This document shows, piece after piece, positions 1 through 64,000 of a stretch of 64,000 nt of DNA. Source of the DNA: Terriglobia bacterium (GTDB taxonomy: Bacteria; Acidobacteriota; Terriglobia; JAJPHL01). The position numbers and the translations under genes are program-made. The stretch's first letter is position 1. Each line of letters begins with the position of its first letter. The notes below the pieces were generated by a model. It was given only the letters and a program-made list of their open reading frames with translations, did no database searches and was not told the origin of the DNA. The stretch covers positions 62,001 through 126,000 of the forward strand of contig JAJPHL010000042.1 of the NCBI GenBank assembly GCA_021325275.1, in the 5' to 3' direction.

Positions 1-1
1 G

Positions 2-157
2 GCCACGCGTTTGACGAAACTGGCGATTTTAGGCAAGGAGAATTTCCTGGCGCTTTGCAAGATGGTTCCGGCCGCCCGCCAGGATATTCTAAAGACAGCC
101 CGCGAGCGTTCGTCCGTGCGGGAAACGAGCCTGACGGCTCCCATCACAGGAGACTAA
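2..157 (+). CDS. C-terminal end of a probable cyclic-nucleotide-binding-domain protein (5' partial)
   Basis: The window opens inside a reading frame that gives 51 residues and stops at TAA 155-157, three bases before the next ATG. The visible peptide (TKLAILGKENFLALCKMVP then an Arg/Lys/Glu-rich helix) resembles the last beta strand and C-helix of a cNMP-binding (CAP_ED) domain, where a 'L.LD+++F..L+...P' pattern is usual. That match is by eye and covers only the tail, so the parent protein could be a Crp-like regulator or a cNMP-gated protein. The Shine-Dalgarno of the following cytochrome gene lies within the last codons of this frame, so the two are probably co-transcribed. Confidence 0.5.
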   Translation, partial: ATRLTKLAILGKENFLALCKMVPAARQDILKTARERSSVRETSLTAPITGD

Positions 158-160
158 ACA

Positions 161-478
161 ATGAAGATGTCGCGTTTCGTGGTTCTTGCTGTCGTTCTCA
201 TGATGATTCCTACGCTCACCTTTGCCGCCGCCGACGCCGCCAAGGGCAAAGACGTCTATACAGCAAGCTGCAAGAAGTGCCACGGCGAGGGCGGCAATCC
301 GCCTCCCGCGATGACCAAAGCCATGGGCGTCAAGGCGCTCAACGACAAAGACGTTCAGGCGAAATCCGACGCCGTGCTGAAGAAGGAAGTAAAAGAAGGC
401 TTCGGCAAGATGAAGCCGGTGGCTCTCTCCGATGCCGATCTCGATAACGTGATCGCGTACGTCCGGACGTTGAAATAG
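161..478 (+). CDS. Small periplasmic class I cytochrome c
   Basis: A 105-residue monoheme c-type cytochrome. A signal peptide covers roughly residues 1-23 (Lys/Arg n-region, a hydrophobic stretch, then an Ala-rich cleavage region). The heme attachment motif is CKKCH at 37-41 and the likely distal ligand is Met84 in the Gly-Lys-Met-Lys-Pro context, followed by the usual C-terminal helix (LSDADLDNVIAYVRTLK). It would be exported by Sec, matured in the periplasm and act as a soluble one-electron carrier. The ATG is supported by AGGAG about nine bases upstream. It follows the upstream gene with no gap and lies 600 bp from a multiheme cytochrome/barrel operon on the other strand, so it could exchange electrons with that complex; this is inference. 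Confidence 0.92.
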   Translation: MKMSRFVVLAVVLMMIPTLTFAAADAAKGKDVYTASCKKCHGEGGNPPPAMTKAMGVKALNDKDVQAKSDAVLKKEVKEGFGKMKPVALSDADLDNVIAYVRTLK

Positions 479-494
479 GCGCCGGCGATTTTTT

Positions 495-568
495 CACCGC
501 AGAGACGCGGAGACGCAGAGAAAACCTAAACCCGGAATCGATTAGGTTTTCTATGCGCCTCTGCGGTG
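495..568. terminator. Imperfect inverted repeat between convergent genes (bidirectional terminator or interspersed repeat)
   Basis: The left arm (495-528) begins CACCGCAGAG and ends AAAACCTA. The right arm (543-568) is its inverse, TAGGTTTT to CTCTGCGGTG, with an extra eight-base unit in the left arm. It sits in the 107-bp gap between two convergent genes and is the only structure there. The ACCGCAGAG/GACGCGGAG wording resembles short interspersed repeats seen in many soil bacteria, so it may be both a mobile repeat and a terminator. Confidence 0.55.
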
Positions 569-585
569 ACAGAACCGCCGGTGTG

Positions 586-1311
586 TCAATTCGCCGAGGG
601 TTTCTCGACGTGATCGATCACGATCACGTCCACAGGACCCTTAGTGCTTTCTAGCTTCAGGCCTAAGCCCCGCTGCACCGCCTCGAAAATTGTGGTGCCT
701 TCCATCGATTTACTTTCGTCGACGTTGAAATCGAGCGTGACGTCGTAGCGGCCGGTCAATCCGGTTGCATCGATCACCTTGTCGCCGATGAATCCTTGGA
801 GCGTGGATGCGAGCGCTTCCATGGAGATGTGTTTGGCCGCGATTTGATGACCGCCGTCATGATTGATTTCAGGCGCGCTGCCATCGTCGGCGACGGCGTG
901 AAGTTTCGGCGCCGTTTTTCCGACCACAAGCTTGTAGATCGGCAACTCTTTCGTCTCGCGATGCGCCGCGAGCTTGAATCTTTCCACGAGCAGCGATTGC
1001 AGCATCAGCATGACCTGCTCTTTCGTCGCGTCGGGCGGGGCTTTGGCGATCACGTCGTAGCGATCCGTTGAGAGTGCATCGGGTCCGCGTGAAAGCGGAT
1101 AGACCTTCAGCCCCCACGCTTCGCGCATCAGCGCCCGCACTGTGACGTTCATGTACGTCAAGCGTCCAGGCTCGCGCGTAAATGCCGCCGGCCCCGAGTT
1201 CTCGGCGGCTGAGTGCGGCTTCACGGATGCGACCTCGAACTCGGGACGCCCCGCCTGGCCTTGCGCCAGAATCATCAACGCCCCGACTGCAACGATGGAC
1301 GCTTTCACCAT
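586..1311 (-). CDS. TIGR03435 family secreted protein (soil-associated, function unknown)
   Basis: A 241-residue protein with an N-terminal hydrophobic segment followed directly by the family opening 'FEVASVKPH'. Further along are the family landmarks YMNVTVRALMREAW, a Pro-Leu-Ser-containing loop, the RYDVIAKAPP strand, a helix with MLQSLLVERFKLAAHRETKE, and a YDVTLDF strand near the end. This order is characteristic of TIGR03435, a lineage-expanded family of Acidobacteriota with no known biochemical role. The ATG has AGGGGAG five bases upstream. It is monocistronic as far as visible: it converges with the small cytochrome gene and is separated by about 60 bp from the downstream end of the cytochrome/barrel operon, so it could also be that operon's last gene. 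Confidence 0.88.
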   Translation of the reverse strand: MVKASIVAVGALMILAQGQAGRPEFEVASVKPHSAAENSGPAAFTREPGRLTYMNVTVRALMREAWGLKVYPLSRGPDALSTDRYDVIAKAPPDATKEQVMLMLQSLLVERFKLAAHRETKELPIYKLVVGKTAPKLHAVADDGSAPEINHDGGHQIAAKHISMEALASTLQGFIGDKVIDATGLTGRYDVTLDFNVDESKSMEGTTIFEAVQRGLGLKLESTKGPVDVIVIDHVEKPSAN

Positions 1312-1371
1312 CGGATCTCCCCTCGCCAGTTGGACGGCGATGACCGTTGAACAGTTAGGCCCGCCTCGGTG

Positions 1372-2697
1372 TTACCTCACGTGACACTTCTGGCAGGTGT
1401 CGGCGTACGTGTGACATGTCATGCACGCGCGCTGATCGAGCCGCGCCAACATCGCGTGACCGCCGTTCACAAACGTCGCCAGAGGGAAATGGCTGCGCGG
1501 CGTTTGGCTGTGGCAGTCCTGGCAAGTTTCCGCCGAGTGGCAGAGCGCGCATTGCCGCCGGTCGAGCGCGGCCATTTGTCCATGAACGTCGTCGGCCCAG
1601 CGCGCGGTGTGCGACGCCGGGCGCATCACCTGATGGCATCCGATGCATTGCTTCGAACCCGGCGTGTCCGATGAAAGCGTGGCCGCCGACGGAGCTTTCA
1701 CAGCGACGTGGCACACGAAACACTTGGCGCCCGGCGCGCTCGCTTCCGCTTCATGATGCGTCCGGAAACTTTCGTTGTGAAACGCCGGTTTCACGTTGCG
1801 TGTGTGGCTTCCGGGCGCGTTGCCCGTGCGCGCGTCGATGTGGCACGTTTGGCAATTCGTCATCTGGAATTGCGCGGGCATTTCCTTCGACACGTCGTGA
1901 CACTGCACGCAGTCGATCATCTTCGGTAGATTCAAATCCGCCAAGCTCGTCGACGTGGGAATTGAGTAGTGGCACGTTGTGCAATTCAAGTTCTCGCGTT
2001 CTTTCGCCTTGAAATGCGCGATGTGCGAGAACTTGATGTTCACGTGGACACCCGACACCACGTGGTCGGCGAACTTGCGCGTCTTGGTGAATCCGGGATT
2101 CTCGATTTCCTCGGGCGAATGGCAGCCGCGGCAATCTTTCGTATCCGACGCGGGCGTCAAGTGCGGCAGCGCGCCGTCTTTGGCGTGGCATCCGGCGCAC
2201 TCCGCGTGACCCGGGAACGTGGCGAACACGCCGTCCGATTGGAACTTGTGGCAGAACGTGCAATCGGCGCGGAATCCGGTCTTGGGATTGAGGCGCGCCT
2301 TAGGATCGACGTGGCGCGCGTGCGCGAAATCGATGAGAATCGCCCGCTGCTTTTTGTAGAGCGGGAACGGCTTCAGGTCGGTGGCCGACGGTTTCGACTC
2401 GCTGTGACACTGCGCGCAAATCTTGACGGCCGACGGCGTGCTCGACGGCTTTTCAAACGCGTCGGAGTGGCACGCCATGCACTGATCGTGTCCCGGGCGC
2501 TTCATCTTCACCGACGTAGGACCTTCCGTCGTGTGGCACGTGGAGCAATCGAGACTCAATTCGCCGACGTGGACGTGATGCAGGAAAAACGGCGCGTTGG
2601 GATCCGCCGGTTTCGCGGGTACGGCGGGCTTGGGAGCGGCCTGCTGCGCCGGCAGCACCAACAACAACACGGGCATGAGCAAAGCGAATATCGGCAC
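1372..2697 (-). CDS. Secreted 15-heme cytochrome c
   Basis: Fifteen CxxCH motifs (first CSTCH, last CQKCH at the C-terminus) are spread over about 440 residues, with a single N-terminal hydrophobic export segment and a Pro/Ala linker before the first heme. There is no other domain, so this is a pure electron-wire protein of the type found in periplasmic or outer-membrane-associated multiheme complexes. Two starts are possible: TTG at 2712, overlapping the upstream stop, or GTG at 2697, two bases after that stop and nine bases after GGAG. I prefer GTG 2697. It is the last gene of a four-gene minus-strand operon and directly follows the barrel gene, the gene order expected of a porin-cytochrome module. 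Confidence 0.88.
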   Translation of the reverse strand: MPIFALLMPVLLLVLPAQQAAPKPAVPAKPADPNAPFFLHHVHVGELSLDCSTCHTTEGPTSVKMKRPGHDQCMACHSDAFEKPSSTPSAVKICAQCHSESKPSATDLKPFPLYKKQRAILIDFAHARHVDPKARLNPKTGFRADCTFCHKFQSDGVFATFPGHAECAGCHAKDGALPHLTPASDTKDCRGCHSPEEIENPGFTKTRKFADHVVSGVHVNIKFSHIAHFKAKERENLNCTTCHYSIPTSTSLADLNLPKMIDCVQCHDVSKEMPAQFQMTNCQTCHIDARTGNAPGSHTRNVKPAFHNESFRTHHEAEASAPGAKCFVCHVAVKAPSAATLSSDTPGSKQCIGCHQVMRPASHTARWADDVHGQMAALDRRQCALCHSAETCQDCHSQTPRSHFPLATFVNGGHAMLARLDQRACMTCHTYADTCQKCHVR

Positions 2698-2699
2698 GG

Positions 2700-4346
2700 T
2701 CAATATCTCCAAATCAAGCCGACGCGCAACGTCTGCGCCCGCGAGAGGTCCGGCTGGAAAACGTAGAAATCACGATCCAGGCTGTAGTTGAAATAGACGC
2801 GCGTGTGCGAGTCGAACTTGAAGTTGAAGCTTCCGATCACGCCCTTGGTGATCGTGTTCGGCAGGTAGAAGAAGCGATCCTGCAAATCGATGGTGCGATA
2901 AAATCCGCCGGCGCTGACGGTCAATCGCCCGTGTCCGAAACTGTGCCGGATCTCGCCGCGGAAATCGGCCTCGCGCGTCTCGCCGGCGATGGTGACATCG
3001 TCGAACGCGGTTGCGCCGACTGGGCTGCGGCGATGCGTGTCGCGCAGGTGATACTCCCAAAATGTTTCGATCTTGGGCCACGGATAAAACTGGAAGTTCA
3101 GCCGATAGTCTTCGAACGAATCGTTGAACGGCCCCTGCAGCGCTTCCGGAACCAGGCGCCGCACGATCGCGCTGCCGCCGGTGCGCAGGCGATTCGTGAT
3201 CAAGTCGCGGCGGCCGTCGACAAAAACCTGGCTGAACGGAGTGAGCTGTCCCAAGTTCAAGCGCAGCAAGGAATCGAACAGCGGATTGTTGTTGCGCGCC
3301 AGTTCGGTGTAGTCGAAAACGTAGTCTTTGTCCGTGAGTTCCTGCTGAAATCCCAAGCGCAGCGTGGTTTTTCCGTCGCGCGGGAACCACAACAAGCGCG
3401 TGTCGCTATTGGTGAGATGGCCGCCCACCATCGAGAGCGAGCTCGACGCGGTGATCGACTTTTCCCATCCTTTGCGCAGCGTGACGCGATGCGATCCCTT
3501 CACGTAGAAAAGGTTTTGATACTCCAGCGTCGTGTTGTGCGGCAGGCGGAAGAGAATCTCGCTGCCGCCGATCGCCCGCTGGACAGGATCGCCGAAGTAC
3601 GTGAAGCGCCGTCCGCCGAAAACGCTGAACGACACTTTGCCGATGCGATCGCCGAAGGCCACGCCGTCGAACGATGCCAGGTCGGTGGAGTACTCATGCA
3701 GCCGGCCGACCGAAAGGGTGGAGTTGCGCAGCGCGCCGTCGCCGGACTCGCCGTGCAGCTCAATCTCGCCGGTCAGCAGTTCGAAGCGTCGCGCCGCGGG
3801 GAATGCCGTGATCGGCGATTGGAATTCCGATCCTGCGTCGATGTGCGTGAGGTCTTCGCGATAGCGAACCGTGAAGTTCGTGTTCAAACGATCGGAAAGC
3901 CATCCGCGCGTGCCGAGATTGATCAATTCATAGATCGAATTGGCGCTCGGTTGAAACGCGTCCGGGTACGGGACGCCGGCGGGATTGAAAATGTTCGTGA
4001 TCGGCGCGTTGATCACACCGGTGGTCGTGGGCAATCCCGAGAAAAACGCGTCCTGGCGGATGTATTCCGTGCGGCTCTCGAAGAAGAAGTGATTCCCAAA
4101 TTCGTCGAGCGGCTTGTGCGACACCGGAAGTTGCGGCGGCTTCAGCACGGGGTCGATCGGCGCGTTGGGAATCACGTCGCCGACAAGATCGTCCCAGGCG
4201 TGAACGATATCCGGCAGGGGAACCGTGGGAGCCGGCGCGGGTGTGGTTGGCGCAGGCGGATTTTGCGCGGCCGGCGCAGGCGTTTGCGCGGCTACGAGAG
4301 ACATCGAACATCCCAACAACAACCACCGAAGAGACGCGGAGGACAT
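2700..4346 (-). CDS. Outer-membrane beta-barrel protein, candidate porin partner of multiheme cytochromes
   Basis: A 548-residue protein with a signal peptide ending near the Ala-Gln at about residue 21, then a Pro/Ala-rich linker to about residue 45. The rest is dominated by alternating polar/hydrophobic strands (for example TEYIRQDAFF, RLNLGQLTPFSQVFVDGR, RVYFNYSLDRDFYVF) and ends in aromatic Tyr after LIWR, the usual signal of an outer-membrane barrel. No heme motif is present. Size and context resemble MtrB/PioB-like or porin-cytochrome barrels rather than substrate porins, but sequence identity to those families cannot be tested here. It is 18 bp downstream of the TPR gene and translationally coupled to the 15-heme cytochrome gene. 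Confidence 0.7.
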   Translation of the reverse strand: MSSASLRWLLLGCSMSLVAAQTPAPAAQNPPAPTTPAPAPTVPLPDIVHAWDDLVGDVIPNAPIDPVLKPPQLPVSHKPLDEFGNHFFFESRTEYIRQDAFFSGLPTTTGVINAPITNIFNPAGVPYPDAFQPSANSIYELINLGTRGWLSDRLNTNFTVRYREDLTHIDAGSEFQSPITAFPAARRFELLTGEIELHGESGDGALRNSTLSVGRLHEYSTDLASFDGVAFGDRIGKVSFSVFGGRRFTYFGDPVQRAIGGSEILFRLPHNTTLEYQNLFYVKGSHRVTLRKGWEKSITASSSLSMVGGHLTNSDTRLLWFPRDGKTTLRLGFQQELTDKDYVFDYTELARNNNPLFDSLLRLNLGQLTPFSQVFVDGRRDLITNRLRTGGSAIVRRLVPEALQGPFNDSFEDYRLNFQFYPWPKIETFWEYHLRDTHRRSPVGATAFDDVTIAGETREADFRGEIRHSFGHGRLTVSAGGFYRTIDLQDRFFYLPNTITKGVIGSFNFKFDSHTRVYFNYSLDRDFYVFQPDLSRAQTLRVGLIWRY

Positions 4347-4364
4347 GAGTGGGCGTTGAGTGAC

Positions 4365-5252
4365 CTAAGGTTTGTCTTGCTCCGTTTTGTTTTGGGGGGC
4401 TGGCTTCTGTTGCTCCCGCTTGGTACTGCTTCCTGTTGGACCTTTTTCTATCTCGTGCCGCGGCGTACGCTCCGGCATCGCGTTCAGCTTCTTCAATCGC
4501 GCGTTGGCCAGCGTGATGCGCCACGGATACGTGTCGCTGTGCCACTGCGTGGCAGCCAGATAATTGCTTAGCTCGGACTTTTCGTTCGCCGCTTGACCTA
4601 GCGCGCGATAAATCTCCGCCAATTGCCAATGCACATGCGCGTTGTTGGCGGTGTCGCCGGTGAGTTGCGTGTATTGCGCCGTGACCGGCGACATCGCTAG
4701 TTCCGCTTGATACGCCGCGATCGCTTGCTGGTAAAACGCCGCTTGCTTCGTGGGATCGGTCGCCGCGTCGCCTTGGCCTTGATACGTTTCGCCGATCAGC
4801 GAGTTCACACCGAGGCGCAGCGGATCGATCTTCAGCACGTCTTGGAACAACGACAACGCTTGCGTGGGGTTCGACTGCATCAGCAACACGCCCAGGCGCA
4901 AGCGCACCGTGAACATGCATGGCGGCGGCGTGAGATTCGCGGGCGGCGCCGATTGTGTCACGATCTGGCAGGTGTTGTTCGAGAGGCTATTGGTTTGCAG
5001 CGCCGTTTGGTAATCGGCGATGGCGCCGGCGGTGTCCTGCAAATCGTCCTGCTTATGGATGCCGCGTTGCAGGAACTCCCACTCGTTGATCGGCGTGTCG
5101 ATGCCCAACAATTCCCACTGGATTTTTCCTTCGAAGTAAAACGGATTCCGCGTGGGATAGTTGGGATTATTCGTTCGCGACGCCGTGGAGCCTTGCCCGT
5201 ACGCAACCGCGGCCGCGAGCAACACCACAACGCAAAAGCGAGATGCTCGCAT
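4365..5252 (-). CDS. Secreted TPR protein of the cytochrome/barrel operon
   Basis: A 295-residue protein with a signal peptide (residues 1-19, ending AYGQ) and helical repeats consistent with three to four tetratricopeptide units between about 70 and 250 (FTVRLRLGVLLMQSNPTQAL; AHVHWQLAEIYRALGQAANE). The last 35 residues are charged, rich in Lys/Gln/Pro. There are two isolated Cys but no CxxCH. The start overlaps the upstream cytochrome stop as TAATG, so the genes are translationally coupled. A scaffold or assembly role for the electron-transfer complex is inferred from position only. Confidence 0.75.
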   Translation of the reverse strand: MRASRFCVVVLLAAAVAYGQGSTASRTNNPNYPTRNPFYFEGKIQWELLGIDTPINEWEFLQRGIHKQDDLQDTAGAIADYQTALQTNSLSNNTCQIVTQSAPPANLTPPPCMFTVRLRLGVLLMQSNPTQALSLFQDVLKIDPLRLGVNSLIGETYQGQGDAATDPTKQAAFYQQAIAAYQAELAMSPVTAQYTQLTGDTANNAHVHWQLAEIYRALGQAANEKSELSNYLAATQWHSDTYPWRITLANARLKKLNAMPERTPRHEIEKGPTGSSTKREQQKPAPQNKTEQDKP

Positions 5253-7453
5253 TAGTTGGAACCTCCCGAGGAAACAACGCCCGCTCCGGTGAGTGTCACT
5301 TTCGCCGTGTTCGACGTGAGATTCGGAAGATTCACAAGCAGCGTGTCGATGGTGTTTTCGTTAAGCAACCCGAGATCGTGGCCCGCGGGCCCGTTCGGTC
5401 CCGTGGTGCGCGACAAAAAGCGCATGAATAGCGGCGGGAAGTGTTCGTAGTTCACGCTGGCGGAAATCGTCAGCGGCCCTTGCAATCCCGCGATGCCCAT
5501 TTCCGCCAACTCCGGTTGCGAAGGCAGCGTGATGTCGTATTTGTAGAGCGTGGGGCGCAGCGGCGCGAGCGACCGGAAATTATCCACGGCGTTGGCGAAG
5601 CTCGCGCTGAAAGTTTCCTCGAAGTGCGCGCCGCTCAACACGGTGATCGGATTTCCGTTCGCGTCGTTGCGGCCGATCTGCGACCCCGGCAGAAACACAC
5701 GCGTCAGTTCGTTGCGGAAAAGCACCAGTCCTTCGTTGCGTCCTTCAAACACGCGCGAGTCGGGACCATCGTCGGGTCCCAGCACGAACACTTGGTTCGT
5801 GTGACCGTTTGCCGTGGGACCTTGGCCGGTGACGTACGTGGTGTTGTAACGTCCCGGATCGACGACGGCATTGATGTGCTCGAGGTCTTCGTCATTGAGA
5901 TTGCCGTCGGGCGCCATTTCTCCAGTGTCGGGATGCGGCTTATCGACGACGTAGCCCGATTGGTAGACCACGAATCCCGTGGCATCGGTCACCTTGAGAT
6001 TGATGTAGGTGGTGCGCTCCTGCGAGAATCCCGCAGGGAAGCGATGCCCGGTGAGCGCCGTGGCGACGACGCGCACGGTGAACGTTTGCCCCGGCGTGGC
6101 GGTGGTGTCGCTTTGGCTCAAGTCGAGCCGCACCGCAGCCTTCAGCAAATCCTGGCGGCGCTGCGCGACTCCGGCGGGGAATCCGTGCCCATCGATGGCC
6201 GTCGAGTTGGGATCGGGATACGTCGCGCCCAAGCGCGCCTGCAATTCGCTCAGCGGGAGCAGTGGAACGTCAACGCCCGTGAGATAGTGCGTCACCACAT
6301 TGCGCTTCTGCAGCGGGTAGTTGTACTCGGTCGAGACTCCGGGCACCGCGGCATAGTCTTGCGGGAAGATTCCCGGCGTGGGGCTGGTGATCGTCTGGCC
6401 GTTAACCGTGTACGTGGAGTTTCCGGCATACGGGAAACTCGACATGTGGCAATCCTGGCAGCGCACCACTTGATTGAACGGATTATTCGTGGAGTTGTAC
6501 GGACCCAGCGCCCATTCCGTACTCAGATTCTCCAGGCGGTAGAACGAAACGCCGTTGACTCCCAGCTGCGTGCTGGCTTCGGCCGCGGTGAGCGATCCGC
6601 CGGAAGCGAGCGGCACGCGAACGTCGTGACAGGAATTGCAGAACGCGCCGCTCCGCAGATACGCGATGCGGCTGGGATCGTGAGACGCGGTGTGGAAGAA
6701 GTTCTGCGGCGTCACGGGATTTTGGAACGGTCCCACTTTGTCGATGGTTCCTTGCACCAGCATGCTGGCGTTGGCGTATCCGTCGCCGTGGAAACTGCGT
6801 TCCATGTCGGGCCCCGTCGTGTTGTGGCACGTTTCACACGTGATGCCTGCGGCGCCCAGCGACGGCTTCGATCCGGGCGGCGGTGGACCACCGGGATTTG
6901 TGGGCAGCACTTGATTTCCGTTTACATCGATCAAATGGTAGTCGCGCAGAGGACGGAGCAGATCGGGGCGAAAATTCGCGCCGATGCCGGCTAACGCCGG
7001 CACTTCGCGGTACTTCAAGTTGCCGTCGCCGAGCGCAATGAAAGGCTGATTATGGCAAGTGAGACAAAATCCCGCGCGCACCTGATTGAGATCGGTGAAC
7101 AGCGGCGTGGTGGTCATGTTCGACGTGAGCGGCTGGCCGTTGGTCTGCGTCCTGCCGGCGGTGTCGGAATAAACCGGCCGCAACAATCCGCCGTTGAGGA
7201 AATTCGACGCCGTCTCGAGCGCGTTGAACAGCGGGCTGACGTTGCGGTAGCCCGATTTGACGGCGGTGTGCAACTCGTCGTACTGGCGTTGATGGCACGG
7301 CAGGCAGTTTTCGGGGCGCTGCAGCGTCTGCGGTTGCATGGATGACACCGGATCGTCGGGATTTCCAACAGGCGTTTGTGCTGCGACAACGCCCATACTG
7401 CTCAGCAAAACTCCAACGATCACCAAGGTCGCCGAACGATTGGCAAGACTCAA
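5252..7453 (-). CDS. Secreted pentaheme cytochrome c with C-terminal beta domain
   Basis: A 733-residue protein. The signal peptide spans residues 1-25. Five CxxCH motifs occur between about residues 50 and 335 (CLPCH, CLTCH, CETCH, CNSCH, CQDCH), with the spacing of cytochrome c554-like proteins. After residue 400 there is a beta-rich region beginning TVRVVATALTGHRFPAGF that is also recognisable in the pentaheme-TPR protein encoded at 17.1 kb (its GHFFPGGTVDAFDV segment), so the two share architecture. The start is TTG, with GGGAGG ten bases upstream; an ATG start would destroy the signal peptide. It is the first gene of the four-gene operon and probably the entry cytochrome. Confidence 0.88.
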   Translation of the reverse strand: MSLANRSATLVIVGVLLSSMGVVAAQTPVGNPDDPVSSMQPQTLQRPENCLPCHQRQYDELHTAVKSGYRNVSPLFNALETASNFLNGGLLRPVYSDTAGRTQTNGQPLTSNMTTTPLFTDLNQVRAGFCLTCHNQPFIALGDGNLKYREVPALAGIGANFRPDLLRPLRDYHLIDVNGNQVLPTNPGGPPPPGSKPSLGAAGITCETCHNTTGPDMERSFHGDGYANASMLVQGTIDKVGPFQNPVTPQNFFHTASHDPSRIAYLRSGAFCNSCHDVRVPLASGGSLTAAEASTQLGVNGVSFYRLENLSTEWALGPYNSTNNPFNQVVRCQDCHMSSFPYAGNSTYTVNGQTITSPTPGIFPQDYAAVPGVSTEYNYPLQKRNVVTHYLTGVDVPLLPLSELQARLGATYPDPNSTAIDGHGFPAGVAQRRQDLLKAAVRLDLSQSDTTATPGQTFTVRVVATALTGHRFPAGFSQERTTYINLKVTDATGFVVYQSGYVVDKPHPDTGEMAPDGNLNDEDLEHINAVVDPGRYNTTYVTGQGPTANGHTNQVFVLGPDDGPDSRVFEGRNEGLVLFRNELTRVFLPGSQIGRNDANGNPITVLSGAHFEETFSASFANAVDNFRSLAPLRPTLYKYDITLPSQPELAEMGIAGLQGPLTISASVNYEHFPPLFMRFLSRTTGPNGPAGHDLGLLNENTIDTLLVNLPNLTSNTAKVTLTGAGVVSSGGSN

Positions 7454-7584
7454 GGGGTCTTGACCTCCCAGAAAGTCAGAAGAAGCGGGGGATGGCTCAT
7501 TAAATCAAACGGAGTCGCGTCGGGTCAATGGTACTTCCGTCACACGTCCGGGGTTGAGGCGGGAAATGGAACTTGGAGAGCGCA

Positions 7585-7677
7585 ATGGCGAAGATCCGGG
7601 CGCGATTCAATCGCAAACGCGTCGAGGATGCGCACGATTCCGAGAATCCCAACCCGCCTGAGATCACAGTGAATTGA
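7585..7677 (+). CDS. Possible 30-residue small protein
   Basis: A short frame, MAKIRARFNRKRVEDAHDSE and ten more residues, lies in the 260-bp gap between two minus-strand genes. GGAG stands six to seven bases before the ATG, which is the main argument for translation. The peptide is basic at the N-terminus and acidic/Pro-rich at the C-terminus and I recognise no family. It ends two bases before the tRNA-derived fragment. It could equally be a chance frame. Confidence 0.22.
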   Translation: MAKIRARFNRKRVEDAHDSENPNPPEITVN

Positions 7678-7678
7678 G

Positions 7679-7704
7679 TGCCCGGGGCGGGAATCGAACC
7701 CGCA
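7679..7704 (-). other. tRNA 3'-end fragment (T-arm plus acceptor strand), attachment-site-like
   Basis: On the minus strand this reads a perfect T-arm (stem GCGGG/CCCGC, loop TTCGATT) followed by a seven-base acceptor strand CCCGGGC and discriminator A, exactly the 3' end of a tRNA without encoded CCA. The matching 5' acceptor GCCCGGG and the D and anticodon arms are absent: the preceding minus-strand sequence is the end of a TPR gene. Such isolated 3' ends are the usual scar of integration at a tRNA gene. No second copy was found in the window. Confidence 0.6.
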
Positions 7705-7714
7705 AAGGAACGAT

Positions 7715-8749
7715 CTATGGAACACCGGCATTGGCGGTCTTTCCTAGTTCGCGTTCCAATTCAGCCGCGTGGGCCGATACCTTCGCGGCGCTCGAAGATT
7801 CTGGCGCTTGCTTCAGGAAGAGCCGATAGCGGTTGACTGCCTCCGCTTTTTGGCCGCGCGCTTCATAAACGGTTCCCAACAGCATCTGGACTTCGGGAAT
7901 GCTCACGCCTCTCCCATTCTGCTCGGCCAACAACGCCTCTTTCTCGGAGGCGTCGAGTTGATTGCTATTGAAGAAGCCCACGGCTTGGAAAAAATGCAAA
8001 GATGGGTGGTTGGCATCGAGTGCCAACGCCTTACTGGTCGTCTTGAACATGTCTGAAAATTCACTATTCGCCATTTGCAGCTTCGCCAGATTTAAGTAAG
8101 GCTCCAGCCACTTCGGATCCAGTTCGATCGCCTTGCGAAACATCTCCTCGGCCTGCGCTAGTTGCTTCAAACGCCTCTGGATGATGCCCATCTCGTTGTA
8201 GACGGCCGGATAGGCGCCGTAAATCTGAAGAGCTTTTTTCAGGCGCCCCAAAGCGTCCTCGTATTTCCCTTTCTCCGCCCGTTCGCAACCGGTTTCAAAT
8301 TCATGGACCGCTTTTGGGGGAGCCATCAGATTCACTACGCTGACGGTAGATCCGGCGACATTCGAGGAGCCGGCGCCGGTCTTATATAAATTCTGAGATC
8401 CATCGATCCGGACCAGCGTTGGGAAGCCGGATTTGAATGAGACGGGAGCCCGAAATTCCGTGTCGGCGTTGATTTCTACGCGAAGCTCATAACGTGCTTC
8501 ATTGGGGGCAACGTTGAAGTGAAACGATCCATCGGTGCCGCAAAGAGTGCTGGCGATTTGCTCTCCGTCCTTGTATAACCTTAGGGTCAGGCGCCGGCCG
8601 GGAATGGGAGTCAAGTTGCCGTCGGAAACCCAACTCGATGCAAAGGGATTGTTGTTGTCGGCATCGAACACCGGCCGGGTTGCAGTTGGTAACTGTGCCG
8701 ATGTGGTCATCGCGAACAACAATCCGATGGCGAGCGCGATGTAGCGCAT
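7715..8749 (-). CDS. Secreted TPR protein with N-terminal carboxypeptidase-regulatory-like domain
   Basis: A 344-residue protein. The signal peptide ends near residue 18. Residues about 25-115 form a beta-sandwich of the CarboxypepD-regulatory/Ig type (GRRLTLRLYKDGEQIAST, GSFHFNVAPNEARYELRVE). Residues about 145-330 are TPRs (KYEDALGRLKKALQIYG; LAQAEEMFRKAIELDPKW; KAEAVNRYRLFLKQAP). This architecture is frequent in Acidobacteriota secreted proteins and suggests a periplasmic or surface scaffold; no catalytic motif is seen. The ATG is preceded by AGAGGG. Its last codons run up to the tRNA fragment, so the gene may have been placed here by the integration that left that fragment. Confidence 0.78.
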   Translation of the reverse strand: MRYIALAIGLLFAMTTSAQLPTATRPVFDADNNNPFASSWVSDGNLTPIPGRRLTLRLYKDGEQIASTLCGTDGSFHFNVAPNEARYELRVEINADTEFRAPVSFKSGFPTLVRIDGSQNLYKTGAGSSNVAGSTVSVVNLMAPPKAVHEFETGCERAEKGKYEDALGRLKKALQIYGAYPAVYNEMGIIQRRLKQLAQAEEMFRKAIELDPKWLEPYLNLAKLQMANSEFSDMFKTTSKALALDANHPSLHFFQAVGFFNSNQLDASEKEALLAEQNGRGVSIPEVQMLLGTVYEARGQKAEAVNRYRLFLKQAPESSSAAKVSAHAAELERELGKTANAGVP

Positions 8750-8807
8750 TGTCTGCCCTCTGTGCCTTGTCAGGCGCTGAGAGAATGGCGGGCCTAGACT
8801 CGAGCGA

Positions 8808-8813
8808 ATTATA
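8808..8813 (-). promoter_or_regulatory. Candidate -10 box for the secreted TPR gene
   Basis: The minus strand carries a perfect TATAAT about 60 bp upstream of the TPR start at 8749, in the 169-bp divergent gap to the GH44 gene. No good -35 hexamer is visible at 16-18 bp, so the call rests on the -10 alone. Confidence 0.3.
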
Positions 8814-8918
8814 CTACATGGCAGCGGGCGGCCTTCGCGGAACGTGCCGCCGTTTACTTGAACGATCTTCTGGATCGCTTTCCGCTCCGGTCATCTATAC
8901 TATCTACACGCGAGGCTG

Positions 8919-11381
8919 ATGATGACACGCATGATCCTTGTGGTGGCCCTCGTTTCTTTGACGGCGTTCGCTCAACAAGCTGGTCCGGCACTGTCCATTG
9001 ATGCCGCCGCCAACCGCCATTCGATTTCCCCGGATGTTTACGGAATCAACTTTTACTGGGATCTGAGTAGCGGTGGCACGGCGCCGGCCGCCGCGCTGAA
9101 TATCCGGTCCACGGCGCGGCGCTGGGGTGGGAACGGCACCAGTACTTATCACTGGCAATTCGATGTGAACAACATCGACAACGATTGGTTCTACGAAGTG
9201 CTCCCGCCGAGCGGCGTGAACGTAGCCGCGCTTCCCGCGGGGTCGACTTTCAACCAGTTCGTCGATCAAGCTCGTATCAGTGGAGGCAAAGTTGTCGCCA
9301 CGGTGCCGATTCTCGGCTGGCTGCCCAAGGCGCGCAAAGAGATGTGCAGTTTCGATGTGGCGAAGTACGGTCAGCAATGCAAAGTGGATCCCTACGCTCA
9401 ATATCACCCCTACACTTGCGGCAATGGGATTCAATATGTTTCCGCTTGCGGCGATCCGTCGGTGGCCGACGGCAAGGCTCCATCGAATCCGGTCTATATC
9501 AGGAACGATCCCACCGATGCCTACGCGACATTTGACGAGACGTTTCAGACCGCCTGGATTCGTTACTTGATCACACGCTACGGCAAAGGCAATCAGGGCG
9601 GCATCGCGGTTTGGAGTTTGGATAACGAACCAATTTGGTGGGACAGCACGCACCGCGACATCCATCCCAATCCTTACACCTACGATGAACTCCTGAGCCT
9701 CGACCAGAAGTATGCCGCGGCCATCAAGAGCGCCGATCCTACGGCGCTGGTGTCGGGACCTGTCGGCGACAACTGGGCGTCGCTGTTCTTCTCGAAGAAA
9801 GACATCGTGGCCGGCTGGAGCAAGGGCAATTACTGGTCGAACCCCGTCGATCGCAACGCTCACGGCGGAATTGCGTTGTTGCCATGGTACTTGCAGCAGA
9901 TGCAAACGTACGAAAAGCAGCATGGCATGCGGCTGCTCGACTATGTCGATGAACACGCCTATTTCGCTCCAACGAGCATCGCCTTCCAGCCGGCGGGTAA
10001 CAGTAACACGCAAGCGCTTCGCTTGCAGTTGACGCGGCTGTTTTGGGATCCCACCTACGTCATCGCAGGCGATTACTGGATTCAAGATGTGGACAATGGT
10101 GGTGGCCCGGTGGCGCCGCAATTCATTCCCCGCATGAAGCAATTAGTGGCCGCCAACTATCCCGGCACCAAGATCGCGATTACCGAATACAACTGGGGCG
10201 CGTTGGACAACATCAACGGCGCGCTCGCACAGGCCGATCTGCTGGGGATTTTCGGCCGTGAAGGGTTGGACATGGCCACGTTGTGGGGGCCGCCCAAATC
10301 GACCGATCCCGGCGCGTTCGCGTTTCAGATTTACCGAAATTACGATGGCATCGGCGGGACTTTTGGAGAGACCGGCGTGCAAGCGGCCAGCGTCGACCAG
10401 AGCCAACTCGCGATCTATGGGGCGCTGCGTTCGGACTTGAATCTCACGGCCATGGTCATCAACAAAACCGGCGGCGATTTATCGAGCACCATCAGCATCG
10501 CCAATTTTGCCGCGGGTCCAACGGCGAAGGTCTGGCGTTATAGTCCCGCCAACTTGAACAGCATCGTGGCGCAGCCGGATGCTGCGGTGAACGGCGGCAT
10601 CGCCACGGTGTTTCCCGCCAATTCCATTACGCTGCTTGTGATCCCACCGGCGTCGCTGCCGGTGCCGAAGCCGGCCATCGCAGCGGTCACCAACGCCGCC
10701 TCGTACGGTCAGACCATCGCACCGGGCGAGATGGTAGTTCTCTTTGGCACGGGCATGGGACCCGCCAAGTTAGTTCCGCTGCAACTTGACACCAACGGTT
10801 TGGTGAGCGGCGCGATCGGCGGCGCCCGCGTCCTCTTTGACGGCGTTCCCGCGCCATTGGTATACGCTTCGGCGGCGCAGTGTTCCGCGGTAGTGCCCTA
10901 TCTTGGCGCGCTCAAAGCGACGACGCATATCCAGGTGGAATATCAAGGTGTCCGTTCCGATCCGCTGGAAATTCCCGTTGCCGCGACCGCGCCCGGATTA
11001 TTCACCATCGACCAGAGCGGGCAAGGCCAAGGAGTTGTGCTCAACAGCGACAATGTAACCGTAAACTCGCCCGCGACTCCGGCCAGCGTCGGCTCGGTGG
11101 TGATCCTTTGGGCCACCGGCGAGGGATTGACCGACCCGCCAGGCGTGGACGGCCGCTTGGCCGTGGACGTTTTGCCCAAGCCGCTGGCGGCGGTCTCGGT
11201 GGATATCGGCGGCTTGCCCGCAACGATTCAATACGCCGGAGCGGCTCCTGGAAATATGCCCGGTCTGGTCCAGATCAATGCCCAAATGTCGCCGAACGTG
11301 CAACCCGGCAATCAGATTCCGGTGCACGTCAAGATCGGCGCCAACACCAGCCAGGACGGCGTGACGATCGCAGTGCATTAA
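8919..11381 (+). CDS. Secreted GH44 endo-beta-glucanase/xyloglucanase with TIGR03437 C-terminal domain
   Basis: An 820-residue exported enzyme. After a signal peptide (to about residue 19) comes a glycoside hydrolase family 44 catalytic module to about residue 580. The acid/base Glu is E237 in SLDNEP and the nucleophile is E423 in ITEYNWG, both in their family contexts; RRWGGN near residue 70 is another GH44 landmark. GH44 enzymes retain configuration and cut beta-1,4-glucans, mainly xyloglucan and carboxymethylcellulose. From about residue 585 onward is a TIGR03437 domain (NAASYGQTIAPGEMVVLFG, LVYASAAQCSAVVPY), a non-catalytic module typical of Solibacter-like secreted proteins. GAGG precedes tandem ATGs at 8919/8922. 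The 3' end overlaps a convergent gene by four bases. Confidence 0.93.
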   Translation: MMTRMILVVALVSLTAFAQQAGPALSIDAAANRHSISPDVYGINFYWDLSSGGTAPAAALNIRSTARRWGGNGTSTYHWQFDVNNIDNDWFYEVLPPSGVNVAALPAGSTFNQFVDQARISGGKVVATVPILGWLPKARKEMCSFDVAKYGQQCKVDPYAQYHPYTCGNGIQYVSACGDPSVADGKAPSNPVYIRNDPTDAYATFDETFQTAWIRYLITRYGKGNQGGIAVWSLDNEPIWWDSTHRDIHPNPYTYDELLSLDQKYAAAIKSADPTALVSGPVGDNWASLFFSKKDIVAGWSKGNYWSNPVDRNAHGGIALLPWYLQQMQTYEKQHGMRLLDYVDEHAYFAPTSIAFQPAGNSNTQALRLQLTRLFWDPTYVIAGDYWIQDVDNGGGPVAPQFIPRMKQLVAANYPGTKIAITEYNWGALDNINGALAQADLLGIFGREGLDMATLWGPPKSTDPGAFAFQIYRNYDGIGGTFGETGVQAASVDQSQLAIYGALRSDLNLTAMVINKTGGDLSSTISIANFAAGPTAKVWRYSPANLNSIVAQPDAAVNGGIATVFPANSITLLVIPPASLPVPKPAIAAVTNAASYGQTIAPGEMVVLFGTGMGPAKLVPLQLDTNGLVSGAIGGARVLFDGVPAPLVYASAAQCSAVVPYLGALKATTHIQVEYQGVRSDPLEIPVAATAPGLFTIDQSGQGQGVVLNSDNVTVNSPATPASVGSVVILWATGEGLTDPPGVDGRLAVDVLPKPLAAVSVDIGGLPATIQYAGAAPGNMPGLVQINAQMSPNVQPGNQIPVHVKIGANTSQDGVTIAVH

Positions 11382-12415
11382 ACTTCAATCGAAGCTCTTC
11401 CTATTTTGCGGGCCAACCAGATCAGCCATACGACGGCAGCCGCGTTCAGTACAACTTTGCCGATCCAGTCGATGCGTAGAGCGCCGCCTACCGCGAAGAC
11501 CGCAAATCCTCCAATCATGCATGCCAGCGTTCCGCCGCACACCAGCGCAAAGCGGCGGGCATCGCACCAATCGCGGCTCGATGTCCATCGTTGTACCAAG
11601 CAGAACGTGACGGTGCACCAAGCGAGTCCCACTGCTAAAGCAGCGGCGAACGGCACGGCGGGAAATGAACCGAATCCCAGCAGGACGAAGGCGCTCCAAG
11701 GCGATCCCAACACACACGCAATTATCCCGACCATCATCGGCGACGGCGCGCGATGGTCCTCTCGCTCCGCGCTCGACGGTATGAGGTATGCGGAAAGAAT
11801 CAGCAGCAGAATGGCCACCGCGCCGACCAGTAAATAAAGAGGCGGCGGATTGTAGGGCGGCATATGGAAGACATTGACGCGAGCCCGTTGCGTCCATCCA
11901 TACCAAGCCATGAATGCACCCACCACGAAGACGGCGCTGGCGATCACGAAGCCACGCGTCCGCAACCATAACTGTTCGCGACGAGAGGGAAAGAGCAACT
12001 CGGTTAGCTGCACGGGAATCATCACCACCCAGACGCTCTCGTAGCCGAGGGCCCAGAGGAGATAGACCCAGTTCACGCCCCACACCCGGCCATATGCGTG
12101 CTGTGCCAATCCAACGAGCGGAGCAATCGACGTCTGCTGGATCACCCACTCCTCGGCGACGGCCAGGGCGAGGCCCAGCAACAACATGCTTTGCCAACCC
12201 TTATGCCAACGCCGGACCGTCTCGCGGATCAGCAAGGAGGCGCAACCCCAAGTGAGGATCTCCGGTATCAGCACAAAGATCACACTGAGGCGAGTCGCTC
12301 CGTACAGCACTTCGGAAACGAATGAGGCGAGCAGCAGGAGCGTGAGTATGGGGGCGTTGCGATTCCACCAAGAGGGCCGTTGCGCGGTCGATTCGGGATG
12401 TGCGTCAAGAGGCAT
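11378..12415 (-). CDS. Polytopic membrane protein of unknown function, divergent from marR
   Basis: A 345-residue integral membrane protein with about nine hydrophobic segments (for example LTLLLLASFVSEVLYGA, FVIASAVFVVGAFMAWYGW, LYLLVGAVAILLLILSAYLI). A Glu-Glu pair lies within the second or third segment (AVAEEWVIQQ), faintly reminiscent of CPBP-type membrane proteases, but the defining motifs are not convincing, so no function is given. SD GGAAGGAT lies seven bases from ATG. It is divergent from the MarR gene and shares the intervening 62 bp, which holds an 18-bp palindrome, so it is the most likely regulated target of that MarR protein. Confidence 0.75.
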   Translation of the reverse strand: MPLDAHPESTAQRPSWWNRNAPILTLLLLASFVSEVLYGATRLSVIFVLIPEILTWGCASLLIRETVRRWHKGWQSMLLLGLALAVAEEWVIQQTSIAPLVGLAQHAYGRVWGVNWVYLLWALGYESVWVVMIPVQLTELLFPSRREQLWLRTRGFVIASAVFVVGAFMAWYGWTQRARVNVFHMPPYNPPPLYLLVGAVAILLLILSAYLIPSSAEREDHRAPSPMMVGIIACVLGSPWSAFVLLGFGSFPAVPFAAALAVGLAWCTVTFCLVQRWTSSRDWCDARRFALVCGGTLACMIGGFAVFAVGGALRIDWIGKVVLNAAAVVWLIWLARKIGRASIEV

Positions 12416-12458
12416 CGTAAGATCCTTCCGTTTCTGTTAGAATCGTCTTAGACAAAAG

Positions 12459-12476
12459 TATCTTAGATCTAAGATA
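12459..12476. promoter_or_regulatory. Perfect 18-bp palindromic operator between marR and the divergent membrane gene
   Basis: TATCTTAGATCTAAGATA is a perfect inverted repeat that ends one base before the MarR ATG. The half-site core TCTTAGA occurs again at 12446-12452 in direct orientation, giving three copies of one half-site in 30 bp. MarR dimers normally bind 16-20 bp palindromes over their own promoter, so this is the expected autorepression site and would also cover the divergent promoter. Confidence 0.75.
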
Positions 12477-12477
12477 T

Positions 12478-12960
12478 ATGCCAGCTAAAAAATCAACTCC
12501 TCCGGCCACGGCGCCTCGCCCGGACCTGATGGGCCGGGAATTGAGCGATGCCGTCATCTTCTTTCACGAGGCCGTGGCGGCTCACTTGGGAATGAGCGCG
12601 GCCGAGTGGAAATGTCTGGGGCTGCTCGACCAGCATGGCCCTTCGACGGCCAGCCGGCTCGCCGAGTTATCGGGATTCACCACCGGCGCCATCACGGGGA
12701 TTGTGGACCGCCTGGAAGGCGCGGGTTACGTTCGCCGCGAGGCCAATCCCAACGACCGGCGCAGCGTGATCGTGCAGCCCGTGCATGTGAAAGAGCTGAA
12801 AGAAACGGTGCTGCCGATCTTCCAGTCGTTGGGGCGCGCGATGGGCGAGATCACCGGGCACTACAACGGGCGCGAGCTGATCGCGATTGCCAAGTTTTTC
12901 CGCGAGACGATCGATGTCCTGCGGGCAGAGACGGTCAAGCTTAAGCAGCGAAAGCGTTGA
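12478..12960 (+). CDS. MarR-family transcriptional regulator
   Basis: A 160-residue winged-helix protein. Residues about 20-60 form the dimerisation helix and first DNA-binding helix; the recognition region reads TASRLAELSGFTTGAITGIVDRLE (in two parts around residue 65) and the beta wing carries YVRREANPNDRRSV, with the Asp-x-Arg of MarR wings. The C-terminal helices are Lys/Arg rich. No ligand-specific residue is recognisable. The operator palindrome abuts the ATG so closely that there is no room for a Shine-Dalgarno, implying a leaderless mRNA or an internal start (Met18). The 3' end overlaps the convergent methyltransferase by 20 bp. Confidence 0.9.
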   Translation: MPAKKSTPPATAPRPDLMGRELSDAVIFFHEAVAAHLGMSAAEWKCLGLLDQHGPSTASRLAELSGFTTGAITGIVDRLEGAGYVRREANPNDRRSVIVQPVHVKELKETVLPIFQSLGRAMGEITGHYNGRELIAIAKFFRETIDVLRAETVKLKQRKR

Positions 12961-13693
12961 CCTTGCGTCCGCTGACGAGATGAGTTTGCGTGCTGCCCAG
13001 GAACATGATGGCGATCGACCAGAAACTGATTCCTCCCAAGCGGTCGCGGCGGGCGTCGGGAATGCCGGCGCTCTGCAGGACCGAAACGCACTCGCTAGTG
13101 AAAATGAAGTCCACGATTGCGACACGTCCTCCCGGTTTCAGCACACGTGCGATTTCGCAGAGAATCTGTCGCCGCTCATCCGCGGTGTTGACCTCGTGGA
13201 TCAAATAGTTGGAGAGCACGACGTCGAAGGACTCGTCGGCGAACGGCAGTTGGCGCGCGTCCGCGCCGGCGACTCGCACTCGATCGGCCACGCCCTGGGC
13301 AGCGGCGTTTTCCAAAACCGCTCCAGGCCGGTTGCCGCTGATCGCGCCTGGCACCCACAGATCCGCTCCAATGGCGCGGCCGGTCCGCAGACGGCGCGCG
13401 GCGCCAACGACGTACAATCCCCGTCCACAGCCGATGTCCAGCACCGATTCATCGCCCCGCCAGGGAATCGAGGCGAGAATTTCGTCGCGCAGACGCACCT
13501 TGCCCGACAAGCTGTAGGAAAGCATTCCCAAGGCGCCTACGAGGAAATATCCGCCGATGAGAATTTCCAGCCAACGGACGTTGTGGCCGAAGATGTGTGG
13601 GAACAGCGACGCCAAAAGGAAACCGATTGCGCCGGCAACGGTCAGGCCCATCACGATTCCGGGCGAATCGATTCCGTAGTCGGGGTGTTTCAT
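12941..13693 (-). CDS. Membrane-anchored class I SAM-dependent methyltransferase
   Basis: A 250-residue protein with two N-terminal transmembrane helices (about residues 13-33 and 42-62) followed by a Rossmann-fold methyltransferase. Motif I is VLDIGCGRG near residue 85, motif II the GADLW segment, then ADARQLPFADESFDVVLSNY (post-I/motif II region) and LKPGGRVAIVDF (motif III). These match Methyltransf_11/25 enzymes; the substrate is not predictable, though membrane anchoring suggests a lipid or quinone-like molecule. A C-terminal hydrophobic segment (ISFWSIAIMFLG) may return to the membrane. The only visible SD is weak. Confidence 0.85.
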   Translation of the reverse strand: MKHPDYGIDSPGIVMGLTVAGAIGFLLASLFPHIFGHNVRWLEILIGGYFLVGALGMLSYSLSGKVRLRDEILASIPWRGDESVLDIGCGRGLYVVGAARRLRTGRAIGADLWVPGAISGNRPGAVLENAAAQGVADRVRVAGADARQLPFADESFDVVLSNYLIHEVNTADERRQILCEIARVLKPGGRVAIVDFIFTSECVSVLQSAGIPDARRDRLGGISFWSIAIMFLGSTQTHLVSGRKVNAFAA

Positions 13694-13799
13694 GATGGTA
13701 GGCTCAACATGCAGCGGTTCGGAGTGAAAAAAGCCTTTCTCGAAGCGCGAGACTCCATCATAATGCGTAAGTCATCGTGAAAATGAAGAGCCAAGCGAA

Positions 13800-15479
13800 A
13801 TGAAATTTTCCCGCCGCCAGTGGTTATCGATCGCCGCCGGAGCCGGTGTCGCGAGTTGGTTGTCCGCAACCGACTCCCCGCTTTTCGAGGAAATCCCGCC
13901 GTCAGCCAGCGGTCTGGTGTGGGTCCACGACAACGCCATGTCTCCCGAACGCTATCTGCCGGAGACGCTGGGACCGGGCTGCGCCTTCCTGGATTATGAC
14001 AACGATGGTTGGATGGACATTTTTTTCGTGAACAGCGGACCCTGCGACTTCTACAAGCCATCCAAGACGCCGCGCAACGCGCTCTACAAGAACAATCGTG
14101 ACGGCACGTTTACCGACGTCACCGAAAAAGCCGGCGTGGGCGGCAAGCCCGGAACCTTCGGGATGGGCGTCGCCGTCGGCGATTTCGACAACGATGGCTG
14201 GCAGGATATTTTCGTCACCGCGTACGGTAATTGCATTCTGTACAAGAACAATCGCGACGGCACTTTCACGGACGTGACCAAGAAAGCCGGATTGGAAACG
14301 CCCGGCTGGACCACGAGCGCGGTCTGGTTCGACTACGACAACGACGGCCGCCTGGATCTGTTCCTGTGCAGCTTTGTCGATTACGGGAAGACGGAACATC
14401 TCTCGTGCGGTGACAACAAGATCGGTAAACATTTTTACTGCATTCCGCGCGTCTTCAAAGGAACGCCGAGCTTTCTCTATCACAATAACGGCGACGGCAC
14501 TTTCACGCAGGTGCAGGCGGGCACCGATATCGCGCGTTCGTTGGGCAAGGGCTTGGGCGTGGTCGCGAGCGACGTCAACAATGATGGACGAATGGATCTG
14601 TTTGTAGCCAACGACACGGTTCAAAATTTTCTGTTTTTGAATCGCGGTCCCGACAAGGCCGGTAGATGGCAGTTCGAGGAAGTGGCGCTGGCGGCCGGCG
14701 TCGGATACAGCGAGGAGGGACGAGCCCGCTCCGGCATGGGCGTGGACTCGAGCGATGTGTTCAACACGGGTTATCAGGACCTGTTTGTCGCCAACGTGGA
14801 CCAGGAGATGTTCTCCCTGTACCGGAACCAGAAAAACGAAACGTTCTTGGATGTCGCGCACGTGAACGGAGTGGCGCAGGCCACGCGGCTCCTCAGCGGA
14901 TGGGGCCTGAAGTTTTTCGACTACGACAACGATGGCAGCGTCGATTTGATCCTGTCAAACGGCCATCCCGACGACATGATCGAGAACTACTCGGCGCAGG
15001 TGAAGTACCGCGAACCATTGCTGCTTTTCCACCAGGACAATGGCAAGCTCCGCAACGTCAGTAGCGAGGCCGGTTCCGCGTTCACCAAGTCTTTTCCGGC
15101 GCGCGGTCTGGCGGTCGGCGATTTCAACAACGACGGAATGATCGATGTACTCGTCGCCAACAACGGCGGAGCTCCCGTGCTCCTAAAGAATCGCGCCGGC
15201 GCCGGCAATCACTGGATTGGACTGAAGTTGGAAGGCGTTACGTGCAACCGTGACGCCATCGGCGCGAAGATCCGTTGGTCGGCGGGCGGAGTGGTTCGCT
15301 CGCGCCAGAAAAATGGCGGAGGCAGCTATCTTTCCTCACACGATCCGCGCGAGGTCCTGGGTGTAGGCAAGGCCGAGAAGATCGATTGGGTGGAGATCAC
15401 GTGGCCGAAGCCAAGCGGCAAAGTCCAGAAGATCGACAATCCTCCTCTGGACCGCTATATCGCCGTGAAAGAACCTTAG
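13800..15479 (+). CDS. Tat-exported CRTAC1-like protein (FG-GAP/VCBS repeats plus ASPIC/UnbV)
   Basis: A 559-residue protein. The N-terminus SRRQWLS followed by a mild hydrophobic stretch is a twin-arginine signal, unlike its paralogs in this window, which have Sec signals. The body consists of repeated Ca2+-binding loops of the type [27 protein letters not shown] and DVNNDGRMD, each followed by LY+NN+DGTFTDVT, which make a beta-propeller. The last 90 residues ([18 protein letters not shown] onward) are the ASPIC/UnbV domain. Such proteins are secreted; binding rather than catalysis is likely. A short hairpin follows the stop and a GH16 gene starts 53 bp later, so the two may be one unit. Confidence 0.9.
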
Positions 15480-15487
15480 CGGCTTTG

Positions 15488-15507
15488 CCACCAGCTTTTG
15501 CTGGTGG
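15488..15507 (+). terminator. Hairpin between the CRTAC1-like and GH16 genes
   Basis: CCACCAGC-TTTT-GCTGGTGG forms an eight-pair stem with a four-base loop, extended by GCTT/AAGC outside a small bulge. No T-run follows on the plus strand, so it is not a classical rho-independent terminator; it may be an mRNA-stabilising or partially terminating hairpin between two co-directional genes. Confidence 0.45.
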
Positions 15508-15532
15508 TAAGCTCGAATTATTGTGAGGACCT

Positions 15533-17002
15533 ATGATTCGGCTGCGAATTGTTCTTCCGGCTCTTCTGTTCCTCTCCCTTAGCGCAATCGCGCAAACCGG
15601 TTGGAAACTCGTTTGGAGCGACGAGTTCAACGGTCCTGCAAATTCGCCTCCCGATTCCACCAAATGGGCCCGCGATCTGGGTGCCGGCGGTTGGGGAAAC
15701 AATGAGTTGGAGACGTATACCAATTCCACCGACAACGCTTACCTGGACGGCAACGGCAATCTGGTGATTGTTGCGCGGCAAACGCCCGGCGGATACACCT
15801 CCGCGCGGATGAAAACACAAGGCAACTTCAGCACGACGTATGGCCGCATCGAAGCGCGAATCAAAATACCGTTTGGGCAAGGGCTATGGCCCGCGTTCTG
15901 GATGCTCGGCGATAACATTTCTTCGGTGGGCTGGCCCAATTGCGGAGAGATGGACATCATGGAGAACATCGGGAGGGAGCCGTCGACCGTTCATGGCACC
16001 GTCCACGGGCCGGGATATTCCGGCGGCAATGGAATCACGGCGCAATACGTGTTGCCCAACGGTCAGAAGTTTTCGGATGATTTCCACGTCTTCGAGGTGA
16101 TCTGGACACCCGACACCGTCCAGTTCTTCGTAGATTCGCAGTCCTATAGCACGGTGACGACCGCTTCGCTTCCCAAAGGCACAAGCTGGGTGTTTAACCA
16201 CGGGTTCTTTCTTCTGTTGAACGTCGCCGTGGGAGGCGGTTGGCCGGGGAATCCAGACGTCACAACGACATTCCCGCAGTCGATGACAGTTGATTACGTT
16301 CGCGTCTATCAGCCGGACATTCCTCCGACGATCAATGCCAACGGGATTGCGAATGCAGCGTCCTTCGCTACGCAGCTTGCGCCGGGGAGTCTGGCTTCGG
16401 TTTTTGGCAGCGGTCTGGCGGATAGCACAAACGGCAATCTGTTTGATGCTACGCAAGGCGCATTTACTCAAACGGCGGTGGGAACGTCGGTCCTGGTCAA
16501 TGGCCGGCAGGCTCCTTTGACCTACGTTTCATCGGCGCAGATCAACTTCCAAATACCTTGGGAGATTCCCACCGGAGCGGGGACGAGCGTGCAGGTGCTC
16601 AGGAACGGAGTTACGAGTAATGTTGCACCCATCGCGCTTTCTTCCACCGCACCGTCAGTGTTTTCGACCAATGGTGTAGCCATCGTCACGTGTACCGGAG
16701 GCTCGCCCAGCCTAGGCGTCGACTGCACTCTGTGGGGAAATGGATTTGGACCAACGGTTGTGACTCAGCAAGACGGAGTGCCAAGTCCTTCGGTTACGCT
16801 GCCGTCAGCGGTTAACACGTGCCACCTGAGCATCGCCGGCTTGGATGCGAATGTTAGCTATTGCGGCGCAGCGCCAGGCTTGGTGATCGATCAGATGAAC
16901 TTCCGTTACCCCGCGGGACTGCCGGCGGGCTCGCCTAATCTTTCTGCATTATTGACCGTCGGCTCAAACAGTGCCAGCATACAGGTCCCGGGTCTACAGT
17001 GA
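15533..17002 (+). CDS. Secreted GH16 beta-glucanase (laminarinase type) with TIGR03437 domain
   Basis: A 489-residue exported enzyme. The signal peptide ends near residue 21. The GH16 jelly-roll spans about residues 23-262, opening with LVWSDEFNG. The catalytic signature GEMDIMEN places the nucleophile at E139, the helper at D141 and the acid/base at E144. The spacing with an extra Met (ExDxxE) and the EFNGP/WPAFWML features fit beta-1,3(4)-glucanases. After the terminal VDYVRVYQ strand a TIGR03437 domain follows (IANAASFATQLAPGSLASVFG, YVSSAQINFQIPW), the same appendage as in the GH44 enzyme. GAGG lies six bases before ATG. Together the two hydrolases indicate use of plant or fungal beta-glucans. 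Confidence 0.93.
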   Translation: MIRLRIVLPALLFLSLSAIAQTGWKLVWSDEFNGPANSPPDSTKWARDLGAGGWGNNELETYTNSTDNAYLDGNGNLVIVARQTPGGYTSARMKTQGNFSTTYGRIEARIKIPFGQGLWPAFWMLGDNISSVGWPNCGEMDIMENIGREPSTVHGTVHGPGYSGGNGITAQYVLPNGQKFSDDFHVFEVIWTPDTVQFFVDSQSYSTVTTASLPKGTSWVFNHGFFLLLNVAVGGGWPGNPDVTTTFPQSMTVDYVRVYQPDIPPTINANGIANAASFATQLAPGSLASVFGSGLADSTNGNLFDATQGAFTQTAVGTSVLVNGRQAPLTYVSSAQINFQIPWEIPTGAGTSVQVLRNGVTSNVAPIALSSTAPSVFSTNGVAIVTCTGGSPSLGVDCTLWGNGFGPTVVTQQDGVPSPSVTLPSAVNTCHLSIAGLDANVSYCGAAPGLVIDQMNFRYPAGLPAGSPNLSALLTVGSNSASIQVPGLQ

Positions 17003-17051
17003 TCGCTGTTCTGGGAAAAAGTTTGGCGATTGAAGGGAAGAGTGTGCAAGG

Positions 17052-19829
17052 TTGAGCCGGATTAACAGGCTAGTGATCATTGGCGCGGCGGCGATGGCGC
17101 TGAACAGCGCGTATCTCGCTTCCTTTGCGGATCCGACACTGGCCTACGTCTTCAACGTGTTGTTCCACGTGGGATTGGGATTCCTCTTCATCGCCTTGCT
17201 CGTTTGGTTTCATGCCTCCGCAGGTCGCTGGGGCGCGTTGGCGCTGGCGGTTCTCGCCGGCGGATTGGGATTCTACCTGGCGGTCTTCGCCGCCACGCGG
17301 GATCATCGCTGGGCTTTGTGGAGTCACATTGTCGCGAGCGTGCTGTTGCTTCTGCTGTTGGCCTTCACACTTGCCCGCAAGCAACTCGCCGGCAGAAACT
17401 ACGGCGCGGTGCTGGCGGCCTGTTTGATTCTGCCCTTCGGTATGGCGGCTTATCACCGCGTCAGGCCGAATCCGGCGGACCAGATCCGCAACCCGCCGCC
17501 GCCCACTAACATGGACGGTGAAGGCGATGGGCCCGGCGGACCGTTCTTTCCATCGTCGGCCAGCACCAACACCGGCGCGCCGATTCCATCGAACTTTTTC
17601 ATGGACTCGGAAAGTTGCATGGAGTGCCATCGCGATATTTACAACCAATGGAAGGGATCGGCGCACCACTTCGGATCGTTCAACAATCAGTTCTACCGCA
17701 AGTCCATCGAGTACATGCAAGAAGTAGCCGGCATCCGCTCCTCGAAATGGTGCGCGGGATGCCATGATCACGCGCTGCTGTTCAGCGGCATGTTCGACAA
17801 GCCCATCGCGGAGACGCTCCAGACACCCGAGGCGCAGGTCGGCTTGGGTTGCATGTCCTGTCACGCCATCGTGCAGGTGAACAGCACGATGGGCCAAGGC
17901 GGATTCCGCATCGAGTATCCGGCGCTGCACAATCTGGCGGTGAGCAAGAATCCCTGGATTCGCGGTGTGGCCAAGTTCGTCACGCGCGCCGCGCCGCAGG
18001 CTCATCGGCGTATTTTTCTGAAGCCGTTCATGGTGGCGAACTCGGCGGAGTTTTGCTCCAGTTGTCACAAGGTCCATCTGGATGCGCCGGTGAATCGCTA
18101 TCGTTGGATTCGCGGCTTCAACGATTACGATAACTGGCAGGCCAGCGGCGTTTCCGGACAGGGAGCGCGCTCGTTCTACTATCCGAAAGAAAGTTCCACG
18201 TGTGCGCAGTGCCACATGCCCATGGTGAAGTCGGCCGACTTCGGCAATCGCGACGGCCTGGTTCACTCGCACCGCTTCCCCGCCGCCAATACCGCGCTTC
18301 CGGTTGCCAATCAAGACGACGAGCAGAAGAAGGCCAGTGAGGATTTTCTGAAATCCGGGTTCCTCACCGTTGACGTCTTCGGCGTGATTCCGGAATCAGC
18401 CGGTGGCCGCGCCGGCGGGCAGCCGCGCGGGGGCGCAGCGCGCGGCGCGGGTGATAACGCACCGAAACTCTCCACCACGTTTGCGGTCGGAGAGGAGAGT
18501 TTGCCGTCGAGCGGTGGCGTGTTGCGCGAAGCCGCTCCGGTGATCGGGCCGTTGGACCGCGTGCAGCCTGTGGTTCACCCTGGCGAGAGCGTCTGCGTCG
18601 AAGTCGTAGTGCGGACTCGCAAGATCGGCCACTTCTTTCCGGGCGGCACGGTGGATGCCTTCGACGTCTGGGTGGAGCTGGAAGCTCGCGATGATTCCGG
18701 ACGCGTGGTGTATCACAGCGGATTCATCGAGGACAACGGCGACGGTTCCGGCAACGGTCCGGTGGATCGCGGCGCGCACTTCTATAAGTCGTTCCTGCTG
18801 GACGCGCACGGAAATCCCATCAACAAGCGCAACGCCTATGCGGCGCGCTCGGTGTTGTATACGCGGCTGATCCCACCGGGCGCGGCGGATACGGTGCACT
18901 ATCGTATCGTCGTACCGCGCGATATCAAAGGCAATCTGCACTTGACGGCGCGCGTGAACTATCGCAAGTTCGCCTGGTTCTACACGCAGTTCTCCTACGC
19001 CGGCGTGCCCGGATCGGGTTACATGACACCCGACTTCGACGATCGCGAAATGAAATTTACCGGCGATACCCAGGGCGTTTCCGGCGCGGTCAAAAAGATT
19101 CCCAATCTACCTGTCACCGTCATTGCCGAGGCGAAGGCAACGCTCAACGTAGGACCACAGTCGTCGCCGGGAACGGGAAAGGCCACGAAGGAAGATCGGG
19201 AACGCTGGAACGACTACGGGATCGGTCTCTTGCTGCAAGGCGATTTGAAAGCCGCGGAGGCGGCTTTCAAGAAAGTAACGGACCTCGATCCCGCTTACGC
19301 CGACGGATGGCTCAACGTGGCGCGATGTCTGGTACAGGAAGGCGAGACGGAAGCTGCCGCTCCGTGGATCGAACAAGCCCTGGAGCGCCAGCCGCAACTG
19401 GCTCGCGCGCATTTCTTCAACGCTTTGGTGCTAAAGGCGGCGGGCAGTTACGATCCGGCATTGGCGGAACTTGATCGCGTGCTGCAGCAGTATCCGCGCG
19501 ACCGCGTGGTGTTGAATCAGAAAGGCCGCATCCTTTTCCTGAAGCGTGAATTTGCCGGAGCGGTTGCGGCCCTTCAGGGCGTGCTCGAGGTCGACCCCGA
19601 GGATTTGCAGGCTCACTATAATTTGATGTTGGCTTACCGCGGTCTCGGCGATGCCGCGTCGGCCGACCGCGAGGAGAAACTGTACTTGCGTTTCAAAGCC
19701 GAGGAATCGTCGCAGGCCATCACCGGCGACTATCGTCGCATCCATCCCGAGGACAACAACGAGCGCCAGCCTATTCACGAGCACGCGGCGCGTGTTGAAC
19801 CGGCGATGAGCAAAGGCCAGTCGAGATGA
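17052..19829 (+). CDS. Membrane-anchored pentaheme cytochrome c with C-terminal TPR domain
   Basis: A 925-residue protein. Residues 1-135 contain about four hydrophobic helices. Five CxxCH motifs follow between about 189 and 390 (CMECH, CAGCH, CMSCH, CSSCH, CAQCH), a cytochrome c554-like heme domain. Residues about 500-690 are a beta domain also seen in the pentaheme protein of the 5.3-kb operon. Residues about 715-900 are TPRs (LKAAEAAFKKVTDLDPAY, DGWLNVARCLVQEGETEA). The start as given is TTG with only a weak SD; ATG at 17094 would shorten the first helix. Heme, beta and TPR parts in one chain suggest a periplasmic electron-transfer scaffold. A repeat-filled gap separates it from the next genes. 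Confidence 0.85.
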   Translation: MSRINRLVIIGAAAMALNSAYLASFADPTLAYVFNVLFHVGLGFLFIALLVWFHASAGRWGALALAVLAGGLGFYLAVFAATRDHRWALWSHIVASVLLLLLLAFTLARKQLAGRNYGAVLAACLILPFGMAAYHRVRPNPADQIRNPPPPTNMDGEGDGPGGPFFPSSASTNTGAPIPSNFFMDSESCMECHRDIYNQWKGSAHHFGSFNNQFYRKSIEYMQEVAGIRSSKWCAGCHDHALLFSGMFDKPIAETLQTPEAQVGLGCMSCHAIVQVNSTMGQGGFRIEYPALHNLAVSKNPWIRGVAKFVTRAAPQAHRRIFLKPFMVANSAEFCSSCHKVHLDAPVNRYRWIRGFNDYDNWQASGVSGQGARSFYYPKESSTCAQCHMPMVKSADFGNRDGLVHSHRFPAANTALPVANQDDEQKKASEDFLKSGFLTVDVFGVIPESAGGRAGGQPRGGAARGAGDNAPKLSTTFAVGEESLPSSGGVLREAAPVIGPLDRVQPVVHPGESVCVEVVVRTRKIGHFFPGGTVDAFDVWVELEARDDSGRVVYHSGFIEDNGDGSGNGPVDRGAHFYKSFLLDAHGNPINKRNAYAARSVLYTRLIPPGAADTVHYRIVVPRDIKGNLHLTARVNYRKFAWFYTQFSYAGVPGSGYMTPDFDDREMKFTGDTQGVSGAVKKIPNLPVTVIAEAKATLNVGPQSSPGTGKATKEDRERWNDYGIGLLLQGDLKAAEAAFKKVTDLDPAYADGWLNVARCLVQEGETEAAAPWIEQALERQPQLARAHFFNALVLKAAGSYDPALAELDRVLQQYPRDRVVLNQKGRILFLKREFAGAVAALQGVLEVDPEDLQAHYNLMLAYRGLGDAASADREEKLYLRFKAEESSQAITGDYRRIHPEDNNERQPIHEHAARVEPAMSKGQSR

Positions 19830-19852
19830 ATGCATTTAGGGCGCCCCTACAG

Positions 19853-20200
19853 AGTCTGTGTGAAAACTCAGCCCCGCAGGAGTCTGTGTGAAAACTCGCC
19901 CCGAAGCAGTCTGTGTGACAACGCAACTCCGAGCCTGCGGCAGCAGGCGGCACAATGTTAGCCCCTGGCGAGGCGTTTTTTGCCGAGCCTGGGGTCATCC
20001 GTTAGCGAGCAGAGCCTGCGCAGCTGGCGACACAGACAACATTGCCATACGATGCGCCTGTGCCGCCTGCGCTGCAGGCTCGTTACTCGAAACAACAGTG
20101 CCCCCAGGCTCGGCAAAAAACGCCTCGCCAGGGGCTAACATTGTGCCGCCTGCTGCCGCAGGCTCGGGGCGGAGTTGTCCCCACAGACTCCTTCGGGGCT
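19853..20200. repeat. Nested inverted-repeat element (BIME-like) with 64-bp perfect arms
   Basis: The arms 19931-19994 and 20102-20165 are exact inverse copies over 64 bases. Each arm itself begins with the hairpin GCCTGC-GGCA-GCAGGC. Between them lies a shorter imperfect inverted pair built from the same GAGCCTGCGCAG words. Outside the left arm are three direct copies of AGTCTGTGTG at 19853, 19881 and 19908 (period 27-28), and one inverted copy lies at 20182-20189. The whole occupies most of the 553-bp gap between 19829 and 20383; no credible gene is seen there. Confidence 0.9.
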
Positions 20201-20382
20201 GGGTGACCCAGACGACGTTGGCGGACACGCTATCGGAGGGCCAACGGCCCGAGCTATGTCAGCCCAGGGCAAGCGAAGCGTCGCCCTGGGTCAGGAGTAG
20301 AAAATAGCAAGCCCTGTAAGGGCGAGCCAAAGGACGGATGAATCAAAGCGCAACGTATTTAAGGGCACGGAAGGAAATCGGA

Positions 20383-22065
20383 ATGATGTTGAAGCGTTTT
20401 GTACTGGCCGGCGTGGCGCTGCTGACGGCGGTTGCCGCATCGGGCCAGAGTTTTGTGGACATCACCAAGAAGGCGGGCATCTCCTTCAAGCACTCCACGG
20501 GCGCGACGGGCAAGAAGTATCTGCCGGAGACGCTCGGGTCTGGTTGCGCCTTCGTGGATCTGGACGGCGACGGCTATCCCGACATTCTTCTGCTGAACGG
20601 CGACGGCTATCCGGCGCTGTATCGAAACAACCGGAACGGCACGTTCACCGATGTCACGGCCGCCAGCGGATTGAATATCCGCATGAAGGCGATGGGAGTC
20701 GCCGTGGGCGACTACGACAACGACGGCCGCCCCGATCTTTACATCACCGCGCTCGATGGCGACCGCCTGTTTCACAATCAAGGCGGAATGCATTTCCGCG
20801 ATGTCACCAAGCAATCCGGTATTGTGAATGCCAACTTTGGAACCAGCGCCACGTGGTTCGATTACGATCGCGACGGAAAGCTCGACCTGTTTGTCGCCAA
20901 CTATGTGGAATGGTCGCCGGAAAAAGATATCTACTGCACGCTGGACGGACGCAACAAGTCCTACTGCACTCCGGAGTCTTACAAGGGCACCGCGTCGCGC
21001 CTGTTCCACAATTTGGGGAATGGCCAGTTTGAAGACGTGACCAAAAAGGCCGGCCTGTACGATACGACTTCCAAGTCGCTGGGCGTCGTGGCGCTCGATT
21101 ACGATATGGACGGTTGGCCCGACCTGTTGGTCGCCAACGATACACAGCCCAACAAGCTGTACCACAACAACGGCAATGGTACGTTTACGGAGCGCGGCGT
21201 GGCCGCGGGAGTCGCGTTCAGCGAAGACGGCGTGGCGCGCGCGGGTATGGGCGTCGATTCCGCCGATTATGATTCGTCGGGATTCCCCAGCGTGGTGATC
21301 GGCAACTTTTCGAATCAGATGCTGGGTCTTTATCACAACGAAGGCAAGGGGCTGTTCGTGGACGAAGCTCCTTCTTCTTCCGTTGGACGCGCCAGCTTGC
21401 TGACGCTGGCCTTCGGCATGTTTTTCTGGGACTACGACAACGACGGCCTCACCGATTTGTTTATCGCCAACGGCCATCTCGATGCCGACATTCACAAAGT
21501 ACAACAGCGTGTGTTCTATGCGATGCCGCCGCATCTGTTTCACAATCTGGGAGGCAAGCGGTTCGAAGATGTCGTGGCCAAAGTCGGTCCGGACCTTCAG
21601 CAGCCCAAGGTGGCGCGCGGCGCGGCCTACGCCGATCTCGACGGTGACGGCTACCTGGACGTGCTAGTGACCACAAATGGCGGCCCGGCGTATTTGTATC
21701 GCAATACGGGCGGAGAAAACCGCTCGCTTCGCTTGCGTCTGCAAGGCACGAAAGCGAATCGCCAAGGAATAGGTGCTCGCGTGCGCGTGGAAACGTCGCG
21801 GGGATGGCAATGGCAATCGTTGAAGGCCGGACAAGGATATTGCTCGTCGAGCGAAGATGTTCTAACCTTCGGCTTGGGTCGCGATGCCGCTGCGAAGACC
21901 GTCGAGATCATCTGGCCGGATGGAGCCAAAGAGAGGTTGACCAATCTTGCCGCGGGACAGACTTACACCGTCACGGAAGGCGCGGGGAACACGGAATCGA
22001 AACCGTATGCGAAAGTTGCTTCTGATAGCAGGCGCACTAGCGGCTCTGGCAGCCACGGCCGCTGA
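20383..22065 (+). CDS. Secreted CRTAC1-like protein (FG-GAP/VCBS repeats plus ASPIC/UnbV)
   Basis: A 560-residue protein. I chose ATG 20383 because AAGGA stands seven bases upstream and a normal signal peptide (MMLKRF then a hydrophobic core ending ASGQ) begins there; the frame is open back to ATG 20338. Ca2+-loop repeats DLDGDGYPD, DYDNDGRPD, DYDRDGKLD, DYDMDGWPD and DYDNDGLTD alternate with LYHNNGNGTFT strands to form a propeller, followed from about residue 450 by ASPIC/UnbV (GTKANRQGIGARVRVE, VEIIWPDGAKE). Binding partners are unknown. The 3' end overlaps the next gene by 59 bp, so the two CRTAC1-like proteins are probably made together. Confidence 0.9.
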   Translation: MMLKRFVLAGVALLTAVAASGQSFVDITKKAGISFKHSTGATGKKYLPETLGSGCAFVDLDGDGYPDILLLNGDGYPALYRNNRNGTFTDVTAASGLNIRMKAMGVAVGDYDNDGRPDLYITALDGDRLFHNQGGMHFRDVTKQSGIVNANFGTSATWFDYDRDGKLDLFVANYVEWSPEKDIYCTLDGRNKSYCTPESYKGTASRLFHNLGNGQFEDVTKKAGLYDTTSKSLGVVALDYDMDGWPDLLVANDTQPNKLYHNNGNGTFTERGVAAGVAFSEDGVARAGMGVDSADYDSSGFPSVVIGNFSNQMLGLYHNEGKGLFVDEAPSSSVGRASLLTLAFGMFFWDYDNDGLTDLFIANGHLDADIHKVQQRVFYAMPPHLFHNLGGKRFEDVVAKVGPDLQQPKVARGAAYADLDGDGYLDVLVTTNGGPAYLYRNTGGENRSLRLRLQGTKANRQGIGARVRVETSRGWQWQSLKAGQGYCSSSEDVLTFGLGRDAAAKTVEIIWPDGAKERLTNLAAGQTYTVTEGAGNTESKPYAKVASDSRRTSGSGSHGR

Positions 22066-25000
22066 ACTGGCCCAACCCGACCCCGCAGGCGACAAACTGG
22101 CGGCGAACAACTTGGGCGTCGCGCTGATGTTCCAGGGCAAGTATCCCGAGGCGCGCGCGGCATTCGTCAAGGCTGGGAACCGGCTGAACGAAGGCATCGC
22201 GCTGCTCGCCGCGCGCCAAACGCCCGAGGCCGAACGCGCCCTCAAAGAAGTGGCAGCCCGCGAGCCGCGCAACATCCGCGCACATTTCAATCTTGGATTG
22301 CTGCACCGCGAAGCGGGAGATCTCGATCAATCGCTCGTGGATTTCGAGGCAGCCGAAAAACTCGATCCCGATGATCTGCACACGCAGTATTACCTGGGCG
22401 CGGTGAGTTTCGCATTGCACCACTACCCCGAAGCCATCCGGCACTACACGAAGGTTGTGGAAGGCGATCCCAGCTTCGTTTCGGCGATCTTCGGGATCGG
22501 TCGCTCCTACGTGCTTTCCGGCGACGCGGCCAAGGGCGGCGTCTACCTGAAGCGATTCCAGGAACTCACTGCGGAAGGAAAGCGGAACGAACCGGTCGGC
22601 TCGCAATACGGCGAGCAAGGTCAATACTCTTTGGCGCAGGAAAATCCGCGTTCGCGGGCTCCGGCATCGCCGGCGATTCCCGTTACGTTTGCCGAACTTC
22701 CCGCGAATCTCAAAGGCGGAGGAGGCGGCGCGTGCTTCCTGGACTTCGACGGCGACGGCCGGCCCAGCCTGGTAATTCCTGGCGGCGGAGTTTATCGCAA
22801 CACCGGCGGCAAATTCGAGAGCGCCGGCGAGGCGATTCCCGGCGTGTCGTGCGCCGCGGCTGATTTCGACAACGACGGCAACACGGACCTCGCGGTCAGC
22901 TCAGGCGCGAAGACCGTGCTTTACCACAATGCCGGCAAGGGCAAATTCCAGAAAGTCGCCGAACTGGCCGGCGGCCCGACGGTGATCTTTGTGGATTTCG
23001 ATCATGACGGTTATCTCGACGTGCTGGCGGGCAGCCGCCTGTATCGCAACAAAGGCGACGGAACTTTCGCCGATGCCGGCGCCGCGAGCCGCATCACGCA
23101 AGAGGAAATCGCCGGCGCGGCCGCTACCGATTTCGACAATCATCGCGACATCGATTTGGTGTTGGTTCTGCGAAGCGGCCCACCAGTGCTTTATTCGAAT
23201 GCTCGCGACGGCGGATTCACGAAACTCCCTCTGCCGGTGGACAACGCCAACTCGGTTGCGGTGATCGACTACAACAACGATGGTTGGATGGACTTGGTAT
23301 TCACGCGGCCAAACGGTTGCCCCGTGCTCTTGGAAAACCAAGCGGGACGCCAGTTCGTCCCCGTAGCGCTGCCCGATTGCCACGAGTCCGCGACTTTCAG
23401 CGTGGCCGCGGTCGATTACGACAACGACGGTTTCCGCGATCTTGTTTTCACGGGCGCTCAGGGCGCGCACTTATTCCGCAACCTCGGTAACGGCCGTTTC
23501 GAGGAGATCCGCACGGCGTTCGCAAAAGCTTCCGGCAGCGTGGCGACGGCGGATATCGACGACGATGGCGCCTCCGATTTGCTGATTGGCGCGACGCTTT
23601 GGAGAAATGACGGCGGCAACAAGAACGGATTCCTGAAGGTTCGCGCGCGCGGCCTGAAAGACAATCGCGACGGAATTGGAACCAAAGTGGAGACGCAAGC
23701 CGGCGACGCGTATCAAAAAATCGAAATTGGCGGCGGAAACGGCGTGGGACAGAGCTCGACCGAGATCATCTTCGGACTCGGCGCGCACAAGTCCGCCGAC
23801 TTTGTGCGCTTCTTGTGGCCCACCGGCGTCATGCAAGACGAGATTCCCGGAGCCGTCGCGCGGGTTGCGTACCAGGAACTCGACCGCAAAGGCGGATCGT
23901 GTCCGCTGCTGTATGCATGGGATGGGACGAAATTTCGCTTTCTTTCGGACATTATCGGCGCCGGCGTGATCGGGGAATGGGTGGAGCCCGGCGTCACCGA
24001 CACTCCCGATCCCGACGAGTACTTGTTGGCGGAAGGTGCGCAACCACGCGAGGGACGTTATCTGTTTCGGTTCACTGGGCAGATGGAAGAAGTAACGTAT
24101 CTCGACGCCGCGCGGCTGTTCGTGGTGGATCATCCCGCAAATTTGATGGTGATGCCGAACGAGGGATTCGTCGTGGAAGGTCCACCGCGTTCCTACAAAA
24201 TTTGGGCGGTGGGCAACGCCCATCCAGTGACAATCGCCGGCGATCCCGTCCGCAAAACGCGCTTCTCCGGCTTCACGCCGCCCCATTCGCATACGCTTAC
24301 TTTGCGGCCGGAGGACGATGTGCTGCTCTTGTACGGTTTCACGGAATACTACGACTCCAGCACGAATTACGACGCCTTTCACACCGGACTCAAGCCCGAC
24401 CCGCCGCGCTTGGACGTACCGGATGGTCATGGCGGCTGGAAGACGGCGATCGCCTCGATGGGTTTTCCCGCCGGCCTGCCGAAATGGATGGTGGTGGACT
24501 TGAAGGGTCTGATGAATCGCGCGGATCCGCGCGTCAAAATCTCCACCAACATGGAAATCTACTGGCAGAAGGCGTTCGCCGGCGGCGCTGTTACGGACAC
24601 GCACGTGCGCACAACCGAGCTTCCGCCGGTGAAGGCCGATTTGCGATTCCTGGGTTATCCGCGCGAGCTGCGCCGCAATCCGGAGAGTTACGATTACCAG
24701 CAAATCTCGAAGACCGCACCGTTCGTTCGTCACGCCGGGGCCTACACGCGCTACGGCGACGTGACGGATTTGATGCAGGCCGCCGACGATCGTTATGCGA
24801 TCATCGCCTCCGGTGACGAAATCGCGTTGGAGTTCGACGCCGCCCGTCTGCCGCCGCTGCCGGCCGGATGGAAACGCAGCGTGATTTTCAAGGCGGAAGG
24901 TTTTGAGAAGGGCATGGATTATTTGATTCCGAATCCCTTCACGGTGGGTCCGTTGCCACTCCACGACGGCCGTCAAGAAACGCCCGCGATTCTCGACTAT

Positions 25001-25087
25001 CGGCTGCGCTACAACACGCGCGTGATCACCCGAGAGTTGTCGCATCGGCCAGACTACGCTTGGGAGTCAAGTTGGCCGACTCGATGA
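22007..25087 (+). CDS. Secreted TPR/FG-GAP/ASPIC-UnbV protein with a large C-terminal domain
   Basis: A 1026-residue protein counted from ATG 22007, where a signal peptide (MRKLLLIAGALAALAATAAE) begins; the open frame extends 60 bp further upstream. Order: TPRs about 30-190, FG-GAP repeats about 210-530 (DFDGDGRPS, DFDNDGNTD, DFDHDGYLD, DYNNDGWMD, DYDNDGFRD), ASPIC/UnbV about 540-610, then some 400 residues starting CPLLYAWDGTKFRFLSDI that I cannot assign. The last 280 bp are present a second time, decayed, at 35.2 kb, and the antisense strand of the last 60 bp still encodes the C-terminus of an amidase. The start lies inside the previous gene, implying translational coupling. Confidence 0.88.
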   Translation: MRKLLLIAGALAALAATAAELAQPDPAGDKLAANNLGVALMFQGKYPEARAAFVKAGNRLNEGIALLAARQTPEAERALKEVAAREPRNIRAHFNLGLLHREAGDLDQSLVDFEAAEKLDPDDLHTQYYLGAVSFALHHYPEAIRHYTKVVEGDPSFVSAIFGIGRSYVLSGDAAKGGVYLKRFQELTAEGKRNEPVGSQYGEQGQYSLAQENPRSRAPASPAIPVTFAELPANLKGGGGGACFLDFDGDGRPSLVIPGGGVYRNTGGKFESAGEAIPGVSCAAADFDNDGNTDLAVSSGAKTVLYHNAGKGKFQKVAELAGGPTVIFVDFDHDGYLDVLAGSRLYRNKGDGTFADAGAASRITQEEIAGAAATDFDNHRDIDLVLVLRSGPPVLYSNARDGGFTKLPLPVDNANSVAVIDYNNDGWMDLVFTRPNGCPVLLENQAGRQFVPVALPDCHESATFSVAAVDYDNDGFRDLVFTGAQGAHLFRNLGNGRFEEIRTAFAKASGSVATADIDDDGASDLLIGATLWRNDGGNKNGFLKVRARGLKDNRDGIGTKVETQAGDAYQKIEIGGGNGVGQSSTEIIFGLGAHKSADFVRFLWPTGVMQDEIPGAVARVAYQELDRKGGSCPLLYAWDGTKFRFLSDIIGAGVIGEWVEPGVTDTPDPDEYLLAEGAQPREGRYLFRFTGQMEEVTYLDAARLFVVDHPANLMVMPNEGFVVEGPPRSYKIWAVGNAHPVTIAGDPVRKTRFSGFTPPHSHTLTLRPEDDVLLLYGFTEYYDSSTNYDAFHTGLKPDPPRLDVPDGHGGWKTAIASMGFPAGLPKWMVVDLKGLMNRADPRVKISTNMEIYWQKAFAGGAVTDTHVRTTELPPVKADLRFLGYPRELRRNPESYDYQQISKTAPFVRHAGAYTRYGDVTDLMQAADDRYAIIASGDEIALEFDAARLPPLPAGWKRSVIFKAEGFEKGMDYLIPNPFTVGPLPLHDGRQETPAILDYRLRYNTRVITRELSHRPDYAWESSWPTR

Positions 25088-25097
25088 TCTCTGCCTC
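25026..25097 (-). pseudogene. Amidase 3'-end remnant (last 23 codons plus stop), antisense to the CRTAC1-like gene end
   Basis: Read on the minus strand this gives EAEIIESANLTPKRSLADAT plus TLG and TGA. The intact amidase at 35.4-36.8 kb ends VAEIIESAHWTPKRTLADAT plus TLG and TGA, so 19 of 23 residues and the stop coincide. Upstream of this point amidase homology stops within a few bases of the target duplication of a MITE-like element. It is a leftover of a second convergent CRTAC1/amidase pair. Confidence 0.8.
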
Positions 25098-25105
25098 CAA
25101 TTGCG

Positions 25106-25332
25106 GGTCGTGTCCTAATTTGCGCCCATTGTGTTTGCCGTTGTCAGAACCATTCGCGGTAGCGAATGGGCTCGCTGGCCCTTCGCCAGGCACCGACGGT
25201 TCTAATCAAAACAGAATTCGGACCATACCGCTTTTAGCGAGCTTCGTCCGCGGTGGCCGACGCCAGCGAACCCATTCGCTACCGCGAATGGTTCTGACAA
25301 CGCAGCCGGCGCCTGTAAAATTAGGACACTAC
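25106..25332. mobile_element. 227-bp MITE-like element with terminal inverted repeats and 9-bp target duplication
   Basis: The ends read GGTCGTGTCCTAATTT and, inverted from the right, GGTAGTGTCCTAATTT: 16-bp terminal inverted repeats with one mismatch. CCAATTGCG stands directly outside each end (25097-25105 and 25333-25341), a perfect 9-bp target-site duplication. Inside are two 39-bp inverted arms (25140-25178 and 25263-25301, one mismatch), each containing the hairpin CATTCGC-GGTA-GCGAATG. There is no transposase, so it must be mobilised in trans. It accounts for most of the gap between 25087 and 25386. Confidence 0.85.
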
Positions 25333-25385
25333 CCAATTGCGAAAGAGATTCTCGGACCCGGCAAGACGTGCTACATTGAACGGCC

Positions 25386-25775
25386 ATGAAGAATCAGCGA
25401 GGTGTGTCGCAGTGGTTGACCAGCGTCGTAGTGGCGCTGGTTTTGCTCGCGATTGTGGCTGTTGTCTACTGGCAGAGCCAGATTCGGCTCACCGCCGCGT
25501 ACCATGCCGTTTATCTCGATAGCGGGCAGGGTTATTTCGGCCAAGTGCAATCACTCGGCTCGCCCTGGTCGCCGTACACGGTGCTGACCGACGTTTATTA
25601 CGTGCAGTCGGTGACGAATCCGGAAACCAAGCAGACCAGCAACATTCTGGTGAAGCGCGGCAAGGAGTGGCATGGTCCCGATCGCATGATCATCAACACG
25701 CGGCATATCGTGCTGATGGAGCCGGTCTCGGAAACCTCCAAGGTTGCGCAACTGATCAGCGAGAGCAAGAAGTAA
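25386..25775 (+). CDS. Small single-pass membrane protein of unknown function
   Basis: A 129-residue protein with one N-terminal transmembrane helix (about residues 12-31, VVVALVLLAIVAVVYW) and a soluble remainder with YLDSGQGYFGQVQSLG, TDVYYVQS and a C-terminal HIVLMEPVSETSKVAQLI segment. The pattern resembles small anchored proteins often called hypothetical in bacteria, and no catalytic motif is evident. It lies directly after the MITE-like element, which may supply or interrupt its promoter; only a weak SD precedes ATG. It converges with the TPR/CRTAC1 gene, with 170 bp between. Confidence 0.75.
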   Translation: MKNQRGVSQWLTSVVVALVLLAIVAVVYWQSQIRLTAAYHAVYLDSGQGYFGQVQSLGSPWSPYTVLTDVYYVQSVTNPETKQTSNILVKRGKEWHGPDRMIINTRHIVLMEPVSETSKVAQLISESKK

Positions 25776-25945
25776 GGGTCTCACCGCGCGGCAACTGGAG
25801 GTTCTCAGTCCAGGCGCTTTTCCATTTCCGTTTTCCGAATCTCGCCTAGGACGCGCGCGAAAATCACACCCGTCTTGACGTCTTCAGTATCATCGGGTGA
25901 GCATACAGGAAAGGCTCCCCTGGAAAACAAATGCGTCGCAGGGAC

Positions 25946-28576
25946 CTAGCGGATTTTCGAGGGGGCCTGACCTTCGACAATCTTGTAGAAGCCGTCGACG
26001 GCCAGCGTGGCGGCGGATATGTTCTGCACGAGCCCGCTGGGCCAGCGAATCTCCACGCGAGAGATCGCCGTCTTCTTGCCGAGACCGAAGTGCAGGCGGC
26101 GGTCGCTCGAGGAAAGATAGCTGTCGTTGGCCCGCACTTCCTGCATCTGATCGTTCAGGCGCACCACCGCGCCGAGCGCGTTGCGGTTGCTCTTCACGCC
26201 GACGAGATCGAGCGTGATCCAGTGGTTTCCGTTGGCGGTGCGATTCTCGAGCAGCGACGCCGTGTCGTCCATATGATTCACCAGCAAATCGACGCGGCCG
26301 TCGTTGTTGAAGTCGCCGGCGGCCAGACCGCGGGTCACGGCGAGGCGCGATGCGCCTGGCCCGGCGCGCAGTCCGATTTCTTCGAAGCGCCCGCCGCCCA
26401 GATTCCGGAAAAACAGGTTGCGTTGACGGAACGTAATGCCGCGATTCATTAAATCGATTTGCGGGAAGACGTGACCGTTGCCGGTGTAGACGTCGATCCA
26501 TCCATCGTTGTCGAAATCCAGGAATTTCACGCCGAATCCCAGTGACAGACGGCTGGCTTCGCCCATGCCCGCCTTAAAGACGTCGTCGGTGAAGGTCACG
26601 TTGTTTCCCGGATTGTTTCCCGTTGTCGCGTTGCGATACAGATTTGGAGCGTCCTCGGAAAAGTTGGTTTTCACGAGGCTCAAGCGGCCTTCATGCATGT
26701 AATCGGCCGCATCGATTCCCATGCCGGCTTGCGCGTGGCCATCTTCGGACACTGCCACGCCCGCCGCCAATCCCACTTCCACAAAACCCTTGCCGCCCTG
26801 GTTGATGTAGAGCGCGCTGGGCGTGGTGTCGTTGGCGACGTAGAGATCGGGCCAACCGTCGCCGTTGAAATCGCCCCACAACGCGCCCAGTCCGCCGTAG
26901 TACGGCGGCGGCTCGATGCCCATTTTGTCGGTGACGTCGCTGAAGGTTCCGTCGCCGTTGTTGTGAAGGAGCATGTCGCGCCCGCCCACGTAGTTTTCCG
27001 GGCCGCAATGCGTGGCCACGCCGTAGTTCATGCAATTCGGTTTGCTGCCGGGATGCGGGAAATCGAGCGGATTGAAATCCACGTAGACCGCGATGAACAC
27101 ATCGAGCTTGCCGTCGCGGTCGTAATCTCCCCACGCCGCACTGGTAGCCCACAGGCGGCCGCCTTTTCCGGAAGTGCTCGCGGCGATGGCCGCGCGCAAT
27201 CCGCTTTTCTCGCTGACGTCGGTGAAGGTGCCGTTGCCGTTGTTGTGGTACAAGGCCGCGCCGCCGAAATACGTTAAGAGAATATCGTCGTATCCGTCGT
27301 TGTCGTAGTCGGCCACCGCCGCGCCCATACCCCAACCGGTATGCGCGAGACCCGCTTTTTCCGTTACTTCGGTGAACGTGCCGTTGTGATTGTTGTGGTA
27401 CAAGCGGCTCTTTTGGGACGATCCGCCCACCAGCAGCACGTCGAGCCAGCCATCGTTGTCGTAATCGATGAACGCCGCGCCGCTGCCTACCGTTTCCACG
27501 ATCATGTTTTTGTCCGGGTTGCCGCCGACGTGGCGAAACCGGATGCCCGCGGACTCCGCGACGTCCACGAACCACGCCGGCGCGCCCTCGGGCGATTTCC
27601 CCAGCGCCGTGACAGTGCCGGGGCGCAGCGTGACTTTTGGCGCCGCGCCGCCGTCGGCGTGTTTCGCCGCGCGATCCTTGGACTGCGCGTCGGCTTGCAT
27701 GCGCCGGTAGGTGGCCAGTTCCTTATCGGCGTCGGCTTTTTTACCCATTTTCAGCAGGGCCTGCGCGAGTTCGAAATGCGCCGGCGCGGTGTCGTTGAAG
27801 GCGATGATTTTCATGAGTCTCTGGACGGCCTCGGCGGCCCGGTCTTCGCGAACCGCGATTCGCGCCAAGCCCAGTTGCGGTTCTTCCAGATGCGTATCGA
27901 GTTCCGAGGCGCGCGTGTAACTGGCCTTGGCGCCGGCCAGATCGCCGCGGCGAAACAGGATCGTTCCGCGCGCCGCCCAGGCCAGCACGTAATTCGGATT
28001 GATGCGCAACTCCGCTTCGAGCGCTCTCAACGACGCGTTGAAATCACCGGTGAACATGTACGCCGCGGCCAAGTAGTAATTCACTTCCGGAAGTTTCGGA
28101 TCGAGGGTCTGCGCTTTTTGCAGCACCGGAATCGCGCGAACGTCCTGCGCGTTGTCGTGGAGCGTCTGGCCCAATAGCAAGTAAACGCGTGCGCGTTTCG
28201 GATCGATCTTCAGGCACTGTTCGAGGGCGGAAATCCCCTCGCGCGATTTTCCCATCGCCAAGTACGAGACTCCCAAGTCGTGGTAGGCGTCGGCCATCGC
28301 CGGTTTCAGAGCGATGGCTTTCTTGTACTCGGTCACCGATTCGTCTTTTTTGCCCGTGCGGAAAAGACAAACGCCCAGCACGTGATGCGCTTCGGCGCTC
28401 ATTGGATAATCCTTCACCAGTTTTTGCGCGACTGGCAAACCCAGATCGCCACGGCTCGCTTGGATGAACTTGCGAACTTCCGCCAGCCCAGAATCCAGCG
28501 TGGAATCAATCGCCGCCGTCAGGAATAGGAGACCCAAAAACGCAACGATGCCTGCCGCCGCTTTGGAGAACCTCAT
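25946..28576 (-). CDS. Secreted TPR plus CRTAC1-like protein (FG-GAP/ASPIC-UnbV)
   Basis: An 876-residue protein taken from ATG 28576, where MRFSK begins a signal/anchor helix; the frame continues 33 bp upstream to a TTG. TPRs fill about residues 30-300 (AEAHHVLGVCLFRTGKKDES, ADAYHDLGVSYLAMGKSREG). The propeller repeats follow (DYDNDGWLD, DYDNDGYDD, DYDRDGKLD, DFNGDGWPD, DFDNDGWID, DFNNDGRVD) with LYHNN.NGTFT strands, then ASPIC/UnbV from about 780 (VGVKSNRNALGAVVRLND, VEIRWPSGLVQ). It is the same architecture as the gene at 22.0 kb but with the normal short C-terminus. It lies inside the repeat-bounded 10-kb segment. Confidence 0.9.
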   Translation of the reverse strand: MRFSKAAAGIVAFLGLLFLTAAIDSTLDSGLAEVRKFIQASRGDLGLPVAQKLVKDYPMSAEAHHVLGVCLFRTGKKDESVTEYKKAIALKPAMADAYHDLGVSYLAMGKSREGISALEQCLKIDPKRARVYLLLGQTLHDNAQDVRAIPVLQKAQTLDPKLPEVNYYLAAAYMFTGDFNASLRALEAELRINPNYVLAWAARGTILFRRGDLAGAKASYTRASELDTHLEEPQLGLARIAVREDRAAEAVQRLMKIIAFNDTAPAHFELAQALLKMGKKADADKELATYRRMQADAQSKDRAAKHADGGAAPKVTLRPGTVTALGKSPEGAPAWFVDVAESAGIRFRHVGGNPDKNMIVETVGSGAAFIDYDNDGWLDVLLVGGSSQKSRLYHNNHNGTFTEVTEKAGLAHTGWGMGAAVADYDNDGYDDILLTYFGGAALYHNNGNGTFTDVSEKSGLRAAIAASTSGKGGRLWATSAAWGDYDRDGKLDVFIAVYVDFNPLDFPHPGSKPNCMNYGVATHCGPENYVGGRDMLLHNNGDGTFSDVTDKMGIEPPPYYGGLGALWGDFNGDGWPDLYVANDTTPSALYINQGGKGFVEVGLAAGVAVSEDGHAQAGMGIDAADYMHEGRLSLVKTNFSEDAPNLYRNATTGNNPGNNVTFTDDVFKAGMGEASRLSLGFGVKFLDFDNDGWIDVYTGNGHVFPQIDLMNRGITFRQRNLFFRNLGGGRFEEIGLRAGPGASRLAVTRGLAAGDFNNDGRVDLLVNHMDDTASLLENRTANGNHWITLDLVGVKSNRNALGAVVRLNDQMQEVRANDSYLSSSDRRLHFGLGKKTAISRVEIRWPSGLVQNISAATLAVDGFYKIVEGQAPSKIR

Positions 28577-28736
28577 GGCAAAGACATTCACGATATCACA
28601 GTGGCGCAAGGTCCTGAATGAGGGCGGCTCGGGCAGCGGCCCGACTGCGGAATTGTTCGATTTTATTTCGTCACTAGGATAACACGGTCCGCACTGTCCG
28701 GCCTGGACTTACGGAGGAACTTAGTACTTCTCGGAG

Positions 28737-28752
28737 TGGGACAAAAGTTGCA
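28737..28752 (+). promoter_or_regulatory. Sigma-54-like -24/-12 element upstream of the PEP-CTERM protein gene
   Basis: TGGGACA-AAAG-TTGCA has the GG-N10-GC spacing of RpoN promoters and matches the TGGCACG-N4-TTGCA consensus at ten of twelve fixed positions. It stands about 200 bp upstream of the adhesin ATG in an AT-richer gap (28577-28957) that otherwise shows no gene. RpoN control of PEP-CTERM proteins is known in other bacteria; here it is a pattern match only. Confidence 0.4.
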
Positions 28753-28957
28753 AGGAATTGCGGTGGTTGGCTAAAAAGTCAATCCAAGGGGCCTAGCAGA
28801 ATCAATAACATAAATAGATTCTTAGGTTTGGCCGTCAACCTGCTCGATTTTGCCGGATAGTGTGAAAGTACTAGATCCGAATTGAAAACTGTGTAGTAGT
28901 CGTAAGGCAGCCGACAGGCAGGTAGATTTAAAAGAACAAGGGGCTGTTCGACCCTAT

Positions 28958-31900
28958 ATGATGAGGCACAAAAAACCGTCCGCAAAAGCGCTCTTTTTGA
29001 CGCTCGTTGCGTTTTTGTCATTCACCAACCAGCAAGCCTCCGCGGATTCATTCACCGGGGCGGTTGATGGCACGTGGAGCAACCCGGGAAATTGGGACAG
29101 CGGAGTGCCCACCAACGGTGCCGGCGCGAACCCTCAGGACGCCTTCCTAAGTCTGCTGAACACCACGGTGACGATCGACGTCCCGGCGACGGCAGTTTCC
29201 CTGACATTCAACTCGGCCAACCCATCCTTTAGCAGCGCACCCTCGACGTACCTGAATGTAACCGGCCCCAATTCTCTCACGCTGGATAACGGACTCACCC
29301 TCAACGGCACCGGCAATGTGCTGACTCTGGCCAGTGGTGCGAACGTCACGGCAACTTCTTTTACGCAGACGGAAACGAACGGCTCGACATGGACGAGAAA
29401 CATCACCAACGTGAACAGCGGGAGCACGCTGCAAATCAACGGCAGCGCCAGCAGTGCCGCCATCGGCTTCGGTTCGGCGGACTCGTTTTCTACGATCAAC
29501 GCTGACGGCTCGGGAAGCAAAGTCAACGTCACCGGATCTTTCATGGCGTCGTCGTCGAATGCGCAGTGGAACCACAGCTACACGGCCACCAATCTCACCA
29601 ATGGGGCGGCCATGACCGTGGGCGGCGCATTCACTCAAACAAGTGACGATTGGGGCGCCACCACAGCCAGCGTATCCGGCGGCAGTTCGTTGTCGGTGGG
29701 CAGTTTCAGCAACAGCGGCAACAGTTCGCTAACGGTGGATGGTGCGGGAACCACTTTCACAACCGGTTCCGGCGACTTTTCGAACACCAGCACGAACGGT
29801 GGGGGCGTCAACGGTACTTCCTCTCTCACGGTTTCCAACGGAGCCGTGGCTACCATCGGAGGAACGCTGACCAACACTGACGGCGGTAGCGGTGTCCAAT
29901 CCAACGTTACGCTGAATACCGCAGGCAACGGATCGGTTACGCCGGGCTTGCAGGTGGGCGGGGACTTCAACAACACCAACAGCAGCTTCGTTTTGACCAG
30001 CAGCGCGGCAACCGTCGCCGGTAGCTTCAATGGCGTAGGCGGCAGTTTGGGCCTGAACGGCAGTACGCTATCGCTGGGAGGCAACTTCAACAACAACGGC
30101 AGTGTGACTGTCGATTCCACGAGCCTGTTGCAACTCAGTCCCACCAGCCAGTTCAACGCAACCGGCAGCAATCTGACGACGAGCGGTGTTCTGGATCCCG
30201 GAACCTACACTCTCAACGGAGGAGTGATCTCCTATACCGGCAGCGGCGTGACAACGAACAACGCCAGCGTCACCTTGAATGGCGCGACTGCGGCTTTCGT
30301 GAACGACGGCTCGCAGGGATTGAATCTGAGTCACAGCAACAACGCGTTCAACAGTCTGGCGACTAACCAAGGAACGCTCAATCTCCAGAATGGCGCGACG
30401 CTGACCACCACGGGCGACTTACAAAACGCCTTCAACAATGTCGAGCCGTTTTTGACCGTAACCGGTGCGGGCTCAAACTTGACGGTGAGTGGCGCCTATA
30501 CGAACGTGAATTCCACCGGCTGGGGCGACCACGTGCAGACCAACATCGACAACGGCGGCTCGATGACGGTGAACGGTTCTTTTACTAATAACAACAACTC
30601 AAACGGGTGGGGAGGCGCCCAAACCAGCCTCAGCGCCGGCACGCTTCAGGTAAACGGCGACTTCAACAACATTGGGGCCGGTAACTTGACTGCTAACAGC
30701 GCCGGAGCGCCCGGCACTGGCAGTTCGGTAACGATTACCGGAACTCTGACCAACGATTCGATTAGTAGCGTCTATCTCGGCGACACTTACGGCGGGTCCT
30801 CGCTCACGGCCGGTGCGCTTACCAATCAAGGCAACTTTGTCGTCAATGGCGCTTCCCAAAGCGGAAGCAGCGCTACGGCTGGTAACTCGGTCACGATTAA
30901 TGGACTGCTCAACAATTCCGGCACGCTAACCCTGAACGGCGGCGATGTTTCCGCCGTTTACACGACCGTTACCGCTGGGTCTCTGGCCAACAGCGGCACA
31001 TTGAACGTGGGTGCGGGCAGTACGCTTTCGGTGACAGGTCCTGCCGGCTCTTTCCAGAGCTTGGATAACACGGGTACGCTGGGCAGTGGAACCTACAATG
31101 TCAGCGGAATCCTCTCGTACACCGGCGGCAACGTGGTCACCAACAACGCCAACGTGACCCTGACGGGGTCGGGCGCGTTTGTGAATGATGGAACGCTGAC
31201 GCCGAGCGTCGCGAATAATCCTTTTGTCGCGCTGCAAACCAACAACGGCAAGCTGGACTTGGAAGGTAGCGCGAACCTGAATATCACCTCGCCCGGCGTC
31301 ACAAACAATGGCACGCTCACCGCCAACGGTGGCAGCAACATCACCATGGCCGCGTTCACCAATCCGGGTACGCTGAACGTCGGCGCGGGCTCCCATGTTT
31401 CGGTCACCGGTGGGGCTGGAAATTTCCTGAGCCTCGACCCGTCCACAGGAACTTTGGCGTCGGGCACGTACAACATCGCTGGGGCGTTTGCGTATGACGG
31501 CGTGGGAATCCAGGTCAACAACGCTAGCATCACGATGAACGGCGGGTCGGCCGTGTTCAGCAACAATTACAGCGGCGGCTCCACCAGCGCCGCACTGGCC
31601 AGCCTGACCACGAATCAGGGCTCCCTCACTCTTGAGAATGGCGCCACATTGACCACAACAGGTGGCGTGCAGAACACTGGATTGAACACCGGCAGCAGTC
31701 CTGTTCTGGCGGTTTCGGGCACGGGCTCCAGCCTAACCGTAAACGGTTCCTTTACGAATACGAACAGCACTGCGAATTGGGGTGACAGTGCGACGGTGCA
31801 GGTATCCAACGGCGCAACGATGCAAGTGAACGGATCTTTCACCAACCAATACAACAGTGGTTGGGGTGCCAGCAGCAACGTCAACGTTAACGGCGGATCT

Positions 31901-34900
31901 CTGGGCGTAACGGGAGATTTCAACAACCTCGGCGGGGGGGCCGGCTTAAATGTTGCGAGCGGCGGAAGTGTCATTTCGCCGGGCAGCGTTACAATCACCG
32001 GCACCTTGACTAACGATTCCGGCAGCTCCGTAACCGTCGGTGACGTCTACGGTGGATCCTCGCTCATGGCCGGCGCTCTTACCAACCAAGGCAACTTTGT
32101 CGTCAATGGCGCAAATCAAGGTAGTTACGGCGCCACAGCGGGTAATTCGGTTGCGGTTACGGGACTCCTCAACAATTCCGGCACATTCACTCTGAACGGC
32201 GGGGATGTTCCCGCCGTTTACACGACAGTCACCGCGGGGTCATTGAACAATAGCGGCACGCTAAACGTGAACGCGGGCAGCACTCTCCAGGTGACGGGGG
32301 CGGCTGGTTCGTTCCAGAGTTTGGACAACACCGGCACCTTGGCCACCGGAACCTACAATGTCGGCGGAATCCTGTCATATACCGGCGGCACGGTGATTAC
32401 CAACAACGCCAATGTCACTCTCACTGGAGCGGGCGCAGCGTTCATTAACGATGGAACCCTGACCGCCAGCGTCGCCAATAATCCTTTCACCACTCTGCAA
32501 ACCAACAACGGATTATTCGCCCTGCAAGATAGCGCCAGCGTGAACTTTACCTCAGCCACGGGCGTGGTCAACAACGGCACTCTGACCGCCAACGGCGGTA
32601 GCAACATGACCATGGTTGCGCTGACCAACCCCGGAACGCTGAACGTCGGCTCGGGATCGAACGTCTCAGTCACTGGTGGCGTCGGCGCCTTCAAGAATCT
32701 CGACCAGGCAACGGGAACACTGAGCGGTGGCGCCTACAACATCGCCGGTACGTTTGCGTATGATGGAGCGGGCATTAAGATCAACAACGCCAATGTCACG
32801 TTGGATGGTGCTTCCGCACTGATCACCAACGATTACACGGGCCAGAGTGGCAGCAACGCCCTGGCGAGCTTGGTCCAGAATCAGAACTCGCTGACTTTGA
32901 CAAATGGTGCGAACCTGACTGTCGGGGCCCTGCTCAACTCCGACAACATGGGCAACACTACCAGCGCTGTCCTGACTGTCGCAAGCGGATCCACACTGAC
33001 AGTGAATGGAACTTTGACGAATCAGGTGGTTCCAGGCTTCGGCGCTGCGGTCGCTGTCGCGGGGGGCAATCTCCAGGTAAACGGGGATTTCGCTAACCTA
33101 GGCGCGTCCGGACAGGGCGCCGCACTGGGTTTAACCGGAAATGCGAGCGCAACGATTACCGGAACCTTGACCAACGATGCCGTATCCGGGGTCAGTGTCG
33201 GCGATGGCGCCAACGGCGCCACGCTCACAGCGACAACCGCCATCAATAACTCAGGATCATTTACCGTGAACGGCTCGCAATCGAGTGGCTGGTCGGGCAG
33301 CAACGGTCTTGCAAGTACTGTCACCACGGGCGCTTTAACGAACACCGCCACGGGATCGTTCACCGTGAATGGCGGGAATTGGAGCGGCGCAGGTGGCGTG
33401 ATCAATGCCTCCTCGTTCACAAATAGCGGTACCGTGACTTTGAATGGTGGCGGCGCAAACGTCTACAGCACGCCCAACGGCGGAGGCCAGGTCAACACCG
33501 GTACGTTCACGAATAATGGCACCCTGAATGTGAACGGCAATAGCATGTTCTCGGTGACAGGCGCCGCCGGATCATTCACGAACCTGGACAACACGCAGAC
33601 GCTCAACGGCGGTACGTACAACATCCAGGGGACTTTGGCCTACAACGGCGCGCAAATCCTGAACAACAACGCCAATATCACGCTGAACGGTTCATCGGCC
33701 CTGATCACCAACGATCAAGCCGGCGCCAGCGGCGCGAACGCTCTCACCAGTCTGAATACGAATCAGGGCAGCCTAGCGCTGGTAAACTCCGCTTCGCTGT
33801 CGCTCACTGGCAGCCTGACGAATACCGCCACAGGAACGCTGACCACGGACAGCAGCTCGTCGCTGAGCCTGGCTGGCGGTTTGACCAACGCCGGCATCAT
33901 CCACGTGACCAACTCCAGTAGTTTGAGCAGCGCTTCCGGGATTTTCGACAATCAATCCGGGGCGACACTGTACCTGAACACCAGTAGTTCAGTCAGTGCG
34001 CAGACGCTGACCAACGAAGGAAGCGTTGTGTTTGCTAACCATGGCAACAGCACCCTGACTGCGGGCGGCATCACAAACTCCGGCTCCTTCACTGTGGGAG
34101 GCGCGGGGAACGGTTGGACAGCCGGAAACGGGGGCACGGGACTCGGGAACACTGTGAACGTGACGGGAGGCGGTTCCTTCACCAACAACGCCGCTGGTAC
34201 CGTCGCGATTGGCGGCGGCTATGGCGCCACGGGTTCAGCGCTTAACGTGTCGGGAACATTTAGTAATGCCGGGGCCGTCTCGATCACGGGAGGAATTTAC
34301 GACGGTTGGAACGGAATCCCCGGCGGTGGCGGCCAGCTTAGCGCCGGTTCCTTCCAGAATTCCGGGTCGGTGACGGTCGGAGACGGAACCTCCAACTCCG
34401 GCGCCGCTACGCTGGTGGTTACGGGCAACCAGAGCGATCCGGCCGGGACCTACACGCAAACCGCCGGCACCACGTTGGTTGGTTCGGACGGCTCCATCCA
34501 GGCCGGTGCGTTCAACATGATGGGCGGACTCGTCACCGACAAGGGCCTGATCGATGTCAACGGTTCGTTTGTGCAGACCGGCGGACAGACCACCGTGAAC
34601 GGTTCGCTCGACGCGAACACCATGGAAATCGACGGCGGCGTGCTCTCCGGCGGCGGCACGATCACGGTGGGCGGCGGCCTCGGCACGCTGTTCATCGACA
34701 CCAATGGCACGCTCGGGCCCGGCGATCCCCAGGACATGACGATTTTCGCCAATCTGGACATCAACGGCGGCACCTTATTGGAGGACATCGGCGATCCGAA
34801 CGTTTACAATCCCTCGTTCGATGCGGAGACCGTGAACGGCAACGTGGCCTTCGATGGCGATCTGACCGTCAACCTGCTGGCAAACTACGTTCCCTCGCTA

Positions 34901-35173
34901 GGCGCCGAATACATCATCCTGAACTGGACGGGAAGTGAAGGCGACGAGAACCTGACGATCACCGATCCGTTCTTCGGCAACGGCCTGGAATGGCAGTTGG
35001 TGTGGGACAACAATGTCGACACCAACGGCGGTCAGTTGCTCCTAGAGGCAATCCAAGCTCCGACTGAGTCGACTCCGGAGCCCGGCACGCTGCTGCTGCT
35101 CGGCACCGGCATCGCGGCGATGCTTGAAGCGCGCCGCCGGCGCAAGCGTCAAAGCAGCACGCCTATGATCTAG
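28958..35173 (+). CDS. Giant repetitive surface protein with PEP-CTERM sorting signal
   Basis: A 2071-residue protein. A signal peptide ends near residue 29. The body is almost wholly Asn/Gly/Ser/Thr beta-repeats of the type NNSGTLTLNGG, TNQGNFVVNG and SLTVNGSFTN, as in filamentous beta-helix adhesins. A module of about 420 residues is duplicated: DNA near 30.72 kb matches 31.98 kb with a 1260-bp offset, and a weaker third copy follows. The C-terminus (about 2038-2066) is PEP, a hydrophobic helix (TLLLLGTGIAAML), then RRRRKR, a PEP-CTERM signal recognised by exosortase. There is no autotransporter barrel. The last codons and stop run into the decayed CRTAC1 copy. No exosortase is visible in the window. 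Confidence 0.92.
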   Translation: MMRHKKPSAKALFLTLVAFLSFTNQQASADSFTGAVDGTWSNPGNWDSGVPTNGAGANPQDAFLSLLNTTVTIDVPATAVSLTFNSANPSFSSAPSTYLNVTGPNSLTLDNGLTLNGTGNVLTLASGANVTATSFTQTETNGSTWTRNITNVNSGSTLQINGSASSAAIGFGSADSFSTINADGSGSKVNVTGSFMASSSNAQWNHSYTATNLTNGAAMTVGGAFTQTSDDWGATTASVSGGSSLSVGSFSNSGNSSLTVDGAGTTFTTGSGDFSNTSTNGGGVNGTSSLTVSNGAVATIGGTLTNTDGGSGVQSNVTLNTAGNGSVTPGLQVGGDFNNTNSSFVLTSSAATVAGSFNGVGGSLGLNGSTLSLGGNFNNNGSVTVDSTSLLQLSPTSQFNATGSNLTTSGVLDPGTYTLNGGVISYTGSGVTTNNASVTLNGATAAFVNDGSQGLNLSHSNNAFNSLATNQGTLNLQNGATLTTTGDLQNAFNNVEPFLTVTGAGSNLTVSGAYTNVNSTGWGDHVQTNIDNGGSMTVNGSFTNNNNSNGWGGAQTSLSAGTLQVNGDFNNIGAGNLTANSAGAPGTGSSVTITGTLTNDSISSVYLGDTYGGSSLTAGALTNQGNFVVNGASQSGSSATAGNSVTINGLLNNSGTLTLNGGDVSAVYTTVTAGSLANSGTLNVGAGSTLSVTGPAGSFQSLDNTGTLGSGTYNVSGILSYTGGNVVTNNANVTLTGSGAFVNDGTLTPSVANNPFVALQTNNGKLDLEGSANLNITSPGVTNNGTLTANGGSNITMAAFTNPGTLNVGAGSHVSVTGGAGNFLSLDPSTGTLASGTYNIAGAFAYDGVGIQVNNASITMNGGSAVFSNNYSGGSTSAALASLTTNQGSLTLENGATLTTTGGVQNTGLNTGSSPVLAVSGTGSSLTVNGSFTNTNSTANWGDSATVQVSNGATMQVNGSFTNQYNSGWGASSNVNVNGGSLGVTGDFNNLGGGAGLNVASGGSVISPGSVTITGTLTNDSGSSVTVGDVYGGSSLMAGALTNQGNFVVNGANQGSYGATAGNSVAVTGLLNNSGTFTLNGGDVPAVYTTVTAGSLNNSGTLNVNAGSTLQVTGAAGSFQSLDNTGTLATGTYNVGGILSYTGGTVITNNANVTLTGAGAAFINDGTLTASVANNPFTTLQTNNGLFALQDSASVNFTSATGVVNNGTLTANGGSNMTMVALTNPGTLNVGSGSNVSVTGGVGAFKNLDQATGTLSGGAYNIAGTFAYDGAGIKINNANVTLDGASALITNDYTGQSGSNALASLVQNQNSLTLTNGANLTVGALLNSDNMGNTTSAVLTVASGSTLTVNGTLTNQVVPGFGAAVAVAGGNLQVNGDFANLGASGQGAALGLTGNASATITGTLTNDAVSGVSVGDGANGATLTATTAINNSGSFTVNGSQSSGWSGSNGLASTVTTGALTNTATGSFTVNGGNWSGAGGVINASSFTNSGTVTLNGGGANVYSTPNGGGQVNTGTFTNNGTLNVNGNSMFSVTGAAGSFTNLDNTQTLNGGTYNIQGTLAYNGAQILNNNANITLNGSSALITNDQAGASGANALTSLNTNQGSLALVNSASLSLTGSLTNTATGTLTTDSSSSLSLAGGLTNAGIIHVTNSSSLSSASGIFDNQSGATLYLNTSSSVSAQTLTNEGSVVFANHGNSTLTAGGITNSGSFTVGGAGNGWTAGNGGTGLGNTVNVTGGGSFTNNAAGTVAIGGGYGATGSALNVSGTFSNAGAVSITGGIYDGWNGIPGGGGQLSAGSFQNSGSVTVGDGTSNSGAATLVVTGNQSDPAGTYTQTAGTTLVGSDGSIQAGAFNMMGGLVTDKGLIDVNGSFVQTGGQTTVNGSLDANTMEIDGGVLSGGGTITVGGGLGTLFIDTNGTLGPGDPQDMTIFANLDINGGTLLEDIGDPNVYNPSFDAETVNGNVAFDGDLTVNLLANYVPSLGAEYIILNWTGSEGDENLTITDPFFGNGLEWQLVWDNNVDTNGGQLLLEAIQAPTESTPEPGTLLLLGTGIAAMLEARRRRKRQSSTPMI

Positions 35174-35460
35174 GCCTCGGGCGACGAAGTCGCGCTGGAG
35201 TTCGACGCCACGCGCCTTCCACCCTTGCCCGCGGGATGGAAGCGCACGGTGGTTTTCAAGGCGGAGGCTTTCGGGAATGGGATGGACTATTTGATTTCCT
35301 ACCCGTTTACGGTAATCGCCGCTGCCAATGCATGACGGCGCCACAGAAACCACCGCGATTCTCGACTATCGGTTGCCTATAACAGCGCGTGATCACCCGA
35401 GAGTTGTCGCATCGGCCAGGGTACGCTTGGGAGTCCAGTGGGCCGACTCGATGATCTCGG
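35174..35460 (+). pseudogene. Decayed 3'-end copy of the TPR/CRTAC1-like gene at 22.0 kb
   Basis: From the base after the adhesin stop, the sequence aligns for about 285 bp with 24807-25096, roughly four bases in five identical by eye. It encodes SGDEVALEFDATRLPPLP and KAEAF.NGMDYLI like the intact gene, then shifts frame near PFTV (35.31 kb) and has no start. Its distal 65 bp are better conserved because the other strand encodes the amidase C-terminus. It forms a direct repeat with the intact 3' end, with about 10 kb between. Confidence 0.88.
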
Positions 35461-36793
35461 CCACAGCCAAGACTAGTTCCTCTTCGAAGGGCCGCCCGAT
35501 GACTTGCACGCCGATCGGCAGCCCTTCCGGCGACACTCCCGCAGGAACCACGGCGGCCGGCAAGCCGAGCACGTTGCACAGTTCGCAATAACTGAACGAT
35601 TCCAAATACTCAACCCTGCGGCCGTCCACATTCCACTCGCGCTCGCCGTGACGGAACGCGGGTGTGGAACACACCGGTGACAGCAGAATCGGGAAACGGC
35701 GCATTTGCTCGAGCAACGTCAAACGCATCTGATCGCGCTGGGCCCAACCCAGCACCAACCCGGGAAAGTCCGGCCGTTGCCGCTGTAGCGCTTTCGTCCA
35801 GTACCGTTGCAGCGTCGGAGAAATGCGATCGCCCAGTTCGTCGACCAACGGTTGCAGGAAGACGATGCCGCATTGCACGAAGAAAAGTATGAACAGGTCG
35901 AAGAATCCGTCGAGACCGCTCGGGTAATGCTGTTCCACCTCGATGCCCGCCGCGCTGAGCGCGCCGGCAGCCGCACGGACCGCCGCGCGAATCTCCGGCG
36001 TCACAGGTGCGATTCCGTTGTCGTCGAACCACGCCACGCGGACTCCCGCGGTATCGGGCTTCCGGATCGGCAGATCGACGGCGCGAACGTCGCCCCAGTC
36101 CAATCCCGCACAGGCTTCGAAGATCAACCTCACGTCCGCGACGCTACGCGCCATGGGACCGACGACTCCAAGCTGAACGAACGGTCCAACGCTGCCGGGA
36201 AAATGACCGGTGCATGGAATTCGCCCAGGCGTCGGTTTCAGCCCGCAAATTCCGGTGAAGTGCGCGGGCACGCGAATCGACCCGCCACCGTCGCTGCCAA
36301 TTCCTCCCGCCGACAAACCGGCGGCGATGGCCGCGGATTCGCCACCGCTCGATCCGCCGGGAGTTCGCGACAAATCCCACGGACTATTGGTGCGACCGTA
36401 CAGCGCGTTGTCGGTTTCCCAAGCCATCAGGAACTCCGGCACATTGGTGACGCCCAGGATCAACGCGCCCGCGGCGCGCAATCGCGCCACGAGCGTCGCA
36501 TCGGTGGCGGCGATATTTCCGGCGCGCAACCGGCTGCCGCACTCGGCGGGTAATCCTGTTACGTCCAAGCTGCTCTTGATGGTCAGCGGCACGCCCGCCA
36601 ACGTTCCTTGACGATTGTGCGTTCGCGCGACGGCGCGCGCGCGCTCGGCGTCCACGGCGATGATGGCGTTGAGCGCGGGGTTGTGCGCGACGATCCGCTC
36701 GAGATGCGCGTCGAGAATTTCCAGGGGAGAGAGGCGTCCTTCGCGGACGGCTGCAGCGAGAGCGGCGGCGGACAAAGCGGTGAGTCCTGGCAT
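35393..36793 (-). CDS. Amidase signature (AS) family amidohydrolase
   Basis: A 466-residue enzyme with the complete Ser-cisSer-Lys triad: K73 in TIKSSLD, cis-Ser S148 in the GGSSGGESAA loop, nucleophile S172 in GSDGGGSIRVP. GCGLKPT-like ICGLKPTPGRIP and the C-terminal LPAAVVPAG...LPIGVQVIGRPFEE segments are also AS landmarks. The family hydrolyses amides from glutamyl-tRNA to fatty amides. GatA is unlikely without GatB/GatC neighbours, and a eukaryotic-type FAAH-like or generic amidase is more probable. The last 20 or so codons overlap the antisense CRTAC1 remnant. There is no signal peptide, so it is cytoplasmic. Confidence 0.92.
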   Translation of the reverse strand: MPGLTALSAAALAAAVREGRLSPLEILDAHLERIVAHNPALNAIIAVDAERARAVARTHNRQGTLAGVPLTIKSSLDVTGLPAECGSRLRAGNIAATDATLVARLRAAGALILGVTNVPEFLMAWETDNALYGRTNSPWDLSRTPGGSSGGESAAIAAGLSAGGIGSDGGGSIRVPAHFTGICGLKPTPGRIPCTGHFPGSVGPFVQLGVVGPMARSVADVRLIFEACAGLDWGDVRAVDLPIRKPDTAGVRVAWFDDNGIAPVTPEIRAAVRAAAGALSAAGIEVEQHYPSGLDGFFDLFILFFVQCGIVFLQPLVDELGDRISPTLQRYWTKALQRQRPDFPGLVLGWAQRDQMRLTLLEQMRRFPILLSPVCSTPAFRHGEREWNVDGRRVEYLESFSYCELCNVLGLPAAVVPAGVSPEGLPIGVQVIGRPFEEELVLAVAEIIESAHWTPKRTLADATTLG

Positions 36794-37035
36794 GAGTGTT
36801 CCATCTTAGCCCGCATGTCGGCGCTCCGCAATTCGAGTTGACGCTTGGCGGTTTTTGCCGCTCACTTGGTCCGACGTGGCGGTTGTTTCCGAGTAGCGTC
36901 CTCCAGGAGCAACCCCTGACGGCACATTGTGCGAAACTCGACGGTCTGTGCCAAGTGGATAAAATCGGTAGACTCTTCGACCGTAGGCGCCCGCCGCAGC
37001 GGTTTTTCTCTTTGATATATACTGCTCGTCGAACA

Positions 37036-39702
37036 ATGCCGCTAGCGACGGGCGACAAACTCGGTCCTTATGAAATCCTCGGCCCGTTGGGCGCGGGCGG
37101 GATGGGCGAGGTCTATCGCGCCCGCGATACCAAGCTGAATCGCGACGTCGCGGTGAAAATTCTTCCACAGGCGATGGCCGGCGACCCGGAACGTCTACGG
37201 CGCTTCGAACGCGAAGCGCAAATGCTGGCCGCGCTCAATCATCAGAACATCGCAGCGATTTATGGAGTAGAAGGTCCCGCGCTGGTGATGGAGTTTGTCG
37301 ATGGTGAGATGCTTTGTGGTCCGCTGCCCATTGATCAGGCCATCGCGATTGCGCGGCAGATCGCCGAAGCGCTGGAGTATGCGCATGAAAAAGGCATCAT
37401 CCACCGTGATTTGAAACCCGCCAATATCAAAGTAAGCTCATCGGGACAAGTCAAAGTGCTCGACTTTGGCTTGGCCAAAGCAATGACCGACGATCCGCAA
37501 TCGCAGGTCTACGGTAACTCGCCGACGCTGAGTCTAGCCGCGACCAAGATGGGCGTGATCCTCGGCACTGCCGGCTACATGTCGCCGGAGCAGGCCAAGG
37601 GCGCGGCGGTCGACAAGCGCGCGGATATTTGGGCGTTTGGCGCGGTGCTGTTTGAACTGCTGGCGGGGAAGCGCCTCATCGATGAACCCACGGCGTCGGA
37701 AGCGATGGCGGCCGTGTTGAAAAGCGATCTCGACTTTTCGGGATTGCCGGCGTCCACGCCGCCGCACATTCGGCGATTGATCGAACGCTGCCTGCAGCGC
37801 GATCCCCGTAAGCGTCTGCGTGACATCGGCGAAGCACGACTGGTTTTCGAATCGCCCGAGGAGCAACCGGCCGCTGTCGCGACAAAATCGTCATCGAGTC
37901 ACTGGGGCTGGATCGCCGCCGGCGTTCTCGCCGTGGCGTTCGCGGTCGCCGGAGCCGGATGGTATCGCGCCACGCGTCCCGCGCCGCTGCGTCCACTGAT
38001 GCGTCTGAACGTCGAAGTAGGTTCCGACGCCGTCGTGACGCAGGCGCGTGCCAGCAACCCGCTGGCCATTTCGCCGGACGGTACGCGCCTGGCGCTTACC
38101 TACCTGGGCGCCGATGGCAAGGTCCGCTTGGGCACGCGACTCCTGAACCAAAGCGCGATCACACCGCTGGCTAACACCGAGAATGCCGAGGGACCGTTCT
38201 TTTCCCCGGACGGCCAATGGATCGGATTCGCCGCCGACGGTAAACTCAAGAAGATCTCCGTGGATGGCGGGGCGGCCGTAACCCTCTGCGATGCGCCGCA
38301 ACTGCGGGGCGCGAGCTGGGGCGACGATGGCAACATCGTCCTGACGGTGGGCCAAGGCGCCAGTGCACTCGTACGGGTCTCTTCCAATGGTGGAAAGCTG
38401 GAAGCCCTCACCAAGCTCAATCCGGAGGAGCACACCCACCGCTGGTCGCAAATACTGCCGGGAGGCAAGGCGGTGCTATTCACCTCGAGCCTCTCGACGA
38501 ACTACGACGAGGGCAATATCGAAGCGCTGATCTTAAAGACAGGCGAGCGGAAGATCGTGCAGCGCGGCGGCCACTCCGGCCATTATCTGGAAAGTGGACA
38601 CTTGGTCTATCTCCACCAGTCCACATTGTTCGCCGCGCCTTTCGATCTGGATCGCCTGGAACTCAGCGGGCCAGCAGTGCCCATTCTCGAAGACGTCGCC
38701 AGCGGCGGCTCTTCGTGGGGCTTTGCGTTTTCCCGAACCGGTTCCTTCGTCTATGTTCCCGGCACGCCCCGGCCCGGATATTCCATTTTCTGGTCGGACG
38801 GCGCAGGTAAGCGCCAAGTCTTGCATGCCCCGCTCGGCCGTTATTTAACGCCTCGCCTTTCGCCGGATGGAAAACGTGTGGCGTTTACGCTTGCAAGCCC
38901 GACACAAGAGGATATTTGGGTGAAGGATCTGGAACGTGACACGCCCTCCCGGCTGACTTTCGTTGGAGGCTTCAACCGCTTCCCGGTCTGGACTCCGGAT
39001 GGCAAGAACATTGTCTGGGATTCCAGAGATCCGAAGGGTCCGGGCATGTATTGGATCCGTTCCGACGGCTCCGGTCAGGCGCAGCGCTTGTCCGAGTACG
39101 ACACACCTTTCTCGTTTTCGCCCGACGGCAAACGACTTGCTACGGTGCGTTCGAATAAGGAAGGAAACACGGACATCTGGACTGTGCCCATTTCTGGTGA
39201 TGCCGCCCATCTTGAGATCGGAAGGGCCGAGCCCTACCTGGGTACGCCGTTCAACGAAACGGACCCAGCCTTCTCTCCCGATGGCCGCTGGTTGGCTTAC
39301 GCATCGAATGAATCGGGAACCATGGAAGTGTATGTACGTCCGTATCCTGGTCCGGGTGGAAAATGGCAAATCTCCACCGGTGGCGGCCGCTTCCCGGTCT
39401 GGTCTCGCTCCGGACATGACCTGCTGTTCGAAAAGATTCGGAGTGGCGAAGGCCGATTCATGACCGTCAGCTACACCGTGAAAGGCGAAGCTTTCTCTGC
39501 CAGCACTCCCAGGGCGTGGTCGCCCGTACCCGTTATCGTTCCCGGACAGTATCCGAACTACGATCTAGCCCCGGACGGCAAGCGCATCGCAGCGTTCTTG
39601 CGGGAAGTCGACGACGCCGACCGTCCCAAGCCGGTGACGCACCTGACGTTCCTGCTGAACTTCTTCGATGAGTTGCAGCGGAAAGCGCCGGCCAAGAATT
39701 AG
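37036..39702 (+). CDS. Transmembrane Ser/Thr protein kinase with TolB/WD40-like sensor domain
   Basis: An 888-residue protein from ATG 37036 (LGPYEILGPLGAGGMGEVYR follows; the open frame runs 240 bp further upstream without homology). Kinase landmarks: glycine loop GAGGMGEVY, catalytic Lys41 in VAVKI, HRDLKPANIK with catalytic D125, DFGLAK, GTAGYMSPEQ. A transmembrane helix near residue 295 (IAAGVLAVAFAVAGAGW) is followed by a PD40/TolB-like beta-propeller (SPDGTRLAL, FSPDGQWIGFA, LSPDGKRVAF, FSPDGRWLAYAS), presumably periplasmic. A TATACT box lies only 13 bp from the ATG and there is no SD, so the transcript may be nearly leaderless. This kinase type is greatly expanded in Acidobacteriota. 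Confidence 0.93.
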   Translation: MPLATGDKLGPYEILGPLGAGGMGEVYRARDTKLNRDVAVKILPQAMAGDPERLRRFEREAQMLAALNHQNIAAIYGVEGPALVMEFVDGEMLCGPLPIDQAIAIARQIAEALEYAHEKGIIHRDLKPANIKVSSSGQVKVLDFGLAKAMTDDPQSQVYGNSPTLSLAATKMGVILGTAGYMSPEQAKGAAVDKRADIWAFGAVLFELLAGKRLIDEPTASEAMAAVLKSDLDFSGLPASTPPHIRRLIERCLQRDPRKRLRDIGEARLVFESPEEQPAAVATKSSSSHWGWIAAGVLAVAFAVAGAGWYRATRPAPLRPLMRLNVEVGSDAVVTQARASNPLAISPDGTRLALTYLGADGKVRLGTRLLNQSAITPLANTENAEGPFFSPDGQWIGFAADGKLKKISVDGGAAVTLCDAPQLRGASWGDDGNIVLTVGQGASALVRVSSNGGKLEALTKLNPEEHTHRWSQILPGGKAVLFTSSLSTNYDEGNIEALILKTGERKIVQRGGHSGHYLESGHLVYLHQSTLFAAPFDLDRLELSGPAVPILEDVASGGSSWGFAFSRTGSFVYVPGTPRPGYSIFWSDGAGKRQVLHAPLGRYLTPRLSPDGKRVAFTLASPTQEDIWVKDLERDTPSRLTFVGGFNRFPVWTPDGKNIVWDSRDPKGPGMYWIRSDGSGQAQRLSEYDTPFSFSPDGKRLATVRSNKEGNTDIWTVPISGDAAHLEIGRAEPYLGTPFNETDPAFSPDGRWLAYASNESGTMEVYVRPYPGPGGKWQISTGGGRFPVWSRSGHDLLFEKIRSGEGRFMTVSYTVKGEAFSASTPRAWSPVPVIVPGQYPNYDLAPDGKRIAAFLREVDDADRPKPVTHLTFLLNFFDELQRKAPAKN

Positions 39703-39719
39703 CGCAGATCAACCCAGCT

Positions 39720-39778
39720 GAACACGAGTAAGAAATCAGCGTGATCCGCGTCCATCTGCGTTCATCTGTGGCAGAATC
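39720..39778. repeat. Interspersed-repeat-like sequence between the kinase genes
   Basis: The stretch ending ATCCGCGTCCATCTGCGTTC ATCTGTGGC (split here) resembles a short intergenic repeat common in diverse soil bacteria. It lies exactly between the intact kinase and the truncated kinase copy, where it could have served as a recombination substrate. Recognition is by memory of the wording only. Confidence 0.35.
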
Positions 39779-40180
39779 TTGACTCATGCCTTTGCCCGCG
39801 GCTCGCGCCTCGGACCTTATGAAGTCACCGCCCCGGCCGGTGCGGGCGGGATGGGCGAGGTCTATCGCGCCCGTGATACCAAGCTGAATCGCGAGGTCGC
39901 GATAAAAATTTTGCCCGCCGCCTTCGCGCAAGACACCGAACGCATGGCGCGCTTCCAACGGGAGGCGCAAGTGCTGGCGGCGTTGAATCATCCCAACATT
40001 GCTCAAATCTACGGCATGGAAGAATCGTCGCTGGCGACGGGGCTGGTGATGGAGTTCGTTCCCGGCGAGGATTTGCACGGGCCGCTGCCAAATGCAAATT
40101 CAGACAATCTGGAAAAAGCGCTCGCGCGGGAATCTTGCCTCGATACGCGTTTGATGCAACGCCATTGCCCTGTCGAATGA
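39779..40180 (+). pseudogene. Truncated Ser/Thr kinase (N-lobe only)
   Basis: The frame encodes LGPYEVTAP.GAGGMGEVYR, a VAIKILP lysine strand and LVMEFVPGEDLHGPLP, closely matching the N-lobe of the kinase 2.7 kb upstream. Kinase homology stops after the hinge (about 40096), before the HRD loop, and 28 unrelated residues follow to a stop. The natural start is also damaged: ATG 39786 is out of frame with the kinase and only a TTG at 39779 is in frame. The break lies within a few bases of the end of the neighbouring glycosyltransferase gene, indicating a rearrangement joint. It cannot be a functional kinase. Confidence 0.85.
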
Positions 40181-41218
40181 GAAATCTTTAGACAGAAGCA
40201 GGCGTGCGCCGTTCAGGAGGTCGGGGATTCTGGCCTCCAACTCCTCGTCCATACACCGGACGTTTTGCCGCGCAGCAAGGCGCTGCACGCACTCACTCAA
40301 CATCTCCGTCCAGCACGGATACTTGTCGCACGCGGGCAGAACGCAGTAAAAGGGAACCTCGTTGAAGTAACACTCGGGCCAGCGCACGCCGGAAATGGCG
40401 AGCCACGGCGTCCCCACGCTGGTAGCGAGGAAGGCGAAGCCGGTGTGGGGAGCAATGAGCAGGTCGCACCACTCAAGCAGTGCCAGTTGATTCCAAATGC
40501 CGACGTCGTAGCAGTTGAAGATGCGGTCTGATGCGCTCGTAAATCGCTCGATATCGGTACGAGAGAACGCCAGAGTCGCTGATCGATCGTCAGCGCGGCT
40601 CTTGCCGGTGAGGAAGAAGTGAGCACCGGGGAACTCATCGCCGAGAATCGACAGCGCGAGCTGCCACCAGTCTGCGGTCGGATAGATTGGCTCCGGACTC
40701 GATCCGGCCGGAAGAACGGCGATGTTGATGCGTCCCGGATTGAGGCTCTCGACAAAACTCCTGCCGGACTCCGGAACTCGCATGCGAATCGTAGCGTTCG
40801 GCTCGTAGCCCGGCGCTCCCGGGGCGTCCCGAAGCAGGTGCTGGCCCCCCTTCCATCGGCGAGCCTGGAACCGCCGCGCAGCGACATTGTGGAAACTTCG
40901 CAGCGGATCAGCAAACGGGAACGGGCTTGTCGTGACCCGGTGATCGGTCACAACGAAATCCCAGGTCACCGGAAGATCACGGAGGCAGGCCGCGTCCTCG
41001 TTTTCCATTCCGGCAAACTCGTCCACGTCGATCGGATACGCACGCGTGATCCAATCGCATGCGCCCGCCAGTTCCACCGGCGTTTTGCTGTTGAGCAGCA
41101 GGTGGATGTCTACGTTCTTGTTGGCATTCGACAAGCCTTTTGCCGTCTTGAACGCCTCGACCGCATGGCCAACGGGATTGTAGTAAACCCAGTTTAGTAA
41201 CAGAGTGCGAGCTGGCAT
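40100..41218 (-). CDS. GT-B-fold glycosyltransferase-like protein (GT9/heptosyltransferase type)
   Basis: A 372-residue protein from ATG 41218 (LLLNWVYYNPVGHAVEAFK begins the N-terminal Rossmann domain). The C-terminal domain shows INIAVLPAGSSPEP, a nucleotide-sugar-site-like strand-turn, HFFLTGKSRADD, then LALLEWCDLLIAPHTGFAFLATSVGTPWLAI, which strongly resembles the 'll..+DL.i..DtG..HlA.alG.P.i.lfG' element of ADP-heptose:LPS transferases and other GT9/GT-B enzymes. The acceptor is unknown; the product is probably an envelope polysaccharide or LPS-like glycan. There is no signal peptide. An earlier in-frame start at 41326 would overlap the divergent histidine kinase gene and is disfavoured. 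Confidence 0.7.
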   Translation of the reverse strand: MPARTLLLNWVYYNPVGHAVEAFKTAKGLSNANKNVDIHLLLNSKTPVELAGACDWITRAYPIDVDEFAGMENEDAACLRDLPVTWDFVVTDHRVTTSPFPFADPLRSFHNVAARRFQARRWKGGQHLLRDAPGAPGYEPNATIRMRVPESGRSFVESLNPGRINIAVLPAGSSPEPIYPTADWWQLALSILGDEFPGAHFFLTGKSRADDRSATLAFSRTDIERFTSASDRIFNCYDVGIWNQLALLEWCDLLIAPHTGFAFLATSVGTPWLAISGVRWPECYFNEVPFYCVLPACDKYPCWTEMLSECVQRLAARQNVRCMDEELEARIPDLLNGARLLLSKDFSFDRAMALHQTRIEARFPRERFFQIV

Positions 41219-41292
41219 CCAAAGTGATTCTACTGCGCTTCCCCTGACGATGACGCTGGCAAGGCACGCACCCTCCGTTATATTCTCGATTC

Positions 41293-42645
41293 GTGACGCA
41301 AGATTCCAATCGTTCACCGACTCCACTGCTGCTGGCGGGACTGTTTGTCACGCTGGTCGCGCTGGTGGCGTGCGCTTGGTACATGACGATGCAGATCGCG
41401 GGTCTGCGCGCCTTGCAAAGCGATTTGGTGGACCGCAGCCGCCGCGACTCCCTGCAGCTTTTGCGAATCCAGAACGATCTCCACTCCTTGGCGATCGCGA
41501 TGCGTGATGTGCTGGACACTTCACAAGATCAGCGAAAAGATCAGCGGCAAGATCAACGACAAAATCAGGCGCTGACTTCCTGGTCGGCCGAATTTCAACG
41601 TCTTCGATTAGACTTGGAAGATGGCTTCCGCTTGGAAGCGCAAATGGCTCCGGCCCAGCGGACTCCCGAGCAGAAAGAATATCTGCACACATCGGTCGTT
41701 AAGTTTTGGGCGTCCGTTGATCATGCCTTCGACTTGGCAGTGGAAGGAAAGGAGTCGCCGGCTCGTGAGCAAATCCGGCAATCGTTGCAACAGCAGGCGG
41801 CTCTCAACGCCGCAGTGGCCCGGCTGCTGGTTGAAAACAACGACAGTGAAAAGCAGGCGACCATTCGAATTGGAGAGATTTACGACCGCGTTCAAGGACA
41901 GATCTACCGCTTTCTAGCGGCTACCGTGGCGGCGATCGTGCTCACCAGTCTTTACCTGATCCGCGCCAATCGCCGTCTGTTCGCGCAACTGGCGCGGCTC
42001 TCGGAGCAGCGCCGTGATTTGGCACAGAAACTGATTTCGGCGCAAGAATCCACGCTGCGATCGATTTCCCTGGAACTCCACGACGAGTTCGGCCAAATCC
42101 TAACGGCTATCGGGTCGATGCTACGGCGCGCCGGCAGCCACACGCCGGAAGGATCGCCGCTGCTAACGCAATTGCGAGAGGTTGGCGAAGTCGCGCAAAC
42201 GGCTCTTCAGCATGTGCGTGGACTCTCGCAAGCGCTCCACCCGGTGATGTTGGACGAAGCAGGTCTCGAGCGTACGCTGGACTGGTATCTTCCGGCGGTG
42301 GAACGTCAGAATGGCGTGACGATCCACTATGAGAAATCAGGATCTTCTTTCCCAGTGGAGGGAAGCAAGGCCGTGCATGTCTACCGCATCTTGCAGGAAG
42401 CGTTGAACAACGTGGCTCGCCACTCCGGTGTTAGTCAAGCTTGGGTGCGCCTGCGTTTCGAAGCGGGTGCGTTGGAACTGGAGGTGGAAGATCACGGCAC
42501 GGGAATCACCACGCATCCCGAGAAACGCGGCCTGGGTTTGGTGGCTTTGCGTGAGCGCGCCCAACTACTAAACGGCGCCGTGGAATTCGTGCGGCCGCCG
42601 GGAGGAGGGACCCTGGTGCGGCTCAAGGTTCCCGTGGAGAATTGA
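41293..42645 (+). CDS. NarL-type sensor histidine kinase
   Basis: A 450-residue membrane sensor. TM1 about 12-33 and TM2 about 205-223 enclose a Gln/Asp/Arg-rich helical periplasmic region of about 170 residues (including a DQRKDQRQDQRQNQ run), like four-helix-bundle sensors. A short HAMP-like linker leads to HisKA_3 with phospho-acceptor H263 in ISLELHDEFGQILTAIG, then HATPase_c with the N box (QEALNNVARHS), DHGTG and GLGLVALRERAQLLNG. Start is GTG. The response regulator begins seven bases downstream, forming a standard cognate pair. Signal unknown; given downstream redox genes, redox or peroxide sensing is a guess. Confidence 0.92.
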   Translation: MTQDSNRSPTPLLLAGLFVTLVALVACAWYMTMQIAGLRALQSDLVDRSRRDSLQLLRIQNDLHSLAIAMRDVLDTSQDQRKDQRQDQRQNQALTSWSAEFQRLRLDLEDGFRLEAQMAPAQRTPEQKEYLHTSVVKFWASVDHAFDLAVEGKESPAREQIRQSLQQQAALNAAVARLLVENNDSEKQATIRIGEIYDRVQGQIYRFLAATVAAIVLTSLYLIRANRRLFAQLARLSEQRRDLAQKLISAQESTLRSISLELHDEFGQILTAIGSMLRRAGSHTPEGSPLLTQLREVGEVAQTALQHVRGLSQALHPVMLDEAGLERTLDWYLPAVERQNGVTIHYEKSGSSFPVEGSKAVHVYRILQEALNNVARHSGVSQAWVRLRFEAGALELEVEDHGTGITTHPEKRGLGLVALRERAQLLNGAVEFVRPPGGGTLVRLKVPVEN

Positions 42646-42652
42646 AACTCGT

Positions 42653-43282
42653 ATGAATGAAAAGATTACCGTCCTGCTGGTGGACGATCATAGCTTGGTG
42701 CGCCGAGGTTTCCGCCGCATTCTGGAGGACGAATCCGATATCTCGGTCACGGGCGAGGCCGGTGATGGTCCACAAGCCATCCGGCTGGCCAAGGAATTGC
42801 AGCCGCGCGTCGTGGTGTTGGACTACGGCTTGCCAGGCATGAGCGGCTCCGACGTGGCGCGTAAGATCGCGGAATGCTGTCCCAAGACTGCCGTTCTCAT
42901 GCTGACGATGCATTCGGAGGAAACTCTTGTCCGGCAGGCGTTGGACGCCGGGGCCCGAGGATATCTTCTGAAGAGCGCGGTCGACCTCGACTTGGTGACG
43001 GCCGTCCGCCGCGTTGCCGCGGGCGAGACGGTGCTAGACCCGCAGATCTCGCTGACCTCCGTCTTGAAGGGCGAACGCAACAGCGGTCTCACCGCCAGAC
43101 AACTGGAGATCCTGCGGCTGATCGTGGCCGGTAAATCCAACAAGGAAATTGCCTCGCAACTCGACCTCAGCGCCAACACCGTTGCGGTGCATCGCGCCAA
43201 TATCATGGACACCCTCGGAATTCACAACACGGCTGAACTGGTCGTCTATGCAATTCGCAACGGACTCGCCAGCCTTCCCTAA
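42653..43282 (+). CDS. NarL/FixJ-family response regulator
   Basis: A 209-residue two-domain regulator. Receiver: acidic pair D11/D12, phospho-acceptor D57 in VVVLDYGLPGMSG, Thr in MLTMHSEE and Lys in GYLLKSA. The LuxR-type helix-turn-helix runs from about 145 to 205 (LTARQLEILRLIVAGKSNKEIASQL in pieces, NTVAVHRANIMDTLGIHNTAELV). It is phosphorylated by the adjacent HisKA_3 kinase and then binds promoters as a dimer. It is followed at 51 bp by the TlpA-like gene, which it may control. Confidence 0.94.
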   Translation: MNEKITVLLVDDHSLVRRGFRRILEDESDISVTGEAGDGPQAIRLAKELQPRVVVLDYGLPGMSGSDVARKIAECCPKTAVLMLTMHSEETLVRQALDAGARGYLLKSAVDLDLVTAVRRVAAGETVLDPQISLTSVLKGERNSGLTARQLEILRLIVAGKSNKEIASQLDLSANTVAVHRANIMDTLGIHNTAELVVYAIRNGLASLP

Positions 43283-43333
43283 TGCGAGCTTCCCTGATTG
43301 ACTTCCGCCGCCCTTCAGAGTTAGTGTGCAAGG

Positions 43334-43864
43334 ATGTCCAATCGATTCGTGGCAATCGTCGTTTTGGCCTTTTCGATTGCGTTCTTGGGCGCGCATGGGA
43401 AATCCTCCGCCGTCGACTTAAACCTTGCCGACCTTAACGGCAAGAAAGTTCATCTTCGCGACTATCGCGGAAAGATTGTGGTCCTGAATTTTTGGGCGAC
43501 TTGGTGTGGTCCGTGCCGCGAAGAATTGCCCATGTTGGTTGAAAGCGAGAAGACCTGGTCTGCCAAAGGCGTGGTTTTCATCGGTGCATCGCTGGACGAA
43601 AAGAAAACCCAGAAAAACATTCCCGAGTTCCTGCAGAAGTACGCCGTCCGCTTTCCCATCTGGATCGGCGCCAACGCCGATCACTTGGCCGACCTGCGGA
43701 TGGGAGAGGCCGTGCCGGACACAGCTTTCATCAATGAAGAAGGCATCATTTTCGCGCGAGTCCTCGGAGAGATCAAGAAGGCCGAGCTTGACGAACGTCT
43801 CGCATGGGTTACCGGAGACCGGTCACTGCCTGCTCCGAAAGCACTGGTCCGCAACCTGCCGTAA
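43334..43864 (+). CDS. Periplasmic TlpA/ResA-like thioredoxin
   Basis: A 176-residue protein with an N-terminal signal or anchor helix (about 5-20) and an AhpC-TSA/Redoxin-type thioredoxin fold. The active site is WCGPC with C58 and C61 in NFWATWCGPCRE; the cis-Pro is in AVPDTAFI. This family reduces disulfides in the periplasm, for example apocytochrome CxxCH motifs or peroxidases. No second Cys pair is present. It is in line with the two-component pair upstream and with the AhpD-like selenoprotein gene downstream across a 473-bp gap, and could be the reductant of that protein; this is inferred from position. Confidence 0.92.
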   Translation: MSNRFVAIVVLAFSIAFLGAHGKSSAVDLNLADLNGKKVHLRDYRGKIVVLNFWATWCGPCREELPMLVESEKTWSAKGVVFIGASLDEKKTQKNIPEFLQKYAVRFPIWIGANADHLADLRMGEAVPDTAFINEEGIIFARVLGEIKKAELDERLAWVTGDRSLPAPKALVRNLP

Positions 43865-43971
43865 TCGAGCGATTGAAGTCGAGCGCCCAGTCCAGCCGAT
43901 AAACGGTAGTGAATCAATTTGAATTCCGATCACAGGAGTTGCGGAAATCGAACCCTTGCGCGTAGGTGCTT

Positions 43972-44140
43972 TGTATCAGGGCACGGCTTCAGCCGTGCCG
44001 CTGGCCGGCCTTGTTCCTGGGGCTTTAGCCCCTGCGGCCTTGCACTTGGCAAGATTGCGGATCAGCCGTTGTTTGCGGGGGCTGAAGCCCACGATTTCCA
44101 AACGTCTGGGTCGGCACGGCTGAAGCCGTGCCCTGATACA
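43972..44140. repeat. BIME-like inverted pair of REP hairpins
   Basis: Two 28-bp arms (43972-43999 and 44113-44140) are perfect inverse copies starting TGTATCAGGG. Each carries the hairpin GGCACGGC-TTCA-GCCGTGCC or its complement. Between them are two further GGGCTTTAGCCC / GGGCTGAAGCCC hairpin words. The element fills the middle of the 473-bp gap 43865-44337, where no credible gene is seen. The GGCACGGCTGAAGCCGTGCC wording is a repeat type I associate with Acidobacteriota genomes. Confidence 0.85.
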
Positions 44141-44337
44141 GAGCGGCTGCGCAGCCGATTGGCTCACAGTTCGACAGTGATCGAATTCAAATTAAGCCAC
44201 GACCCGATAAATGGCATTCTGCTGATGCACGACACCTAGTAGTCGCCATAGTTAGTTCATGTTATTGCGCTCACCCAAGTTCACGCCTTACGATGCAAGA
44301 CACTGCGCCCGCTACGGGTGCGATTTTGGGAGGGGTC

Positions 44338-45456
44338 ATGCGAAAGTTCTGTTGGTCGGTCATATTTGGGATGGCCATGGTGGCGGTGTTCTGCTGTCAA
44401 CAGCCGGCTTGGGCTCAAGGCTGTATCGTGGCTCGCTCGAACGGCGAGGTGGGTGGTCCACAGAGTGAGGGTGGTTATCTGGCTCCCGGCGAAATCAATT
44501 TCGCGATCGACTATCGTCACCAATTTTCCTTCCGTCATTTCATTGGCCCGACCGAGCAGACCCAGCGGATCGCCGATGGCACTCAGGTCATGAACAAGAT
44601 CAACTTGGAAAACGTGGTCGTCACCTACCAGATGACCCCGCGTTTCGCCGTGACCACCAGCCTACCGGTGCTCAGTGCCAGCCGGCGCGCCAACAATTCC
44701 CCATACACGAATACGACCGCCGGAATTGGGGACACCTCCTTCCTGGTTTCCGGGTGGCTTTGGAATCCGCAGGAGAACACGCGAGGCAACGTTCAGTTTG
44801 GTTTCGGCATCAGTCTGCCCACCGGACGGGACAACGAATCCAATCTGGTCAACAACGGAAAAGGCATTGTGAATTCCCTCGCCGATTACTCCATTCAGCC
44901 GGGATCGGGCGGGTACGGAATTATCTTTCAATGGGCAGCCTACAAGAACGTTTGGAAGCGACAGCTTTATTTCAACGGCAGCTATCTAGCGACTCCACAG
45001 AATGTCAACAACGTGCTGCGAAGCAGCAACACGAATCCGGCCACTCTGACGCAGTACGTTTCCATCTCCGACCAGTATCTTCTGGAAGGTGGCATCGCTC
45101 AGCCGATCAGTAAAGTACGGGGACTCAGCGTAACGCTCGGGCCGCGCATGGAGGGCGTTCCCGCGCACGATTTGATTGGCGACAGTTTGGGATTCCGCCG
45201 CCCGGGCTTTGCAATTTCGGTGGAGCCGGGCATCCAGTACGCGCGCAAGGGATCGCTTTTCACTTTTCAGTTTGGAAGAGCAGTCTATCGCGATCGCACT
45301 CGCAGCGTGCCTGACATCATCACCGGCGGCCACGGCGACGCGGCGTTCGCCGATTGGGTCTGGCTCGGAAGCTACTCTTACCGCATTCCGACGCGCCACC
45401 GCGGGTCTCACCAACACATGGATCATGATCCGCAGCCGCCCGCGGCGATTCACTAG
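44338..45456 (+). CDS. Outer-membrane beta-structured protein, transporter/MetA-like (unknown substrate)
   Basis: A 372-residue protein from ATG 44338, preceded by GGGAGGGG six bases upstream; the frame extends 45 bp further. The signal peptide ends AWAQ near residue 26. The mature part is beta-rich with a periodic pattern of barrel strands (NVVVTYQMTPRFAVTTSLPV, NVQFGFGISLPTGRDN, RQLYFNGSYLATP, LFTFQFGRAVYR), resembling the 'transporter / phenol-degradation MetA-like' outer-membrane family. The tail GSHQHMDHDPQPP is His-rich and could bind metal. The next gene, for the AhpD-like selenoprotein, starts four bases after its stop, so the two are translationally coupled. Confidence 0.75.
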   Translation: MRKFCWSVIFGMAMVAVFCCQQPAWAQGCIVARSNGEVGGPQSEGGYLAPGEINFAIDYRHQFSFRHFIGPTEQTQRIADGTQVMNKINLENVVVTYQMTPRFAVTTSLPVLSASRRANNSPYTNTTAGIGDTSFLVSGWLWNPQENTRGNVQFGFGISLPTGRDNESNLVNNGKGIVNSLADYSIQPGSGGYGIIFQWAAYKNVWKRQLYFNGSYLATPQNVNNVLRSSNTNPATLTQYVSISDQYLLEGGIAQPISKVRGLSVTLGPRMEGVPAHDLIGDSLGFRRPGFAISVEPGIQYARKGSLFTFQFGRAVYRDRTRSVPDIITGGHGDAAFADWVWLGSYSYRIPTRHRGSHQHMDHDPQPPAAIH

Positions 45457-45460
45457 TCTC

Positions 45461-46057
45461 ATGGATCCCATGTTCCTGCCCGATGTGGAAGGGAATCCGC
45501 AACCCGGCGCCTACCGTAATCTGGTGCACGCGATGCAGCAGGCCGGGCAGGAGTATCCGCAGATCTGGCACCTCTTTGCCTTTCTGCCGCAAGCCACGGA
45601 ACACTTGGCGCGCTTTACGCAGGAGATCCTGCGGGGGCCGGCGCCGATCAGTCCCGGTCTAAGAGAGTTGATCGCCGCCTACACTTCTTTCCAGAATCAC
45701 TGCCCATTTTGAGTGAAGTCGCACGCCGCGGTCGCGGCGGAATTGCTGGGCGACGAGGATCTCGTACAAGGTGTCCTGCGCGATCTGGAGAGCTCGCGCC
45801 TCGACGAGAAGGAGAAGGCGCTGTTTCGATTCGTCGGCAAGGTCAATCGCCAATCGCCGAACATCACCGCCGCCGACATGCAGCCTTTATATGCGCTCGG
45901 CTGGACGGATGAGGTGATCTACTACGCCATCACCGTCTGCGCACTCTTCAATTTCTACAATCGCTGGATCGATGCCACCGGGGTCCATGCGCTCTCGGAC
46001 GAAGCGCACCGTGAGGGAGGGAAGCGGTCGGCATTGTACGGCTACGTCCGGAAATGA
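45461..46057 (+). CDS. AhpD-like peroxidase-related selenoprotein (Cys-x-x-Sec), TGA read as selenocysteine
   Basis: One continuous 198-residue frame if TGA 45710-45712 is read through. The first half ends NHCPF, the TGA follows, and VKSHAAVAAEL continues in the same frame. AhpD/carboxymuconolactone-decarboxylase proteins have Glu, CxxC and His with fixed spacing; here E69, C81, U84, H88 give gaps of 12, 3 and 4, the same as E118, C130, C133, H137 of mycobacterial AhpD. The TGA therefore replaces the second active-site Cys. A six-pair GC hairpin with loop GGUC begins 11 bases after the TGA. The C-terminal half (LYALGWTDEVIYYAITVCALFN in part) is typical of peroxidase-related AhpD proteins. 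Predicted role: thiol/selenol peroxidase or disulfide reductase. It is coupled to the upstream outer-membrane gene. Confidence 0.85.
45724..45739 (+). promoter_or_regulatory. Bacterial SECIS hairpin of the AhpD-like selenoprotein gene
   Basis: CGCCGC-GGTC-GCGGCG: six Watson-Crick pairs closing a GGUC loop, with 17 bases between the TGA and the loop. Escherichia coli fdhF has 18 bases and the same GGUC in its apical loop, contacted by SelB. The hairpin lies in coding sequence and is compatible with the AhpD reading. Confidence 0.8.
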
Positions 46058-46065
46058 AGCTACGG

Positions 46066-47274
46066 CTAGTGCCGGAACACGGTGGTCTGCGGATGGTAGA
46101 GTTGCCAGTCGAACCAAAAATCGCTGATCGTAGCGACCGGCTTCAGGCAACGTCCAGTGGCCGGTCCGGAAATTGCGCATCCCTGGAAGTTCCACTCGCT
46201 GACGGTCGCGCTGTCCATAAACAGTCCGGAAGAGTCTTCGATTTTGTTGTAAAACTGCGTGGGAGCGCCATCGATTTCACTGAGGAATGCGCGAATCGAC
46301 TTGCCGTCCGGTCCCACGACTAAGAAGATATCTTTTCCGCCAAGGTGATCTTGGATCAGTTTCAGTTCCAGCATTCGCTTCACGGGATAGGCCCGGCTTG
46401 CTCCCGCAACTTCCACTCCGATCATAAGTGTTCGCGGAACCAATCCGGTCGCTTTGGTATTGACTACGGTGGGAGAATCGTTGATCCGTTTCTCCCAATC
46501 CTTCGGTTCATACCATTTGCGGTAGGCTGCCGCCGGCTGCAGCACTGTTCCGTGAGGATTTTCTTTTCGCCACAGGCCGAACGACAATTCCTCGGTGCTG
46601 ACGAGTCTCAACTGGTTTCCTTTCAGAGGGCCGGAAACGGCCCGCCCGCTGATCTGTTGCCAGAAAGATCCTGTCTCGTCGTCGCGCATCAAAAAATTTT
46701 GGTTGTTGATCCCTGCCAGATGAAACGTCAGCACTCGTCCGCCGACTTCCCGCGTCCACACCAGACCGGTGTGACAGAGCGTTCAATATGTAGCCACAAT
46801 CGCTACGCCGCCGACGCGGTCGTTCACGATGTGGTGATAGCCCATGGTGCGGATCGGAAAGGCCCGCTGCTCACCGGCGATCGACACCGTCAACACCATG
46901 TCATCAGCATCCACCGGCGCCTTGTCGGCTGCCACGAATCCGGCGTTTGGCATTGGATGGAACATCAACTCATAGACGTTCACCTGGCTCAGGGTCGCAA
47001 ACGCAACGGTCAACACCACGAGGACAATTGCTCCAGCACGACCCGCCCGGCCCGCTGCGTTGCGCCAAAGCGAAACCACCGCGACCAAGCTGATCGCCGC
47101 GCAAAGGATCGCCAGCGCCGGTCCCCATCTCCGTACCATCAACGCCCACGCCAGCTCGGTCGCTCCCTGCGCGCGAAATGGCCGAATCACATACATGGGG
47201 AAGGCCAAGCAGAGAAACGCCACTAGACACAACCCTGCGACAGCGAGCCATAATGCAGGTTTTGGCAGTTTCAT
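46066..47274 (-). CDS. DUF3179 membrane protein with Sec-x-x-Cys motif, TGA read as selenocysteine
   Basis: A 402-residue frame from ATG 47274 if the TGA at 46785-46783 is decoded. Three N-terminal transmembrane helices (about 8-30, 48-68, 75-95) precede a DUF3179 domain: FPIRTMGYHHIVNDRVGG and VAIVATY, then the TGA, then TLCHTGLVW, VLTFHLAGINNQN and MRDDETGSFWQQISG. Ordinary DUF3179 proteins read 'VTYCPLC' here, so the TGA replaces the first Cys (U164) and C167 is the partner. A six-pair hairpin with loop GGUCU follows 15 bases after the TGA. DUF3179 has no established function; a redox or metal-binding site at this pair is inferred. Without readthrough the gene appears as two pieces. Confidence 0.82.
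46757..46773 (-). promoter_or_regulatory. Bacterial SECIS hairpin of the DUF3179 selenoprotein gene
   Basis: On the minus strand CACACC-GGTCT-GGTGTG forms six pairs with a GGUCU loop, 15 bases after the TGA. The loop is the same as in the neighbouring AhpD-like gene and as in fdhF, although stem sequences are unrelated, which argues for selection on the loop. Confidence 0.78.
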
Positions 47275-47390
47275 GCGATGGTTCCCATGCCTTTCTTCAT
47301 ACGAATATGCCAGTATACGATGAGCGTTGGCGTTCGTTCGGGGCAATCATCGAAAGAACCAGGGAAAGGGAAATCGACTTTCAATCGACT

Positions 47391-49277
47391 ATGAATGTTC
47401 GCATCGGTGTATCGACTTTGGCGGTTCTGCTGCTCGCGTTGATGTTCGTGTTGGCGGGAGGCGCCGCGTTGCGCGAGTCCGTTACCTTCGACGAGGTCGC
47501 GCATATTGGCGCCGGTGTCAGCTACTGGCAGAAATTCGATCTGCGCTTCAATGCGGAGCATCCGCCGCTGGCCAAGATGCTGGCGGCATTGCCGCTGGTG
47601 TTGCGCGGCGTTCACGCCGACTACTCGCACATCACCTGGACGATCAGCGTGGACTTTTTTCCCGCCTTCCTGGGAGAGTGGGTTTTCGGCGAATATCTTC
47701 TTACGCGTTGGAACGATCCGCAAAACACGCTGGTCTGGGCCCGGTTCCCGATGCTGCTTCTCACTCTCGCGCTGGGCTGGCTTGTGTTCGTGTGCGCGCG
47801 GCGACTGGGCGGCGACTGGGGTGGATTGCTCTGCGTTGCGGTCTATGCCAGCACACCGGCCTTTCTTGTTTTTGGTCCTCTTGTATTGACGGATGTTCCG
47901 ATTACCTTCTTCACGCTGCTGACGCTGTGGGCCATGGCGGCATTGTGGGAAAATCCCGACCGGCGAAACGTTCGGCGGATGGGTCTCGCTCTGGGCAGCG
48001 CGATTCTCACCAAGTTTACGGCGCCCATTGTCTTCTTCGCCTTCATTGCGGTATCGCTCAGTACACGCTGGTGGCCCTCGGCCGGACAACCCGCCTCGAA
48101 AGTCGACGCCAAGCAGTGGCGCAAGCTCCGTTGGCGCGCCATGAGGATTGCCACTTGCTGGGCCGCGTTGTGGGTGTATGTGGTCTATTTCATTTTCTCG
48201 TGGAACCAGCCGATGACCATACCGGGCCTTGCGGGCCACGGCTTATTGGCCGCTGGTGTCGGACGCTTGCTGATGCCGATATGGATCGTGTTGCGCGGCT
48301 TGTTCTTGGTGGTGATCAGCGGCAACCGGCCAACATTCATTCTCGGCCACGCCTATCCGCACGGCATCTGGTTTTTCTTTCCGGTGTTGTTACTGCTGAA
48401 ATCTCCGCCCGGATTCCTGGGCCTGCTCCTCGGGGCGCTGATATTAGCGTGGATCGGCAAGCGGCTCGGTTGTCTTCCAGTGGTGGAAGGAACCTCGGCC
48501 ACATTGTGGCGCGTGCTGTGGGTTTCGCTTTCGACATTTGCCGCCATTTGCATCTTGAGCCACTTCAACGTCAGCGTCCGGCATTTCACGATTCCCCTGG
48601 TCTTGATGATTCTGCTGCTGGCGCCGGTCCCGCGCTTGTTGGCGCGGATCCGCGAGGCGTCGCCCAAACTTGCGTGGTCTTCCAGTGCGCTCGTGGTGTT
48701 GTTGGCCGTCGGTTGCGTCTCGAGCGCCGTGCGGGCGTATCCAAATTACTTCGCCTACATCGACCCCATCGCGTCTGGGCATCCGGCGTATTGGTACTTT
48801 ACCGACTCGAATCTCGATTGGAACCAGGCGCTGCCGGAGGTCAACGAATTTGTACGGCAGCACAACCTGCCAGACGTTCCCATGGACACCTATGCGATGT
48901 TCGACAGCAACGCGTGGGTGCCAAATTCACGGCTCTGGGATTGTCAGGCGCCTTCGGACGCGGACGCCGGCAAATGGGTGGTGGTATCCGCCAACATGAT
49001 CCTGGATAGTCACAACTGCGCTTGGCTCACGCAGTACCCGCAGGAAGCGATTGCTGGAGGAAGCATGTACGCGGTGCACCTTCCGGCGACGATCCCGCCC
49101 GCGGGATCCCCGGGTGGGCCGCCGCCCGTTGCCGAGCGCCGAATTTTTCTGGGAATGCCGTTCGAAATGCGCGAATTCTTTCAGCGACTGGCGCGCCGTC
49201 CCGAAGATATTCCTAAGGCCATGGCGGAGATGCAAGATTTTTTCCAAAAACAGATCCAAGAACAAAAGAAAAAGTAA
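47391..49277 (+). CDS. Polytopic GT39/PMT-like membrane glycosyltransferase
   Basis: A 628-residue integral membrane enzyme from ATG 47391 (the open frame extends upstream without homology). TM1 (VSTLAVLLLALMFVLAGGAA) is followed by the first-loop signature SVTFDEVAHIGAGVSYW and AEHPPLAKMLAALPL: the acidic residue after TFDE and HPPL are typical of GT39/ArnT-like GT-C enzymes using polyprenyl-phosphate sugars. About ten further hydrophobic helices follow, then a soluble C-terminal domain from about 460 (YWYFTDSNLDWNQALPE) and a Lys/Gln tail. Likely role is transfer of a lipid-linked sugar to protein or envelope glycan. It is divergent from the DUF3179 selenoprotein gene with a 116-bp gap. Confidence 0.82.
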   Translation: MNVRIGVSTLAVLLLALMFVLAGGAALRESVTFDEVAHIGAGVSYWQKFDLRFNAEHPPLAKMLAALPLVLRGVHADYSHITWTISVDFFPAFLGEWVFGEYLLTRWNDPQNTLVWARFPMLLLTLALGWLVFVCARRLGGDWGGLLCVAVYASTPAFLVFGPLVLTDVPITFFTLLTLWAMAALWENPDRRNVRRMGLALGSAILTKFTAPIVFFAFIAVSLSTRWWPSAGQPASKVDAKQWRKLRWRAMRIATCWAALWVYVVYFIFSWNQPMTIPGLAGHGLLAAGVGRLLMPIWIVLRGLFLVVISGNRPTFILGHAYPHGIWFFFPVLLLLKSPPGFLGLLLGALILAWIGKRLGCLPVVEGTSATLWRVLWVSLSTFAAICILSHFNVSVRHFTIPLVLMILLLAPVPRLLARIREASPKLAWSSSALVVLLAVGCVSSAVRAYPNYFAYIDPIASGHPAYWYFTDSNLDWNQALPEVNEFVRQHNLPDVPMDTYAMFDSNAWVPNSRLWDCQAPSDADAGKWVVVSANMILDSHNCAWLTQYPQEAIAGGSMYAVHLPATIPPAGSPGGPPPVAERRIFLGMPFEMREFFQRLARRPEDIPKAMAEMQDFFQKQIQEQKKK

Positions 49278-49371
49278 CTAATCGATTTCCGCTATTGACG
49301 GCAGGGTTGTCCGACGAGTACGCTCAGCCATCAAGATTCGCGTCACAACAAAATCAGGAAGGGGAATTCGC

Positions 49372-49740
49372 ATGAAAACGACGGTGCTTTGTGTTGCGTT
49401 GATCCTGTGTGCTGGTTTGGCCCTGGCAATGGCCGATGCCAAAGGCACTCCCCTCACGGTTAAGGGATGGGTGCTGGATTCCGCGTGCGCGTATACCAAG
49501 GGATTGGAAAAGCCGATCAGCCGAGACTGCGCCTTGGCTTGCGCCAAGAAGGGATCGCCGCTGGTGATTCTCCGCGACGATGGAACGATTTTCCTGCCGA
49601 TCGGCGCCGATACGCCGGCCACCGGCCAGAATGAAAAGTTGCTGCCTTTTGCCGGAAAGCGCGTTGCCGCGAGCGGCCGCTCCTTCACACGCTCGGGCTC
49701 GCAAGCCTTGGTCATCGACAAAGTGGAGGCAGAGAAATAG
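49372..49740 (+). CDS. Small secreted protein with a Cys-containing conserved core, function unknown
   Basis: A 122-residue protein with a clear signal peptide (residues 1-20) and SD GGAAGGGGAA upstream of ATG. The core reads GWVLDSACAYTKGLEKPIS, RDCALACAKKGSPLVIL, DDGTIFLPIG, with three cysteines (Cys residues in SAC, DC and LAC) that could hold a metal or disulfides. I have seen this pattern in exported proteins of Acidobacteriota and Planctomycetes annotated hypothetical, but no function is known to me. It stands alone between the GT39 and TIGR03436 genes. Confidence 0.78.
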   Translation: MKTTVLCVALILCAGLALAMADAKGTPLTVKGWVLDSACAYTKGLEKPISRDCALACAKKGSPLVILRDDGTIFLPIGADTPATGQNEKLLPFAGKRVAASGRSFTRSGSQALVIDKVEAEK

Positions 49741-49823
49741 TCCTAGGGCAGCACCTCGAGCAATCGTGGCGTCGAACGATCGTGAGTTGTCTCGGGTTGT
49801 TCGAAGTGCTATCATGCCTGCAA

Positions 49824-51992
49824 ATGCGAACACCATTCACCGTCGTTTTACTGGCATCAACGTTCCTGTGTTCCGCTCAACAAACTCCACCGCCCGCGGA
49901 GCAATCGCAAAACACGATCCGCAGTTCTTCGCAAGAAGTGCTGCTTGACGTCGTGGTCCGCGATAAAAAAGGCAAGCTGGTCAAAGACATTACGGCCAAG
50001 GATTTCACCGTCACCGACGACGGCGAGCGGCAGAACATCCGCAGCTTCCGCTTGGCTGGCGGCTCGGAAATGACGGGTGACAGTGTCGTCGCCGGCGGAC
50101 GCGCCCCGGGTGGAGCGCCTGGCAACGCCAACGCCACGGCCGGGCTCGACCCGCTGCGCCAAGTTCGCATTGTCACGCTGGTCTTCGGGGGACTGAGTAC
50201 CGACGGCAGGAATAACGCGCGCCTCGCGATCAACGACTTGCTCAAGAATGAGACCGGCCCCAATCTCTTCTTTTCGGTCTTCTCGATTGACAATCAGCTC
50301 AGCATCCTGCAGCAGTACACCACAAACAAGGAGCTCGTTCGAAAGGCTGTTGCCAGAGTCACATCGGTGACCGACACGCTTTTTAAGGCCGAATCGGATC
50401 GCATCGAGGAGGAAGTGAAGACGTTGGCAACCCAAGATGCGGCCAATGCGGCGGTTGCGACTCCCACCTCGGGGCCGCCCGATGGCGGCGCGCTGGCCTC
50501 GGTGGCGCTGGCCCAACTGACCTTGAACATGATGCAATTCTCGCAGACCATGGACCGCACTCTGGGAGGCCGAACCACGCTGTACGCCTTGGAAGCGCTG
50601 ATCAAACAACAATATCGCCTGCCAGGACGCAAGACCGTCATCTACCTCTGCGAAGGGATGTATATTCCTCCGGAATACGACGAGGAGTTCCACGCGTTGA
50701 TCGGCAGTGCCAACCGCGCCAACGTCAGTGTCTATGGCGTGGACGTACGCAGCTTGGCTTCCTGGTCGCTGAACGGCAGCGGGGGATCTCTTTTGTCGCA
50801 GTCGACAGCCGACAGCCGCAGCGGGCAGACGCAGCGCAGTGGCCCGGTGACCTACGGTCAGGCTACGGCCATGGAGCGCAGCGCCGAAGCCATCCAAGCC
50901 AACACGCAAAACACGCTGGACGTATTCAGTCAGGAAACCGGCGGCTTCATGATCGCCAACACCAACGATTTGAGCACGCGCTTGCATCGTGTCACCGAGG
51001 AGATTGACACTCACTACGAACTTTCTTACTCGCCGACCATTCGCAATATGGATGGTCGTTTTAGGAAGATCTCGGTCACCATCAATCGACCTGACGTCAA
51101 GGTTCAGACGCGCAGTGGATATTACGCCCTGCCGTTTTCGCCGGGCGAGTCGCTAGTGTCCTATGAGATGCCCATGTTGAATGCGCTGGAAACTGATGCT
51201 CTGCCGCACGACATCGCGTTCCGCTCCTCCGGCATGCATTTCAAGTCTCTTACCGGCGAAGCGCTCGGTGTCGTGGTGCTGGATGTTCCTCTGGAAGGGA
51301 TCCAGTTCACCAGGGACGAGCAAAAGAAGACCTACCAGACGCACTTCTCGGTGCTTGCTCTGCTGAAGGATTCTCAGGGCACCGTGGTCCGAAAATTCAG
51401 TCAGGACGTTCCCCGCCAAGGTCCGCTCGATAAGGTGGACGCCTTCAAGATGGGCCATTTTATCTACTCCCAGCACGCTCCTGTGGCGCCGGGCCAATAC
51501 ACTCTGGAGACCGCGGTCGTCGACCGGAACACCGGAAAGATCAGCGCCAGCAAGTCCACGGTTGTGGTTCCGCCAGTTTCGGAGAGCCTTGGCATCAGCA
51601 GCATCGTGCGCGTCCGAAACTTCGCCCCGAAGGCGCCGAACGAGACGCCCTCTCTCACCGACGATCCATTCGTGGTGTCCACGGGGAAAATCTCACCGGG
51701 TCTCGATGAATCGGTGAAAAGTGGTCCCGGCCAAACCGTATCGTTCTTCTTCTCCGTCTACGTGCCGGCTGGAACCAAGACGGCCCCGGAGTTGGGCATG
51801 GAATTCTACAAGAGCGGCCAGTTACTGGGCCGCGGCGCGCCGCCACTCACGCCGCCGGACAACAATGGCGTGATTCCCTACATCGCGACGATTCCCCTCG
51901 ACTCCTTCACGGCCGGAGAGTACGAGGTGCGATTCACCGTCAGTCAAAACGGCAAGACTGCGACTGAACGAACGAAATTCAAGGCTGAATAG
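49824..51992 (+). CDS. TIGR03436 VWFA-related Acidobacterial domain protein (copy 1)
   Basis: A 722-residue secreted protein from ATG 49824, where MRTPFTVVLLASTFLCSAQQ is a signal peptide. The family opening SSSQEVLLDVVVRDKKGKLV and DFTVTDDGERQNIRSF is at about 35-75. A von Willebrand A-like region lies at about 110-340 (RIVTLVFGGLS, GRKTVIYLCEGMYIP, NRANVSVYGVDVRSLA). The classic MIDAS DxSxS is not visible, so metal-dependent adhesion is doubtful. After THYELSYSPT and the RSGYYALP strand, the C-terminal 300 residues are beta-sandwich-like. Function is unknown; the family is large in this phylum. A paralog follows 55 bp downstream. Confidence 0.9.
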   Translation: MRTPFTVVLLASTFLCSAQQTPPPAEQSQNTIRSSSQEVLLDVVVRDKKGKLVKDITAKDFTVTDDGERQNIRSFRLAGGSEMTGDSVVAGGRAPGGAPGNANATAGLDPLRQVRIVTLVFGGLSTDGRNNARLAINDLLKNETGPNLFFSVFSIDNQLSILQQYTTNKELVRKAVARVTSVTDTLFKAESDRIEEEVKTLATQDAANAAVATPTSGPPDGGALASVALAQLTLNMMQFSQTMDRTLGGRTTLYALEALIKQQYRLPGRKTVIYLCEGMYIPPEYDEEFHALIGSANRANVSVYGVDVRSLASWSLNGSGGSLLSQSTADSRSGQTQRSGPVTYGQATAMERSAEAIQANTQNTLDVFSQETGGFMIANTNDLSTRLHRVTEEIDTHYELSYSPTIRNMDGRFRKISVTINRPDVKVQTRSGYYALPFSPGESLVSYEMPMLNALETDALPHDIAFRSSGMHFKSLTGEALGVVVLDVPLEGIQFTRDEQKKTYQTHFSVLALLKDSQGTVVRKFSQDVPRQGPLDKVDAFKMGHFIYSQHAPVAPGQYTLETAVVDRNTGKISASKSTVVVPPVSESLGISSIVRVRNFAPKAPNETPSLTDDPFVVSTGKISPGLDESVKSGPGQTVSFFFSVYVPAGTKTAPELGMEFYKSGQLLGRGAPPLTPPDNNGVIPYIATIPLDSFTAGEYEVRFTVSQNGKTATERTKFKAE

Positions 51993-52047
51993 GCGCTTTC
52001 GATCTCGACATTCTAGCTCGCCATTCAGTCCGGCATGCGGATTCGAC

Positions 52048-54186
52048 ATGAAGCTCATTCTAACTCTCGCAGTTGTCGCGCTCGTTGGTCACGCCCAGCA
52101 AGACCGGCCGGTGGAAGCGCCGCAAGCCACGGTCAAAAGCACTTCACAGGAAGTTCTGCTCGACGTGGTGGTGCGTGACAAGAAGGGACATTTGGTCAAG
52201 GATCTGACCGCCAAGGATTTCGATCTCCTTGACGACGGCCAGAAACAAACCATCCGCTCCTTCCGCCTGGTGACCCGCTTCGAGGGTGGTCCCGACACGA
52301 ACACATCCAGCGCGGTGGCCCCGACGGTGGTTGGCGCCACGGGTGGAAAACCCGGCACCGCGCTCGACCCACTGCGACAGATCCGAATTATCTCTTTGGT
52401 GTTTGGTCCTCTTGGTCCCGATGCCAGGAAAAACGCTCGCACCGCTGTCGAGGACCTTCTCAAGACGGAAGGCGGTTCCAATCTTTTCTTCGGTGTTTTC
52501 GCGATCGACCAACGCTTAACGATCGTCCAACCGTATACCCTCAACAAGGATTTGGTCTGGAAAGCCGTAGACAGGATTACGTCCTCGACCTCGTCGGTTT
52601 ACAAAGCCGAGGAAGACCAAGTTGTGGCTCCGGTTCCCGGCAGCGACCCTACTGCTGCCAGCGGGCCGTCTGCTGCCCCGAGCAGCGGCTCGGCGGCCGC
52701 CGCCGTGTTTGCGCAAATGGTGCACGACATGCAGCAGTTCAACGAGGACGTGGAGGGACCCTGGCGCAGCCGGGCTGTCTTGATCGCGCTCGAATCGCTG
52801 ATCGGACCGCAGTCCCGTTTGCCGGGCCGCAAGACCGTACTGTTCTTCTGCGAGGGCCTTTATGTGGCGCCGGAATATGTGGATGAATTCAAGGGTCTGA
52901 TCAGCAACGCCAATCGTGCGAACGTCAGTTTCTACGGTTTCGACGCGCGCGCCTTATCGAGTTTGTCGCCGAGCGCGGGCGGCTTGGGAGCACTGAGGTC
53001 GGCGGCTGCGGCCAGCGGATCGCAACAGTTGGCGCGCGGTGGTCCAGTGAGTCGCGACCAGATGACTATCGTCGATCACTCGAACGTTGCGATTCGTGCC
53101 AATACGCAGCTCTCACTGGCGGAAATCAGCGAGAAGACCGGCGGCTTCATGATCGCGAATACCAACGATCTGCGGCCGGGAATGCATCACGTCACCGAAG
53201 ACCTCGACACACATTACGAACTTGCGTACTCGCCGAGCATCAAGAGTTACGACGGCCGCTTCCGCGCCATTACCGTTACCGTCAACCGGCCCGAGGCCCG
53301 CGTGCAGACTCGCAACGGTTACTATGCGTTGCCATTCGTGCCGGGCCAGTCGATTCTGCCTTACGAAGTGCCCATGTTGAGCGCGCTCTCGGCGGCGGTA
53401 TTGCCGAACGCGATTCCGTTTCGCGCGGTGGGTCTCCACTTCAAGTCTTCCACGGGAGATCCGCTGGCTGTTGTGGTGGTAGATGTTCCGCTGGCCGGCA
53501 TCGATTTTGCGAGAGACCAAGCCAATCATCTCTACCAAACACATTTCTCCGTGCTCGCGCTCCTCAAGGATTTGGATGGAACGGTGATTCGAAAGCTTAG
53601 CCAGGATGTTCCGCGGCAAGGACCGATCGACAAACTCGATGCCTTCAAGAACGGGCACTTCATCTACTCGCAATACGCGCCATTGCCGCCGGGCCGTTAC
53701 CTTTTGGAGACCGTGGTGATCGACCGGCAAACGGGAAAGATGGGCGCGATGCGATCTTCGGTTCTGATTCCGCCGTCCGCGGGCAATCTCGCGATCAGCA
53801 GCCTGGTCCGCGTTCGCAGTGTTTCTCCCGGTGTTCCGGACACGCTCGCGGCCAACGATCCCTTTCAAGTCGAGAGCGACAAAATCTCGCCGAGCTTGGA
53901 CGAAACGGCGCACGTTGGCGCCGGTTCGCAAGTGTCTCTGTTTTTTGCGGTGTACGTGCCGCCAGGATCGACCAGCGTTCCCGGCTTAAGTATCGAATTC
54001 CTGCAGGATGGCAATCCGATCGGCCAAGGCAAACCAAAACTGCTGGCGCCCGATAGTCGCGGGATCATACCGTACATTGCCGCCACGCCATTGGACTCTT
54101 TCAAGCCAGGTCAATACGAGGTGCGCGTCACGGTCAGCCAGGACGGCAAGACCGCGACGGAGCGAACGCTGCTGGTGATCGAGTAG
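52048..54186 (+). CDS. TIGR03436 VWFA-related Acidobacterial domain protein (copy 2)
   Basis: A 712-residue paralog of the preceding gene with the same order of features: signal peptide to about 17, STSQEVLLDVVVRDKKGHLV, DFDLLDDGQKQTIRSFRL, VWA-like region with GRKTVLFFCEGLYVAPEYVD and NRANVSFYGFDARAL, THYELAYSP, RNGYYALPFVPGQS, and a closing PLDSFKPGQYEVRVTVSQDGKTATER split by a loop. The two are alignable end to end, so they arose by tandem duplication and have diverged substantially. Its 3' end is five bases from the convergent regulator-like gene. Confidence 0.9.
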   Translation: MKLILTLAVVALVGHAQQDRPVEAPQATVKSTSQEVLLDVVVRDKKGHLVKDLTAKDFDLLDDGQKQTIRSFRLVTRFEGGPDTNTSSAVAPTVVGATGGKPGTALDPLRQIRIISLVFGPLGPDARKNARTAVEDLLKTEGGSNLFFGVFAIDQRLTIVQPYTLNKDLVWKAVDRITSSTSSVYKAEEDQVVAPVPGSDPTAASGPSAAPSSGSAAAAVFAQMVHDMQQFNEDVEGPWRSRAVLIALESLIGPQSRLPGRKTVLFFCEGLYVAPEYVDEFKGLISNANRANVSFYGFDARALSSLSPSAGGLGALRSAAAASGSQQLARGGPVSRDQMTIVDHSNVAIRANTQLSLAEISEKTGGFMIANTNDLRPGMHHVTEDLDTHYELAYSPSIKSYDGRFRAITVTVNRPEARVQTRNGYYALPFVPGQSILPYEVPMLSALSAAVLPNAIPFRAVGLHFKSSTGDPLAVVVVDVPLAGIDFARDQANHLYQTHFSVLALLKDLDGTVIRKLSQDVPRQGPIDKLDAFKNGHFIYSQYAPLPPGRYLLETVVIDRQTGKMGAMRSSVLIPPSAGNLAISSLVRVRSVSPGVPDTLAANDPFQVESDKISPSLDETAHVGAGSQVSLFFAVYVPPGSTSVPGLSIEFLQDGNPIGQGKPKLLAPDSRGIIPYIAATPLDSFKPGQYEVRVTVSQDGKTATERTLLVIE

Positions 54187-54191
54187 GCGCC

Positions 54192-55499
54192 TTACCAGAA
54201 GTACGTCGCCAGCACTCGCGGAGGTCCGCAGTTCCCGGCGATCACTCTGGTGCCGATCACAATTTGCATGTTCTTGTGTTCCCAACCGGACGGCGCGGTC
54301 TTGGCGACTTCCTCCATGTACTTGGGATCGGTCAGGAACTCGCCTGCCGCAATCGTTCCCCAATACGCAACGCCGCCGGCTGCGACGATCGTTCGATCGG
54401 TAGTCGCGTCCTTGACCCGCGAGATCACCGCGTAATCGTCGGACTGCCTCATGTAGGGAATTCGCGTATCCACTACCCACGTCTGGGACGCATTTTGCTG
54501 GTCCTGAATGGCATAGATGTGGGGCTGCGAGTTCAGAAAACTGAAACGAAGCGGACCCGTCAAACGCAGAGTCCAATCGTTGTTGAAAGCGCCCACCAGA
54601 ATCGCTGGACCGTCGCGGAGGTCCGACAGGGAAGTGGCAAGCTCCGGTCGAAGTCGATAGCGCTTGGTTTTACCCTCGAGCAGCGCGGCGATGCGAGTCA
54701 TCGTTACCGAATCCCAGAAGGATATGTAGAGCTTGCCCATGCGGTACAAGTCGTGCAAACTCACTTGGCTCTCCGCCGAGTCCGGAGCATCGTCCGATTC
54801 AGCAGACGGTTTCGCTGCGACCGGAACGGGCGGAAACAGAGCTTGGCCGCTGGGAAATGCGCTAAAGTGCGGTTGGCCGACGCACAGCAGCGCGGGATTG
54901 GGAGACTCGAGCACCGGCGCCCAAAAGCGATCCAGCGCTGATCGCGTTACCCATGGCTTGTACCAAGCCGCGGAAATCACCGCTGCGACCGCCAGAACGC
55001 CCGCCACGAGCAAGAACGTTTTCCGGCTGCTAATTCGCCTCGATACTCGTGGCGCAGGTGTTTCCGGGACGACGGGAACAACGATAGGTGCGGCAATAGC
55101 AACGCTCTTTAGCGGCTCGGCGGGAATGTAGAACTCCGGTACGTAGGTGCCCGACGGCAACTCGATCCGCAGTTCGTCCTGGTGGCCCGGCTCGTGATAA
55201 TACTGCGCGATTCGTTTGCGAATCTCGCCGGCGGTCATTCGCACGACGGGATCCTGCGTCGTATCGTAGTCGGACGCGCGTCCGAAAACTTCGATGCCGA
55301 GGACACGTTCCTTGATCTGATCGGAATGGCCGGCCAAAGCCTGTTCAACAACGTATCGCAGCAATGTGGGATACCGCTTGCTGTGACTGAAATGCGGACT
55401 GACCAGCATTCGATCGAGCTGATCCAGGATTGCGCGACGGTCTAATTGAGTCCACGCCTTGGACGCCGTGAGTGATTCACTTACCCCGTTTGTGCCCAC
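54192..55499 (-). CDS. Membrane-anchored regulator-like protein with Acidobacterial N-terminal DNA-binding-like domain
   Basis: A 435-residue protein. The first 120 residues contain RYPTLLRYVVEQALAGHSDQ, IKERVLGIEVFGRASDYDT, DPVVRMTAGEIRKRIAQYY and LPSGTYVPEF, the layout of an N-terminal module common in Acidobacteriota in front of adenylate-cyclase, TPR or winged-helix-like regulators. A TM helix at about 160-180 (TFLLVAGVLAVAAVISAAWY) separates it from an extracytoplasmic 250-residue domain (ALLCVGQPHFSAFP, AILVGAFNNDWTLRL) of unknown fold. Start is GTG with AGGAGG five bases upstream. A one-component membrane regulator is the best guess; it shares a 337-bp intergenic region with the TonB receptor gene. 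Confidence 0.7.
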   Translation of the reverse strand: MGTNGVSESLTASKAWTQLDRRAILDQLDRMLVSPHFSHSKRYPTLLRYVVEQALAGHSDQIKERVLGIEVFGRASDYDTTQDPVVRMTAGEIRKRIAQYYHEPGHQDELRIELPSGTYVPEFYIPAEPLKSVAIAAPIVVPVVPETPAPRVSRRISSRKTFLLVAGVLAVAAVISAAWYKPWVTRSALDRFWAPVLESPNPALLCVGQPHFSAFPSGQALFPPVPVAAKPSAESDDAPDSAESQVSLHDLYRMGKLYISFWDSVTMTRIAALLEGKTKRYRLRPELATSLSDLRDGPAILVGAFNNDWTLRLTGPLRFSFLNSQPHIYAIQDQQNASQTWVVDTRIPYMRQSDDYAVISRVKDATTDRTIVAAGGVAYWGTIAAGEFLTDPKYMEEVAKTAPSGWEHKNMQIVIGTRVIAGNCGPPRVLATYFW

Positions 55500-55649
55500 C
55501 GAAACCTCCTCGCAAAAACCTCATTCTCCCCGTCTCGACGCGCAATAACTTGGCGCGGCTATCCCGAAAATCGATCGTTTGATTGCGATCTCTTGAGCGG
55601 CATTATACATAATGAGAGTCGTTGCGAAAAACATTTTCTTAACAGGTAT

Positions 55650-55675
55650 GATACCGGTCCCTGGATCCCGGTATC
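55650..55675. promoter_or_regulatory. Inverted repeat in the regulatory gap before the TonB-dependent receptor gene
   Basis: GATACCGG and CCGGTATC are perfect 8-bp arms with a ten-base centre, located in the 337-bp divergent gap between the regulator-like gene and the receptor gene. The surrounding DNA is AT-richer than the genes. An operator for the divergently encoded membrane regulator is possible; no firm promoter hexamers were assigned and no gene is seen in the gap. Confidence 0.4.
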
Positions 55676-55836
55676 CAATTGAAAACTAAGTGACCATAAA
55701 GTTGCTACCGTAACAGCCTTGTCAGGCCTCCAGATAGTGTCCAAAATGAGTGCGCGATAGTGGAAAACCACTAGGGTTAAGGGTGTAGAGGTCCAAGCGG
55801 GGGTATCTCGAATCTGGGTGATGGGGAGCTAACTTC

Positions 55837-58800
55837 ATGTCAAGAAAACCTTTTGCACGGAAGCTGGCGTTGGGGCTGCTGGCGGCGGTTTGTTTGCTCT
55901 GTTTCGTCCCGCAGGCGTTAGCGCAGGGCGCAACTGCAGCATTAACGGGCACGGTTGCCGACGCAAGCCACGCGGTGGTGCCGAACGCGACCGTGACGCT
56001 GAAGAGCGATCTCAGCGGCGACACGCGCCGGACCGTCAGCAACGCTGCCGGATTCTTCACGATATCGGCCATCCAGCCTGGAACGTACACGGTGACGATT
56101 GAAGCCCAAGGCTTCGAGAAATGGGAATCGAAGGGCATCACCCTGGACTCTGGCGATAAGCGCAACCTGAGCAACATCGCACTGGTCGTCGGCAATGTAT
56201 CCCAAACCGTGGAAGTGACCGGCGTCGGGGACCTCACGCCGATTGATTCCGGCGAGAAGTCGCAGGTTATTACCGAGAAGCAGCTCCAGAGCGTCGCGGT
56301 TCTCGGCAGCAATGCGGCCGAATTCATCAAGATCCTTCCAGGTATGGCGATTGCCGCGGGCGCAACGAATGCCGCTGCCTTTACGGGTGAAATCCATGGC
56401 ACGGGATCCGGGCCGATCGGCAGCTTCTCCGCCAACGGACAGCGGACCGCGGCCCTTGACATTACTTCCGACGGCGCGCACATTATCGATCCGGGTTGCA
56501 ATTGCGGACAGGCGGTCGACACCAACGTCGACATGACCCAGGAACTGAAAGTTCAAACCTCCAACTTCGGCGCGGACGTCGCCAAGGGACCGATCACGAT
56601 TTCGGCGATCGGCAAATCGGGCGGCAATGCCTTTCACGGCCAGGCGTACGGGTATTTCCGAAACTACACCCTGAATGCCAACGATGCGTACAACAAGCTG
56701 CAGTCGCCGGTTCTGCCCCGCCCCGAGACCAAGTACATCTACCCGGGCGGCAATATCGGCGGTCCGGTTATTATCCCGGGAACGAATTTCAATAAGAACC
56801 GCGACAAGTTGTTCTTCTTCGTGGCCTATGAGTACTACTTCCAGACTGTGGACAACGGTTCGTATGCGGCATTCGTTCCCACCGCGGCGATGCGCACCGG
56901 CGATTACAGTGGAGTAAGCTCGCTCCCGAGCAGCGTGGTCTACGGCGCCACCGGCACGCCCAATTTTCCGGGTGGTATTGTTCCCAAGAGCGCCATCGAC
57001 CCGATCGGGCAGAAGTTGATCAATCTGTTCCCGCTACCGAATGCCAATCCGGCGTTGAATGGCGGGTACAACTACGTTTCGACGTCCACCAAGCCGCAGA
57101 ACGCAGATCAATTCCGGATTCGCGTGGATTGGGCCATCAGCCAGAATACGAAACTGTACGTCAGTTACAATCGCCAGCGCGACCAAGCGTACTTCACCGA
57201 TACGTTGTGGTGGAGACCGACGCCGACCGTTCCGTATCCTACGCGCCTGTCCTCGGGGAATAACTCCGATTCAGTTTCGGTCAACTTGACCCACGTGTTT
57301 ACACCGACGCTGACTAACGAGTTCGTCTACACGTATACCAAGCTGGATCTCCAGAATCGCTTCGAGAATCCCGCCGCCGTCGACCCCAATCTCTTGGGGA
57401 CTCAGTATGCGCATCTATTCTCCGCGAATAACACCAGTCCCGAGATCCCCTCGATGACTGGTTGGGGCAGCGGCATTGCCAACATGATTCAGCCCAGCGG
57501 ATTCCAACTCACCGGAAGCCTATACGCCACCAAGTGGCTGCCGACGTATCAGGACAATTTGTCGAAGGTCTGGCGGACGCACACCATGAAGTTCGGGTTC
57601 TATGGCGAGTCAACCACGAACAATCAGCCTTCGAATCAAAACGCCAATGGCGAGTTGATCTTTTCGAGTTGGGGCGGCAATAGCACAGGCAACGCATATG
57701 CCGACATCCTGACCGGCAAGATGGCGCAATACACGGAGAGCAACAAGGATGTGCTCTACATTATGCGCTATCGCCCGATCGAGTTTTACGCGACGGATTC
57801 CTGGAAGGTCACCAAGCATTTGACTCTGGAATTCGGTCTGCGCCTATCGCACTTTGGTCCCTGGGTTGATACGACCGGTGTTGGATTTGCGGTCTTCGAT
57901 CCGAGCCAATACAACCCCAAGGCCGCTTCCACCGATGTGACTGGTGTGCTCTGGCATGCCAAGAACCCGGCCACGCCGGCATCGGGATCGCCGAGCAGAC
58001 TTCTGTTCTATAACCCGCGCTTCGGCTTCGCCTACGACATCTTCGGACAGGGCAAAACTGTACTGCGCGGCGGTTACGGAATCTATCATTTCCACGATGA
58101 ACAGAACGTTCAGGCGGGAGCTTTGTCCATTCCGCAAGGTTCCTACTCGAACACTTCGAATAATCAGACCTTCGCGACCATCGCCGCCCAAGCCTCGGGC
58201 TTTGTCCGCCCCGGCGGATTGACCGTTCTCGATCCCCACGACGACCAGGAGCCGCGGACGCAGAGCTACAGCTTCACGATCGCTCAACGGTTGCCGTGGA
58301 AGTCGCTGTTTGAGATCGGGTATGTGGGGAACAAGAGCGACTACCTGAGCAACTGGAACAACACCATCGGCAACATCAATGACGTACCCTACGGAACACT
58401 GTTCAACATTCCCGGGTTCTTCACCACCAATGGTACCAGCCCCGCTACAGGGTCGACGGATGCGCTGCGCCCCTACAATTTGTACCAAAGCATCAAGCAG
58501 ATCAACCACGTAGAGTATTCCAACTACAATTCGCTGCAGGCCAGTTGGAATAAGCAGTCCGGCCATATCAACTTCATGGCCAACTATACGTTCAGCAAGG
58601 CGTTGGGTATCCGCGGTGAGGGTGGCGGTCCCGGCGGCCTCGATCCGCTGAATGTCGGGAATGACTATGGTGTTCTTCCCAACGATCGCACCCACATCTT
58701 CAACATCGCGTATGTCATCGACATACCGAGGTGGAAGACGGACAATAAGTTTGCCAGCGGTGCGGTCAACGGCTGGAAATTCTCCGGCATTTCGCAAGCC

Positions 58801-59325
58801 CAGAGCGGCCCGAACATTCAGGCAGCCATTTCGGGCACCTTTAACGTCTCCGGCTATGTTCCCGTGGGCACCAAACTTCCTGATGGGACCGTTGTAACGG
58901 CAACCGGCGTCGGCATTACCTCGGACCTGATTACCGGCTCGCCGGATTACCCGGTGCTGCCGGTGCTGACCTGCGATCCCAGCAAGAACTTGGCGCCAGG
59001 CCAGTACATTAACGGCAGTTGCTTCGCGGTGCCAACTCCTGGGCACAATGGATCGTACATCATGCCGTATATGCACGGTCCGGCGTTCTTCACCAACGAT
59101 CTTTCGTTGTTCAAGGACTTCAAGTTCACGGAGCGCCAAATGCTGCAGTTCCGGGTCACCGGCTACAACTTCCTGAACCACCCGTTGACGTCGTTCATTC
59201 CAGGCGACAACAACTTCAACCTCACCTTCAACCAGGCCGGCCAGCAGACCAACAAGACGTTTGGATTTGCCGACTCACAGAAGGGATACCGCATCATCCA
59301 GTTCGCTTTGAAGTACAACTTCTAA
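55837..59325 (+). CDS. TonB-dependent receptor with N-terminal carboxypeptidase-regulatory domain (Oar-like)
   Basis: A 1162-residue outer-membrane protein. The signal peptide ends ALAQ near residue 30. Residues about 33-115 are a carboxypeptidase-regulatory-like beta-sandwich (ALTGTVADASHAVVPNATVT, GFFTISAIQPGTYTVTIEA). A plug-like domain follows (about 125-280, with KSGGNAFHGQAYGYFRN), then a long 22-strand-type barrel whose last residues IIQFALKYNF end in Phe. No canonical TonB box is obvious. Such receptors import large oligosaccharides or act in surface assembly; in this setting beta-glucan products are a plausible cargo, by inference only. A strong terminator directly follows. Confidence 0.93.
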   Translation: MSRKPFARKLALGLLAAVCLLCFVPQALAQGATAALTGTVADASHAVVPNATVTLKSDLSGDTRRTVSNAAGFFTISAIQPGTYTVTIEAQGFEKWESKGITLDSGDKRNLSNIALVVGNVSQTVEVTGVGDLTPIDSGEKSQVITEKQLQSVAVLGSNAAEFIKILPGMAIAAGATNAAAFTGEIHGTGSGPIGSFSANGQRTAALDITSDGAHIIDPGCNCGQAVDTNVDMTQELKVQTSNFGADVAKGPITISAIGKSGGNAFHGQAYGYFRNYTLNANDAYNKLQSPVLPRPETKYIYPGGNIGGPVIIPGTNFNKNRDKLFFFVAYEYYFQTVDNGSYAAFVPTAAMRTGDYSGVSSLPSSVVYGATGTPNFPGGIVPKSAIDPIGQKLINLFPLPNANPALNGGYNYVSTSTKPQNADQFRIRVDWAISQNTKLYVSYNRQRDQAYFTDTLWWRPTPTVPYPTRLSSGNNSDSVSVNLTHVFTPTLTNEFVYTYTKLDLQNRFENPAAVDPNLLGTQYAHLFSANNTSPEIPSMTGWGSGIANMIQPSGFQLTGSLYATKWLPTYQDNLSKVWRTHTMKFGFYGESTTNNQPSNQNANGELIFSSWGGNSTGNAYADILTGKMAQYTESNKDVLYIMRYRPIEFYATDSWKVTKHLTLEFGLRLSHFGPWVDTTGVGFAVFDPSQYNPKAASTDVTGVLWHAKNPATPASGSPSRLLFYNPRFGFAYDIFGQGKTVLRGGYGIYHFHDEQNVQAGALSIPQGSYSNTSNNQTFATIAAQASGFVRPGGLTVLDPHDDQEPRTQSYSFTIAQRLPWKSLFEIGYVGNKSDYLSNWNNTIGNINDVPYGTLFNIPGFFTTNGTSPATGSTDALRPYNLYQSIKQINHVEYSNYNSLQASWNKQSGHINFMANYTFSKALGIRGEGGGPGGLDPLNVGNDYGVLPNDRTHIFNIAYVIDIPRWKTDNKFASGAVNGWKFSGISQAQSGPNIQAAISGTFNVSGYVPVGTKLPDGTVVTATGVGITSDLITGSPDYPVLPVLTCDPSKNLAPGQYINGSCFAVPTPGHNGSYIMPYMHGPAFFTNDLSLFKDFKFTERQMLQFRVTGYNFLNHPLTSFIPGDNNFNLTFNQAGQQTNKTFGFADSQKGYRIIQFALKYNF

Positions 59326-59345
59326 GCCCGCGGTAGTAGACTAAG

Positions 59346-59378
59346 GGGGCGGCCTTCGGGCCGCCCCTTTCTGATTTT
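59346..59378 (+). terminator. Strong rho-independent terminator after the TonB receptor gene
   Basis: GGGGCGGCC-TTCG-GGCCGCCCC is a nine-pair GC stem closed by a UUCG tetraloop, followed by TTTCTGATTTT. Its T-run ends at the base before the ATG of the next gene (59379), so the terminator occupies the place of that gene's leader. Confidence 0.93.
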
Positions 59379-60512
59379 ATGGGCAAAGCGGCAACCTGCG
59401 TTCTGATTGCAGTGGCTTTGTGTGCAACGCCGATCGCTGCACAAACCTCGGCCGCCGAAACCGAACTGAAAAACGCAATCGCGAAACATCAGGCCGGAGA
59501 TTACGCCGGCGCGATCGAGGGCTACCAACGCTTTCTGCGATCTCATCCCGAGGTTGCGCAGATCCGATCCAACCTTGGCGCCGCACTGGCCCACGAGGGA
59601 AGGTTCGACGAGGCCGTCCGGGAATACTCGCTGGCGCTCGAAGGCGATCCAAAAAACAGTGCCGTGCGCCTGAATCTCGGCTTGGCCTTTTACAAGTCCG
59701 GGCGGTTTCCCGAGGCTTCGGGCGAGTTCGTCAAGGTTCACGCCGCCGATCCCGCCAATCCCCAGGCGACCCTCTTGCTGGCCAACACCTATCTGGCGCT
59801 CGGTGAGTACAAGAAAGTCATCGAACTGCTCGAACCGATCGCGAGTACCGGACAAGCCGACGACGCCGTTGCCTACGTGCTCGGCACGGCTCTGATCCGT
59901 GATCAGCAATTCGGGCGCGGCCAAATTTGGCTTGACCGAATCTTTCGCAGGACCGACAGCGCCGAAGCTCACCTGTTGATGGGGACGGCCCGAATGATGG
60001 CCAACGACTTGGTCTCCGCCCAAACCAGCCTAAAGCGGGCCATCGAGCTCAACCCAAACTTAGCCGAGGCTCACGCCTATCTCGGCGAGGCCTTGCGTCG
60101 CAGCGGCGACACCGCCGGAGCCGTCGTCGAGTTTCGCCGTAGCCTGGCGATCGATCCGCATATCTTCGAAGCCTGTCTCATGCTCGGCCAGTTGCTGCGC
60201 CAGGATCAGGAGTACGCGGAGTCGCGCATGTTTCTGGAACGGGCACTGCAACTTCGCTCCGGCGATTTCGGAGCGCGCTACCAACTGGCCACCGTCGACA
60301 TCGCGGAAAGCAAACTGGACGCGGCCCGCGTGGTACTTGAGTCTCTGATCAAGGAAGCTCCTGAGTTTGTGGAAGCTCACGTATCTCTCGCTACGCTGTA
60401 CTACCGCCTGAGCCGCAAAGCCGACGGCGACCGCGAACGTGAAGTCGTCAAGAAATTGCAGGCGGCCGAGCAGGAGAAGCAAGTGGGTGTGAAAGCGGAG
60501 CGCAACCCGTGA
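59379..60512 (+). CDS. Secreted TPR protein
   Basis: A 377-residue protein with a signal peptide (about 1-21, ending AAQ) and roughly nine TPR units from residue 25 to the end (HQAGDYAGAIEGYQRFLRSH, EGRFDEAVREYSLALEGD, FPEASGEFVKVHAADPANP). No other domain. It would be a periplasmic or surface scaffold. The ATG directly follows the T-run of a strong terminator and there is no Shine-Dalgarno, so expression needs terminator readthrough or an unseen leaderless promoter. The next gene starts within its stop codon (GTGA), so the three genes up to the seven-heme cytochrome form one translational series. Confidence 0.85.
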   Translation: MGKAATCVLIAVALCATPIAAQTSAAETELKNAIAKHQAGDYAGAIEGYQRFLRSHPEVAQIRSNLGAALAHEGRFDEAVREYSLALEGDPKNSAVRLNLGLAFYKSGRFPEASGEFVKVHAADPANPQATLLLANTYLALGEYKKVIELLEPIASTGQADDAVAYVLGTALIRDQQFGRGQIWLDRIFRRTDSAEAHLLMGTARMMANDLVSAQTSLKRAIELNPNLAEAHAYLGEALRRSGDTAGAVVEFRRSLAIDPHIFEACLMLGQLLRQDQEYAESRMFLERALQLRSGDFGARYQLATVDIAESKLDAARVVLESLIKEAPEFVEAHVSLATLYYRLSRKADGDREREVVKKLQAAEQEKQVGVKAERNP

Positions 60513-61720
60513 CGTTGTTCTTTCTTCTCTGGCTGGCCGCGCCGAATCGAGAGGCGGACTTCGCCTGGATGGCGGCGAATCGGGAGGCGGACTTCGCCTG
60601 GATGGCGGCGAATCGGGAGGCGGACTTCGCCTGGATGGCGCCCGCGCCTCAGAAAGCGGCGAGCAATCCCTCAGTTGCAGAAAGTGCCCGCCAGGCAGCC
60701 GCTCAAAAGGCCGCGGCTGAAAATGCTCATAAAGCCGGAAGCCCCGACGCGCCGGCCCTCTATCGCAAGGCCCTGGTCAGCAATCCGCGTTGGGAGGATG
60801 GCTGGTGGGCGCTCGGCACACTCGAATATGCCCAGCAGCACTACGTGGAATGCCGCGAGGCTTTCGGCCAGATGACCCGCCTGCTGCCCAAAGCTGGTCC
60901 GGCGGTTACCATGCTCGGTCTTTGTGAAATGGGGGCGCATCAAGACGCCGAGGCTCTCACGCATTTGCGTGATGGCCAGGATCTCGGCGCCGGAAACCTG
61001 GCCATCGACAAAGTAGCTAAATATCAACTCACGATCCTCTACGTAAAACGCGGCATGTTTGAGCCGGCTCTAGGGATTCTCGCCAGTTTGGCGCAGATTG
61101 CCGACGAAAGCCCCGCGTACTTCTCTCTGGCCGGCGTTGCCGCCTTGTGGAAACCGGTTCTCCCCGATGACGTGCCGGAGTCCGACCGCGAACTGGTTTA
61201 CTTGGCCGGCCGGGCATTCTGGTACGCCGGAGCGCGCAAAGGCACGGCTGCCGCGGAGGCCATGCGCGACCTGGTGGCGCGCTATCCTTCTTCACCCGGA
61301 GTTCACTACTTGTACGGCAGTTATCAATTGATCGAAAGCCCCGACCAGGCCCTTGACGAGTTTCTTGCGGAATTGAAAATCAATCCCTCGCATCCCGGAG
61401 CGTTGGCCACTCTGGCTGCCGAATACCTGCGGCGTGGAGACGCTGCTGCCGGATTGCCGTATGCCCAGCGTTTGGTAGCGATTCTTCCCGACGGTCTGGC
61501 GTCCCATGCGCTCCTCGGCCGCTTGCTCGCCGAACAAGGCGATATTCAGGCGGGTGTGCGGGAACTCGAAAAAGCCCGGTCCATCGACCCGAATCATCCG
61601 CAGCCGCATATTGTGCTGGCTTCGCTCTATGCCAAGCTGGGCCGCAAAGAAGACGCCGCCCGCGAGCGCCAGGAGTTCCAGCGGCTGAAGGACCGCGAGG
61701 GACGCAATGCGGAGCGTTAG
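60509..61720 (+). CDS. TPR protein with triplicated 11-residue insert in its signal sequence
   Basis: A 403-residue protein starting at GTG inside the previous stop. The N-terminus MTLFFLLWLAAP is a short hydrophobic export segment interrupted by three copies of an 11-residue unit (NREADFAWMAA type) before APAPQ. Without the insert, LWLAAPAPQ would be a normal signal-peptide end. TPRs follow from about residue 85 to the end (ALYRKALVSNPRWEDGWWAL, AMRDLVARYPSSPGVHYLYG, LASLYAKLGRKEDAARER). The last unit is similar to the fragment at the right edge of the window. It overlaps the next cytochrome gene by 14 bp. Confidence 0.85.
   Translation: MTLFFLLWLAAPNREADFAWMAANREADFAWMAANREADFAWMAPAPQKAASNPSVAESARQAAAQKAAAENAHKAGSPDAPALYRKALVSNPRWEDGWWALGTLEYAQQHYVECREAFGQMTRLLPKAGPAVTMLGLCEMGAHQDAEALTHLRDGQDLGAGNLAIDKVAKYQLTILYVKRGMFEPALGILASLAQIADESPAYFSLAGVAALWKPVLPDDVPESDRELVYLAGRAFWYAGARKGTAAAEAMRDLVARYPSSPGVHYLYGSYQLIESPDQALDEFLAELKINPSHPGALATLAAEYLRRGDAAAGLPYAQRLVAILPDGLASHALLGRLLAEQGDIQAGVRELEKARSIDPNHPQPHIVLASLYAKLGRKEDAARERQEFQRLKDREGRNAER
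60542..60640 (+). repeat. Three tandem 33-bp repeats within a coding sequence
   Basis: Units at 60542, 60575 and 60608; the last two are identical and the first differs at two or three bases. Each unit contains the small palindrome AGGCG-GACTT-CGCCT. The 33-bp period keeps the frame. It looks like a palindromic repeat that entered a gene and expanded. Confidence 0.93.
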
Positions 61721-62753
61721 ACCGCGCCTCCCCATCCTGATCGCGCTTTGTGTCGCCGTCAGCGCGGCGAGCGGTCAGCATGCGGCCAAGTGCGCCGATT
61801 GTCATCGTCAGCAGGCGACATCGCAGCCATCCACGGGCATGGCGCACGCTTTGCAAAGCGCGGCCTCCTCGCCGATCCTCGGCTCGCACTCCAAACTCGC
61901 TTTTCACCAGGGCCCTTTCGCCTACACAATCGAACGCCAAGGTGACCAGAGCATTTACCGCGTAACGTCTGGATCCGGGCCCGCTGCCGAAGAGTTTTCC
62001 GTTCCCATCTCGTGGTCCTTCGGACTCGGCGCGGCCGGCCAAACGTACTTGCTGAATCGCGACGGTCGCTGGTACGAGAGCCGCGTGAGCTTCTACAAAG
62101 ATACCGACAGTCTCGATCTCACTGTCGGTGCGCGTCCCGAAGTTCCTTCCAGCCTGAATGAAGCGATCGGCCGCGAGTTGTCGAAGAAGGGCGCGGAAGA
62201 ATGCTTCAATTGTCATGCCACGGGAGCGCTTCCCGGCGGCGTCTTGAACACCGACAAGCTTACCGCCGGTGTGCAATGCGCGCGCTGCCACGAGCAGACC
62301 GAAGCGCATCTAGCAGGATTCGAAACGGCTTCAGTGGTGATTCCACCGAAGCTAGGCCGCATGTCCAGCGAGGAAACCGCGGATTTTTGCGGCCAGTGTC
62401 ATCGCACTTGGGCCACCATCGCCATTCAAGGACCGCACAACATCACCAACGTCCGTTTCCAACCCTACCGCTTAGTCAACAGCCGCTGCTACGATGCCGC
62501 GGACGCACGCATTCGCTGCACTACGTGTCACGATCCACACAACGATGCGCCGCGGGCCTTAGCCAGCTTCGACAAGCAGTGTCAGGCCTGCCATTCCGCT
62601 ACCAAAGGCAAACCCGGCGCGAAGCTCTGCAAAGTTGGAAAATCGGAGTGCGCGAGTTGTCACATGCCCAAGGTCGAAATCAAAGAAGCCCACAACAAGT
62701 TTACGGATCACTGGATTCGCATTGCTCGTGCCGGCGATCCGATTCCGCATTAG
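61707..62753 (+). CDS. Secreted seven-heme cytochrome c (c554-like)
   Basis: A 348-residue protein with a signal peptide ending near ASGQ (residue 23) and seven CxxCH motifs: CADCH close to the N-terminus, then CFNCH, CARCH, CGQCH, CTTCH, CQACH and CASCH from about 170 to the end. Between the first and second heme is a beta-rich insert (FAYTIERQGDQSIYRV). The paired heme spacing fits cytochrome c554/nitrite-reductase-like multihemes; an enzymatic role cannot be claimed. It is the last gene of the TPR-TPR-cytochrome series downstream of the receptor and converges with the glycosidase-like gene (four-base overlap). Confidence 0.9.
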   Translation: MRSVRPRLPILIALCVAVSAASGQHAAKCADCHRQQATSQPSTGMAHALQSAASSPILGSHSKLAFHQGPFAYTIERQGDQSIYRVTSGSGPAAEEFSVPISWSFGLGAAGQTYLLNRDGRWYESRVSFYKDTDSLDLTVGARPEVPSSLNEAIGRELSKKGAEECFNCHATGALPGGVLNTDKLTAGVQCARCHEQTEAHLAGFETASVVIPPKLGRMSSEETADFCGQCHRTWATIAIQGPHNITNVRFQPYRLVNSRCYDAADARIRCTTCHDPHNDAPRALASFDKQCQACHSATKGKPGAKLCKVGKSECASCHMPKVEIKEAHNKFTDHWIRIARAGDPIPH

Positions 62754-63805
62754 TCCAGCGTACGTTTCGATGAACTGTAGCGGTCCGCCAGTGTCGTAAA
62801 CGCGGCCTTGGGTTCCCACATCATGTCGGGATATTGCCGGCCATGACGTCCCTCGAGCACCTTCACCACGCCGAAGCTGGCCATGTCAAAATCTTCGCGG
62901 GGGTCGGCGCGGTGCGGCAGATCGTAGCGCGCGAAGGTGTTCACAAAAACCGAGTCCACGCCCTCAGTCTGGAAGACATCCAGCAACTCGCCGATGTAAC
63001 GAGCCTGTTCATCTTCGTTCCGCGTGAATTCGCCTTTTAGACGAACGGGCCGGGCCGCATCCCACTCGATGATGGAGTCGCTTCGGCCGCTGTCGCTCGC
63101 GCCGGTGTCGGCTGCGCCGTGGTGGGTGGTACACCCGAACTCGGTGACCGCCACCGGCTTTCCTTGTGCCTTGCCTTGTGCGACGAACGCCCGAATGTCG
63201 TCGCGGAATCGCGCGGCATTCGCCGCCGTACGATAGCAAGCATCGGTCGAGATAATGTCGAACCGTCCCCAATCCGTGCCTTCGAACGGAAGGGAGGCGT
63301 AGCTCAGTCTTCCGCCGAAACGCACGCGAACGATCTCGACCGCTTTCCCAAGGAATTCGTTCATGCGAGCACGCATCTCTGGGATTAAGGCGCGCAGTCG
63401 AAGCGGCTCCGCCAGTAGCGCCAACCTGTCTTCCAGGCGATCCCCGGGCAGAAAGCCCAAGGTACAAACGCTGACCTCCGAACCGGTGAGGAACACGACT
63501 TCCGCGCCGCGTTGGCGCAGGCGCTCGGCTCGCTCGGCGCAATCGGCAAGCAAGCTGAGCAGTTCCTCGATGGTCAATCCATTCGTAAACGGGCAGAACC
63601 AGACTTCCAGGCCCGCTTCGGCAGCGTATTTCGCGGCCAGCTCCAGGCGTTCCGGATATGCTCCGGTCACGCGCACAGCATTACAGCGCAAGTCGTCGTG
63701 GATAATGCGCATCTCTCGCCGCACGATTTCAGGATCGAATGGTTCGTGAGTGGTTGTCCCAGCGCTACGAAAGCCCGTGTCGTAAGTAATGCCTTTGCCA
63801 CGCAT
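62750..63805 (-). CDS. TIM-barrel glycosidase-like protein, unassigned family
   Basis: A 351-residue protein from ATG 63805 with GAGG nine bases upstream (a GTG seven codons earlier is in frame). Features of a (beta/alpha)8 barrel are visible: MRGKGITYDTGFRSAG at the start, DDLRCNAVRVTGAYPERLE, GLEVWFCPF, VVFLTGSEVSVCTLGF, FDIISTDACYR and AVTEFGCTTHHGAA near residue 225, with Glu in barrel-end positions (TGSE, VTEFG) as in retaining glycosidases. Homologs are sometimes labelled 'abortive infection protein', for which I see no support. There is no signal peptide, so it is cytoplasmic. Confidence 0.72.
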   Translation of the reverse strand: MRGKGITYDTGFRSAGTTTHEPFDPEIVRREMRIIHDDLRCNAVRVTGAYPERLELAAKYAAEAGLEVWFCPFTNGLTIEELLSLLADCAERAERLRQRGAEVVFLTGSEVSVCTLGFLPGDRLEDRLALLAEPLRLRALIPEMRARMNEFLGKAVEIVRVRFGGRLSYASLPFEGTDWGRFDIISTDACYRTAANAARFRDDIRAFVAQGKAQGKPVAVTEFGCTTHHGAADTGASDSGRSDSIIEWDAARPVRLKGEFTRNEDEQARYIGELLDVFQTEGVDSVFVNTFARYDLPHRADPREDFDMASFGVVKVLEGRHGRQYPDMMWEPKAAFTTLADRYSSSKRTLD

Positions 63806-63839
63806 GAGATTCAGCCTCGTCACGCCATTCCGGACCGCG

Positions 63840-64000
63840 CTAGTGATCGTTCTTTAGCCGCAAAAACTCCGCGCGCTCGCGCGCGGCGTCCTGGCTGCGC
63901 CCGGCTTTGGCGTAGGCCGAAGCCAACTCGATCCGCGTGTCCGGACTCTCGGGGGCCAGCTTCTTAGCCATTTCCAGTTCGGCGATTCCTTCCTTCAGAT
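63840..64000 (-). CDS. C-terminal end of a TPR protein (5' end outside the window)
   Basis: The frame enters from the right edge and reads LKEGIAELEMAKKLAPESPD, then ELASAYAKAGRSQDAARE and ends RLKNDH at TAG 63842-63840. The helices match the last TPR of the protein encoded at 60.5-61.7 kb (LASLYAKLGRKEDAARERQE), so this is a paralogous secreted TPR protein. Only 53 codons are visible. Confidence 0.75.
   Translation of the reverse strand, partial: LKEGIAELEMAKKLAPESPDTRIELASAYAKAGRSQDAARERAEFLRLKNDH

Follow-up and report, generated by a model that had tools for sequence, protein, structure and literature searches.

Is the TGA that interrupts an AhpD-like gene in an acidobacterial genome a stop codon, or is it decoded as selenocysteine (Sec)? 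The question is raised by a forward-strand frame in the window, i.e. the whole 64,000-nucleotide stretch of DNA analysed here, which opens with ATG at position 45461, closes with TGA at 46055–46057 and contains a single internal TGA at 45710–45712 (Table 1). Re-reading of the sequence reproduced this frame, its coordinates and the residue-84 context NHCPF-TGA-VKSH, as given in a preliminary description of the locus. The resulting motif, E69-x11-C81-x2-U84-x3-H88, places the TGA at the second Cys of the AhpD motif E-x11-C-x2-[U/C]-x3-H, and the spacing of 12, 3 and 4 claimed in that description is indeed that of Glu118, Cys130, Cys133 and His137 in Mycobacterium tuberculosis AhpD (PMC3141380). 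When the 81 TGA codons in the long frames of the window were ranked in a composition scan, the TGA at 45710 came first and the one at 46785, in a convergent DUF3179 gene, fourth. The observation of an AhpD-like gene with a TGA at the place of an active-site Cys is confirmed, and its interpretation as a selenoprotein gene is supported by the evidence below: the product is almost certainly an all-helical AhpD-like protein of 198 residues, with Sec inserted at UGA codon 84, in which Cys81 and Sec84 would have a redox role.

Table 1. Features of the window around the AhpD-like gene.
Feature	Position	Strand	Remarks
Histidine kinase (HisKA_3, HATPase_c)	41293..42645	+	association only; homologs near Sec gene in 12 of 73 named loci
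LuxR/NarL-type response regulator paired with kinase	42653..43282	+	next to kinase 41293..42645
TlpA/ResA-like thioredoxin-fold protein	43334..43864	+	ordinary WCGPC
Upstream gene (outer-membrane gene of the preliminary description)	44293..45456	+	ends 4 nt before AhpD-like start codon; no Pfam match
AhpD-like (TIGR01926, CMD fold) selenoprotein gene, predicted	45461..46057	+	198 residues, Sec84; terminal stop also TGA
Cys81 codon, opens CxxU motif	45701..45703	+	invariant in family alignment
In-frame TGA, predicted selenocysteine codon, residue 84	45710..45712	+	aligned with homologs' Cys
SECIS hairpin, predicted	45724..45739	+	stem 45724–45729/45734–45739, loop GGUC 45730–45733
Second predicted selenoprotein gene, DUF3179 (PF11376)	46066..47274	-	211 bits; convergent, 8 bp between the two stop codons
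Predicted SECIS hairpin of DUF3179 gene	46757..46773	-	loop GGUCU
In-frame TGA of DUF3179 gene	46783..46785	-	context ATY-U-TLC

The protein matched the Pfam family CMD (PF02627) with 34.5 bits and the NCBIfam model TIGR01926 (peroxidase-related enzyme) with 95 bits, above the curated cut-off of 81.8. An AlphaFold model built from 28 related proteins had a mean pLDDT of 96.9 and an all-helical AhpD fold. Its best PDB match was the Deinococcus radiodurans AhpD-like protein DR1765 (6k40; E 1.8e-9, 26% identity), which has Cys where the gene here has Sec; other solved matches were 3c1l, 2pfx and 2oyo and, further down, the Bmp8 debrominase, sestrin2 and M. tuberculosis AhpD. The AhpD-related (seleno)protein model NF041238 (CFYUT) matched the same region weakly (34.5 bits), but with a cut-off of 175 bits and a length of ~357 positions it does not take in the gene as a member.

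AhpD-like selenoproteins had been predicted before, as the preliminary description correctly stated. CxxU selenoproteins of the AhpD-like COG2128/TIGR01926 type were first reported from the Sargasso Sea (27 sequences; PMC1088965), were counted as 'AhpD-like 1' with 299 sequences in the GOS ocean survey (PMC2398784), and are also listed in PMC13188914 and PMC9312934; since they have been known since 2005, the novelty of the present gene is limited. It shares with the marine proteins the CxxU motif and a hairpin after the TGA with G in the apical loop. Unlike those marine reads, it belongs to a soil acidobacterial clade with known neighbours and with a SECIS element whose silent covariation can be followed over 77 distinct sequences. 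Within the accessible portions of the literature on AhpD-like selenoproteins, DUF3179 and acidobacterial selenocysteine, no work devoted to the present acidobacterial clade was found.

SelB would recognise the GU-containing loop and deliver Sec-tRNA. By analogy with the AhpD family, Cys81 and Sec84 would form a CxxU redox pair, and Glu69 and His88 would serve as the proton relay. Sec84 would occupy the place of Cys133 in M. tuberculosis AhpD, which we take to be the peroxide-attacking residue of that enzyme; it could reduce peroxide or another oxidised substrate, after which a cellular reductant would regenerate it by way of a Cys81-Sec84 selenylsulfide. The protein is described here as a likely peroxide-reducing enzyme. 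This activity is inferred: the Pfam family is named after carboxymuconolactone decarboxylase, and the structure search also matched Bmp8 and sestrin2. A possible but less likely reading is that Sec is correctly assigned and the main task is a different one, either that of a thiol/disulfide adaptor, in the way AhpD feeds AhpC, or that of a Bmp8-like reductive dehalogenase. The shared CMD fold and the presence of Bmp8 among the structure matches are in line with this reading, and AhpD has been described as an adaptor or reductase (PMC3141380, PMC8945050). The best sequence and structure matches point instead to the peroxidase-related TIGR01926 group and to DR1765, the loss of which raises sensitivity to H2O2 (PMC8945050).

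Relatives were collected by searching 399 genomes of the class (E ≤ 1e-20), with matches in 126 of them, and by scanning named genome contigs, which gave 73 loci, most of them from Bryobacterales and other acidobacteria and a few from Gemmatimonadetes, Myxococcota and Gemmataceae. From this distribution, the source of the window is probably an acidobacterium of the class Terriglobia. Residue 84 was TGA in 92 and Cys in 29 of 123 related loci, the site being uncovered in the other two (L114 and L116); all 121 loci covering it had one or the other and no other residue, which settles what the preliminary description had wished to know of the homologs. Of these, 91 TGA forms and every Cys form were called by script, and one TGA (L113) was called by hand at an assembly gap just past the site. 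Because the 123 loci include fifteen pairs of duplicate records of one and the same DNA, the RNA statistics below use distinct sequences (77 Sec and 28 Cys; 76 Sec in the codon-pair count, which covers a different stretch). The E-C-U/C-H residues (proton-relay Glu, CxxC/U and His) were present in 119 of the 120 script-read loci, the remaining locus being a fragment without the Glu. In eight of eight comparisons, conservation of the gene after the TGA equalled or exceeded that before it (identity 73–81% versus 66–78%), and the part after the TGA was under purifying selection in the same number of comparisons (pN 0.12–0.18 versus pS 0.55–0.81); the downstream decay that had been named as the mark of a recent mutation is absent.

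The Sec/Cys state needs at least four changes on a tree of 103 sequences. Some Cys forms are nested within Sec clades, namely L119 (genome G019) and L086/L117 (genome G084), and judging from their position these are probably Sec-to-Cys conversions; the G019 genome retains SelB and the G084 genome is without it. Additionally, AhpD-like paralogs (~35–41% identical) lie near the AhpD-like gene in L074, L081, L086, L088, L089, L091 and L108, which include both Sec-form and Cys-form loci.

A GC hairpin with a GGUC loop 17 nt past the TGA is present, as had been claimed. According to the part of PMC13188914 that sets out the bSECIS model, such an element has a loop of 3–9 nt with G in the first two loop positions, a stem of 4–16 bp, a distance of 16–37 nt from UGA to loop, and a minimum free energy of at most -7.5. 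The hairpin lies within all of these published limits, with a 4-nt GGUC loop, a 6-bp stem, 17 nt between TGA and loop, and -14.8 kcal/mol for the 38-nt fold. Taken as a single sequence, it did not fold more stably than shuffled versions of this GC-rich sequence (three stretches, with z -0.13, -0.23 and -0.22), and single-sequence folding was rejected as a proof of SECIS in favour of covariation over the relatives. It is the conservation among relatives that goes beyond chance, and the fold energy is a weaker part of the earlier case for a SECIS-like hairpin.

Across the 77 distinct Sec sequences, the six pairs of the stem are formed in 73, 77, 76, 75, 77 and 77 cases. The pair that closes the loop forms in all 77 (G-C in 51, A-U in 24, G-U in 2), and the two loop bases inside it are GU in 73 and GG in 4. 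At valine-bearing sites, the closing pair joins the third base of an Ala codon to that of a Val codon, and a switch between GGUC and AGUU is silent at the protein level. Among 76 distinct Sec sites, the codon pairs were GCG-GTC in 49 and GCA-GTT in 23, the remaining four coding for Gly; all 72 valine-bearing Sec sites were paired, with GTG or GTA in none of the 72, whereas 9 of 28 Cys-form sites had GTG or GTA and the silent pairing pattern was absent. The loop type switches 13 times on the tree, and both loop bases changed together in eight of eight independent comparisons on well-supported branches. The median hairpin energy of the 22-nt stretch was -12.4 kcal/mol in Sec genes versus -4.5 kcal/mol in Cys genes. 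The hairpin is maintained by selection, via paired silent changes. This covariation confirms the bSECIS model rather than defining a new SECIS type, because the model (PMC13188914) already allows the outer loop bases to pair.

The Sec machinery that the preliminary description proposed to look for is complete in the source genome (6.86 Mb, 97.6% complete), which encodes SelA (523.5 bits), SelB (333.8 bits), SelD (365 bits) and a tRNA-Sec at C63:19870-19965. The latter scored 69.4 bits (cut-off 47), with ordinary tRNAs, presumably serine, at ~45–51 bits in the same search, and ARAGORN likewise reported a tRNA-Sec with anticodon tca (UCA). The SelD gene (C2:117482-118408, minus strand) itself has an in-frame TGA, in the context GVKAAG-U-ASKL and followed by a hairpin, and is the third predicted selenoprotein gene of the genome.

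Across the 399 genomes, SelB (E ≤ 1e-66) was found in 67 of 72 TGA-form genomes versus 7 of 17 Cys-only genomes (Fisher p 7.5e-6, kinship not corrected). Only strong matches (~140 bits or more, plus the G113 fragments) entered this count and weaker paralog matches were dropped; the TGA was located exactly in 30 of the 72 TGA-form genomes, the other 42 being known as '1 TGA' inside the match, and Cys was read at the site in 18 of 19 Cys-form genomes. Two apparent TGA-form genomes without SelB, G059 and G098, were rejected as counter-examples and excluded from the 72 and the 17, their TGA lying at index 13 of the aligned stretch, close to where the match begins, and the site itself carrying Cys (L134, L135). 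The five TGA-form genomes without a SelB match are assemblies 72–96% complete in 390–990 contigs; SelA is present in each of the five (above the cut-off in four and in pieces in the fifth), and one yields SelB once its pieces are joined. SelA was found in none of the five genomes tested among the ten that are Cys-only and SelB-less. Since seven Cys-only genomes retain SelB, the Cys form is not solely an outcome of machinery loss.

Readthrough of the TGA as another amino acid, by suppression or by a code change such as that to Trp, would likewise conserve both halves of the gene, yet it is very improbable here: homologs without TGA have Cys in 29 of 29 cases and never Trp, this gene also ends in TGA, as do 32 of 89 Sec-form genes, the genome holds the UCA-anticodon tRNA-Sec with SelA, SelB and SelD, and the hairpin is confined to TGA forms. 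If an ordinary CxxC gene had suffered a recent nonsense mutation or a sequencing error, it could look much the same in one genome alone, and the hairpin energy is unexceptional, but the recurrence of the same TGA across many genera (92 of 121 loci), together with downstream conservation and silent-site covariation, leaves this reading with next to no probability. The same negligible weight falls to the reading that the gene makes an 83-residue fragment and, from a restart at GTG 45713, a separate second protein, since although both pieces appear as ORFs, the Cys homologs are single proteins spanning the site and the predicted fold is one compact unit with residue 84 inside helix 82–96.

Besides the AhpD-like gene read with selenocysteine, the window contains the convergent DUF3179 gene (Table 1). 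Its relatives, 22 loci including the window's own, divided into 14 with TGA and 8 with Cys, and the hairpin ACC-GGUCU-GGU was found in 14 of 14 TGA forms (two of which, L084 and L154, have identical DNA there) and in none of the eight Cys forms. DUF3179 selenoproteins with UxxC/T are a known family (PMC13188914, PMC9312934), and the member found here converges on the AhpD-like gene; DUF3179 was within 4 kb of that gene in 2 of the 73 named loci. The accessible text of PMC2398784 describes other adjacent selenoprotein gene pairs, and none there joins AhpD-like with DUF3179.

The preliminary description had also coupled the AhpD-like gene to the outer-membrane gene upstream of it, a claim that fails among the relatives. 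No match to this gene was found within 4 kb in the 73 named loci (E 1e-8, at which a very divergent homolog could escape); it adjoins none of these homologs and was rejected as part of the system, and is therefore regarded as local context. The TlpA/ResA-like protein was not found near the Sec genes of relatives. A small exported-looking protein is encoded at 49372–49740 (plus strand), with homologs immediately preceding the Sec-AhpD gene in L102 and L104.

The kinase and regulator lie 2–4 kb upstream of the Sec gene in the window, and homologs of the pair were within 4 kb of it in 12 of the 73 named loci, all of them Sec forms; one of the 12 shows the kinase alone, at a contig end, and a thirteenth locus (L098) has a weak partial regulator match only. 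The kinase (E ≤ 1e-60) was found in 51 of 151 genomes, as a single copy in each. From this proximity and the single-copy state, the selenoenzyme may set or respond to the signal of the kinase. The link is suggestive only, because just 3 of the 16 genomes holding both kinase and Sec gene have them within 10 kb (counted by eye); many contigs are short, and several linked loci come from one clade. It is doubtful that the kinase and regulator form a redox-sensing two-component system dedicated to the Sec-AhpD enzyme.

It is very well supported that the AhpD-like gene adds a soil acidobacterial clade to an already known selenoprotein family. One deep-Sep table row for the phylum Acidobacteriota gives three known selenoproteins, and a 2006 survey counted three families with four selenoproteins in the same phylum. 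Automatic annotation likely renders such a gene as a truncated ORF plus a fragment, and selenium use by soil acidobacteria is therefore probably under-recorded. The synonymous-site covariation provides a clean, experiment-free test of a bacterial SECIS element, and the clade, with its mix of Sec and Cys forms, lends itself naturally to testing what Sec contributes to an AhpD-type enzyme.

Follow-up and report, generated by a model that had tools for sequence, protein, structure and literature searches.

A DUF3179 gene with an in-frame TGA predicted to be read as selenocysteine in a soil acidobacterium

The DUF3179 domain protein (pfam11376/PF11376) is listed, as UxxC/T, among the predicted prokaryotic selenoproteins in two reviews (PMC9312934, 2022; PMC13188914, 2026), the first of which cites Zhang and Gladyshev 2007 (NAR 35:4952; Olavius algarvensis symbiont) for it. 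The passages on DUF3179 in these reviews assign it no function, and their entries for it do not name Acidobacteria. The TIGR01926 family also appears, as a CxxU selenoprotein, in the list of PMC13188914, and the distance from UGA to the loop of bacterial SECIS elements has been quoted as 16-37 nt (PMC10778597).

Here we describe a DUF3179 gene in a window of 64,000 nt, the whole stretch of acidobacterial DNA that was analysed. An earlier note on this DNA had proposed a possibly undescribed selenoprotein family; this claim to novelty fails because the reviews already list DUF3179, and no new selenoprotein family is added here. What is new is that, as predicted from sequence, Sec is the prevailing form among the acidobacterial members, that DUF3179 is a tandem duplication, with repeats suggestive of a Rieske fold devoid of cluster ligands, and that two co-occurring Cys in the second repeat point to a site beyond the cytoplasm. 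In our main reading, to which we give a probability of about 0.75, the gene is a true member of this known selenoprotein family, with Sec inserted by means of SelB, tRNA-Sec and a hairpin, and the product is a membrane-anchored, extracytoplasmic selenol/thiol enzyme.

One reading frame across an in-frame TGA

The gene, its main features and its convergent neighbour are as follows:

46066..47274, minus strand: gene for the DUF3179 selenoprotein (P0001), whose 402 residues include Sec164, from frame reading and Pfam
46783..46785, minus strand: in-frame TGA, codon 164, read as Sec (TY-U-TLC); 117 TGA and 34 Cys in 151 homologues
46084..46941, minus strand: DUF3179 domain, spanning residues 112-397 and made up of a tandem duplication, from Pfam and from hhalign and blastp of the halves
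45461..46057, plus strand: separate, convergent gene for a predicted AhpD-like/CMD selenoprotein, start inferred (TIGR01926, 93.6 bits; PF02627)

The frame opens with an ATG at 47274, closes with a TAG (46068..46066) and has the TGA at 46785..46783 as its sole internal stop. With the TGA treated as a residue, Pfam reported DUF3179 as one match (E = 2.3e-62; 211.5 bits against a gathering cut-off of 27) covering model positions 11-292 of 292 (282/292). No NCBIfam model matched the protein. Frame reading and a Pfam match spanning the TGA thus bear out the earlier note's coordinates, its single frame and its placement of the TGA at the first Cys of the TY[C/U]xLC motif.

A scan for relatives, using peptide patterns without the Cys/Sec motif, gave 80 named relatives titled Bryobacterales, Terriglobia, Acidobacteriaceae or other Acidobacteria; 79 of these 80 nearest named relatives had TGA and one (L092) had Cys. 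Across the phylum, DUF3179 was present in 133 of 396 genomes, and among the matches listed each gene had either zero stops or one TGA. Aligning position 164 and counting Cys versus TGA, a check suggested by the earlier note, yielded the 117 TGA and 34 Cys given above and nothing else among the 151 acidobacterial genes. The motif Cys position is conserved, as is the downstream frame in relatives that carry the TGA.

Conventional annotation would cut the gene short and record another ORF from the GTG at 46761, in keeping with a chance nonsense codon in a dead or misread gene. However, the identical TGA occurs in 117 homologues with the frame conserved on both sides, and TAA or TAG was never seen among the matches listed. 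We therefore rejected a pseudogene or sequencing error, which we consider extremely improbable given that relatives share both the TGA and the frame. That UGA 164 specifies Sec at the first motif Cys is instead strongly supported by these sequence comparisons.

Selenocysteine machinery and the downstream hairpin

The source genome (6.86 Mb, 97.6% complete) encodes SelA (C30:13600-14925, 523 bits), SelB (C2:69366-71240, 334 bits), SelD (C2:117482-118408, 365 bits) and a tRNA-Sec (selC) with anticodon TCA (C63:19870-19965). The earlier note had treated absence of Sec machinery as fatal to its proposal; all four genes are present in the same genome as the DUF3179 TGA gene. SelD (L016) has an in-frame TGA near its own N-terminus (KAAG-TGA-ASKLSPKFL) and itself looks like a selenoprotein.

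Taken alone, an open frame across a TGA is also compatible with genome-wide reassignment of TGA, or with readthrough by an ordinary tRNA to Trp or another residue. Against this, TGA terminates other genes in the window (a histidine kinase gene ending at 42645 and the AhpD-like gene ending at 46057), several Sec homologues themselves end with TGA, the sense homologues all have Cys at position 164, and tRNA-Sec and selABD are present. We rejected recoding on these grounds and regard its probability as negligible.

Of 46 genomes carrying TGA forms of DUF3179, 41 had SelB above the cut-off, and one further genome had a partial match below the cut-off (220 bits, model positions 78-578). The other four had no recognisable SelB match (G317, G357, G350 and G080), of which G357 is 63% complete, G080 is 75% complete and G350 is 7% contaminated. 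Among genomes with sense forms only, 42 of 59 had SelB above the cut-off. In class family f2, all ten genomes with the Cys form (TYCTLCHTG) had no SelB above the cut-off, and G084, with the Sec form (TYUTLCHTG), did have it. The subfamily containing the window gene comprised 111 tree rows, 100 Sec and 11 Cys (FastTree, root not inferred). The Cys rows were the f2 clade and L092, and because both nest among Sec rows, on starred branches, Cys in this subfamily is most simply interpreted as a replacement of Sec. Loss of SelB would not be required for such a switch, since the genome of L092 retains it. Among the relatives with the TGA form, Bryobacterales bacterium F-183 (AP025252.1, locus L053), whose genome is nearly complete, also has selB.

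Downstream of the TGA lies the following element:

46756..46774, minus strand: SECIS-like hairpin TCACACC-GGTCT-GGTGTGG, its stem kept in Sec homologues with compensating synonymous changes and decayed in Cys orthologues

The 7-bp stem (46774..46768 / 46762..46756) begins 8 nt after the TGA and the GGTCT loop (46767..46763) 15 nt after it, where the earlier note had placed it. Of the 105 Sec homologues that share the HTG context, 92 form every one of the seven stem pairs. Among homologues encoding HTGLVW (94 Sec, 11 Cys), the loop Gly codon was GGT in 94/94 Sec but 1/11 Cys genes, and the closing pair formed in 92/94 compared with 1/11; the Cys orthologues here represent only two independent switches, so that Fisher values overstate independence. 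The Thr and Leu codons covary in Sec forms (ACC with CTG in 88, ACG with CTC in 4, mismatched in 2), and because these changes are synonymous the constraint acts on the RNA. Over 54 distinct sequences, 97.4% of cells were paired, with 2 pairs and 4 cells changed on both sides. None of 500 shuffles was as high for pairing, for the number of both-side-changed cells or for covariation, and versions of the hairpin slid along the sequence paired at only 28-54%. A conserved GGUC loop with a covarying stem, which the earlier note had wanted looked for, is thus found. Support for the hairpin comes from comparison across homologues: folded singly, the 45 nt from the window had an ordinary energy (z = -0.63), and Rfam at gathering thresholds gave no match anywhere in the window. 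In UPLx-type subfamilies (L123, L126, L131 and L134) the predicted hairpin, CGGGCGT-CGTGT-ACGCCCG in L126, lies a few bases further downstream, suggesting that this SECIS-like element has not kept one position across the family.

The hairpin also bears on whether the locus might be two cistrons, a membrane peptide ending at a UGA that is mostly a true stop and a separate protein from GTG 46761. A mechanical 231-codon ORF does follow the TGA, and partial termination at Sec codons is common. Yet the hairpin is retained only where the TGA is present, the split would fall inside one Pfam domain, just where a beta strand ends, and Cys orthologues are one continuous protein. With the domain continuous, the orthologues unsplit and the hairpin tied to the TGA, we rejected two cistrons as very improbable. 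In the selenoprotein reading, SelB and tRNA-Sec would decode UGA 164 as Sec, directed by the GGUCU-loop hairpin that starts 8 nt downstream. Comparison across these soil Acidobacteriota settles in favour of one real selenoprotein a split gene that a stop-codon reading would cut in two.

The reactive residue, membrane topology and fold

The protein is organized into three parts:

46990..47262, minus strand: three predicted membrane helices before the domain, residues 5-28, 51-72 and 76-95, from model helices and hydropathy
46537..46938, minus strand: repeat 1, about residues 113-246, with Sec164, D198, W205, G215, H147, N151, D152 and T201, from the alignment and the model
46072..46461, minus strand: repeat 2, about residues 272-401, with C366 and C376 and no Cys/Sec motif, from the model, half-versus-half comparison and the alignment

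The two halves of DUF3179 matched each other with a probability of 99.8% in hhalign (E = 3.3e-29) and at 8e-12 in blastp, and the Cys/Sec motif is confined to the first. Across the 151 sequences, residue 164 is invariably Cys or Sec; D198, W205 and G215 are invariant, and H147, N151, D152, L166, T201, F184 and L222 nearly so. The second motif position, 167, has Cys in 139 of 151 and A, T, V or D in the other 12, and Sec forms lacking the second Cys include UPLA, UPLT, UPLV and UPID. The distant copies L113, L115, L124, L126, L130, L134, L167, L171 and L172 combine Sec at the first motif position with T, V, A or D at the second. Of the Cys pair that the earlier note had taken as a redox-active site, one member holds up: because 164 is invariant whereas 167 varies, residue 164 alone is, on the alignment, the defining reactive group, and 167 is a partner that is usually there but can be dispensed with. 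For a family so far uncharacterised, the reactive group is thereby narrowed to one residue, making its function directly testable.

C366 and C376 in repeat 2 were both present in 92 sequences and both absent in 59. This co-occurrence suggests a disulfide and hence an extracytoplasmic location. The three N-terminal helices, which hydropathy peaks near residues 16, 60 and 90 also mark, would fit such a topology, as the loop joining helices two and three is rich in arginine. The product would thus be anchored by these helices, with two tandem beta-rich domain copies outside the cytoplasm.

The AlphaFold model (pLDDT 92.1 for the whole protein and 95.8 for repeat 1) has Sec164 where a beta strand ends. 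Its best PDB neighbours were mostly Rieske-fold proteins, with Foldseek E values never below 0.001. Repeat 1 matched 3c0d, 3gce and 5bok with probabilities of 0.91-0.99 and target TM-scores of 0.49-0.57, the best Rieske-fold matches having E values of 0.068-0.15, and the full-length search gave 5cxm (TMt 0.66 over 93 columns). The CxH and CxxH ligands of a Rieske [2Fe-2S] cluster are absent, with TYUTLCHTG and D198-x-x-T201 instead. When profiles were compared with 32 Rieske domains, repeat 1 had no match and repeat 2 reached a probability of 14.5% (E = 0.0019 for one comparison), and no solved structure was convincingly related to the protein by sequence. We do not claim homology with Rieske proteins; a cluster-less Rieske-like fold for the repeats is a suggestive, not significant, lead from the model. 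A search of viral structures gave one match under 0.001, to an uncharacterised Indivirus protein.

These neighbours raise the alternative that Sec binds a metal, or occupies a derivative of a Rieske-cluster site, in place of thiol/selenol redox chemistry. Sec164 and Rieske box 1 both lie where a strand ends, and by our reading D198 and T201 would, provided the patterns match up, take the places of the Cys and His of box 2. But the CxH...CxxH ligand set is missing, the Foldseek E values stay at or above 0.001 and repeat 1 has no support from profile comparison, and we consider such a role unlikely.

A selenol/thiol enzyme is the reading we prefer, the protein being most likely a membrane-anchored extracytoplasmic oxidoreductase. 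Its first domain copy would carry a single reactive selenol, Sec164, at the strand end amid the conserved H147, N151, D152, D198, T201 and W205, with Cys167 as the usual, though not constant, resolving partner. At the cell surface, Sec164 may attack a substrate of the disulfide or peroxide type, and the selenenyl intermediate would then be resolved by Cys167 or an external thiol. More tentatively, and at distinctly less than even odds, we propose a duplicated cluster-less Rieske-type fold using one selenol/thiol at the first-ligand place as a redox centre on the membrane's outer face. On this proposal Sec would be ancestral among the acidobacterial members and Cys would have replaced it later, once in a SelB-less lineage.

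The AhpD-like neighbour has the motif NHCPF-TGA (TGA 45710..45712) and a GGTC-loop hairpin (loop 45730-45733), and from its sequence (CPFU) it is a predicted second selenoprotein. CPF-TGA genes also occur near DUF3179 in L028, L039, L050 and L057. A TlpA/ResA-like thioredoxin-fold protein (WCGPC), encoded some 2.2 kb away at 43334-43864 on the plus strand, is a possible reductant for the DUF3179 protein. Neighbourhood clustering of 81 loci identified no partner conserved subfamily-wide, the largest real neighbouring families occurring in about 20 loci.

Comparison with known systems

Like bacterial SECIS elements, the hairpin stands directly after the UGA, within the coding sequence, and has a small loop starting with G. 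Its loop, 15 nt after the TGA, is at or just under the quoted lower edge, depending on counting. Rieske-fold (ISP) domains, including the Rieske-like NirD small subunits, are the best structural neighbours of repeat 1, whereas DUF3179 differs from them in its tandem arrangement, its lack of CxH/CxxH ligands and E values above 0.05. With the known DUF3179 selenoproteins, as their review entries give them, the gene shares the Pfam family, the Sec-x-x-Cys motif and the Sec position within it (UTLC here). It differs from them as listed in belonging to an acidobacterial, membrane-anchored subfamily in which predicted Sec prevails.
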